Below, piece by piece: positions 1-38,508 of a stretch of DNA of 38,508 bases. The notes under the pieces were generated by a model. It searched no databases and had not been told where the DNA came from. It saw nothing but the letters and a program-made list of their open reading frames with translations. The position numbers were made by a program, and so were the translations under genes. Origin of the DNA: Bacteroidota bacterium (GTDB lineage Bacteria; Bacteroidota; Ignavibacteria; Ignavibacteriales; Ignavibacteriaceae); contig JAKAGZ010000025.1 in assembly GCA_021815365.1 (NCBI GenBank), forward strand, positions 1 to 38,508, read 5' to 3'. Position 1 is the first letter of the stretch; every line of letters starts with the position of its first letter.

Positions 1-184
1 GCCCGCTAAAGATAAAATTTCCATCATTTGTTTTCTGCAGACAGGCCCCATAGTCGTTGTTATCACCGAAGGTAACGCTGAATATCGTATCGGCGTTTGC
101 TTTCACCCGAGGGGTTGATTGCCCGAACGCAATCACTCCCGCACAAGTAACCAACATAACAAGAGTTGCAATCATTGTTTTCAT
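1..184 (-). CDS. Secreted protein, N-terminal part (truncated by window edge)
   Basis: This reading frame starts with ATG at 184-182 and runs off the left edge, giving 61 codons. The start is supported by an AAGGA ribosome-binding sequence a few bases upstream; an in-frame ATG 9 nt earlier overlaps that sequence and is less likely. The protein begins with a signal peptide (MKTMIATLVMLVTCAGVIAFG, then Q). The following residues, with D-N-D-Y-G-A-C-L-Q-K-T-N-D-G-N-F-I-F-S-G, resemble one repeat of the DYG..xQQTxDGGyIxaG beta-propeller-like repeats common in secreted Bacteroidota proteins, often with a T9SS sorting domain. That family link rests on one partial repeat. It is the first gene downstream of the 297-1076 hydrolase on the same strand. 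Confidence 0.6.
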   Translation of the reverse strand, partial: MKTMIATLVMLVTCAGVIAFGQSTPRVKANADTIFSVTFGDNNDYGACLQKTNDGNFIFSG

Positions 185-296
185 AGCAGTCATCCTTTCT
201 TTGTATTTCCAATAATCTCCATTATGTAAAACTCTATCCTAAGTCCCGCTGTATGCTTGCCGGCAACTGGCAGGATTTTTTATTTCCCAGTAAAAA

Positions 297-1076
297 TCAT
301 TTATTCGTTAAAAAATTTTTTGATAAAAAGCTGTCGACTGCTTTCCAGTATTCATCGCTTATTTTGAATTGCTTCCACAAAACTCTGGCTCCGTGATACC
401 CCTCTGAAGAAGGGAGGAACCAAATTTTATTTTTGGATGGAATGGCATTGTAGATTTTATCCCAGTCTACTTTTTCACTTCTTGCAGAAGTTATAAAGAC
501 GGGACATTTTACATTTTTAGCTGCATCCTGAATATAAGTTTTGCTCTTCCCTGCTTTTTCAAAATACTCTCCCGGCGAAAATGCCAGCACGCCGTCTATA
601 TTTTTCGGATGATCGCCTGCATATTTTATTACAAGTGAAGCAGAATAAGAGCTGCCCCATAAAATAATTTTCCCTTTTGCATAATTTTTTCTCGCAAAGT
701 TTACTGCCGCTTCAATATCCTGGATTGCATCAATGTAACTTGTACCTTTTTTCAGCTCAACTGCACTTTGGTGAGTAAGATTCTGAACAAAATTTACACC
801 GCCGCCTGCCCTGAGGTCAACAGACATACAGTTGAATCCCATTTCATTTAGCTTAGGGGCTATCTCATTATATTCGCCGCGGCTCCACCCTGCCTGATGA
901 AAAAGTAAAATGAAAGGTGCTTTTGAATCTTTAACTAAATAAAGATCAGCAGTAACATTTACGCTGTCTTTAGATTTGAATGTAATGGTTTCTTTTTTGA
1001 GAAGATTAGTCCTGTTTACAGGGTAGACTGAAACAGTAAGAATTAATACGAGCAGAAATATTAGCGAGTGCTTCAT
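297..1076 (-). CDS. Exported alpha/beta hydrolase (dienelactone-hydrolase-like)
   Basis: The protein has 259 residues with a hydrophobic signal peptide at residues 1-20 (MKHSLIFLLVLILTVSVYPV), so it is probably periplasmic or lipid-anchored. The alpha/beta-hydrolase fold is suggested by an oxyanion-type strand and turn (ILLFHQAGWSRGEY, about residues 56-69), a nucleophile elbow G141-S-S143-Y-S145 with Ser143 as likely nucleophile, and a C-terminal His228 (GYHGAR) as catalytic base. The acid is probably Glu201 or Asp204, after the strand CPVFITSARS. The fifth elbow residue is Ser instead of the usual Gly, which is tolerated in this superfamily. The substrate cannot be told from sequence. An AAGGAG Shine-Dalgarno 8 nt upstream supports the start. 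Confidence 0.8.
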   Translation of the reverse strand: MKHSLIFLLVLILTVSVYPVNRTNLLKKETITFKSKDSVNVTADLYLVKDSKAPFILLFHQAGWSRGEYNEIAPKLNEMGFNCMSVDLRAGGGVNFVQNLTHQSAVELKKGTSYIDAIQDIEAAVNFARKNYAKGKIILWGSSYSASLVIKYAGDHPKNIDGVLAFSPGEYFEKAGKSKTYIQDAAKNVKCPVFITSARSEKVDWDKIYNAIPSKNKIWFLPSSEGYHGARVLWKQFKISDEYWKAVDSFLSKNFLTNK

Positions 1077-1081
1077 TTTTT

Positions 1082-1441
1082 ACACTCCTTATTTTTTGTT
1101 AAGGTAAATTAATCTAAAGGAATGAAAGAAGCATCAAAAAAAAATTTTGATTTTTATGCTGCGTTAATAATAAAGCCCCTCAGCAGGGCTTGAACTGAGA
1201 GGCTTGTCTATTATGGGAGGGAAATATTTATTGAACTGTAGCGAAATTGAAATTTTTCTTTCTGAAAAATTGCAGTACCTTATATACAATAGAGTAGTAA
1301 TAAGAACTATATCTTTTATTAATTTAATTACAAAAAGGAAAGTTATCAGTCAGATAAAGTATGATTTTATTGTAGCTGCTTTTGCTACATGAAATGTAAA
1401 TAAATTACACTGAAAAGCCAGTAAAGTAACCGGTTTAATTT
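1082..1441. other. Intergenic region with two hairpins, no supported gene
   Basis: This 360-bp stretch lies between the hydrolase and the OMP gene, both on the minus strand. It holds two inverted repeats. The first, at 1371-1389 (TGTAGC/GCTACA), lies about 50 bp past the OMP stop. The second, at 1174-1204, is longer and is listed separately. A 62-codon + strand frame beginning with TTG at 1204 has no ribosome-binding site and no recognisable sequence, and I do not regard it as a gene. The A/T-rich stretch just upstream of the hydrolase ATG probably contains its promoter, but I cannot place boxes. Confidence 0.5.
1174..1204 (-). terminator. Possible minus-strand terminator hairpin
   Basis: AGCCCCTCAG (1174-1183) and CTGAGAGGCT (1195-1204) form a 10-bp stem when read on the minus strand, where the single C/A mismatch becomes a G-U pair. 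A T-rich tail (TTATTATTAAC) follows on that strand. It would stop transcription coming from the OMP/fabF side before the hydrolase gene. The tail is not a pure T-run, so this is a moderate call. Confidence 0.4.
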
Positions 1442-1981
1442 TTATAATCCGAAAGAAAGTCCTGCATTCACTCCAAACCATGTAGTAGTAGAACCCGAAG
1501 CTCTGATTACGTTGTACCTAACATTAACATCCAGCGCAACTAATCCAATCGGACTAAATTTATATCTTACGCCAAGCACCGGTGAATAAATAAAATTTGA
1601 AGATGAGGTAGAACCGGGAATATTGTTAGCAGAGATCGCAAGCCCGACATCGCCGCCGAGATAAGTATCAATATTACTGCCGCCAGAAAAATATCTTATC
1701 CCTGCCATCAAGGGTAAATTATAATAATAATATCCCTTGCTATAGGGATTATTATCATTAAAATTCCATCTGTTATAACCCGCCGAAAATGCCAGTGATA
1801 CAGGAGAGAATGGAATTGAATAATCAAAAGACAAACTGGCTCCATAGCCATTATTCACATCGTTCTTAAAATCACTTGTAGGAAATTGTAGTCCCAAATT
1901 AATAGTCGTTTTTATCTGTGCAAAAGAATTAAAGGAAGAAAGGAGAACAACAACTATAATTGCAGTAAATAATTTTTTCAT
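1442..1981 (-). CDS. Small outer-membrane beta-barrel protein
   Basis: I place the start at the internal ATG at 1981, not at the longer in-frame start 48 nt upstream. It is preceded by GAGGAACGAGG and begins a clean signal peptide (MKKLFTAIIVVVLLSSFNSFA, then Q). The mature part (179 residues in all) is made of alternating polar/hydrophobic strands rich in Gly, Tyr and Asn and ends in a strand finishing GLSFGL, typical of 8-stranded porin-like/OmpW-like barrels of Bacteroidota. There is no peptidoglycan-binding OmpA domain. The gene lies 63 bp downstream of fabF on the same strand and may be co-transcribed with it. No specific ligand or function can be assigned. Confidence 0.7.
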   Translation of the reverse strand: MKKLFTAIIVVVLLSSFNSFAQIKTTINLGLQFPTSDFKNDVNNGYGASLSFDYSIPFSPVSLAFSAGYNRWNFNDNNPYSKGYYYYNLPLMAGIRYFSGGSNIDTYLGGDVGLAISANNIPGSTSSSNFIYSPVLGVRYKFSPIGLVALDVNVRYNVIRASGSTTTWFGVNAGLSFGL

Positions 1982-2044
1982 AACCTCGTTCCTCTTGTTT
2001 TTAAAACGTAATATAATTATACAAGTCAAAAGTGTACTGTAAAA

Positions 2045-3310
2045 CTAATAACCAGAATCTGAATATTTTTTAAATATTACCGTCGTATTGTGCCCGCCAA
2101 ATCCAAAGGCATTGCTCATCGAAATATCTACCTTTCTTTTCTGAGGTTTATTGAATGTATAGTTGAGGTCACATTCAGGATCAGGATGTTCGAAATTAAT
2201 TGTAGGTGGAACAATATCATTCATTGTCGCAAGAATAGTAGCGATTGCTTCAACTGCGCCTGCTGCACCTAAGAGATGTCCTGTCATACTTTTTGTAGAA
2301 GAAACATTCATCTTTTTAGCGTGATCGCCAAACAATTTTTTTATAGCTTTAGTTTCTCCAATGTCGCCAAGGGGAGTTGAAGTTCCGTGCATGTTAATAT
2401 AATCAATATCTTCAGTTTTAATGCCGGCATTTTTTATCGCCATTTCCATAGACAGCACAGCACCGGTTCCGTCAGGGTGTGGAGCTGTAATGTGATATGC
2501 ATCAGCCGACATACCAAAGCCGATAATCTCGCAATAAATTTTAGCGCCTCGTTTTTTTGCATGCTCTAATTCTTCAAGCACAAGGGTCCCGCTTCCCTCA
2601 CCCATTACAAATCCATCCCGTGTTGCATCAAAAGGACGGCTTGCTGTTGCCGGCGAATCATTCCTGGTGGAAAGTGCGCCTGAAGCATTAAAACCTCCAA
2701 CGCCTATTTCGTTTATCGGAGCTTCACTCCCGCCTGTTATTATGACATCAGAAACGCCGTTCCTGATCAGCAGATAACCATCTATCATATTATTATTCGC
2801 GGTAGCGCACGCCGAAACAATACAATAATTTGGTCCTCTGAAACCGTACTGTATTGAAATATATCCTGAAGCCATATCGGGGATCATCTTCGGAATAAAA
2901 AATGGGGAAATTTTTGATGGACCCTCATTAGCATTAATTATTGCCTGGTCGTAAAAAGTTTTTATGCCTCCGATGCCGCTTCCGAAAATAACACCTGTTC
3001 TTGCTCTTTCGCTGTCTGAGAGCGTATCGGTTTTAAGCCCGCTGTCTTTAATAGCCATCTTTGCGGAAGCCAGAGCATACTGTGAATAAGAGTCTAATCT
3101 TCTGGAAGTTTTTTTATCAATATAATTAATTGGATCAAAGCCTTTTAGTTCACACGCAAAGTGAGTATCAAGTTTGGAAGAGTCAAAGCTTGTAATCGTG
3201 GCGGCTCCGCTTTTACTCTCCATCATGCTGTTCCAGAATTCTTCGACTGTAAGCCCGATAGGAGTCAGTGCGCCCATGCCGGTTACAACAACTCTTTTGC
3301 TATTAGACAT
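2045..3310 (-). CDS. fabF: Beta-ketoacyl-ACP synthase II (FabF)
   Basis: The 421-residue protein is a condensing enzyme of type II fatty acid synthesis; this family elongates acyl-ACP with malonyl-ACP in the cytoplasm. The Cys-His-His triad is complete: Cys168 in VSACATAN, His308 in NMHGTSTPLGD and His345 in SMTGHLLGAAGAVEA. The C-terminal glycine-rich GFGGHN loop (403-408) is also present. The N-terminal KRVVVTGMGALTPIG and the length are those of FabF rather than FabB or FabH. An AAGGA sequence precedes the ATG. The usual partners acpP and rnc are not beside it; the downstream neighbour is a small outer-membrane barrel. A specialised KS of a secondary pathway is possible but there is no supporting context. 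Confidence 0.93.
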   Translation of the reverse strand: MSNSKRVVVTGMGALTPIGLTVEEFWNSMMESKSGAATITSFDSSKLDTHFACELKGFDPINYIDKKTSRRLDSYSQYALASAKMAIKDSGLKTDTLSDSERARTGVIFGSGIGGIKTFYDQAIINANEGPSKISPFFIPKMIPDMASGYISIQYGFRGPNYCIVSACATANNNMIDGYLLIRNGVSDVIITGGSEAPINEIGVGGFNASGALSTRNDSPATASRPFDATRDGFVMGEGSGTLVLEELEHAKKRGAKIYCEIIGFGMSADAYHITAPHPDGTGAVLSMEMAIKNAGIKTEDIDYINMHGTSTPLGDIGETKAIKKLFGDHAKKMNVSSTKSMTGHLLGAAGAVEAIATILATMNDIVPPTINFEHPDPECDLNYTFNKPQKRKVDISMSNAFGFGGHNTTVIFKKYSDSGY

Positions 3311-3468
3311 ATTTATCCTTGTAAAAATTTTTTCTTAATTAGATATAAATTAAAATGATCACGAATTGACAATTATTTAGAAAAATTACCCTCAAAGATA
3401 AAAATATTTCGTCAATTAATATAGAATCAGAATAATTATAAGCTGTTAAAAAAGATCATTTTATCGGT

Positions 3469-3951
3469 CTATGTAAGGATTTTATCAAACTTATCTGCTG
3501 TGAGGCGAAAAACCGACCACCCGTCCATAGAGACAGCTCCAAGCTTTTTGTAGAAATTTATTGCTGGTTCATTCCAATCCAGTACGCACCACTCAACTCT
3601 TCCGCAGTTTCTTTCCTTAGCAAGCCTTACAAGTTCTAAAAGAAGAGCCTTCCCTATTCCTTTGCCTCTGAATTTCTTTCGGACGAAAAGATCTTCGAGA
3701 TAAATTCCTGGTCTCCCCATAAAGGTAGAAAAATTATGGAAGAATAATGCCTGCCCTGCCGGTTCGTTTTCATACTCGGCAATTAAAACTTCAGCATACT
3801 TTTTTTTGCCGAAAAGATTTTCTCTTATATCATCTTCTGTAGCTATAACCTCGTGAAGAAGTTTTTCATATTCTGCTATTTCCCTGATGAGCGAAAGAAT
3901 TAATGGTACATCGGCGATATTTGCTTTACGGATAGTTAACTTATTTTTCAT
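3469..3951 (-). CDS. GNAT-family N-acetyltransferase (diamine/thialysine acetyltransferase-like)
   Basis: This 160-residue single-domain protein has the GNAT fold. The acetyl-CoA pyrophosphate loop is R95-G-K-G-I-G100 (FRGKGIGKALL). The preceding strand carries YLEDLFVRKKF, and the C-terminal motif is EWCVLDWNEPAINFYKKLGA. The N-terminal IRKANIADVPLILSLIREIA followed by LLHEVIATEDDIRENLF, together with the LDWN..AI.FY.KLGA motif, resembles the spermidine/thialysine acetyltransferase (SAT2-like) branch. The actual acceptor amine is not determinable. It stands alone between fabF and the divergent hybrid kinase at 4112. No strong Shine-Dalgarno is seen. Confidence 0.85.
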   Translation of the reverse strand: MKNKLTIRKANIADVPLILSLIREIAEYEKLLHEVIATEDDIRENLFGKKKYAEVLIAEYENEPAGQALFFHNFSTFMGRPGIYLEDLFVRKKFRGKGIGKALLLELVRLAKERNCGRVEWCVLDWNEPAINFYKKLGAVSMDGWSVFRLTADKFDKILT

Positions 3952-4111
3952 TTTTAGACTTTCTTCTTTAGTTGTAAATAAAAATTTCGAAAACCTGCGG
4001 CTTATGAAATCATATCAATGTCCGGCTTATTAATTTCACTTTTTAAAATTACTGATTCTAATTCTGAGTAAAATTTATTAGATTAAAACCACATAAATAT
4101 AGAGCGTATGC

Positions 4112-6748
4112 ATGTCAAATAAAAACAACAAAACAGTTGTTGACTTTATTTATAACGAACAAATACCTTTAGAAAGCAACGAATACCAGCATCTTTTAAC
4201 ACAATCAAAAGAACTGCTAGTTACACCACTGAAAGTTATGGCATTGCTTATAGCTATTTCCGGACTTTTCGCGATGGTATTTGAAGTTCAATACTTCACA
4301 CAATATTCCGTTAAGGTTTATATAACAAGATTACTTGCAACGCTGATAGCTTTTACAGTTCTGATTTTAATGAACACTAAAATAGGCAGAGAAAAACCAA
4401 TATGGTTTGTTCACATTCTGCTTATAGTAATAATAGCTTCATCAGGTTATATGATCTACCTTATACCAAAAACGATTATCGTAAACGCACAGATAGTCGG
4501 ATTGATGATCTTCACTTCAGCCTTATTCCTTAGCTGGGATGTAAAGAACCAGATAATTGTGGCAATATATTATAACCTTGTGTTTGCTGCTGCAATACTA
4601 CTGAACGATAAAAGTATTTATTTCCTTCCGAATATGTATGAATCGGTTATATTTGTTCTTTTCCTGAGCATTGTTTCTGTCATCGGCAGCGCAGTAAATT
4701 ACAGCCTGAGAATGCAGCTCGCCGAAAAGTCTTACCGTGTCAAACTTTCTGAAAACAAATACAGGTCTATATTTGATAATTCTGCTGAAGGAATTTTTCA
4801 AACCAGCATTGATGGAAAATTTTTAACAGTTAATTCTGCTTTGATCAAGATTCTTGGCTATGAAAATAAAGACGAAATGATGAAGCTGAACATTGAATTT
4901 GATATTTATAAATATGCCGGCGAGAGAGCAAAGATTATTAAAGAGCTGCAGGAAAAAGGCGAAATAAAAAACAAGCAGCTAACCCTTAAAAGAAAAGACG
5001 GCTCTGATGTTATTGTGAGGCTCAACGACAGAATCTATTCTGATGACAACGGAAGCAAAACATATTTTGAAGGAACTATACAGGATATAACTGAGCAGGT
5101 AATGGCTGAGGAAAGAAGAAAAAAAACTGAAGAGGAACTCAGGAAAGAAAAAATAAGATCTGATAATCTCGCAAAACAGGCGATGCAGTCGAATATGGTT
5201 AAAAGCCAGTTCCTTGCAAATATGAGCCACGAAATCCGCACGCCTATGAACGGCATTATAGGTTTTCTGTCTTTAATTGAAAGAGGCGCGTATAATAATA
5301 TTGATGAGATGAAACAGTTCGCTTACAATGCACGCACATCTGCAGAATCTTTATTAGAAATAATTAATGATATACTCGACCTTTCGAAAATTGAATCAGG
5401 CAAAATGTCGCTCGAGAAAATTGATTTTAATCTTGATGAAGTCGTTGAAGAATCAATTTCCATACTCTCAACAAAAATTGCAGAGAAAGAGTTAAGGGTG
5501 ATCAAAGAAATTGACAAGCATACACCAGTTTATCTTAAAGGAGACCCTAAACGAATAAGACAGATACTGATAAATTTGTTAAGCAATGCCGTTAAGTTCA
5601 CAGATAAAGGAACGATAAAAATTTATATTACTTCTAAAGAGAAGGACACAAATCTTTTTGAAATTTTTGCATCCGTGCAGGACAGCGGGATAGGAATTCC
5701 CGCCGATCGTCTTGATGTCCTCTTTAAACCTTTTTCTCAGGTTGATGGATCTCATACCAGGAAATTCGGCGGAACCGGACTTGGGCTTGCTATATGCAAA
5801 GAATTTGTAAATCTTATGGGCGGTGACATAGGCGTTGAAAGCAATAAGGGTGAAGGAAGTAAGTTTTATTTTACCATACTTCTCGAGCAGGGTGACAAAG
5901 AAAAAGTTTTAAGACCCGACAGTTTCCATAAGGATGTTCCGGAAACAGGAACTGAAAAATCAGGACAGCCCAAAGAAACAAAAATGACTAAAGATATAAG
6001 AGCTAAATTTAAAATCCTTTTAGCCGAGGATAATTTTATTAATCAGAAAGTTGCTTTAAGAATATTAAGCGAAGCCGGTTATACAGCAGATGCAGTTTTG
6101 AACGGAGCTGAGGCTGTTAAAGCTGTCTCCGAAAAAGATTATGATATGGTTTTAATGGATGTTCAGATGCCCGAAATGGATGGTTATACGGCTACAAAAG
6201 AAATCCGCTCAGTGAAAAACAATAAAAAAAATATTCCGATAATCGCAATCACTGCACACGCTTTAATGGGAGATAAAGAAAAATGCATCGAAGCAGGTAT
6301 GAACGATTACCTTTCCAAACCAATAAAGTCCGAAATTCTTATACAGAAAATTGATAAGTGGTTGAATATCCATATAGCTAAGGATGAGACTAAAACTAAA
6401 GAAGTTAAAAACGATTTGACTTTTGATTTTGAACATCTCGAAAAAATGAGTTCAGGCGATAAGGATTTTCAAAAAGACCTTGTGGCAACTTATTTTGAAG
6501 ATGTTGTAATAAGATTTCAAAAACTTGAATCTGCTATTGAAGAGAGCCAAAGCAGTATGGTGGTTAACGAAGCTCATACTATAAAAGGTGCAAGCTATTC
6601 CGTAGGTGCTAAAAGGATCGGCGATGAAGCATACGGGATCGAACTTTCCGGCAAGCTTAACGATTTAAAAAGTGCACAGGAAAGACTGCATTCATTACAA
6701 AACGCAATTGATGAAACTAAAAAAATATTAAAAAATCTTTTGTCATAA
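4112..6748 (+). CDS. Hybrid sensor histidine kinase (7TM-like, PAS, HisKA, HATPase, REC, HPt)
   Basis: The 878-residue protein contains most of a phosphorelay in one chain. Residues about 38-200 hold six or so membrane segments. A PAS domain follows at about 213-330, then a short coiled coil at 330-360. The DHp helix has the phospho-acceptor His373 in MSHEIRTPMNG. The ATPase domain has its N box at N488/N492, G1 at D524-S-G-I-G528 and G2 at G553-G-T-G-L-G558. The receiver domain (about 634-750) has acidic E639/D640, phospho-acceptor Asp683 in LMDVQMPEMDG, Thr714 and Lys736. The C-terminal HPt domain has His822 in EAHTIKGAS. All catalytic residues are intact. No response regulator with an output domain is adjacent, so the final target is elsewhere. 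The ligand of the membrane sensor is unknown. Confidence 0.92.
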   Translation: MSNKNNKTVVDFIYNEQIPLESNEYQHLLTQSKELLVTPLKVMALLIAISGLFAMVFEVQYFTQYSVKVYITRLLATLIAFTVLILMNTKIGREKPIWFVHILLIVIIASSGYMIYLIPKTIIVNAQIVGLMIFTSALFLSWDVKNQIIVAIYYNLVFAAAILLNDKSIYFLPNMYESVIFVLFLSIVSVIGSAVNYSLRMQLAEKSYRVKLSENKYRSIFDNSAEGIFQTSIDGKFLTVNSALIKILGYENKDEMMKLNIEFDIYKYAGERAKIIKELQEKGEIKNKQLTLKRKDGSDVIVRLNDRIYSDDNGSKTYFEGTIQDITEQVMAEERRKKTEEELRKEKIRSDNLAKQAMQSNMVKSQFLANMSHEIRTPMNGIIGFLSLIERGAYNNIDEMKQFAYNARTSAESLLEIINDILDLSKIESGKMSLEKIDFNLDEVVEESISILSTKIAEKELRVIKEIDKHTPVYLKGDPKRIRQILINLLSNAVKFTDKGTIKIYITSKEKDTNLFEIFASVQDSGIGIPADRLDVLFKPFSQVDGSHTRKFGGTGLGLAICKEFVNLMGGDIGVESNKGEGSKFYFTILLEQGDKEKVLRPDSFHKDVPETGTEKSGQPKETKMTKDIRAKFKILLAEDNFINQKVALRILSEAGYTADAVLNGAEAVKAVSEKDYDMVLMDVQMPEMDGYTATKEIRSVKNNKKNIPIIAITAHALMGDKEKCIEAGMNDYLSKPIKSEILIQKIDKWLNIHIAKDETKTKEVKNDLTFDFEHLEKMSSGDKDFQKDLVATYFEDVVIRFQKLESAIEESQSSMVVNEAHTIKGASYSVGAKRIGDEAYGIELSGKLNDLKSAQERLHSLQNAIDETKKILKNLLS

Positions 6749-6828
6749 TTCACCAATAACAATTAAGCAATTCCGATAAAACCATTTTGATAACTAAAAA
6801 TATCTATAAATTTATTAGCGGAAGTAAA

Positions 6829-7683
6829 ATGAAAACAGGACACAGAAGGTCTGCGGCATCTTTATTTATATTTTTTTTACTGCTGCTACCTGCAGTAAAT
6901 ATATACGGGTGGGGAGAGAAAGGTCACAAAATAATTAATCGCAAAGCTGTTGATTATTTCCCTGTCGAAATGAAAGATTTCCGAGTCTGGAAAGATTACC
7001 TCGGCGACCACGCCTCCGATGCAGACATCCGCAGATATACAGATAAAACTGAAGCACCAAGGCATTTTATTGATATAGATTTTTATAAAGAATTTTTAGC
7101 AGGCAGAATGATCGAAAATAAAGATTCTTTGGTCTCGATCTATGGAGAAAAAACTGTTACTAAAATAGGAATTCTTCCATGGGCTACGCTTGATACTTTC
7201 AACAAACTCGTTGAAGCTTTTAAACAGAGGAACAAAGATGAAGCCCTTCGCTATGCTTCGGACCTCGGACACTATGTTGCTGACGGACATCAGCCAATGC
7301 ACACTGTTATGAATTATAACGGGCAACTTACAAACCAGAAAGGTGTCCACGCAAGATATGAATCAGATATGATAAACCGTTACACCCAGGAAATTGAAAA
7401 TTCTTTCGGGAGCTGCAGCATTTCAGAAATTTCAAATCCTCTCAATTATATTTTCTCTTATATAACAGACGCAAATTCGGTTTGCGATGTTTTGTTTAAT
7501 GCAGATAAATTTGCTGCCAGACAAGCGGGAACGACTGATAGCGATGAATACTACAGCCTGATGTGGTTCAAAACAAAATACATTACTGAAATCCAGTTCA
7601 ACAAAGCTGCACAGGATCTTGCAGCTTTAATTTACACAGCGTGGACCGATGCAGGCAAGCCCGCTTTTTCTGAATTCAAATAA
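6829..7683 (+). CDS. Exported zinc-dependent S1/P1 nuclease / phospholipase C-like protein
   Basis: I start this gene at the ATG at 6829 (284 residues), preceded by GCGGAAG, rather than the in-frame TTG at 6787. A signal peptide (residues 1-27, ending NIYG) is followed at once by Trp28. In the S1/P1 nuclease and zinc phospholipase C superfamily an N-terminal Trp of the mature protein binds zinc, so cleavage here would create it. The other expected zinc ligands are visible: His33, His61 and Asp64 (DHASDAD), His79 (PRHFID), Asp145/His148/Asp152/His154/His158 (DLGHYVADGHQPMH) and His174/Glu178 (HARYE). Nuclease and phospholipase activities cannot be separated by eye. Its 3' end overlaps by 8 bp the converging methyltransferase gene. 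Confidence 0.85.
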   Translation: MKTGHRRSAASLFIFFLLLLPAVNIYGWGEKGHKIINRKAVDYFPVEMKDFRVWKDYLGDHASDADIRRYTDKTEAPRHFIDIDFYKEFLAGRMIENKDSLVSIYGEKTVTKIGILPWATLDTFNKLVEAFKQRNKDEALRYASDLGHYVADGHQPMHTVMNYNGQLTNQKGVHARYESDMINRYTQEIENSFGSCSISEISNPLNYIFSYITDANSVCDVLFNADKFAARQAGTTDSDEYYSLMWFKTKYITEIQFNKAAQDLAALIYTAWTDAGKPAFSEFK

Positions 7684-8443
7684 TTTTCTTTCTCGCTTCA
7701 GAAAGAATTATAGCGGATGCACTCGCAACATTCAGCGATTCTGCTTTACCATAAGAAGGGATCGTCAGTTTTGTATCTGCTATTTTAATTATTTCTTTGG
7801 AAGGACCATTTGCTTCGTTCGAAAAAACTAAAAGAGATCTCTTCCTGAACCTGAATGAGAAGACATTTTCCCCTTCCAGGTCTGAGCAAAGAATATTATA
7901 ACCTTTCTTTTTTAATTTTTTCATGTCCTCGTTCCTTGAGTCTTCAAATATATTCAGATGAAAAACTGAGCCCATACTTGCACGGATAGTTTTGGGATTA
8001 AATATCTCTGCACAGTTCTCTGTGAGTAAAACATTTTTCACACCGAACCAGTCACAATTCCTTAGTATAGTACCAACATTGCCCGGATCCGATATATTAT
8101 CAAGACAGCATATAAGGTTGTCTTTTATTTTTTCTGTTTCTTTTCTGTTAACGCGCTTCTTTGCAAAGACAGCCGCAATACCCTGAGGTGCTGCAGTATC
8201 TTTCAACTTATAGAACTCGAGATTTGATACTTTTTCAAGCCTGATTTTTTTGTTTGTTGAATCAAGAAATGATTTTTCTTTCTCAGCGAACTCGTTTGAG
8301 GCAATAATTATTTCACATTCATAATCGCTTCGCAGCGCCTCTTCAACTATCTTTTTCCCTTCAACAATAAATTTATTTTCTTCAAGGCGGAATTTTTTTA
8401 TGAGAAGTGAAGAATAATATTTCAACTCATTTTTTGACAGCAT
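7676..8443 (-). CDS. TrmH/SpoU-family 23S rRNA or tRNA 2'-O-methyltransferase
   Basis: The 255-residue protein has the SPOUT knot motifs in order. Motif 1 is LDNISDPGNVGTILRN, with Asn117 and Arg128. Motif 2 is FSNEANGPSKE, with Glu210 (usual form NExxG). Motif 3 is LTIPSYGKAESLNVASASAI, with Ser235-Leu-Asn237. The N-terminal substrate-binding domain (about 1-95, with FIVEGKKIVEEAL) matches the L30e-like domain of RlmB/TsnR-type enzymes. These use S-adenosylmethionine to methylate a ribose 2'-OH in RNA; the exact nucleotide is not predictable. The start overlaps the stop of the upstream DUF971 gene (TGATG), indicating translational coupling. Tail to tail with the 6829-7683 gene. Confidence 0.9.
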   Translation of the reverse strand: MLSKNELKYYSSLLIKKFRLEENKFIVEGKKIVEEALRSDYECEIIIASNEFAEKEKSFLDSTNKKIRLEKVSNLEFYKLKDTAAPQGIAAVFAKKRVNRKETEKIKDNLICCLDNISDPGNVGTILRNCDWFGVKNVLLTENCAEIFNPKTIRASMGSVFHLNIFEDSRNEDMKKLKKKGYNILCSDLEGENVFSFRFRKRSLLVFSNEANGPSKEIIKIADTKLTIPSYGKAESLNVASASAIILSEARKKII

Positions 8444-8784
8444 CAGATCAAATCGTTATAATTTTGTTTTTTGTGATAAGCCTGATCATTATCAAGCTGT
8501 GATAAATATTCCCAGGTATAAATGCCTGTGTTATGCCCGTCTTTCCAGGTGATCTGGATTGCGTAGCCTCCAACTGTCTGAATATTTTTTATCTTATACA
8601 TCTCGGGGCTTTCATTACTCTGTCTCTGAGACCTGTAACTCTTCATTAAAACCGTTTCGCCTTTACAAGAGGCACAGGGGCATTCCTTCCTCAAGTATTC
8701 AAGATCAATCTTACTTTCTTTATTATCACTCCATAAAATGAAAAGCTTATTCTTCTCAAAGATTTTTATCTGTTTAGGATTCAT
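8443..8784 (-). CDS. DUF971-domain protein
   Basis: The 113-residue protein is a stand-alone DUF971 domain, the module also found at the N terminus of gamma-butyrobetaine hydroxylases. Visible hallmarks are LEYLRKECPCASCKGE (Cys35, Cys37 and Cys40 form a CxCxxC cluster, likely metal-binding together with His84) and IQITWKDGHNTGIYTWEYL near the C terminus. Stand-alone copies in bacteria are often near iron-sulfur or ATPase genes, and a role in metal or Fe-S handling has been suggested for relatives; no such neighbour is present here. The stop codon overlaps the start of the RNA methyltransferase gene by one base, so the two form a coupled pair. Confidence 0.85.
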   Translation of the reverse strand: MNPKQIKIFEKNKLFILWSDNKESKIDLEYLRKECPCASCKGETVLMKSYRSQRQSNESPEMYKIKNIQTVGGYAIQITWKDGHNTGIYTWEYLSQLDNDQAYHKKQNYNDLI

Positions 8785-9276
8785 TTTTCATCCAATCATT
8801 CTTAAAACATAATGTTAATTTTACTTAAAATTTAGCTGCAGGTCAATTTTGAATAATTTACCCTGCCGTGTATTATCATTAACAAAATTGTTTGCAATAC
8901 AAATCTGTCAAAAATATTTTTTTATTTCGCCCCTACCGGGACTTCAGACTTAGATAGTTATTATTTTGTTCTATAGATATTTTATCCCTCAGGGGACAAA
9001 AAGTTTTTGCTCGTTAATTTAATGACTTTATAATCCCTTTAGGGATGAAATATTTATAGAAAATTCTGAAACCACAAAATGTAAAGTCCCGTTAGGGACG
9101 AGATAGGATTTTATTCCAGAATAATCAAAATAATTGGGGACTTTATTTTATTCGAAGCTAATTTTTACTTTAAGAGTTATTTTTAACACTACTGCTGCGG
9201 CATCATAATCAAATAGAGTCACAATTTCATTATATTATAGATTATTAGATTAGATCATTGCTATTAATTTTTCATT
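8785..9276. other. Intergenic region between divergent genes, contains REP-like cluster
   Basis: This stretch of about 490 bp separates the DUF971 gene from the CNNM/CorC gene. No coding potential is seen. Its central 190 bp hold four related palindromic units (listed separately). A weaker half-unit (GGGGACTTTATTTTATTC, near 9136-9153) follows. Promoters for the two divergent genes should lie at the outer edges, but I cannot place convincing boxes. Confidence 0.6.
8922..9115. repeat. Cluster of four REP-like palindromic units in nested inverted arrangement
   Basis: Four short imperfect palindromes of the form YCCCnnnnGGGR followed by an A/T-rich tail lie at about 8924-8945, 8969-9000, 9028-9064 and 9083-9113. 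Units 1 and 2 are in one orientation, units 3 and 4 in the other. Unit 2 (TTCTATAGATATTTTATCCC) is the reverse complement of unit 3 (GGGATGAAATATTTATAGAA) with few changes. Unit 1 (CGCCCCTACCGGGACTT) is that of unit 4 (AAAGTCCCGTTAGGGACG). The whole block is therefore a large imperfect inverted repeat centred near 9015, like the paired REP elements (BIMEs) mobilised by TnpA-REP/RAYT transposases. No transposase gene is in the window. Confidence 0.7.
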
Positions 9277-10608
9277 ATGGACACATTAGCCCAGATTTTT
9301 TTAATAATTATTTTTGTACTCGCAGCAGGATTATTTTCTGTGATTGAAATTTCGATCGCCTCGTTCGGGAAAAACAAAATAGAAGAGTTGAGAGAAGAAA
9401 ATCCTGCTCTTGCTTCTGAGTTCGAAAAGATACAGAATAATTTAAATTCATTCTTTGGTACTTCCCAGATATTAATCACTGTTTTTAACACAAGTGCTGT
9501 TTTAATAACGTTTCATTTGTTCTTCAATAAATTTTCACAATGGCTTCTTTATCAGAAGATCGCATTTTTAAGTGAAAACTCTTCAACACTTGCAGCGATT
9601 ATATCTGTTGTGCTGGTAACCTTTCTCGTGCTTGTGTTCAGCATTTTAATACCAAAAGCAGTTGGTTTTAAGTACTCTGACAAGGTAAGCAAAGCTTCGG
9701 TAAAAACTTTTCTGCTGATCGTCAAAATATTTACATACCCGGTAGAGTTTATAACCTGGCTGGGAAATTTATTTTTAAAACCAATTAATGAAAAAACAGA
9801 TTTTTCACAAACCAGGTTATCTGAAGACGAGATCCGCGTCATAATTTCAGATGGAGTAAAATCGGGCGCATTAAATGAAGCAGAGAAGCAGATCATCGAA
9901 AATATTTTTGAATTTAATGACCTGAAAGCTAATGAAGTGATGGTTCCCCGAACAGATATGTCTGCTGTCGAACTGAGTGAGGACAACTTCCGTATGGTTA
10001 AAGAAGCAATTGAATCCGGGTTTTCAATCGTGCCTGTTTACGAAGGATCGCCTGATAATATTATTGGAGTGCTTCACACAAAAGATTTTATAAAAACTTA
10101 TGTCGAACAAAAACCGATCGTGATCAAAAGCCTTGTCAGGCAGGCTTACTTTGTTCCTGAGACAAAACTTATTTCTGAAATACTCCGTGAGATGCAAAAG
10201 CGCGGAGAGAGACTTGCAATTGTAACAGATGAATACGGCGGGACAGAAGGTTTGATTACAATGCAGGACATACTTGAAGAAATCGTTGGCGAGATAAAAG
10301 ACAAAAGTAAAGTCGAAAGAAAAGATTTTATGAAATTACCCGATGGAACTTTTTCTGTCCTTGGTTCAATGGAAATAGATGACTTCAATGAAACTTTCAA
10401 TCTCACGCTTCCCGAGTCAGATAATTATAATACTGTTGCGGGATTTGTCTCGGATATTTCCGGCAAGATCCTGAACCGGGGCGAAATCGTGGATTTTGAG
10501 AACTTAAAATTCGAACTTGTGAAAAAAATCAGGCAGAAAATGGTTCAGTTCAAAGTCTACTCTAAATCAGGCAAACTTGAATTAAGAAAAATTATCAGGG
10601 AAAATTAG
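9277..10608 (+). CDS. CNNM/CorC (HlyC)-family membrane protein with CBS pair
   Basis: The 443-residue protein has the standard three-part layout. An N-terminal DUF21/CNNM membrane domain spans about 1-170, with hydrophobic segments near 5-30, 63-90, 103-130 and 143-168. A CBS pair (about 215-340) contains MVPRTDM (222-228) and DEYGGTEGLITMQDILEEIVGEI. A C-terminal CorC_HlyC transporter-associated domain covers about 350-435. Members of this family are implicated in Mg2+/Co2+ efflux and are often annotated as hemolysins without direct evidence; ion transport is the better-supported reading. The membrane domain keeps an NTSAV motif at 71-75, where family members carry an ion-site Asn/Ser. The gene is monocistronic, followed by tRNA-Thr. 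Confidence 0.88.
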   Translation: MDTLAQIFLIIIFVLAAGLFSVIEISIASFGKNKIEELREENPALASEFEKIQNNLNSFFGTSQILITVFNTSAVLITFHLFFNKFSQWLLYQKIAFLSENSSTLAAIISVVLVTFLVLVFSILIPKAVGFKYSDKVSKASVKTFLLIVKIFTYPVEFITWLGNLFLKPINEKTDFSQTRLSEDEIRVIISDGVKSGALNEAEKQIIENIFEFNDLKANEVMVPRTDMSAVELSEDNFRMVKEAIESGFSIVPVYEGSPDNIIGVLHTKDFIKTYVEQKPIVIKSLVRQAYFVPETKLISEILREMQKRGERLAIVTDEYGGTEGLITMQDILEEIVGEIKDKSKVERKDFMKLPDGTFSVLGSMEIDDFNETFNLTLPESDNYNTVAGFVSDISGKILNRGEIVDFENLKFELVKKIRQKMVQFKVYSKSGKLELRKIIREN

Positions 10609-10676
10609 ACACCCGGATTCTTGTAAACTCACTATAAAAATATTAATTTTGTCACCTGTCTGAATTAAATTTTTAT

Positions 10677-10749
10677 GCTGGCGTAGCTCAATCGGTAGAG
10701 CAATTGATTTGTAATCAATAGGTTGCGGGTTCGAGTCCCATCGCCAGCT
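10677..10749 (+). tRNA. tRNA-Thr (anticodon TGT)
   Basis: A full cloverleaf can be folded. The acceptor stem is GCTGGCG/CGCCAGC with discriminator T. The D stem is GCTC/GAGC. The anticodon stem is ATTGA/TCAAT around loop TTTGTAA (anticodon TGT, reading ACA and other Thr codons). The variable loop is AGGTT and the T loop is TTCGAGT. The CCA end is not encoded. The T stem GCGGG/CCCAT has a G-U and a C-A opposition at its first two positions, which is unusual. A terminator hairpin follows within 15 bp. Confidence 0.95.
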
Positions 10750-10762
10750 CACTCAAAAACCC

Positions 10763-10786
10763 ACTCCTGGAAAATTGGGAGTTTTT
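10763..10786 (+). terminator. Bidirectional terminator shared by tRNA-Thr and PAP2 gene
   Basis: ACTCCT (10763-10768) pairs with GGGAGT (10777-10782) over an 8-nt loop, followed by TTTTT on the + strand. On the minus strand the same hairpin is followed by GGGTTTTTGAG. It can end the tRNA transcript from the left and the PAP2 transcript from the right, whose stop codon lies at 10785-10787 directly beside it. Confidence 0.7.
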
Positions 10787-11714
10787 AAAAATTAAAAGAT
10801 AATCGCATTCCTATATTATTGAATCCCAATAAAGGCGATAAATTTAATTTTAGTTTGTCGGCTTCTGTTCCCTGTTCGTGCGAATTGTTTTGAAGAGGAG
10901 CAATTATATTTCCAAAAGTGTATCCCAGAAAAAATCCCATAGGAAGATCACTGTACCAGTGCATCCCCCTGCTGACAAGACCAATACCGGTTAATACAAT
11001 TAAAGAATAACCAACAGGCTTTATCCATTTCTCTTCGGGAAAATTATTTGCTATCACTGTAACAGTAGCAGTTAGCGTAGTAATGTGTCCCGATGGATAA
11101 GCATAATATTTCGGCTGATGTTTTTGATACTCAATTAAATTTGGAAAAAACTTCCAGTTACCCGCATATTCTGTAGCAGCCGCAGGACTTTCTCTTCCGA
11201 AAACCCTCTTTAATAATTGAACACTGATGCCGCTTGCTATTACCACTTCAACAATGTTGCTCGCAGTTTTTAATGCCCTCTGATTATGATCTACTAAACC
11301 CAAAACCGCAAATGCACCAGCCAATGCGAAATGATATTGCGCCTCACCAAGCGAAACGCCAAAATTACTCAAGCTGTGAAAGACAGGGGAATTATCGAAC
11401 AGACGTCTGTTAGCATGCCATCCTGGTTCATCAAAAAGCATAAGCGCTCCTGTGCCGGCTGTGAGGGCTGCGAACAGTGGTATTTTATCTGCACTAAATG
11501 CTGCTGCAGGATAAGTTGAAATATCGTGAGGAACATTGGTAATCATTTTATACCAGGTAAGCTCACTGCCTGGTTTAATATCTTCGTGCAAAACAGATTT
11601 AACAATCGCCTTTGACGAATCAATAAAATAACCCGAGCTGTCCTTTGGCGTTTGAGCAAAAGCTGCAGCGAAGCTGAGAATTGTAAATGACGATACTAAT
11701 AATTTAAATTTCAT
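10785..11714 (-). CDS. PAP2-superfamily protein, exported, variant active site (paralog 1)
   Basis: The 309-residue protein has a signal peptide ending AAFA-Q (residues 1-20) and a PAP2/type 2 phosphatidic-acid-phosphatase core. Motif 1 is K169-x6-S176-P177 where the family normally has K-x6-R-P. Motif 2 is intact (Y-P207-S-G-H210). Motif 3 keeps His252 and Asp256 (HWYSD), but the canonical Ser-Arg pair seven residues before the His reads Gly-Leu; an SR pair stands nearer, at 248-249. The family normally removes phosphate from lipids or lipid carriers at the membrane. With these changes activity is uncertain. The protein ends in strand-like LSPLLGFNNIGMRLSFNF with a terminal Phe, reminiscent of outer-membrane barrel ends. 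It lies 42 bp downstream of its paralog. Confidence 0.8.
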   Translation of the reverse strand: MKFKLLVSSFTILSFAAAFAQTPKDSSGYFIDSSKAIVKSVLHEDIKPGSELTWYKMITNVPHDISTYPAAAFSADKIPLFAALTAGTGALMLFDEPGWHANRRLFDNSPVFHSLSNFGVSLGEAQYHFALAGAFAVLGLVDHNQRALKTASNIVEVVIASGISVQLLKRVFGRESPAAATEYAGNWKFFPNLIEYQKHQPKYYAYPSGHITTLTATVTVIANNFPEEKWIKPVGYSLIVLTGIGLVSRGMHWYSDLPMGFFLGYTFGNIIAPLQNNSHEQGTEADKLKLNLSPLLGFNNIGMRLSFNF

Positions 11715-11756
11715 CAGCCTTCGTCATTACTTCGCAAAAAAATATCATTAGTCCTC

Positions 11757-12728
11757 TTAAAATTTTAATTGAAGAGACAGCCCTGTTCCCGTGAAACTAT
11801 AATAAGGCATAATATTAAAAGCGACACGATCTTTTTCAGAATCAGAGTTATAATTTTCAGGATGAGAAACAATTTTCCCGAATTCATAACCAAGAAAAAT
11901 AGCCAGCGGGTAATCACTATACCAGTGAATTCCGTTATTGACCATACCTAAAGCCATCAAAGTAGAAAGAGTATAACCCACAGGTTTTACCCATTTCCAT
12001 TCAGGATAATTTTCAGAAATTACAATTATCATTCCAAGCATAGTTGTAAGATGCCCCGAAGGATAAGCATCGTAAGCGGGCACGCGGCGATGATAAGCCA
12101 GAGGACTAGGAAAAAATTTCCATTCACCTGCAGGCTGAGTCGAAACAATAGGGCTTTCTCTACCAGTTAAATGCTTTAGCACCTGAACGAACGCACCGGA
12201 AGAAATTGTAACCTGCAGAATCTGGCTGCCTGTACGGATAGCTCTTTCATCTTTAAATAATAATCCCCAGCCTACAAAAATTCCTGTGAGAGCAAATTGA
12301 GTTCTGCCATCACCCATTTCACCAAACCTGTCGCTTGCCTGACGCAGAAAGTTAGAACTTTTATACCACCCATGCTGCAAAAGCCAGGTATGATTATCAG
12401 TCGCCATAAAGAATGCCGTTGAAGCAGCAATGCTAAAGTAAACTGAAAAGCTGGTGTGGGTTGCTATATCATAAAATCTTACATAGTCTTTGGGAATATT
12501 TGTCAGCCAGGAGTGCCAGGTGATTTTATTTTCCTGTTCAGGGAAACCGGGTTTTGCAGCAAGGCTCTGCTGAAAGTCAAAGTCAGATGAATCAGGTTCA
12601 GTTCTATTCAGCATCTCTTTAATGTTAAAAAAAGTGCTGTCAGTTTCTGATTCAGTTTTAAAAATCTTCTGAGAGAAAACGCTGACAGAAAAGGTACTGA
12701 CAAAAAAGAAAAATAATAATTTATTCAT
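11757..12728 (-). CDS. PAP2-superfamily protein, exported, variant active site (paralog 2)
   Basis: The 323-residue protein has a signal peptide (residues 1-19, ending SVFS-Q) and is clearly a tandem paralog of the 10785-11714 product. Both share a conserved TNxPxD region, GRESP, WKFFP, YPSGH, GIHWYSD/GMHWYSD and FLGYxFG. Motif 1 is K185-x6-S192-P193 (Arg to Ser). Motif 2 is P223-S-G-H226. Motif 3 has His268 and Asp272, but where paralog 1 has Ser-Arg this copy has Asn264-Asn265. The C terminus again ends in an amphipathic strand with terminal Phe (LSLQLKF). It is the first gene of the two-gene unit. Lipid or undecaprenyl-phosphate phosphatase activity is a family expectation, not shown. Confidence 0.8.
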   Translation of the reverse strand: MNKLLFFFFVSTFSVSVFSQKIFKTESETDSTFFNIKEMLNRTEPDSSDFDFQQSLAAKPGFPEQENKITWHSWLTNIPKDYVRFYDIATHTSFSVYFSIAASTAFFMATDNHTWLLQHGWYKSSNFLRQASDRFGEMGDGRTQFALTGIFVGWGLLFKDERAIRTGSQILQVTISSGAFVQVLKHLTGRESPIVSTQPAGEWKFFPSPLAYHRRVPAYDAYPSGHLTTMLGMIIVISENYPEWKWVKPVGYTLSTLMALGMVNNGIHWYSDYPLAIFLGYEFGKIVSHPENYNSDSEKDRVAFNIMPYYSFTGTGLSLQLKF

Positions 12729-13074
12729 ATAAGGGCGGCGTCCATCACAATCTAAAAAACAGGTATAAAATTACCATAATAGACTTAATGTTGCAATAAT
12801 GGAGAGAATCAAAATCAAAATTTTTTTTACGGGGCTTATTAAAATTGCCGGCTTGTGTTTCTCCACTTGAAAAAATACCCTTTTTCATCTGATTTTCATA
12901 TTCAAAACTTAGTTTTGTAATAAATCAATTGGAAACATTTTTGAAAATAATTAAACATAGGTTAAGAGAGCGCTGCTGTTTTTATATTTTGAACTGTTAA
13001 TGGGGCTGTCGTATATTTAAACGCAGAGCCTAAGTATTTTACTAATTTTAAATTTGTTATAAAGAATCTACTAA
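12729..13074. other. Divergent intergenic region
   Basis: This 346-bp region separates the PAP2 pair (minus) from the efflux operon (plus). I see no gene. It is A/T-rich and carries one promoter-like site for the + strand, listed separately; no equivalent could be placed for the PAP2 genes. Confidence 0.5.
12987..13019 (+). promoter_or_regulatory. Bacteroidetes-type promoter for the efflux operon
   Basis: TTTTG at 12987-12991 and TATATTTA at 13012-13019, with a 20-bp spacer, match the Bacteroidota primary-sigma consensus TTTG-N19-21-TAnnTTTG except for the last G. The site lies 55 bp upstream of the TolC-like ATG. Short consensus matches occur by chance in A/T-rich DNA. Confidence 0.45.
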
Positions 13075-14340
13075 ATGAAAAAACTAATTTTAATAAGTCT
13101 TGCAATCCTTTTGCTTCAGCTTAAACCCTTTGCACAAAACCATCTTGCACAGCAAACCGACAGCTTATCATTGAACAAGGCAATTGACCTGGCTTTAAAG
13201 AATAATAAAAATATCACTCTGGCAAACCAGGAAATAGAAAAAAGTAAATCGGTTTTAACAGAAGTAAGATCAACTCTTTACCCTTCGCTTTTTGGTACGA
13301 GTCATTATCTTTACTCCCCGGAAAATGGTTATGACCCGGTTATTACGAATGGCGGGGAATACGGACTTCAGCTTTCTGCAAATTATATTTTATTCGATGG
13401 CGGCATTCGCAGTGCGCTGATAAAAAAGGCTAACGTAAATATCGAGGGCAAAAATCTCAGCTTCGAACAGATAAAAGCTCAGATAAGATTTTTGGTAAGA
13501 GTTGTGTATTACGAAATTATTGCTGCGAGGAACGAACTAACAATTCAAAGGAAAGGAGTAACTGAACTCAGTGAATACCTTCGTTTATTAGAAAGACTAA
13601 AGGCAGGAGGCGCTGCTACAGAAAGCGATGTTCTGAAAGCTACTGTTGATTTAAACAATATTATTTCTTCACTCGAATCAGCAAAGCAAAAAGTTGAAAA
13701 GCTAAAGTTTGATATGAACAATCTGCTCGGAAGAAAAATTGACAAGCCGTTAGAAATCTATGAGGAAGCTTCCGCTGATACTTCTGCACAGTTAAATTCT
13801 GAAATAAACAGATTGATTGATCTTGAAGTTGTACAAAATGAAGCCAGGGCAAGCAGTTATGATATAAATATTGCTAAGGGAGAAAGACTCCCCAAACTTT
13901 CGATCACGGGTGATGCCGGACTATTAGGCGTAAAACCGAATAACATGAAACACGATGCCGGTTATTCTCTTTTCCTTTCTTTCAGTGTACCGATTTTTAC
14001 CTGGGGCGGGATTAGCGGCAGGATCGAACAGGCTGAGATTACACAGAAGCAGGCACAGACAAGAGTTGATCTGACAGACCGTGCCCTTCAGACACAAAAA
14101 CTTTCAATATTAAGCGAGATAGAATTAGCAAAAAGAAATATGGTGAATTATAAATCTTCAATTAAAACGGCGCAGGAAAATTATTTATCAGCAGAAGCAC
14201 GTTTCAAAGGCGGCAGCGGCACTAATCTGGATGTTCTTGATGCTCATCGTCTGATAATTCAGGCTGAATTAAATTATAACAATTCAGTCTTGCAGTACCA
14301 AACAGCTCGCGCAGGATTGTTAAGATTATATGGTATGTAA
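13075..14340 (+). CDS. TolC-family outer-membrane efflux protein
   Basis: The 421-residue protein has a signal peptide (MKKLILISLAILLLQLKPFA, then Q) and two halves of long amphipathic helices typical of OEP/TolC channels. The first begins LSLNKAIDLALKNNKNITLANQEIEKSKSVL and the second includes LTDRALQTQKLSILSEIELAKRNMVNYKSSIKTAQENYLSAEARFKGGSGTNLDVLDAHRLII. The RFK.G..t.lDVLdA signature sits at the end of the second half. It forms the outer-membrane exit duct of a tripartite pump whose other parts follow directly. Substrates are not predictable. It is the first gene of a three-gene operon. Confidence 0.92.
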   Translation: MKKLILISLAILLLQLKPFAQNHLAQQTDSLSLNKAIDLALKNNKNITLANQEIEKSKSVLTEVRSTLYPSLFGTSHYLYSPENGYDPVITNGGEYGLQLSANYILFDGGIRSALIKKANVNIEGKNLSFEQIKAQIRFLVRVVYYEIIAARNELTIQRKGVTELSEYLRLLERLKAGGAATESDVLKATVDLNNIISSLESAKQKVEKLKFDMNNLLGRKIDKPLEIYEEASADTSAQLNSEINRLIDLEVVQNEARASSYDINIAKGERLPKLSITGDAGLLGVKPNNMKHDAGYSLFLSFSVPIFTWGGISGRIEQAEITQKQAQTRVDLTDRALQTQKLSILSEIELAKRNMVNYKSSIKTAQENYLSAEARFKGGSGTNLDVLDAHRLIIQAELNYNNSVLQYQTARAGLLRLYGM

Positions 14341-14400
14341 AAATACTTTCAATGAAGACAATTGAGGAGTGGTCAATTTTTTAACTAAACATTTTAATAT

Positions 14401-15387
14401 ATGATGAACTCAACTTATAAAATTTTTACTGTGATTATTTTCACATTTGCTGCTCTGTTAGGCGGTTGCTCTGATCAGTCTAAAGATTCACCCGCACCAC
14501 CTGTGGTAGTTCAGGTGAAGGTTGACAAAATTAAAACAGGAAATGTTGAACAGAGAATAACGGCTGCGGGACAAACCTCTGTTCAGAAATTATTCCAGGT
14601 CACCTCACCCATTATCGGTGTGATCGTGAAGTTCAAATACTTTAACGGTGATGTAATAAACAAGGGCGATGAAATCTGCCTGATAAGGACAAAAGAATCC
14701 CAGGCTGCAATTACCGGCGCTGAATCGCTGCTGAAGAATGCAGTAACGCCGCAGCAGAAAAGTGAAGCGCAGTCAGCATTAAATGCAGCAATCAGAAATT
14801 CTAATGAAGTAAAAATAATTGCGCCTTTTACCGGTATACTAACAAAGAAAATAAAAAACGAAGGTGAGGTTGTAGCTGAAGGAGAACAAATAGGTTCATT
14901 AATTAATGACGCATCAATTATTTTTATTGCAAATGTTCCAGCACAGTCTATTTCAAAAATCAGGAGAGGACAGAATGTTTACCTGAAATTTGCATCGCGT
15001 GAAGGACAAAAATTTTTGGGAACAGTAAAGAGGATTGAGCCTTCAGTAAATGCAGTAGACCAGACAATACCAGTTCAAATTGAATTTAACGGTGAACATA
15101 AAATATTTGAAGATGCTCTGTTTGGCGAAGCGTCTGTTTTAACGGGCAGGCTTCCCGATCAGCTTATTGTTCCGCTGAAAGCGGTGCTTCATAATGACGA
15201 AACGAATACAAACTCCGTTTTCCTGATCAACCAGGATTCAATCGCTTATAGTGTTAATGTTAATATTGTACAGAAGAGTGACTCCACTGCTGCTATTTCT
15301 TCTCCTGAGATCAGAAAAGGAATGGCTGTTATTATAGAGGGAAGTTACGGATTACCCGATTCAACAAAAGTCAGGGTTGTACGATGA
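14401..15387 (+). CDS. RND efflux periplasmic adaptor (HlyD/AcrA-like), lipoprotein
   Basis: The 328-residue protein is a membrane-fusion subunit. Its signal sequence ends in a lipobox (L20-G-G-C23), so Cys23 is likely lipidated, as in AcrA. The lipoyl/barrel-sandwich halves are seen in TSPIIGVIVKFKYFNGDVINKGDEI (about 68-92) and KIIAPFTGILTKKIKNEGEVVAEGEQIGSLIND, separated by a very short helical hairpin of about 35 residues. A beta-barrel segment (IFIANVPAQSISKIRRGQNVYLKF) and a membrane-proximal domain follow. It lies 60 bp after the TolC gene. Its stop codon overlaps the pump start by 4 bp (ATGA), so the two are translationally coupled. Confidence 0.92.
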   Translation: MMNSTYKIFTVIIFTFAALLGGCSDQSKDSPAPPVVVQVKVDKIKTGNVEQRITAAGQTSVQKLFQVTSPIIGVIVKFKYFNGDVINKGDEICLIRTKESQAAITGAESLLKNAVTPQQKSEAQSALNAAIRNSNEVKIIAPFTGILTKKIKNEGEVVAEGEQIGSLINDASIIFIANVPAQSISKIRRGQNVYLKFASREGQKFLGTVKRIEPSVNAVDQTIPVQIEFNGEHKIFEDALFGEASVLTGRLPDQLIVPLKAVLHNDETNTNSVFLINQDSIAYSVNVNIVQKSDSTAAISSPEIRKGMAVIIEGSYGLPDSTKVRVVR

Positions 15388-18300
15388 ATATATTCTCATT
15401 TGCAGAACGCCACACCAAAGCTGTAATCTTTGGTATTGCTCTTTTATTTCTTGCCGGAATTTATGCTTCTATTAATTTACCCGTTTCAATTTTCCCTAAC
15501 ATAGATTTTCCTAGGATCGTTATACTTGTTGATAACGGCGAACAGCCTGCAGAACAGGTAATGATAACTTTAACTAAACCACTTGAAGAAGCTATCCGTG
15601 CAGTGCCCGGCGTTCGCGATGTACGTTCTACTACAGCAAGAGGCTCGGCTGAAATATCAATTAATTTTGACTGGGGAACAGACATCATCCAGGCACAGCA
15701 GCTTTTGCTTGCTCAAATTTCTTCTGTCAGAAATCAGCTCCCGGCAACTGCTAACATTGTAGTCAATCGAATGAATGCTACTTTCTTTCCGATAATGGGA
15801 TATGAAATTACATCTGACACACACAGCCAGGTTGAGCTTAAAGATCTTGCTCTATACACTATAAGACCTATCCTGAGCAGAATAAAAGGAATATCACAGG
15901 TAGTTGTCGTTGGAGGAAGAACGAGAGAATTTCTTGTTACTGTTGATCCTCTTAAGCTCGCTTCATATCATTTAAGCATTCAGCAGGTCTCTGATGCAAT
16001 AAAGAATACTAACATAGTAAGCTCTGTTGGATTGATGGATGAGAATTACCATCTCTATCTTACACTTGTTGATAACGTTTATAAAAACATTGATGATATT
16101 AAGAACACGGTAGTAGCAATTCCAAACCTTACGCCGATTTATATAAAAGACATAGCAACAGTTACTCCTTCACTTAAAGACGAATACATAAGGGTAACAG
16201 GCAGCGGCAAGCCGGCAGTATTAATAAATATAATAAGGCAGCCTGACGGCAACACAGTGCAGATTGCCAGAGATGTAAAAACTGAACTGAATAATTTAAA
16301 ATCACAAATCCCTTCCGGCATTTCGATACATAATTATTACGATCAATCCGATCTCGTAATAGGTTCATTTGGAAGCGTAAGAGACAGCATCGGAATCGGT
16401 GTACTGCTTGCGATAATAGTATTATTAATTTTCCTCAGAAACTGGAGAGTAACTTTTGTTGCTGCTGTTATAATTCCTGCAACTGTATCTATTACTGCTG
16501 CGTTACTAATGGTTACAAATCAGACGCTTAATATGATGACGCTTGGTGGAATAGCTGCAGCGATCGGATTAATTATAGACGATACAATTGTTATTATCGA
16601 AAATGTTTTCAGGCATTTCAGGCACGGTCACGAAAAAATATCACACGCTATTTCAGCATCAATTAAAGAAATGCTACCGGCTGTAATTGGTTCAAGCTCG
16701 AGTACGATAATTATTTTTCTCCCTTTTGCATTTTTAAGCGGCGTCACCGGTGCATTCTTTAAATCACTTTCACTTACTATGGCGCTTGCGCTGATAGTCT
16801 CTCTGCTGCTCTCATTATTATTTGCGCCATTGCTGGCTTCTAAAGTAATCCACATAAAAGATTTTGAAAAAGAAGCAGAGAGTGAAAGCTCTGGAAGAAT
16901 ACTTTCACTGTATAAAAAATCACTTCACTTTCTTATAGAGAGAAGATGGATAGTCCTGCCGGTCATCCTGCTGCTTTTTGGCAGCGGCTACTATATTTAT
17001 TTGCACCTCGGCAGCGAGTTCATGCCAAAGATGGATGAGGGTGCCTTCGTGATGGATTACAAAGCGCCATTCGGAACTTCGCTGAACGAAACTAACAGGA
17101 TGCTGATGCACGTGGAAAAAATCATTATGAGCATTCCTGAAGTTGACACATATTCCCGCAGAACAGGAACACAAATGGGCTTCTTCATTACAGAACCAAA
17201 CTCCGGCGATTATTTAATTAAATTAAAAAAGAAAAGAAGCAGGAATATTGACGAAATAATTAATGAACTGAGAACAAAAGTTGAAGCTTCTGAACCCGCT
17301 TTACAGATAGATTTCGGACAGGCAATGCAGGACCTGATCGGAGACCTTACCAGCGTACCCTCGCCTATCGAAATAAAAGTCTTCGGCGACAATAAAGAGC
17401 TGATCCAATCTGAAGCTAAAAAAATTGCCGGGCTTATAAAAAATGTGCAGGGTGTTGTTGATGTTTATAACGGAGTAACTATAAGCGGACCGGCGTATCT
17501 CATCAAAGTAGATCAGCAGGCTGCCGGGAAAGCAGGATTTACTGTCTCTGCACTCCAACAGATCATTTACAACTATGTTCACGGAGACGTCTCTACAAGC
17601 GTTCCAAGCGGCGAAAAATTAATCGGGATCAGGGTAAGATTTCCTGATCAGTACAGATATAAAATTGATAAGCTGAAATCATTGAGGGTAACTTCTCCTA
17701 ACGGCGGAAGCTATCTGCTTGGCTCACTTGCAAATTTCAGCGTGGATCCCGGGCAATCTGAAATTGACAGGGAAAATCTTAAACAAATGGTTGCCGTAAC
17801 TGCACGAATTTCCGGAAGAGATCTTGGCAGTACTATTGCAGCAATTAAAAGTGAACTGAATAAAAAATTAGTTCTTCCGCAGGGAGTAACAATAAGCTAC
17901 GGAGGAATTTATAAAACTCAGCAGGAATCTTTTTACGGTCTTCTGATGGTTTTATTTGCAGCCTCTTTACTGGTGATATTTGTTCTTGTCGTTGAGTTCG
18001 AATCATTTTTTCTGCCGCTTGCGATATATCTTGTTGCACTACTTTCATTATTCGGAGTTTTCCTTGCTTTATGGATAACAAAAATTTCGTTCAACATTTC
18101 AAGTTTCATGGGTGCAATAATGATGGTTGGAATTGTTGCAGAGAACAGCATCTTCCTTGTTCACTACTTTATTAAATTTCAGAAAGAAGGAATGTCATTG
18201 AAAGAAGCAATAATAGAAGCTGGAGCTGTCAGATTCAGACCGATAATAATGACGGCGCTTGCAGCAATATTGGCATTGATACCGCTTGCATTGGGAATCG

Positions 18301-18422
18301 GCGCAGGTGCACAGATGCAGCAGCCTCTTGCAATTGCCGTTATCGGAGGGTTTTCACTGTCGAGCATCCTTTTACTTTTTATATTGCCCGTGCTGATCGT
18401 CAAATATAAAATTAAAGAATAA
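15384..18422 (+). CDS. RND-family inner-membrane efflux transporter
   Basis: The 1012-residue protein is the proton-driven pump of the tripartite system. TM1 is at about 12-31, followed by the conserved LPVSIFPNIDFPRI. Two large periplasmic loops span about 32-330 and 540-850. TM4 has the proton-relay pair Asp399-Asp400 in GLIIDDTIVIIENV, and further TM bundles run at 330-530 and 855-1005. The second half keeps GIVAENSIFLV in TM10, where HAE1 pumps have a Lys/Asn-containing motif. Length and motifs fit the HAE1/AcrB-like group more than heavy-metal CusA/CzcA pumps, but the class is not certain. It forms an operon with the adaptor and TolC. An 88-bp gap precedes the sensor kinase at 18511, so the kinase may be read from the same transcript. 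Confidence 0.93.
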   Translation: MNIFSFAERHTKAVIFGIALLFLAGIYASINLPVSIFPNIDFPRIVILVDNGEQPAEQVMITLTKPLEEAIRAVPGVRDVRSTTARGSAEISINFDWGTDIIQAQQLLLAQISSVRNQLPATANIVVNRMNATFFPIMGYEITSDTHSQVELKDLALYTIRPILSRIKGISQVVVVGGRTREFLVTVDPLKLASYHLSIQQVSDAIKNTNIVSSVGLMDENYHLYLTLVDNVYKNIDDIKNTVVAIPNLTPIYIKDIATVTPSLKDEYIRVTGSGKPAVLINIIRQPDGNTVQIARDVKTELNNLKSQIPSGISIHNYYDQSDLVIGSFGSVRDSIGIGVLLAIIVLLIFLRNWRVTFVAAVIIPATVSITAALLMVTNQTLNMMTLGGIAAAIGLIIDDTIVIIENVFRHFRHGHEKISHAISASIKEMLPAVIGSSSSTIIIFLPFAFLSGVTGAFFKSLSLTMALALIVSLLLSLLFAPLLASKVIHIKDFEKEAESESSGRILSLYKKSLHFLIERRWIVLPVILLLFGSGYYIYLHLGSEFMPKMDEGAFVMDYKAPFGTSLNETNRMLMHVEKIIMSIPEVDTYSRRTGTQMGFFITEPNSGDYLIKLKKKRSRNIDEIINELRTKVEASEPALQIDFGQAMQDLIGDLTSVPSPIEIKVFGDNKELIQSEAKKIAGLIKNVQGVVDVYNGVTISGPAYLIKVDQQAAGKAGFTVSALQQIIYNYVHGDVSTSVPSGEKLIGIRVRFPDQYRYKIDKLKSLRVTSPNGGSYLLGSLANFSVDPGQSEIDRENLKQMVAVTARISGRDLGSTIAAIKSELNKKLVLPQGVTISYGGIYKTQQESFYGLLMVLFAASLLVIFVLVVEFESFFLPLAIYLVALLSLFGVFLALWITKISFNISSFMGAIMMVGIVAENSIFLVHYFIKFQKEGMSLKEAIIEAGAVRFRPIIMTALAAILALIPLALGIGAGAQMQQPLAIAVIGGFSLSSILLLFILPVLIVKYKIKE

Positions 18423-18510
18423 TTGTAGAGTTTCCTTTGCTGTTCATGTTATTGTAATTATAGAATAAGTTCTCTGAAATTCTAAACTAATTTTAATTAC
18501 TTTATGAACA

Positions 18511-20382
18511 ATGCGTAGACCGGTTTTTCTGAAATCGTTACAGGCAAAAATCACATTATACTTTATAATTTTCACACTCCTGATAATAAATATAATTGGC
18601 TCACTTCTCTATTTTCAGGCAAGAAAATACTTTGACGAAGAACTGGGAGATAAGTTAAAGAGTGCTGCAGTAAACGTAAATTATTTAATTCAACCCGACC
18701 TTCTGCGCTATATAAATCCGGGAATAGAAAGAAGCAATTTTTACAAATCACTTAGTGCATCGCTGCGCGGTATGCAAAAATCATTTGGTCTGCAAAGGGT
18801 TTATATAATTGACAGATCAGACAAATTATTAATAGATTCGGACTCACTTGGATTGATAGGTTCCTCTATTCCCCATTTACAGGCTAACCTTGCAGAGCTG
18901 TCAAAAGCAATAAAGGATGGCTTGCCTGTTTACACAACTTTATACAGGGCATATAATGGCAATCTTTACAAATCTGCTTTCGCCCCTATAAAAAATAAAG
19001 ACGGAAAAATTATTGCAATGGCATGTGTTGATGCAAGTCCTTCTTTTTTGAATGTGATAAATAAAATTGAGAACTTTTTAATTATGGTAAACACTGTCAG
19101 TCTTTTAATCGCTTTATTACTCAGCTTTTTACTGGCACGGTCTATCACAAATCCTATAAAAAAATTAGTCACAGCGGCACAAAAGATCAGCGGAGGCGAT
19201 TATAAAACAGAGATAAAGATTACTTCACAAAATGAAATTGGTTTTTTAGGGGGCGTTTTTAACTCTATGCAAAAAAACATCCGAGAGAATGAGGAGAAGC
19301 TGAGAATTCTTAAACAGAGCGCCGAGCAGGCAGCAGATAATATCAAATCATATAACGAACTTATACTGCAAAATATCCCCACGGGCATTTTAACTTTCGA
19401 TCTGAACGGCATTATAACGGTTTGTAATAACGAGGCTAAATCCCTTCTGAATATTATATCTTCTGATACCACTAACAAGCATTACAGCAGTGTTTTCAAT
19501 CCAGGTCATCCATTCAGAGCAATAATAGATAACGTCTATAAAAAAAAGGACTTCTTATTATTGATTGAAGAGGAATTGAGACTGGGGAAAAAGAAAAAAA
19601 CTATTTCTATAAAAGTTACTCCTCTATATGATTATAAGAATAATCTGATCGGCAGTAACTGGCTGCTGATAGACCTTTCGGATATAAGGGACCTGCAGGT
19701 AGAGATAAAAGAAAAAGAATGGCTTGCGCACTTAGGCGAACTTTCAGCAGGAATAGCACACGAAATCAGAAACCCATTAAATTCTATTTCGTTATACCTG
19801 GGCTTGTTAAAACGAAAGATCACCGACCAACCGGAACAAACAGAATCGGTTGAAAAAATACAGAGAGAAATAAATAATCTTAACAAGATTGTTGCAGACT
19901 TTCTTTATTTCTCACGAATACCGCAGTTGAACATAGAAACCCTGCTTATATCAAAACTGATCTCCGAGAGTTTATTCCTTGCAGAAGATAAAATTTCTCA
20001 AAAACATATTAATGTTATAACTGAAGTAAACCCGGAAAACTTATCTGTCTCGGGGGATATGATGCAGTTAAAACAGGTAATGTTAAATATTATTCTTAAT
20101 TCTATTGCTGCTGTAAAAGATAAGGGAAAGCTTAAAATAACTGCAAATAAAAATGATGAGTATATTACATTAGAAATATCTGATAATGGCGAAGGAATTT
20201 CGGAGGAAAATATTGATAAAATTTTTCAGCCGTTTTTTTCTACAAGAAAAAACGGTACAGGATTGGGATTAGCCATAGCAGCTAATATAGTCAAAGCACA
20301 CAATGGCACAATTAGTGTTGATAGTATTTTAGAGAAAGGTACTAAAATTAAATTAAGTCTGCCATCAGCTGGTGGAAAGTAA
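18511..20382 (+). CDS. Sensor histidine kinase (periplasmic sensor, HAMP, PAS, HisKA, HATPase)
   Basis: The 623-residue protein has TM1 at about 15-36 and an extracytoplasmic Cache-like domain (37-186, with RVYIIDRSDKLLIDSDSLG and GKIIAMACVDAS). TM2 is at 188-209, HAMP at 210-262 and PAS at about 280-395. The DHp helix has HLGELSAGIAHEIRNPLNS (His417). The ATPase domain has G1 D558-N-G-E-G562 and G2 N581-G-T-G-L-G586. The GELSAGIAHEIRNPL box is the NtrB/ZraS/AtoS type that pairs with sigma54 activators, and such an activator starts 1 bp after its stop. It is therefore very probably the cognate kinase of the 20384-21793 regulator. The signal is unknown; a small extracytoplasmic ligand or envelope state is likely. 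Confidence 0.92.
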   Translation: MRRPVFLKSLQAKITLYFIIFTLLIINIIGSLLYFQARKYFDEELGDKLKSAAVNVNYLIQPDLLRYINPGIERSNFYKSLSASLRGMQKSFGLQRVYIIDRSDKLLIDSDSLGLIGSSIPHLQANLAELSKAIKDGLPVYTTLYRAYNGNLYKSAFAPIKNKDGKIIAMACVDASPSFLNVINKIENFLIMVNTVSLLIALLLSFLLARSITNPIKKLVTAAQKISGGDYKTEIKITSQNEIGFLGGVFNSMQKNIRENEEKLRILKQSAEQAADNIKSYNELILQNIPTGILTFDLNGIITVCNNEAKSLLNIISSDTTNKHYSSVFNPGHPFRAIIDNVYKKKDFLLLIEEELRLGKKKKTISIKVTPLYDYKNNLIGSNWLLIDLSDIRDLQVEIKEKEWLAHLGELSAGIAHEIRNPLNSISLYLGLLKRKITDQPEQTESVEKIQREINNLNKIVADFLYFSRIPQLNIETLLISKLISESLFLAEDKISQKHINVITEVNPENLSVSGDMMQLKQVMLNIILNSIAAVKDKGKLKITANKNDEYITLEISDNGEGISEENIDKIFQPFFSTRKNGTGLGLAIAANIVKAHNGTISVDSILEKGTKIKLSLPSAGGK

Positions 20383-20383
20383 A

Positions 20384-21793
20384 ATGGAAAACATATTAAT
20401 TATAGATGATAACGTGAGCACAATTGATGCTCTGAAGCAAATTGTATTGAAAAATGGTTATAATGCTTTTACAACAGATACTGCAGAAAAGGGTTATGAT
20501 ATATTGATGAAAAACCCTGTTGATTTGGTTATAACAGATATGAAACTGCCGGGGATGAACGGTATTGAACTATTAAACATTATAAGAAAAAAGAATGATC
20601 TTATTCCTATCATAGTTATCTCTGCCTATGGAAATATTGAAAAAGCAGTCGAAGCAGTAAAATCAGGCGCAACTGATTTTATTACCAAACCTTTTACCGT
20701 TGAAGAAATAGAGTTTAAGATCAATAAGGCTCTCGAAACAAGCTTGTTGACAAGGCAGAACAGAGAATTAAGCCTTGAAAATGAATACCTCAGAACAGAA
20801 GTAAGCTATAATTTTTCGGAGATCATCGGCAGAAGCAAAGCTATTCTGAAAATCATTGAACAAATAAAAAAACTCAGAGATGCTAACTCTCCTGTTTTAT
20901 TATTAGGCGAAAGCGGTACTGGTAAAGAACTGATCGCAAGAGCGCTTCATTCAAACAGCAACAGGAAAAATAAACCTTTCGTCAGGGTTCACTGTGCTGC
21001 ATTAGCACAGGGCGTTTTAGAAAGTGAACTTTTCGGCCATGAAAGAGGTGCTTTCACCGGAGCGATAAATAAAAAACCAGGCAGATTCGAAATTGCCGGC
21101 GAGGGAAGCATTTTTTTAGATGAGATTGGTGAGATATCACAGGAGATACAAGTAAAATTATTGAGAGTCTTACAGGAAAGAGAGTTCGAAAGAGTTGGCA
21201 GTAATGTTGTTCTCAAAATGAGGGCAAGAGTAATTGCAGCAACTAACAGGAATCTTATCCAGATGGTTAAAGATAATACCTTTCGTGAGGATCTGTTTTA
21301 CAGGCTGAACGTTATTCCAATTGAAGTTCCTCCGCTGAGAGAGCGTAAAGAAGATATACCAATACTTGTTGACCACTTTATTAAGAAATATTCTCTTGAA
21401 GCAAACAAAAAAATACCTGAGATAAAAGATGAAGTATTAGACCTGCTGATTGAATATCCCTGGCCCGGTAATATCAGAGAGTTGGAAAATGTTATAGAAA
21501 GAGCAATAGTTATGAGCGAAGGAAATTCTCTTTCCCTGAACGACTTTCCTGAAAATATTATTAACTATACTGAAAATCCCGGTAAATCTCATACTTTACA
21601 GGAAAAAAGTTCTGACAGCCTGACTGATATAATCGAAAGTTACGAAAAAGAGCTGATTAAAAATGCAATAATTAAAAGTGAAAATAATATTACTAAAGCT
21701 TCTAAAATCCTTGGAATAAAAAGAACTACATTACGTTACAAAATGGAAAAATATGGATTCATCAATGATAATATAACCGAATCAGATGATTAG
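20384..21793 (+). CDS. Sigma54-dependent NtrC-family response regulator
   Basis: I start at the ATG at 20384 (469 residues, GGTGGAAAG upstream), not at the GTG 12 nt earlier that lies inside the kinase gene. Receiver domain: acidic pair near residues 8-9, phospho-acceptor Asp52 (VITDMKLPGMNG), Lys102. AAA+ domain: Walker A GESGTGKE (175-182), sigma54-contacting GAFTGA (222-227) and Walker B SIFLDEIGE (242-250). The C-terminal Fis-type HTH is NNITKASKILGIKRTTLRYKM (about 435-455). All parts for activating a sigma54 promoter are intact. It overlaps the next gene by 8 bp (ATGATTAG). A sigma54-like promoter with an upstream inverted repeat lies 2.2 kb downstream, at 23876-23999. Confidence 0.95.
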   Translation: MENILIIDDNVSTIDALKQIVLKNGYNAFTTDTAEKGYDILMKNPVDLVITDMKLPGMNGIELLNIIRKKNDLIPIIVISAYGNIEKAVEAVKSGATDFITKPFTVEEIEFKINKALETSLLTRQNRELSLENEYLRTEVSYNFSEIIGRSKAILKIIEQIKKLRDANSPVLLLGESGTGKELIARALHSNSNRKNKPFVRVHCAALAQGVLESELFGHERGAFTGAINKKPGRFEIAGEGSIFLDEIGEISQEIQVKLLRVLQEREFERVGSNVVLKMRARVIAATNRNLIQMVKDNTFREDLFYRLNVIPIEVPPLRERKEDIPILVDHFIKKYSLEANKKIPEIKDEVLDLLIEYPWPGNIRELENVIERAIVMSEGNSLSLNDFPENIINYTENPGKSHTLQEKSSDSLTDIIESYEKELIKNAIIKSENNITKASKILGIKRTTLRYKMEKYGFINDNITESDD

Positions 21794-22688
21794 CCTGCTA
21801 AGAAAATATTTCCTAATTTTTTTGTTTATTACATTTTTATATAACTCTAATGAAATATTAGCACAGGTAAACTCACTCGATTCTTTACGTACTTCTATTT
21901 TAACTTCAGAAAATAACCTAACAAAATTAAAGTCACATAAGGAGATTATATCCTCTTCATTTAACCAGATAAATGACAAAATCTATCAGCTAAAATTAAA
22001 CCTCAACAGCTCTGATAATCCTCTGACAAGGATTGAATTAAATAAAAAATTGAAAGAGTCAAATATGTACGCAGACAGCATTGAAACTTTGAACCAGTTA
22101 ATACGCAAGTCTGCTTCAATGTTAAATTCCAAATACCAGGAGTTAATTTCAGTCTTAAACGGACTTATAGCGAGTGAACAAAATAAATTCAAAAAGGCAA
22201 CCGGTACACAGGCAAAGATAAATATATTTGAAAAGATCCGTCAACTGGAAGATGAGAGACAGAAATACCAGGATTTAATCACTAAGCAGTCTCCTGCCTT
22301 AAATTTAAAAACCTCCTTAAATATTGAGCCGGGAGATACTTACAACACTATTCAATTAAAAATTGATATCGTTAATGACAGGATCAATTCAGGGAATGAG
22401 GAACGCCATACACTTTTTGAAAGGCAGAAAGAATTACGATCAGAACTGTCTATATACCAGGATATGCTGGATTTTATGAACGATCTCCGGCTAAATACAG
22501 ATGAGGAACAGGAATTTTATGACCGTGACCGCATAAACCAGTTACGATACAACATTAACCAGATCAAAAACAAACTTCAGAATATTGATGAAAGATTAAA
22601 GGCTATTAATAAAGAAGAAAAATTTTTTAGAGAAAAATCAGATAGGCTAAAAAAATATTTAAATTCATTATTGAAACGAACTGAATAG
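21786..22688 (+). CDS. Exported coiled-coil protein of unknown function
   Basis: The 300-residue protein starts inside the regulator gene (8-bp overlap), so it is translationally coupled to it. Residues 1-26 form a signal peptide (ending NEILA-Q). Almost all the rest is predicted alpha-helical coiled coil: heptad-like patterns at about 29-175 and 190-297, rich in Lys, Glu, Asn, Ile and Leu, broken by a short loop around PALNLKTSLNIEPGDTYN. It contains no catalytic motif that I recognise. The likely location is the periplasm. The coupling suggests a function linked to the two-component pair or to the outer-membrane barrel that follows 13 bp later, for instance a periplasmic strut or a partner of the barrel; this is inference. 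Confidence 0.8.
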   Translation: MISLLRKYFLIFLFITFLYNSNEILAQVNSLDSLRTSILTSENNLTKLKSHKEIISSSFNQINDKIYQLKLNLNSSDNPLTRIELNKKLKESNMYADSIETLNQLIRKSASMLNSKYQELISVLNGLIASEQNKFKKATGTQAKINIFEKIRQLEDERQKYQDLITKQSPALNLKTSLNIEPGDTYNTIQLKIDIVNDRINSGNEERHTLFERQKELRSELSIYQDMLDFMNDLRLNTDEEQEFYDRDRINQLRYNINQIKNKLQNIDERLKAINKEEKFFREKSDRLKKYLNSLLKRTE

Positions 22689-22701
22689 GACGGTTAACGG
22701 A

Positions 22702-23823
22702 ATGAAAAAAAAATATATTCCAGTCGGATCCTTTTTAATAATATTTCTGCTGTTTAGCGGGAATCTTTTTGCTCAGCAAGAAAGCCGGTTTTTTGTTAGA
22801 GGTAACGTAAACCAGGAATACAGCAATAATTTCTATCGTTTTTCTGATTCCGCTAAAAGTAATGATTTCAGATTATTAAGCTCAATAATTGCTGGCTTCA
22901 GTTGGAAAGACGATTCTCTTTTCAGTGCTGTTGATATTTATTATGAGAACCGCTACTTACGATATTATAAATTAACAAAATACATTAGGATGGAGCACAA
23001 CCTTACATTAGACGGCTCAATAAGAATTGATAATAATAATGTTTTGTTCTTAAATAATAAAAGCAGGGTCAGAGACTATAGTGAATTAACCCAATATAAT
23101 TATTTCAGAAATATCCTTGATCTTTATGATCAATTGAAATTGTCTTCAGAATTAAATTTAGTCATAGGTTATAAATACTGGATAAAGAATTATCCGAATA
23201 GCTCGTTGTTCCAAAACTATTCAAGCCACAGAACTTTTATAAAATTAAATTACAGACTAAGTGAAAAAGATTACCTCGGATTAAGATTTGAATATCAGTA
23301 TCACAAAGGGAATCTTTATCCTTTGATCAACTTAATTAATAAGAACAGTAATCTTACTGGTTCAAGATATTTCCTTGAGGCTTCTTTAAGTAAACTTTGG
23401 GGAGAATTAATTCTGACAGATTTTTCATACAAGCTTGAAAGTGACCAGCCAAGTAATCCCAATGATCAGGCTCAGAATAATTACCAGGGAGATGAAAATT
23501 TTGAAGAGCTGCTGATTGATGATGCTGACTTTGATTACATCAAAAATCAGTTTAACTTTTCTTTACTGCTAAAACTCTCAGAAAGAATTTCTTTATTCAG
23601 CTTCAACGTACTTCAATTTAAAAATTTCAACAACTGGCTTATAAACCCTGATGAAAATTTAAGAAGGGATATTTTATTTTTCAGCTCCGTGATATTAAAA
23701 TATAAATTAGCGCAGTCTTACCGGATTAACCTTTATTATAATTTAGAAGATAACCATTCAAATCTTTCTTCAGCAAAATATAATTCAAGCAGGATGGGGT
23801 TAGGCTTACAATTCAGTTTTTGA
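22702..23823 (+). CDS. Putative outer-membrane beta-barrel protein
   Basis: The 373-residue protein has a signal peptide (MKKKYIPVGSFLIIFLLFSG..FA, then QQ). The mature part is a series of alternating strands rich in Tyr, Asn, Phe and Arg with charged loops, and it ends in the beta-signal-like strand MGLGLQFSF with a terminal Phe. By eye it could form a 12-16 strand barrel. An acidic loop (EELLIDDADFDYI, about 271-283) stands out. No plug, TPR or enzyme domain is seen. It is the last gene of the apparent kinase/activator/coiled-coil/barrel unit (13 bp from the previous gene) and is followed by a promoter-containing intergenic region. I do not recognise the family. Confidence 0.7.
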   Translation: MKKKYIPVGSFLIIFLLFSGNLFAQQESRFFVRGNVNQEYSNNFYRFSDSAKSNDFRLLSSIIAGFSWKDDSLFSAVDIYYENRYLRYYKLTKYIRMEHNLTLDGSIRIDNNNVLFLNNKSRVRDYSELTQYNYFRNILDLYDQLKLSSELNLVIGYKYWIKNYPNSSLFQNYSSHRTFIKLNYRLSEKDYLGLRFEYQYHKGNLYPLINLINKNSNLTGSRYFLEASLSKLWGELILTDFSYKLESDQPSNPNDQAQNNYQGDENFEELLIDDADFDYIKNQFNFSLLLKLSERISLFSFNVLQFKNFNNWLINPDENLRRDILFFSSVILKYKLAQSYRINLYYNLEDNHSNLSSAKYNSSRMGLGLQFSF

Positions 23824-23875
23824 ACCCAATACTCTGTTAAGAATTTAACACCTTACGTCAAAAATCTGCCAAAAG

Positions 23876-23895
23876 TGTGATAAATTTTTGTCACA
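23876..23895 (+). promoter_or_regulatory. Inverted repeat, candidate activator-binding site
   Basis: TGTGA (23876-23880) and TCACA (23891-23895) form an inverted repeat around a 10-bp A/T-rich centre. The site lies about 100 bp upstream of a sigma54-like promoter, the usual distance for an enhancer bound by NtrC-type activators. The half-sites resemble CRP sites, but a CRP spacer is 6 bp, so CRP binding is unlikely. Confidence 0.35.
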
Positions 23896-23983
23896 TACTC
23901 TGTACTGTTACTGACAAATTATGATAATTCTATTCAGTTAATAAAATCTTGAAGCAAAAAATTTAGCTCTTATCTTTCAAAGA

Positions 23984-23999
23984 TGGCACAGAAGATGTG
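23984..23999 (+). promoter_or_regulatory. Candidate sigma54 (RpoN) promoter
   Basis: TGGCAC at 23984-23989 followed by TGTG at 23996-23999 fits the -24 element fully and the -12 element partly (consensus TGGCAC-N5-TTGCA; here the invariant GC reads GT). The predicted start point is near 24010, about 90 bp before the likely start codon of the receiver gene at 24100. The adjacent sigma54 activator gene makes the match more credible. Confidence 0.4.
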
Positions 24000-24099
24000 A
24001 ACCTTATCATGTATTATGAACTTGTTTTTATATCTGGAACAATTTACAGAACAGATTTCTTTTAGCATTAATAAAATATCATTCAGGAGAGCTTTGGTT

Positions 24100-24474
24100 T
24101 TGGATAAACCAACTATTTTATTGGTTGAAGATGACTATTCAAGCAGAAACATAACAAAATTATTTCTGAAAGATATCTGTAATGTTGAAACTGCTGTTGA
24201 TGGTGATTCAGCTATTGAAATGTGCAGAGCTAAAAACTATCCCTTGATATTGATGAATTTAGGACTTGGTAATGGTAAGGATGGTATGCAGACAACACAG
24301 GGAATAAAAAAAATTCCTGGTTATGGAAAAATTCCTGTTGCAGCGGTAACAGCTTATGGTTTTGCGAGTGACAGAGAAAATTTATTATCGGCTGGTTTTA
24401 CTGATTACTTAGCAAAACCGTTTAACAGAACTGCATTAATTAAACTTGTTAAAAACCTGTTGAATGTTACTTAA
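24100..24474 (+). CDS. Single-domain receiver protein with Asn at the phospho-acceptor position
   Basis: I start at TTG 24100 (124 residues, MDKPTILLVEDD...), because AGGAGA lies 9 nt upstream and the length then equals a bare receiver domain. An in-frame ATG at 24016 would add 28 unrelated residues and sit only 6 nt from the predicted sigma54 start point. Receiver features: acidic D11/D12 (VEDD), Thr84 (AVTAYG) and Lys106 (LAKPF) are all present. The phospho-acceptor, however, is Asn53 (ILMNLGLGNGKDG) where Asp is expected; the codon is AAT. The protein probably cannot be phosphorylated in the normal way and may act as a constitutive or phosphorylation-independent interaction partner. It has no output domain. 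It is followed by the small secreted-protein gene. Confidence 0.82.
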   Translation: MDKPTILLVEDDYSSRNITKLFLKDICNVETAVDGDSAIEMCRAKNYPLILMNLGLGNGKDGMQTTQGIKKIPGYGKIPVAAVTAYGFASDRENLLSAGFTDYLAKPFNRTALIKLVKNLLNVT

Positions 24475-24504
24475 TCAGAAGTGTTTGTAACTAAAAAGAG
24501 AAAT

Positions 24505-24621
24505 ATGAAAATCAATATGGAGCTGTCTTATAAAAATATTCTACAGAATAATCCCGGCAAAACAGGAGTAACGGAAGATAATCTAAATCTATGTTTTAAT
24601 TTATCTCGGATAAGGAGGTGA
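24505..24621 (+). CDS. Possible 38-residue ORF coupled to the small secreted protein
   Basis: An ATG at 24505, preceded by AAAGAG, opens a 38-codon frame (begins MKINMELSYKNILQNN, contains PGKTGVTEDN). Its TGA at 24619-24621 lies within the Shine-Dalgarno region of the next gene and 4 nt before its ATG. That layout is what translational coupling or a leader peptide would look like. There is no signal peptide, domain or recognisable family, and a chance ORF of this size is quite possible. Confidence 0.3.
   Translation: MKINMELSYKNILQNNPGKTGVTEDNLNLCFNLSRIRR
24614..24620 (+). promoter_or_regulatory. Unusually strong Shine-Dalgarno site
   Basis: The sequence AAGGAGGTGA ends 5 nt before the ATG at 24626, a nearly perfect anti-16S match. 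Most genes in this window have weak or no such site, as is common in Bacteroidota, so this one predicts high expression of the small secreted protein. Confidence 0.7.
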
Positions 24622-24625
24622 GAAT

Positions 24626-24988
24626 ATGAGAAAGATGATGAAATATGCTGCTTTTATTTTTGCAGTTGCTTTAATAGGTATGACAGCAAGAGTAAATGCT
24701 CAGGCAATAAATGATAACGATTTATTAGAAGTAGCTTCAGGAGTAAACGTTAACATTCAACATACCGATTTAGGAAATGTAGATATAAAATCGGCAGCAG
24801 TTAATGATATAAATGCAAAGACTGCACTGGGAAAATTAAGCTCAGTCAATGCAGATAAAAATGGAATAGAAGGATTAGTAACGGAAGGTCCCGAAGGATT
24901 GAATGAAGGTAAAGCCGAAGGTCCGGATCTTGACGGTCCGGGCGGTTCAACTCACCAGTTCAATGGCGAAGAGACCGGTCAGCACTAG
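24626..24988 (+). CDS. Small secreted acidic protein, unknown function
   Basis: The 120-residue protein has a signal peptide (residues 1-25, ending RVNA-Q). The mature region (95 residues) is Asn/Asp/Val-rich (ASGVNVNIQHTDLGNVDIKSAAVNDINAKTALGKL) and ends in a flexible acidic Gly/Pro/Glu tail (GPEGLNEGKAEGPDLDGPGG...). There are no cysteines in the mature part and no recognised domain. Strong ribosome binding suggests an abundant product, such as a surface or matrix component or a secreted substrate of the neighbouring outer-membrane proteins; this is inference. It lies downstream of the receiver gene and upstream of the barrel-TPR gene. I do not recognise the family. Confidence 0.75.
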   Translation: MRKMMKYAAFIFAVALIGMTARVNAQAINDNDLLEVASGVNVNIQHTDLGNVDIKSAAVNDINAKTALGKLSSVNADKNGIEGLVTEGPEGLNEGKAEGPDLDGPGGSTHQFNGEETGQH

Positions 24989-25076
24989 TTATAGTAAATG
25001 CACAAAATATATGATTAGCGAATTTTCTATCCCGTTTGCCGGGAAGGAATTATTTGTATAAAACTTAGTAGTTAGT

Positions 25077-26408
25077 ATGATGATAAAAAAATCAAGAATA
25101 ATAATCCTGTTTCTCATTATTTCATTTCCAGTATTCGGGCAAAATAATGAAATTATCCAGAACGATAACAGCTTCTTAAATCGCTTCGGGTATAAAATAT
25201 CACTTTATAGCTTGAGTAAATTTGATTCTAACATTTTAAGGCTTACCTCAGGCAGCTCTGATTTATCAACTTCTGTATATCCTTCGGTAACTTTAGCGTA
25301 TCCGTTTTCAGCAAAGACTAAAATTACTGCACAGTATTTGTTTGGACTGGAAAAATATATCTCGACTACTTTTCTAAATACAAATTACAACAGAGTCGGA
25401 TTAAAATTAGATCATTACTTTCTGCCGATACTTAATGGACAGATCTATGGTTTTTATTTACACTCTAATCAACCGGATATATTAACTATAAGCCCTTCGA
25501 TTTACAGGTTTGCCACATTCGATCAGTATTCTGGTGCAGTAAAATTAAACTTGCTGAACAGCAACAATAATCTCTACAGCCTGGAATATTCATTAATCAA
25601 AAGGAACTATTCTCATCTTCTTACCCTTACGCTGGTAAAGCAGCAGGATATTACAAATTACGTTGCTCTTGGCTTTACTCATAAATTCAGCATTTACGAT
25701 CTCGCATATTTAAAGCTGGGTTTTATCAACAACAGCTCAAATAATTTTAATTACGATTACAAAAGACAATTCATCGATATTTTTTTTAGTCATAAATTCT
25801 ATCCTGAGTTTGAGCTTCAGTTTGAAGACCTGTTAAGCACATTAAATTTCAGTGGAAGAAAAATATTCCTCGATCCGAATACAACACGGAGCGATATTAT
25901 AAATACATTTATGATAGGATTAAAGAAAAAACTTACAGACAATATTTCCCTCAACCTGAATTATTATTTACAAAAAGATTTTTCTAACGACCAAAACAGG
26001 AAATTTCTCTCTAACTCTTTCCAGTTAGGCTTGTCAATGTCCTTTGGAAAAGACGCAAGCTATTCCCGAAGGGATGGATCCCCAGAAGACCAGAATTATT
26101 ACGACCAGCAGGACATTACAAACAGCCTTGAGATGAATAAGGAAATAATAACAGCCGAACGATATACAAACACAGGCTATCAATACCTTTTGAAAGCAAA
26201 TTATGACAAAGCCCTGGAATACAGCTTAAAAGCTATTGCATTGAAAAATAACATTGAGCAAGCTCATATAAATGCCGGCATAGCTTATTATAAATTGGGC
26301 AGGCACAGAGATGCAGTTGCAGAATGGGAAATTGCCTTAAAACTAAATCCCAAAAATATTAAGCTTAGTGCCTTAATTGAAAAAGCAAGGTCAGAACTAA
26401 ACTATTAG
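25077..26408 (+). CDS. Outer-membrane beta-barrel protein with C-terminal TPR repeats
   Basis: The 443-residue protein has a signal peptide (residues 1-22, ending FPVFG-Q). Residues about 30-335 show alternating Tyr/Phe/Leu strands separated by short turns, suggesting a barrel (e.g. KLNLLNSNNNLYSLEYSLIK, NISLNLNYYLQKD, FQLGLSMSFG). After a linker (SYSRRDGSPEDQNYYDQQD), residues 358-443 form two TPR units: YLLKANYDKALEYSLKAIAL and GIAYYKLGRHRDAVAEWEIAL, each ending in Asn/Pro-type turns. In synthase-dependent exopolysaccharide porins (PgaA, BcsC, AlgK/E) a TPR region is coupled to an OM barrel but precedes it; here the order is reversed. The last 30 bp of the gene belong to a 162-bp direct repeat. 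A small hairpin TCCCG/CGGGA lies upstream near 25030-25044. Confidence 0.72.
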   Translation: MMIKKSRIIILFLIISFPVFGQNNEIIQNDNSFLNRFGYKISLYSLSKFDSNILRLTSGSSDLSTSVYPSVTLAYPFSAKTKITAQYLFGLEKYISTTFLNTNYNRVGLKLDHYFLPILNGQIYGFYLHSNQPDILTISPSIYRFATFDQYSGAVKLNLLNSNNNLYSLEYSLIKRNYSHLLTLTLVKQQDITNYVALGFTHKFSIYDLAYLKLGFINNSSNNFNYDYKRQFIDIFFSHKFYPEFELQFEDLLSTLNFSGRKIFLDPNTTRSDIINTFMIGLKKKLTDNISLNLNYYLQKDFSNDQNRKFLSNSFQLGLSMSFGKDASYSRRDGSPEDQNYYDQQDITNSLEMNKEIITAERYTNTGYQYLLKANYDKALEYSLKAIALKNNIEQAHINAGIAYYKLGRHRDAVAEWEIALKLNPKNIKLSALIEKARSELNY

Positions 26409-26540
26409 TACTGTTCCTCTTCGCTGCTTTTATACGAATAAGCAGCGGAACATTAACTCTATAAATTGCAGTCGTGCATTGTGACTCACGGGGCGAAGCT
26501 GAGTTCAAGATAATGCAACTATAAAATCAACTGATTATTT
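26379..26540 (+). repeat. 162-bp direct repeat, copy 1
   Basis: This stretch covers the last 30 bp of the barrel-TPR gene and 132 bp behind it. It matches 28319-28479 at about 143 of 162 positions with one 1-nt gap. It includes an 8-bp hairpin CGCTGCTT/AAGCAGCG (26422-26447) that is decayed in copy 2. It also has a 48-bp core (26483-26530) that is identical in both copies and contains an ACTCA/TGAGT stem. Confidence 0.85.
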
Positions 26541-26728
26541 CCTTTGTTATTATTTTTCGAATTGAATTTTATTCGACTAAGGTCAGAATATGAATATAAG
26601 AATTCGGTTTGCGTCTAAATCTTTTTTTGACAATGTTCGAATTAACAATTTATTGAATTATAAAATGATAAAACGTTATAGTACAATAATTGTGGATAAA
26701 TTTTAGAAAACATTAAAAAGGCATAATT
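26541..26728. other. Leader region of the T9SS-protein gene
   Basis: Together with copy 1 of the direct repeat, this makes a 320-bp gene-free stretch after the barrel-TPR gene. It is strongly A/T-rich. A 38-codon ATG frame at 26590-26706 has no ribosome-binding site and a low-complexity product, so I do not call it. TTGACA at 26629-26634 exists but no well-spaced -10 follows. AAAAGG about 10 nt before the ATG may serve as the binding site. Confidence 0.4.
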
Positions 26729-28258
26729 ATGAAAAAATTTTTGTTACTAGTCGTTTTTTTATTCCTTCCTTTGGGTATTTCATACAGCCAGGTAAGTAAC
26801 CTTATATTTTGGGGGCAGACCGGCAATTTCAGCAGAGCTTCGGGTGATACTGTAAGCTGGAGCTATAATGTGCCAAACCCGGGAGACACTACATTAATAG
26901 AATTCTGGATTGATGCTGATGGCAGTGGAACAATCAATACGGGCGATGTACTTTGGAATTATTTTATACAGATTGACGGAGACAGTGTTGGCAGTAATGG
27001 TCCTCCCGATATTGATGGCAAGGCTAATGGATCGGTCTCTTTCAAACAAAAAGTTGGATTAGCACCAGGCAAATATGTTGCCTTATTTAAGAATCATGGT
27101 TTCTACACGACAAGGGCTGGGGTGGTTACTGCACTTGTTTCACCAACTTTTACAATATCCGGTCACATAACAGTTCCTACCGGATATAGTTCGCAAAACA
27201 TTGTATTAGATCTTCTTCAGTTCAAACACGGTCGGATGTTCTGGACTGCACTTACAGATGCAAGCGGCAATTTTACAATTTCCATGGACTCAGATACTTC
27301 AGGTAATCCGTGGGGACTTATAATTGACAACGGGTTCATCTTTGGAGCTTCTGTTATTTCGCCGGATAGGATTATGCTGACACTAGACAAAGGAGTAAAA
27401 ACATCCTATACAGGGAATAATTTTACAGTTACTTCTGCTGATGCCGAAATAAGCGGTACATTAAGAGGAGAGGACGGAAATCCATTTGTCAACGCTGATG
27501 CATATCTGACTAACGGTGGTAGTTTAAACAGATATACTAAGACTGATACGGCCGGAGTATTTCATTTAGGATTGCTTACAAGTGAATTACCACAGACAAA
27601 TTTGAGCCTTGGCTCAGGCGATATGCAAGATACAACGATTGTATCAGCTACTTACCGCTTTGCGAATGTAACTTCCGGAAATAAACTGACTCATGATCTT
27701 ACTATTTTTAAAGTTAATTCTACTATAACGGGTCAGGTAACTTTTGATAATAACCCGGGTGGTCCGGGATTTCCATTATGGGCTGAAAATTCTGATACCG
27801 GACAAGTTCAAACATTTACAGGCAGCAACGGGAATTTCAAATTTTATGTAAGCAATAAAATTTTTAATTACAAGATACAGGTTAACATACCTCAGGGATA
27901 CAGTTATAATGGAGTAACGGCTCACGCAGGCGACACAAATGTGAAGGTTAACCTGACGACAACTGATGTAAAACAAATAAGCTCTGATATTCCAAAGGCT
28001 TTTGCTTTATTACAGAATTTCCCGAATCCGTTTAATCCTGCAACACAGATTCAATATGATATTCCCAAAACCTCTTATGTTCATTTGGTTGTTTACAACC
28101 TGTTGGGACAGCAGGTCAAAGAACTGGTTAGCAGCCAGCAAGCTCCGGGAAAATATTCTGTGACCTTCGATGGAGCTGGCTTTTCAAGCGGAATATATAT
28201 CTATAGTATTCAGGCAGGAAGTTTTGCCCAAAGTAAAAAATTAATTTTGCTGAAATAA
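26729..28258 (+). CDS. Secreted protein with T9SS (Por) C-terminal sorting domain
   Basis: The 509-residue protein has a signal peptide (residues 1-20, ending ISYS-Q). About 25-140 is a beta-rich domain (GDTVSWSYNVPNPGDTTLIEFWIDADGSG). Three carboxypeptidase-regulatory-like beta-sandwich units follow (TFTISGHITVP..., DAEISGTLRGEDGNPFVNADAYLT..., STITGQVTFDNNPGG...), each with the pattern of a modifiable extracellular Ig-like fold. Residues about 421-509 are a type A sorting domain: ALLQNFPNPFNPATQIQYDIP, VYNLLGQQVKEL, GIYIYSIQAG and a final KKLILLK. Such proteins cross the outer membrane by the type IX system and are anchored to the surface or released. No enzymatic domain is seen, so a structural or adhesive role is plausible. 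The gene and its terminator sit exactly between two direct repeats. Confidence 0.88.
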   Translation: MKKFLLLVVFLFLPLGISYSQVSNLIFWGQTGNFSRASGDTVSWSYNVPNPGDTTLIEFWIDADGSGTINTGDVLWNYFIQIDGDSVGSNGPPDIDGKANGSVSFKQKVGLAPGKYVALFKNHGFYTTRAGVVTALVSPTFTISGHITVPTGYSSQNIVLDLLQFKHGRMFWTALTDASGNFTISMDSDTSGNPWGLIIDNGFIFGASVISPDRIMLTLDKGVKTSYTGNNFTVTSADAEISGTLRGEDGNPFVNADAYLTNGGSLNRYTKTDTAGVFHLGLLTSELPQTNLSLGSGDMQDTTIVSATYRFANVTSGNKLTHDLTIFKVNSTITGQVTFDNNPGGPGFPLWAENSDTGQVQTFTGSNGNFKFYVSNKIFNYKIQVNIPQGYSYNGVTAHAGDTNVKVNLTTTDVKQISSDIPKAFALLQNFPNPFNPATQIQYDIPKTSYVHLVVYNLLGQQVKELVSSQQAPGKYSVTFDGAGFSSGIYIYSIQAGSFAQSKKLILLK

Positions 28259-28283
28259 CCTGTAACCAGATGATTATAAAATT

Positions 28284-28314
28284 AAAAAGTGCCCCGCTTA
28301 TCGGGGCACTTTTT
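28284..28314 (+). terminator. Strong intrinsic terminator
   Basis: AAAAAGTGCCCCG (28284-28296) and CGGGGCACTTTTT (28302-28314) form a perfect 13-bp stem with a CTTAT loop and a T-tract. It lies 26 bp after the stop of the T9SS-protein gene and just before the second direct repeat, so it insulates that gene from the glycosyltransferase. Confidence 0.92.
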
Positions 28315-28318
28315 AATA

Positions 28319-28479
28319 GAAAAAACAAGGTCAGAATTAAACTAATAGTACCGTTCCACTCCGCTGCATCTATACGAATAAGCAGTAAAACATTAACTCT
28401 ATAGAGTGCAGTGTACATCGAGACTCACGGGGCGAAGCTGAGTTCAAGATAATGCAACTATAAAATCAATTAATTATTT
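28319..28479 (+). repeat. 162-bp direct repeat, copy 2
   Basis: This is the counterpart of 26379-26540. It begins with a non-coding relic of the end of the barrel-TPR gene (matching its last 30 bp with three changes). The 48-bp identical core lies at 28422-28469, 45 bp before the predicted glycosyltransferase start. The CGCTGC hairpin is degraded here, while the core is untouched. Confidence 0.85.
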
Positions 28480-28514
28480 TTTACTAAGGGTTTTTTAATT
28501 AATAATCTACCACC

Positions 28515-30308
28515 TTGAATATCCTGATGACATTATCCCAGCTTGAGGTTACTGGGGCAGAAGTATATGCAGTTTCAATTGCTGATCAACTGATCAGTAA
28601 TGGGCATAAGGTATTTATTTTATCCGATACTTTAACAAAGCCTACAACTGCAAATTATATATCTGTCCCGTTTTCCAAGAGAACAATATATCACCGCATA
28701 AAGAATATTTTATTTTTAATAAAATTTATTAATTCGAATGATATTCAAATCATACACGCTCATTCGCGCGCCTCTGCCTGGGTTTCCTGTTTAGCAGGAG
28801 GGATCTGCAATATACCTGTAATCACAACAGTACACGGAAGACAGGCAACACATCTTTCAAGAAAAATTTTCCCCGCTTTTGGTTTTTACATTGTCGCAGT
28901 TTGTGAAATGGTAAAACAGCAGCTTATTCAAGAATTAAAAATCAATGAAGGAAAAATTGAAGTGCTGAGAAACGGATTTAATATCGAAGAGAAGAGGGAA
29001 AACTCTGTTAATAACTCACAGCAAATAGTCACAATACTAACCAGGCTTACAGGGCCTAAAGGAGAATTAGCTTTTAAACTATTGGAACTTGTACAAAAAA
29101 ATTTAGCTGACTTTCAGGGCATTGAATTCAGAGTCGTAGGAGGACAAAATTTACCAGAACATTTCAAACAGTTCAAAGAAAATTTCAGATTCTTAGGTTA
29201 TGTTGAATCCCCAGAGAAATATATTGCAGAATCATCAGTAGTAATAGGCTCCGGCAGAGCTGCTGCCGAATCGCTGCTTATGAACAAGCCCACAATAGCA
29301 ATTGGTGAAGCCTGCTCAATAGGGCTGATTACTCTAAGTAACATTGAGCTTGCTATAAAAACAAATTTCGGTGATACAGATGAATCTGAAAGAAACTTTG
29401 ACTTTAATAAAATACTAAATGATCTGAAAACGGCGTTAACAGTAACGAATTGTGACCCCATGGTCTGTGAAAAATTAAAAATGGAATATGATCTCACACG
29501 AATAACAAAGAGACTGGAGTATATTTACCGAAGCGTTATCGTAAAATATTATCACAAAGAAATTCCTGTAATAATGTATCACAGCATAGCTGATAACAAT
29601 AAAAACGCAGGCAAACACGGCATTTATGTTACCAAGGAACTATTCGAAACTCATCTTCATTATCTTCATTCAAAAGGTTACCAGACTCTTTACTTCAGCG
29701 ACTTAAAAAAAATTATTGATTCAGCTATCAGGGGAAAATATATCCTCATCACTTTTGATGACGGCTACGAAGATAACTATTATAATGCTCTGCCTGTGCT
29801 TAAAAAATATAATATGAAGGCAACGGTATTTTTAGTTGCTGATAAAACATATAATGAGTGGGACTGCAAAAATCCCGGCGATGTTGAATATAAGCTGCTT
29901 GACAAAAATCTTATCAATAAGATGGCAAACGAAGGAATAATGTTTGGCTCGCACACGCTGAGTCACCCAGATTTAACTTTACTTAACCGCAGCGATATTG
30001 CAAAAGAGATAAGTGAATCGAAGAAAATCTTAGAAGAAAAAGTGGGCAGAGAAATTACTGCTTTTGCGTATCCTTATGGTAAGCTGAATGCAGAAGTTAA
30101 ATCTGCTGTGAGAAATGCCGGTTATCAATTTGGTATCGCAACAGACAGCGGTCCACTGGCTATACACGAAGATTTTTTTGAAATACGCCGAATTATAATT
30201 TTCCCCAATACAAATCTTTCAGGATTCAAGAGGAAGATAAACGGAAATTATACTTTTAAGAGAGTTAAAAGAAATAAACAAAATTACCCGCTCGTTCACC
30301 AGCCTTAG
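28515..30308 (+). CDS. GT4 glycosyltransferase fused to NodB-type polysaccharide deacetylase
   Basis: The 597-residue two-domain protein is read from TTG 28515 (MNILMTLSQLEVTGAEVYAV), because the ATG at 28527 would remove the first Rossmann strand; no Shine-Dalgarno decides this. Residues 1-340 are a GT-B fold transferase: VTGAEVYA glycine region, IIHAHSR, VITTVHGRQ and the C-terminal GSGRAAAESLLMNKPTIAIGE (GT4-type donor site). Residues 348-597 are a CE4/NodB deacetylase: PVIMYHSI, catalytic TFDDGYED (Asp415, metal ligand Asp416), metal ligands His480/His484 (SHTLSHPDL), AYPYG (518-522). There is no signal peptide or membrane segment, so it is probably cytoplasmic and makes then trims an N-acetylated sugar or glycan intermediate. 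Fusion of these two activities is uncommon. Confidence 0.87.
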   Translation: MNILMTLSQLEVTGAEVYAVSIADQLISNGHKVFILSDTLTKPTTANYISVPFSKRTIYHRIKNILFLIKFINSNDIQIIHAHSRASAWVSCLAGGICNIPVITTVHGRQATHLSRKIFPAFGFYIVAVCEMVKQQLIQELKINEGKIEVLRNGFNIEEKRENSVNNSQQIVTILTRLTGPKGELAFKLLELVQKNLADFQGIEFRVVGGQNLPEHFKQFKENFRFLGYVESPEKYIAESSVVIGSGRAAAESLLMNKPTIAIGEACSIGLITLSNIELAIKTNFGDTDESERNFDFNKILNDLKTALTVTNCDPMVCEKLKMEYDLTRITKRLEYIYRSVIVKYYHKEIPVIMYHSIADNNKNAGKHGIYVTKELFETHLHYLHSKGYQTLYFSDLKKIIDSAIRGKYILITFDDGYEDNYYNALPVLKKYNMKATVFLVADKTYNEWDCKNPGDVEYKLLDKNLINKMANEGIMFGSHTLSHPDLTLLNRSDIAKEISESKKILEEKVGREITAFAYPYGKLNAEVKSAVRNAGYQFGIATDSGPLAIHEDFFEIRRIIIFPNTNLSGFKRKINGNYTFKRVKRNKQNYPLVHQP

Positions 30309-30562
30309 GTTACATCATATTTAAACTCGACATCCTTAGCTTTTGGGGAATGCGTACAAGAATTATAAGATAAGACTGAACTGAATTAATCATTCTTTCC
30401 CCATTTAAACAGAAAGAAATTGTGAGATGGCATATTTTCAAAATAAATATTCCTGAGTTATTTGAGTAAAAAATATTTATTAAAAACAGCCATCTCTTTC
30501 ACATTATTTTTCAGAGCAAGTTAATTATTAAGGATAACCAAAATCAGAAAAATCAGCATTTT
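30309..30562. other. Convergent intergenic region with large hairpin
   Basis: This 254-bp stretch lies between convergent genes. It contains no gene that I can support. A two-part inverted repeat occupies 30424-30496 and is listed separately. Confidence 0.5.
30424..30496. repeat. Two-tier inverted repeat / stem-loop element
   Basis: The outer arms GAGATGGC (30424-30431) and GCCATCTC (30489-30496) and the inner arms AATAAATATT (30442-30451) and AATATTTATT (30472-30481) pair perfectly, giving a 73-nt nested hairpin with internal loops of 10 and 7 nt. It lacks a T-tract directly after the outer stem, so it is not a standard terminator. It could be a bidirectional RNA 3'-end structure or a small mobile-element relic. 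Confidence 0.5.
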
Positions 30563-31075
30563 CTAATCATTATCCTGTTCATCTGATTTTTTGCCAAGTT
30601 CGTGAGTCTTTTCAATCTTCCCTTTGGAGTTACAAATTACTTCATACTCGTTCTTGCCTGACTTAATTGTAACTTCATAAGTGGTCACAGAATTACGAAC
30701 ATTCTTTTCACCGCGTATGAACGTGTGATTTTTATACTTTGCTTCGATTGATTTTTTTACAAAACCAGGAATAGTTTCAGCAGTCAATCTTTCCTCAATT
30801 TCTTTTATTTTTCCTTCTTTTGTAAAAAGCAGGTCTCGCCTTACGTTTCCGTCCTTGCTTTCAATCTCAAAGTAAGCAACGCCTTTTTCAGTTTCCTTTG
30901 CAGTACCAAGAATTTTAGCATTCGGGTATTCGCTGTGAAATGCTTTTGCTACCGCCGGCGGAAGATCTTTCTCTTTAATTTTTACTTCCTGTCCGAAAAC
31001 ATTAGAGCCTGATGTTAAAAGAATAAAAACAGCTGCTGCTGCAAAAAATGAAATTTTTGATTTGATCGTAATCAT
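30563..31075 (-). CDS. Exported PepSY-like protein
   Basis: I start at the internal ATG at 31075 (170 residues), preceded by AAGGAGA, rather than the in-frame start 54 nt upstream. Residues 1-28 are a signal peptide (ending SGSNVFG-Q). The mature region has two similar halves of PepSY-like/DUF2874 character: LPPAVAKAFHSEYPNAKILGTAKETEKGVAYFEIES (helix, then paired strands) and IPGFVKKSIEAKYKNHTFIRGEKNVRNSVTTYEVTI, each followed by a GKI-type turn (KEGKIKEIEE, SKGKIEKTHE). Small periplasmic PepSY-like proteins are common in Bacteroidota; some inhibit proteases or are induced by envelope signals, but this one has no defined function. The C terminus is charged (KKSDEQDND). Transcribed divergently from the GT9 gene. 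Confidence 0.8.
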   Translation of the reverse strand: MITIKSKISFFAAAAVFILLTSGSNVFGQEVKIKEKDLPPAVAKAFHSEYPNAKILGTAKETEKGVAYFEIESKDGNVRRDLLFTKEGKIKEIEERLTAETIPGFVKKSIEAKYKNHTFIRGEKNVRNSVTTYEVTIKSGKNEYEVICNSKGKIEKTHELGKKSDEQDND

Positions 31076-31329
31076 TTTATTTCTCCTTTTTAGTTTAATA
31101 ATAATTACTGTAGTAAAACTAACCGGCAAAAATGAAAATAAGATGAAAACAGGGGGAAAAAATTACACTGCTAAAACGGAACTATTTCTCCTGCTAAAAT
31201 GTAGTAGCCTTTGTGTCAACAGGAACTGGTTTACTTTGAAAAGGTTCTTAACAATAACATAACAGCTACTTAATGATTCGTTAACATTTGCACCTTTTGA
31301 TGATATTATATTTGGACAAAAACAATTCT

Positions 31330-32688
31330 ATGAATAAGGAAATACAATTCAACAGGCTCTTTCATTTAACCAGTATTGTAACTGACGTTTTCCCAAATTC
31401 CGGTGGAAAAATTCTTGATATTATTTTCGGCAGCCTGCTTGGCAATACTATCATTTCGAAAACACTTGACTTATCAAATAAAAGGAAGCTCAAAAAAATT
31501 AACAGGTTCAGAAAATTTCTTGTTGTTTCAGACCTGAATATTGGCGATGCTATAATCGCCTCGTGCGGAGTTTCAACTCTTAAAAAAATCTTCCCACATT
31601 CTGAAATTGATTTTGTAATCAAGAAATCAGCCGGAAGCCTGGTTAAGGGAAATCCTGATATTTCGGATCTGTTTGCTGTTTATAACGGAGCGCCTTATCC
31701 TTCAGATAATGATCTCTCGATGCTGGTAAAAATCGCTGACAGAAAAGATTATGATATGATTATCAATTTCAGCCCGATGATCTCTGATAAAATTTTCAAT
31801 AAGAAAAATGTCATCAATTATTCTTCACTGGCTTCTGAATTGGTAAGGAATGAAACCTCGGGAAATTCTCTGAATAATATCTGTTACCTCACAAGTAATT
31901 TTATCGGAAATATTTTCGATAATATTTCAGCACCTGACAAGAACCAAGATTTCAAAGGAGCAAATATATATCTTTCAGACGAAGCAATAGAAAAAGCGGA
32001 AATGTTCTTATCAAAGTATGACGTAACTGCAGATAAACCGGTTATTATGTTTAACCCGGATGCGTCTGCGAGATTTACACGAATGCCTTTCAATCTGCAG
32101 ATCAATCTGCTGAAAAGATTTTCAGATCTTGACTTTACTATTTTATTAGGCTCAGGGCATGTAGAAAAATTTATCGAGTACAAACTTCTGGATAAATTAT
32201 ATACTGTCAATGGTAAAAAAATTATTATTGTCCCTTACGAAATAGAACTTGATGCTTATGCTGCTTTGATTGATCAATCAGATATATTCATTACAGGCGA
32301 TACGGGACCGCTGCACATAGCAGCAGCGCGAAAATTTTCCCGATCAACCGGCGAAAGCCTCAGAAACAGAACAGCAGTATTTTCAATCTTCGGCAGCACA
32401 CCGCCGCGTGTTTATGGCTATGACTCAAAGACGCCCGGGTTTTTTGCAGCAAACCAGGATGCACCTTCCAGAACTTTTATTGCGAATAGTAAATGCCGGA
32501 ATATTACCTGCATAAATAAAGTTGCAAAGACCTGCAGCGAAGTTTTGTGCTTTCAGCCGCTTGACGTTGATGAAATTATTTTTGAAGCTCTCAGTTACAT
32601 TGCCACAATACAAAAACAAAAAGACCTCGCAAAAATTACTGCTCAGTATGAGCCAGATATTTTCTTAACCCCGGTTTTTGACAGATGA
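31330..32688 (+). CDS. GT9-family glycosyltransferase (heptosyltransferase-like)
   Basis: I prefer ATG 31330 (452 residues) over the TTG at 31288; neither has a Shine-Dalgarno. The protein has the GT-B fold of ADP-heptose:LPS heptosyltransferases. The N-terminal RKFLVVSDLNIGDAIIASCGVSTLKKIFPHSEIDFVI matches the family's nucleotide-independent acceptor domain. The C-terminal VIMFNPDASARFTRMP, FTILLGSGH and DIFITGDTGPLHIAAA carry the donor-site D-T-G-P-x-H motif. A short Cys-containing C-terminal segment (CRNITCINKVAKTCSEVLCF) resembles that of some family members. It probably adds a sugar to LPS or another envelope glycan on the cytoplasmic side. The stop overlaps the LysE-type gene by 4 bp (ATGA). 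Confidence 0.85.
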   Translation: MNKEIQFNRLFHLTSIVTDVFPNSGGKILDIIFGSLLGNTIISKTLDLSNKRKLKKINRFRKFLVVSDLNIGDAIIASCGVSTLKKIFPHSEIDFVIKKSAGSLVKGNPDISDLFAVYNGAPYPSDNDLSMLVKIADRKDYDMIINFSPMISDKIFNKKNVINYSSLASELVRNETSGNSLNNICYLTSNFIGNIFDNISAPDKNQDFKGANIYLSDEAIEKAEMFLSKYDVTADKPVIMFNPDASARFTRMPFNLQINLLKRFSDLDFTILLGSGHVEKFIEYKLLDKLYTVNGKKIIIVPYEIELDAYAALIDQSDIFITGDTGPLHIAAARKFSRSTGESLRNRTAVFSIFGSTPPRVYGYDSKTPGFFAANQDAPSRTFIANSKCRNITCINKVAKTCSEVLCFQPLDVDEIIFEALSYIATIQKQKDLAKITAQYEPDIFLTPVFDR

Positions 32689-33329
32689 ATATTTTTCTGT
32701 TTTTATTCTTAGCCTTCGCAATGGGATTTATTGCAGCAATCCCAATAGGCGCTACACAAATCGAAATAGCAAAACGTTCTTTGAATGGGCATCGCCGCGC
32801 TGCGTTTATGGTAGTAGCTGGTTCTGTATGTTCGGATGTAATGTATGGATTTATTGCTCTGTTCGGTATCGCTCCGTTTTTGAAGAGTAAGATTGTTATC
32901 GCTGTTTTTGGAATAGCTGCAACTTTAATATTGCTCGTGCTTGCATACTTAACTTTCCGTGACGGCAAGAAATCAGAAATGCCCGAAACTAACCAGTCAG
33001 TATTGAAAAATAATAAGTTATCTTTTATCACAGGTTTCTCTCTCGCAATAACTAATCCTATGATGATCTTCTGGTGGCTGATCGGAACAAGGATTATAAG
33101 AGACCTGGGGCTTGTTTCAGATTTTGATGCAAATACTTCTTTGTTATTCCTCATCGCAGGCGGAGCCGGCATTGGCTCTTATTTATCAACACTGACAAAC
33201 ATTCTGCACTGGGCAAAGAAATTTATTTCTAATAAAATATCAAAAAAAGTAAATTACAGTTTAGGTATAACTCTTATTGTCCTTGCTTGTTATTTTCTTT
33301 TCAGCTCATTGAGAACTTTATTGAATTAG
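32685..33329 (+). CDS. LysE/RhtB-family exporter
   Basis: The 214-residue protein has six membrane segments and the LysE-type N-terminal signature AMGFIAAIPIGATQIEIAKRSLNGHRRAAFMVVAGSVCSD: the canonical PGP turn is PIG here, and the G.....G..GD region reads AGSVCSD. The second half carries FITGFSLAITNPMMIFWW, the family's conserved NP motif in TM4. LysE-family proteins export amino acids or related small cations; the substrate is not inferable. It is translationally coupled to the GT9 gene, an unusual pairing which may only reflect operon packing. A 39-bp gap separates it from the convergent kinase. Confidence 0.8.
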   Translation: MNIFLFLFLAFAMGFIAAIPIGATQIEIAKRSLNGHRRAAFMVVAGSVCSDVMYGFIALFGIAPFLKSKIVIAVFGIAATLILLVLAYLTFRDGKKSEMPETNQSVLKNNKLSFITGFSLAITNPMMIFWWLIGTRIIRDLGLVSDFDANTSLLFLIAGGAGIGSYLSTLTNILHWAKKFISNKISKKVNYSLGITLIVLACYFLFSSLRTLLN

Positions 33330-33368
33330 CAAGCAGCACAAATTCTGTTCAATCATATCTTATCCCGA

Positions 33369-34838
33369 TTATCTGATCTTTTTTGCATAAAAATTCTCCG
33401 GCTTTGGTATTGTAAAATAGAATGTCGTGCCTTCTCCCAGTGTTGATTCAACCCAGACTTTTCCGCCGTGATATTCAATTACACGTTTGACAATTGCCAG
33501 CCCGATTCCTGTGCCTTTATAGTGTGGATCACTTGTTGCACGTTGAAATGGCATAAAAATTCTCTCAAAGTAATTTTTGTCAATTCCGATTCCATTATCT
33601 TTAACATAGAAACAATACATCCCGGGATATTTAGAGTCTTCAAAATAACCGGCTTCCACTGAAGGAGCTTTCTTATCGTTATATTTTATTGAATTAGTAA
33701 TCAGGTTCCTCCAAACCTGTGAAAGCTGTACAGGATCGCAAATCAGGTCAGGTAGTTTTCCTTTAACTGCTAAAGATGCATTTCTCTCTTCAAGCAGAAA
33801 TTTAATATCTTCTTCTATTTCCCCGATCATTTTATTAATTGAAACCTTTTCTTTAGAAAACTCGACTTTGCCCGCAAGAGCAAACTGAAGAAGTTCATTG
33901 ATAAGCCTGACCATCTTATTACCTGATGTGGTGATGTGCTCAAAGAACTGGTATTCCTCCTCGTTTAATTTTTCTTTGAATTCTGTTTTGAGTATTTCTG
34001 CAGAACCCATTATGCCCGCTATAGGAGATTTAAGATCGTGTGCTACTATGTGCGCAAAACTTTCTAACTCCTCGTACCTTTTTTTGATCTCGGAAATCAT
34101 CGCATCGAAAGCAATGATCAGCATTCCTATTTCATCTTTAGCTTCAGTTTTTAGCTCAACAGAAAAATCATGTGCAGATATACGCTGAGCTATTGCTACA
34201 AGGTCAAGTATCCTCTTTGAGATCTTTTTCATCGTCAGAAATACTACTGTAAAAGCAACAATAAGCACAAGGGAAAACGTAGTTGAAATAATAAAATATG
34301 CCTGCATCTTTTTATGTTCTACAAGCAGAGTTTCATTTCTTATTTTTATTTTTAGTGTATCGAAAATAGAAGATAGATCTCTATATATCTGAGTGCCGTG
34401 CATTAAATTCATATCTTCAAGCATTAAAGATGCTTTTGGATCTGTTTGAAAATTCTTTATTGAAAATATATCCTTTGATTCCGCGTGTATACTGTCTATC
34501 TGCCTTTGTATATCTTTAAGCTCAGTAACTTCGCTGTCCGTTAGACCGTATTGATTTAATTTGTTCAAACTTTTATTCAATAATCCTGAAATATTTTTAT
34601 AGTGACTTAAATAGTGCTGCTTTGCAGTCAGCAGATAATTATTTGCATCCATCAGTTGATTTGCTACCTGTGTCTGTAATTCAAAAGCGTCCTTCATTTC
34701 GCTGGAATCTTCCTCAAGTCTTTTAACACTGTGGCTTGTGCTGTTAAGACCAACGATCCCGGCAAGGGCAATTATAATCATCAGAATGATAACAACTAAA
34801 TAAGCAAGAGCAATTTTCTTTGTTATTGTGAACTGCAT
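33369..34838 (-). CDS. Membrane sensor histidine kinase (4-helix sensor, HAMP, phytochrome-type HisKA)
   Basis: The 489-residue protein has TM1 at about 9-31, a helical extracytoplasmic region (32-178, probably a four-helix bundle like chemoreceptor sensors), TM2 at 180-202 and HAMP at 203-255. The DHp region has SFAHIVAHDLKSPIAGIMGSAEIL (His267; the HDLKSP form is typical of the phytochrome-like HisKA group). The ATPase domain has an N box at WRNLITNSIKY, G1 at D414-N-G-I-G418 and G2 at G442-T-G-I-G446. All catalytic residues are present. No response regulator is adjacent; partner unknown. It is the second of three kinases packed on the minus strand of the right part, which may share a partner. 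Confidence 0.9.
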   Translation of the reverse strand: MQFTITKKIALAYLVVIILMIIIALAGIVGLNSTSHSVKRLEEDSSEMKDAFELQTQVANQLMDANNYLLTAKQHYLSHYKNISGLLNKSLNKLNQYGLTDSEVTELKDIQRQIDSIHAESKDIFSIKNFQTDPKASLMLEDMNLMHGTQIYRDLSSIFDTLKIKIRNETLLVEHKKMQAYFIISTTFSLVLIVAFTVVFLTMKKISKRILDLVAIAQRISAHDFSVELKTEAKDEIGMLIIAFDAMISEIKKRYEELESFAHIVAHDLKSPIAGIMGSAEILKTEFKEKLNEEEYQFFEHITTSGNKMVRLINELLQFALAGKVEFSKEKVSINKMIGEIEEDIKFLLEERNASLAVKGKLPDLICDPVQLSQVWRNLITNSIKYNDKKAPSVEAGYFEDSKYPGMYCFYVKDNGIGIDKNYFERIFMPFQRATSDPHYKGTGIGLAIVKRVIEYHGGKVWVESTLGEGTTFYFTIPKPENFYAKKIR

Positions 34839-34924
34839 AATGTTACCTGTAAGAATATTGAAGGTGATTAAACTTTTTAATTATACTAACGCTGGAGATG
34901 TGACATATTATTTACTCAACTTAG

Positions 34925-34958
34925 AAAGATGACATCTTTTTTGAAAGATGTCATCTTT
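34925..34958. terminator. Perfect 15-bp hairpin between two kinase genes
   Basis: AAAGATGACATCTTT (34925-34939) and AAAGATGTCATCTTT (34944-34958) pair without mismatch around TTTG. The + strand side ends in CTTTTTC. On the minus strand, the coding direction of both kinases, the stem's own TTT is followed by CTAA. It likely ends transcription of the 35013-38078 kinase before the 33369-34838 kinase. Its perfect dyad symmetry could equally serve as a protein-binding site. Confidence 0.6.
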
Positions 34959-35012
34959 TTCAGTGCCAGATTTTGCGTAAGGTAAGTTATTAACACTACT
35001 GACATTTCACCC

Positions 35013-38000
35013 CTAAATCTTTGCCGACGGAAATTCTAAAGTAAAAGTGCTTCCCTCCCCGACCTTACTTTTTAATTTAACTGAACCGCCCATCGCTTCA
35101 GTATATCTTTTTACTATTGTTAAACCAAGACCTGTGCCTTCAAAAGTCCTGCTCAACCCTTCGCTTGCCTGCCTGAATTCCTCAAAAATAATCTGCTGAT
35201 CTTTTTCAGAAATACCAATACCGGTATCCTTAATTTCGATAACAACTTTATCTACAGTTTGTTTTGCAGATACAGTAATCTTTCCCTGCTCTGTAAACCT
35301 AACTGCATTGTTCATTAAGTTATCCAGTATTGAAAAACACAGATCTTTATCAGCATTTATATAGATATTTTCATCCGACAGTTTAAGCTCAATTTCAAGA
35401 TTTTTTTCTTTTGCAGCAGCTTCAAACAACTGATTTGATTTTTTTATAAACTCAGCAACATTACATTTTACGAGATCGAAACTGTATTTCTCTGATTCTA
35501 TTTTAGAAATATTAAGTACCTGATTTAACGTACGCAATAACCTTTTCCCGCTGGAATTTATTGTACGCACCATATTAAGGCTGTCTTCATTTTCAAGTTC
35601 TGACTTGTCAGACAAGTCTGACTTGTCAGACAAGTCTAATTCCAGCAATTCAGAGTATCCAAGTATGCCGATCAGCGGGGTACGGAGTTCGTGGCTCATT
35701 ATAGCAAGGAAATTACTTTTCAGTCTGTTCATTTCTTCGGCTTTTTCTTTGGCTTTAATTAACTCCTGCTCTGTGCGTTTCCTTTCAGTAATGTCCTGTG
35801 CTGCAGAAATAATGCAGGCTTCTCCATTAATTTCAATAATGCTTGCAGAAACCAACAGAGGAACCAGCTCATTATTCTTGCTTCTCAAGACTGTTTCATA
35901 ACCAACTACTTCCCCTTTACCTGATAACAAGTCAATAAACTCATCACGTTCTTTGGGATTATTCCAGAGATTTAATTCCGTCGTGGTTTTACCGATCATT
36001 TCTCCCCTTGAAAACCCCAACACATCTATAAATTTTTGGTTGACTTCGATAATTTTTCCATCGCTCAATCTTGTAATAGCAACTCCATCAGGAATATTTT
36101 TAAATGCAAGTGAAAATTTTTCCTCGCTTTTCTGAAGTTGTTCCATTGATCTTTTTCTTTGCTGCTCTGTATCAAGAAATTCAACTGAGTAAGAAATATC
36201 GGAAGCTAATTCAGATAGGAGTTTTACTTCATCTTCGGTAAAAAAATCAGTCTCGCCAGAATAAAAAGCAATAAAGCCAATCGCTTTTTCAAAAACAATC
36301 AAAGGGAAAGAAGCCATTGAGCGGTAACCGTTATTTATCGCCCTTGTGCGCCATGGAACCATTATTGGATCATCTGCAATATTATTGCTTACAACATATT
36401 TCTTTGTTCTAATCGAGGTGCCGCCAGGTCCTTTTCCGTAATCGGTTTCAGCCAAAGTAATATTCATCTGATCTGTATAGCCGTTGTCCACACCATACTT
36501 TGAAACGATTTTGACAGTTTCACTTCCATTCTCTATTATGCCTATAGTCGTCATTAAAAATTTACCGTCTTCAACAGCAATACGGCAGGCTTCGTCAAAA
36601 ATTCTTTGCCTGTTTCTGTCTCTGACAATTAATTGGTTAATGTTACTTAAAATCGTATAGACCCTGTTCGATTTTTCAAGCTTATACTGATAATTTTTTC
36701 TTTCGGTAATATCTGTTATTACACTCTGAATTAAATTTTTACCACCTACTTCTATTATGCGGGCACTTACGTCAACAGGAAATCTCTGACCGTTTTTCCG
36801 AATGTGGATAGTCTCAATATGCATTGTCTTATTTCTCAGAAGCTGACTGAATTGATCTTCGAATATATTCAGCGTTTCAGGTGCTCTGAGATCTTTTACA
36901 GACAGCTTAAGAAATTCTTCTCTTGTATAACCATAAGCTGCAACTGCTGCTTCATTACAACCTATAAAATGTTGCCCGTCTGATAAAAGAATAATATCAT
37001 TCCCGTACTTCTCTAAATATTCGAAATGAGTTATCAATGCCTGCTGCTCTAATTTTTTCTCATACTCAATCCTGGAAACTCTTGACTTATGATCTTTTAC
37101 CATAAAGTAAAAAATTAAAACGGCGACAATTATTAACGAAAAAACAATTGCCAGTATCAGGTATGCTTCGTGATAGATCGGTTTGTAAACTTCTTTTTGA
37201 TCTGCTTTAACTATCATATACCAATCTGTGCCTGGTACCTTTCTTACATCAGCAAGCACCGGTATTTTTCTGTAGTCAATCCCCTCATAAACCCCTTCTT
37301 TACTTCTTACGGCAATAGCTGACGGATCGAGAGTATCTGTAATATCTTTTTTAAATAATGAAGGAACATTAGAAATAAATTTTAATGGCGAAAGATATGT
37401 AACATAATTGCTATCTTTCTGGACCAGGTAACATTCAGCAGAATTATATTTTAATGGTATTGACTGCACAGCAGGGAAGAAAGATCTGGCCGGGTCAATT
37501 ACCAAAACCAAAACTCCCAGTGGTTTGGGAACAATGCCATTTCTTAATATCAGAGGTACTATGTAGGAAAGATAAACATCGTTAGCAAGGCTGTCTGCCC
37601 AAAAATCCGAATGGGATATTTCGCCCGTATCAATGCTCGAAAGAGCTTTGATGACCTGGTGCGACGGTAAGTTCAACCCTGATTGAGCAACTGATAACGA
37701 TACTTTCCCTTGCGGGTTTATTAAAAATATACCGACATAATTATATTGTTTTTTAGCTGTTGCCAGCCAGTTTACCAGGAAATTTTTATTGGTAATATTT
37801 TGAGGGTTATTAAAGAAACGAATTACATCATCTTTAAATTGACTGCTTTCGTGAAAAACACTTGCCTCAACCTCTTTATCATCGAACCATCCTGTAATTT
37901 GAGCAGTGTGCTCTTTTGCTGCCAGGGAAAGTTCGTTGTGTACTTCTTTGGTTAAGATTTCTTTGCGATGGTTAAAGTATACAGCCCCGAAGACTAAAAA

Positions 38001-38078
38001 AGATGCGATAAAAATAATAAGGAAGAAGAGCGCTTTTTTTTCAAAACTTATTTTTGCGTCTGAGTGGGATAATTTCAT
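35013..38078 (-). CDS. Multi-domain sensor histidine kinase (Cache, PAS, GAF, PAS, HisKA, HATPase)
   Basis: The 1021-residue protein has TM1 at about 16-36, a large extracytoplasmic double-Cache domain (37-300, with YVGIFLINPQGKVSLSV and RKVPGTDWYMIVKADQ), TM2 at 305-327 and PAS1 at about 350-460 (ends ITDITERK). A GAF domain spans 475-635 (includes YGKGPGGTSIRTKKYVVSNNIADDP) and PAS2 runs from about 650 to 768. The DHp helix has MSHELRTPLIGILGYSELL (His796). The ATPase domain has G1 D951-T-G-I-G955 and G2 G981-T-G-L-G985. Between the DHp helices lies an in-frame insertion, DLSDKS twice (about 815-826), encoded by a tandem palindromic DNA repeat (see findings). No receiver, no adjacent response regulator. 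Confidence 0.93.
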   Translation of the reverse strand: MKLSHSDAKISFEKKALFFLIIFIASFLVFGAVYFNHRKEILTKEVHNELSLAAKEHTAQITGWFDDKEVEASVFHESSQFKDDVIRFFNNPQNITNKNFLVNWLATAKKQYNYVGIFLINPQGKVSLSVAQSGLNLPSHQVIKALSSIDTGEISHSDFWADSLANDVYLSYIVPLILRNGIVPKPLGVLVLVIDPARSFFPAVQSIPLKYNSAECYLVQKDSNYVTYLSPLKFISNVPSLFKKDITDTLDPSAIAVRSKEGVYEGIDYRKIPVLADVRKVPGTDWYMIVKADQKEVYKPIYHEAYLILAIVFSLIIVAVLIFYFMVKDHKSRVSRIEYEKKLEQQALITHFEYLEKYGNDIILLSDGQHFIGCNEAAVAAYGYTREEFLKLSVKDLRAPETLNIFEDQFSQLLRNKTMHIETIHIRKNGQRFPVDVSARIIEVGGKNLIQSVITDITERKNYQYKLEKSNRVYTILSNINQLIVRDRNRQRIFDEACRIAVEDGKFLMTTIGIIENGSETVKIVSKYGVDNGYTDQMNITLAETDYGKGPGGTSIRTKKYVVSNNIADDPIMVPWRTRAINNGYRSMASFPLIVFEKAIGFIAFYSGETDFFTEDEVKLLSELASDISYSVEFLDTEQQRKRSMEQLQKSEEKFSLAFKNIPDGVAITRLSDGKIIEVNQKFIDVLGFSRGEMIGKTTTELNLWNNPKERDEFIDLLSGKGEVVGYETVLRSKNNELVPLLVSASIIEINGEACIISAAQDITERKRTEQELIKAKEKAEEMNRLKSNFLAIMSHELRTPLIGILGYSELLELDLSDKSDLSDKSELENEDSLNMVRTINSSGKRLLRTLNQVLNISKIESEKYSFDLVKCNVAEFIKKSNQLFEAAAKEKNLEIELKLSDENIYINADKDLCFSILDNLMNNAVRFTEQGKITVSAKQTVDKVVIEIKDTGIGISEKDQQIIFEEFRQASEGLSRTFEGTGLGLTIVKRYTEAMGGSVKLKSKVGEGSTFTLEFPSAKI
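35601..35636. repeat. Two-unit tandem palindromic repeat inside kinase gene
   Basis: Two perfect 18-bp copies of TGACTTGTCAGACAAGTC lie end to end. Each is itself a palindrome (GACTTGTC and GACAAGTC around a single A). The array encodes D-L-S-D-K-S twice on the minus strand, in the loop after the first DHp helix. The 36-bp insertion keeps the frame. Confidence 0.9.
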
Positions 38079-38185
38079 ATATTAATAAAATTTATACCAT
38101 TGAAAATGTTAAGTCTAATGATAAACAATTTCAATACCGTTGTTAATATAATAAAAGTTGTTAAATACCAATAACATAAATTTGG

Positions 38186-38350
38186 CTTTTGTGAGACTTT
38201 GTGCCAGCTTCGCCGAAGACGTGAGTCGAGGCGGGCTTCCTTTGTGTGACTTTGTGAAACCTAAAAACGGATCACAACGTTACACTAAGTTTTACACAAA
38301 GTGGCACAAAGGATAAAATAGATAAAAACCAAACGCCGAAGGCGTGACAT
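38186..38350. repeat. Interspersed repeat element with direct and inverted CTTTGTG units
   Basis: Two + strand units (CTTTTGTGAGACTTTGTG near 38186-38203 and CCTTTGTGTGACTTTGTG near 38239-38256) and one inverted unit (CACAAAGTGGCACAAAGG, 38295-38312) share the pattern CTTTGTG-nn-ACTTTGTG. Two near-identical segments CGCCGAAG(A/G)CGTGA lie at 38211-38224 and 38335-38348. The arrangement is that of a small non-coding interspersed element; no coding capacity. Confidence 0.6.
38333..38345 (-). terminator. Terminator for the kinase at the right edge
   Basis: On the minus strand ACGCCTTCGGCGT forms a stem capped by the very stable C(UUCG)G tetraloop and is followed by TTGGTTTTTA. It lies 10 bp after the stop codon of the partial kinase (38355-38357). 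The + strand form is the second CGCCGAAG repeat, so the repeat doubles as terminator. Confidence 0.65.
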
Positions 38351-38354
38351 ATTA

Positions 38355-38508
38355 TTAACGTTCAGATCTGGCGGGCAGTATTACATAAAAAGTTGTACCC
38401 TTGCCCGGCTCGCTTTCAACTGTTATCGTTCCCCTGTGCATATCAATTATTTCCTTGACTATTGCAAGCCCTAATCCATTGCCTTCTACTTCAGAGCGGA
38501 TTTCATTT
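38355..38508 (-). CDS. Histidine kinase, C-terminal end of ATPase domain (truncated by window edge)
   Basis: Only the last 50 codons are in the window; the gene continues past the right edge. The fragment contains the G2 box and following helix ([19 protein letters not shown]) and the final strands of an HATPase_c domain ([20 protein letters not shown]), ending in PARSER before TAA. This is enough to assign the family but not the sensor type. It is transcribed toward the 35013-38078 kinase gene, separated by a terminator hairpin and the repeat element, making it the third kinase in a row on this strand. Confidence 0.85.

Follow-up and report, generated by a model that had tools for sequence, protein, structure and literature searches.

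A T9SS cargo gene between two direct repeats

The window, that is, the whole stretch of 38,508 nucleotides of contig JAKAGZ010000025.1 analysed here, belongs to a member of the Ignavibacteriaceae. At the locus under study, two direct repeats bracket a gene for a cargo protein of the type IX secretion system (T9SS), which lies between a gene encoding a tetratricopeptide (TPR) protein and a gene encoding a glycosyltransferase fused to a polysaccharide deacetylase (Table 1). The segment between the repeats (26541-28312) holds the T9SS cargo gene and its terminator-like hairpin and nothing else. The surface-protein gene that a sequence-only reading of this DNA had placed there, with a terminator of its own, is a real one, and its product ends in a sorting domain of T9SS type A (PF18962, E=1e-8; TIGR04183 above cut-off). 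The same reading had described the upstream gene as a barrel-TPR gene; the TPR part is borne out by PF07719, whereas the Pfam search of this gene gave no barrel family. The upstream neighbour of the TPR gene, orf120 (24626-24988), encodes a 120-aa protein with no Pfam match, and the two form a conserved unit which is also present in two relatives, G003 and G030.

Table 1. Coordinates of the genes, repeats and motif copies of the locus, in window positions
Feature	Position	Strand	Basis or remark
Upstream gene, 443 aa, C-terminal TPR (PF07719)	25077..26408	+	Pfam
Left repeat	26373..26540	+	Last ~36 bp of the TPR gene and downstream leader; unique to the locus in the genome
Motif copy 1, TGTGACTCACGGGGCGAAGCTGAG	26480..26503	+	Candidate ops-like UpxY loading site; 0 mismatches to the pattern
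T9SS cargo gene, 509 aa, CarboxypepD_reg-like and C-terminal sorting domain	26729..28258	+	PF13620, PF18962, TIGR04183
Terminator-like hairpin of the T9SS gene, AAAAAGTGCCCCGCTTATCGGGGCACTTTTT	28284..28314	+	Abuts the right repeat; read in the sequence
Right repeat	28313..28479	+	Relic of the TPR gene end and leader, immediately 5' of the glycosyltransferase/deacetylase gene
Motif copy 2, CGAGACTCACGGGGCGAAGCTGAG	28419..28442	+	Core unchanged; 2 mismatches to the pattern
Glycosyltransferase family 4 and polysaccharide deacetylase fusion, 597 aa	28515..30308	+	PF13439, PF01522

The repeats, previously put at 162 bp and 88% identity, align over 168 columns at 88.1% identity (20 differences; one 1-bp indel), and the similarity of both falls abruptly to chance at either edge. 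As had been read from the letters, the TPR gene truly ends within the left repeat (...KARSELNY*), and the right one contains a relic which still reads ...KTRSELN* but lies outside any gene. The motif described below is spanned by a 48-bp stretch, the longest over which the two repeats are identical; with the 20 differences placed at random, a difference-free run of this length has a probability of P=0.015. A 47-base core of the repeat occurs twice in the window versus 0 occurrences expected by chance. In a search of the whole 3.09-Mb genome the full-length repeat was found in two copies only, both at this locus, and a dispersed element of full repeat length was rejected on this count; none of the 58 relatives searched, which do not include the genus of the host, carries it. 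Hairpins are closed in the left repeat and degraded in the right one, and the single-sequence folds of the repeats are ordinary (z from -0.5 to -1.7). A structured RNA was rejected, there being no credible Rfam match and no unusual fold z-score.

Such a layout calls to mind a removable cassette, whereby the T9SS gene would be lost and regained via recombination between the repeats, giving rise to phase-like surface variation, and the motif inside the repeats would be incidental. Direct repeats of 168 bp and 88% identity that contain a 48-bp perfect stretch suffice in principle for RecA recombination; the bracketed segment is a complete gene unit, and relatives of the T9SS gene are scattered. 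The possible product of such an exchange is a single leader with the TPR gene rejoined to the glycosyltransferase gene. Against this, no empty site was seen among the relatives compared (none being of the same genus), the segment lacks a recombinase, homologous recombination being the sole possible agent, and both the conserved motif and its association with upxY genes would be unaccounted for. The earlier description of the segment as removable and prone to phase-like loss is therefore not upheld, and the removable cassette is regarded here as quite improbable. Constant presence of the segment together with absence of the repeats from all relatives, or genome-wide dispersal of the repeat as an ordinary element, had been named as findings that would speak against it. 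This is borne out by half: the 58 relatives searched lack the full repeat, while its short core is dispersed. Since the repeats carry a conserved candidate signal for UpxY, they appear to be more than the scars of a cassette.

An oriented intergenic motif associated with upxY genes

Short matches to the repeats in the own genome and in relatives all fell on one part of the query, and there they delineate a sharp motif in otherwise unrelated flanks. The motif, TGTGACT[C/G]AC-NN-GGCGAAGCTGTG, is oriented and intergenic, and the logo derived from 68 sites reads T-GTGACT[C/G]AC-NN-GGCG[A/G]AGCTG-T-[G/A]. Copy 2 of the window is altered at two upstream positions that are otherwise conserved, namely logo positions -1 and 1, at which T is found in 96% and 93% of the sites. 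When no more than one mismatch is allowed, 23 of 59 genomes contain the pattern GTGACTCACNNGGCGAAGCTG and 0 contain the reversed-pattern control. Across a scan of 84,980 species, one 23-base form of the motif gave 24 exact matches, all of them in Bacteroidota as judged by record titles (Ignavibacteria and Gracilimonas included), and no Bacteroides record.

Transposon ends were rejected as an identity for the motif because the sites are mostly single, oriented and in unrelated flanks; nor was there a sign of a transposon or IS-type insertion at the locus, the repeats being direct and confined to it and no recombinase lying inside the segment. As a separate observation, genome G049 carries 48 copies of a motif-like 22-mer, TGGGACTCACCAGGCGAAGCTC, in a lineage-specific and mostly non-coding repeat; these copies are clustered, with a spacing of mostly ~0.5-0.7 kb, on contigs C1, C17, C29, C35 and C157 (loci L192-L196), and HEPN/nucleotidyltransferase and toxin-antitoxin-like genes lie between some of them.

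At 58 of 59 sites the first ORF downstream shares the strand of the motif; the median distance to this ORF is 118 bp. The strand arrangement is (+,+) in 33 cases, (-,+) in 17, (+,-) in 4 and (-,-) in 0. According to Pfam, the downstream proteins (n=54) include UDP-sugar dehydrogenases (7), NusG (5), SLBB/export proteins (4) and asparagine synthases (4), as well as epimerases and an aminotransferase, and the upstream ones (n=52) NusG (5), GDP-mannose dehydratases (4) and DegT proteins (3). Polysaccharide genes and genes for UpxY are frequent among these neighbours. The NusG neighbours tested, together with the paralogue of the own genome, score above the NCBIfam cut-off for UpxY. The own genome encodes one UpxY-family gene (L170:8294-8854), on a different contig and beside a UDP-glucose dehydrogenase-like gene, and two of its four motif sites precede non-polysaccharide genes, namely a sugar-catabolism-like operon and a DUF6544 gene. 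Incidentally, the own site G000:C28:23026 (L171:9027) precedes a 2-hydroxyacid dehydrogenase gene and genes that appear to encode a GntR regulator and sugar catabolism, which is not what a leader of the polysaccharide type would usually serve.

The association with upxY recurs in an independent family, where 19 sites (at most two mismatches) were found in 18 of 61 genomes versus 0 for the control; upon comparison of coordinates, an upxY gene lies within 600 bp and on the same strand at 16 of these 19 sites, 15 of the 16 being just downstream of it. For the 59 genomes around the window, scores served to assign NusG proteins to the paralogue class. At least ~36 of the 49 genomes with a paralogue-class NusG (G049 being left out of the 36) have a site with up to two mismatches, versus 0 of the 10 without, a co-occurrence with P about 1e-5 by a statistic that ignores phylogeny. 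In G014 no NusG was found, probably owing to incompleteness of the genome, and three sites with three mismatches are present.

The motif is a Bacteroidota-wide signal which probably loads UpxY, a relative of NusG, onto RNA polymerase. It might otherwise be bound by a conventional DNA-binding protein that regulates surface-polysaccharide genes, as its being short, oriented and 5' of genes would allow. This I consider unlikely, though somewhat less so than the cassette, for the motif is not palindromic, its sites flank upxY genes and vanish along with the paralogue, and its last 12 bases retain the pause flanks of the enterobacterial ops element.

Likeness to known loading elements

The closest parallel is the ops/JUMPstart element read by RfaH in Enterobacteria, which is likewise a short oriented element in the leaders of polysaccharide and surface operons, with a NusG paralogue encoded in the genome and sites unlinked to its gene. 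The last 12 bases of the motif, GGCGAAGCTGTG, resemble ops12, GGCGGTAGCGTG, in length, in the GGCG start and in the GTG end, but the central bases differ, 7 of 12 bases being shared. The reader would be UpxY rather than RfaH, and the difference in the centre is what a different reader would lead one to expect; unlike ops, moreover, the motif has a conserved upstream half, TGTGACTSAC. The Rfam JUMPstart model (RF01707) gave no match at the gathering score, nor any up to E=10.

In the ops element of E. coli, TG at positions 11-12 induces pausing, the loop is closed by a C3:G8 pair and specificity stems from the central bases (PMC5995543). In the same numbering (PMC5995543), the consensus keeps the pause flanks, with GG at positions 1-2 and TG at 11-12. 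The window copies have AG at positions 11-12, A replacing T at position 11 (for instance, the 12-mer of copy 1 is GGCGAAGCTGAG), and this change in both, together with the two further changes of copy 2, makes their activity uncertain. The GC-GAA-GC stretch of the motif could pair as a small hairpin in the non-template DNA; for the 10-mer no stable fold is predicted.

A second parallel concerns UpxY and the 5' leaders of Bacteroides capsule operons, reportedly described by Chatzidaki-Livanis in 2009. The protein family (NF033644), the polysaccharide context and antitermination in leaders are common to both, whereas in Bacteroides upxY is locus-specific and has UpxZ partners, and here a genome typically encodes a single paralogue and contains one to four sites, which are unlinked. 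UpxY has been reported to bridge to upstream duplex DNA (Saba et al. 2024, as relayed in PMC12691694); the conserved upstream half TGTGACTSAC would fit such a contact. LoaP, too, is a specialised NusG paralogue loaded in a leader, yet it reads an RNA hairpin (PMC12691694), whereas the isolated motif here has no RNA fold beyond chance.

Along these lines, I infer transcription across the site, recruitment and antitermination as follows: RNA polymerase would pause on crossing TGTGACTSAC-NN-GGCGAAGCTGTG, UpxY would read the 12-mer exposed in the non-template strand, probably along with the duplex upstream of it, and it would then remain on the polymerase, suppressing premature termination in the downstream unit. 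A simple search for Bacteroidota-type promoters gave weak matches only, and none was identified 5' of either copy.

Proposed duplication of a leader and history of the locus

The explanation favoured here, and held to be fairly probable, is that the repeats are two copies of one leader, which carries a UpxY loading site akin to ops/JUMPstart and was duplicated on either side of a T9SS gene that had been inserted. Likewise inferred are the succession of events and the function of copy 2: the leader would originally have separated the TPR gene from the glycosyltransferase/deacetylase gene, the complete T9SS unit (26541-28312), with its own terminator, would have been inserted there, and the ~168 bp of leader would have been duplicated by that event or by one linked to it, so that both the T9SS and the glycosyltransferase units came to follow a leader copy. 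Without a second copy, the new T9SS terminator would sever the glycosyltransferase gene from the element, and the right repeat would restore it. The motif copies lie 227 bp before the T9SS gene and 74 bp before the glycosyltransferase/deacetylase gene, and the latter is the position where such an element belongs. RfaH of E. coli has been described as rather inefficient versus intrinsic terminators (PMC7819879); if UpxY were similarly weak, the glycosyltransferase gene would need an element of its own, which the right repeat would supply. Entry of the T9SS unit between the two genes, with duplication of the leader, is an economical reading, and it might have come about by template switching or by unequal exchange. 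Of the insertion or partial duplication envisaged by the sequence-only reading, insertion into an older TPR/glycosyltransferase arrangement, with duplication of the leader, fits the anatomy of the locus. The repeats do not look like inert scars, for they contain a UpxY-associated element which that reading had missed.

Full-length relatives of the T9SS protein (46-51% identity) are encoded in G014, G040, G042 and G044, all in unrelated contexts, and because they sit in such unrelated places, insertion of the gene into a TPR-leader-glycosyltransferase order fits; no good match to the motif was found near them. The TPR orthologues of G003 and G030 retain orf120 upstream, and the genes downstream vary, being PAP2 genes or a different T9SS gene. 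The glycosyltransferase/deacetylase gene has a sporadic distribution in the order, being present in 6 of 58 relatives. Its recurrent neighbours are PAP2 phosphatase genes, often, and PepSY or RND genes, all of which have counterparts of their kind in the window. No good motif match was found upstream of its orthologues in relatives, which makes the link with the element lineage-specific. An old TPR-glycosyltransferase order in the family is not supported, the orthologues of each gene being followed by other genes.

Alternatively, the order TPR-leader-T9SS-glycosyltransferase might be the older one, the leader alone having later been copied into the gap between the T9SS and glycosyltransferase genes, whereby the latter gene would have gained an element for itself. 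The intact state of the left copy (coding end, full motif, closed hairpins), as opposed to the degraded hairpins of the right one, would agree with this, as would the T9SS-cargo gene of another kind that adjoins the TPR gene downstream in G030. A separate and targeted copying event would nevertheless be required, and, within the stretches read, none of the four full-length T9SS relatives has a TPR or glycosyltransferase gene in its vicinity. Such copying of the leader is a tentative option, of lower probability than duplication around an inserted T9SS unit.

About half of Bacteroidota have divergent NusG paralogues, and how those encoded within operons, UpxY among them, are recruited was still described as unknown in 2020 (PMC7593976). 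There is perhaps an even chance that TGTGACTSAC-NN-GGCGAAGCTGTG represents an unreported, phylum-wide code of UpxY recruitment, serving trans-acting RfaH-like regulons to which leader duplications recruit surface genes. The proposed code would span Ignavibacteria to Cytophagales and Chitinophagaceae and concern small regulons outside Bacteroides. With a conserved candidate loading site, UpxY regulons could be predicted from sequence and tested with a single mutation, and a comparison with RfaH and ops becomes possible for a phylum whose cell surface is shaped by polysaccharides and T9SS cargo. The window illustrates how copying of a site may place a new surface-protein gene behind a candidate element.

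Elsewhere in the window (10785-12728), two adjacent and mutually related genes, PAP2-phosphatase-like by eye, are related to genes found 3' of the TPR gene in G003 and G030. They lie upstream of the TPR gene here and downstream of it in those two genomes, which indicates that the neighbourhood has been rearranged.
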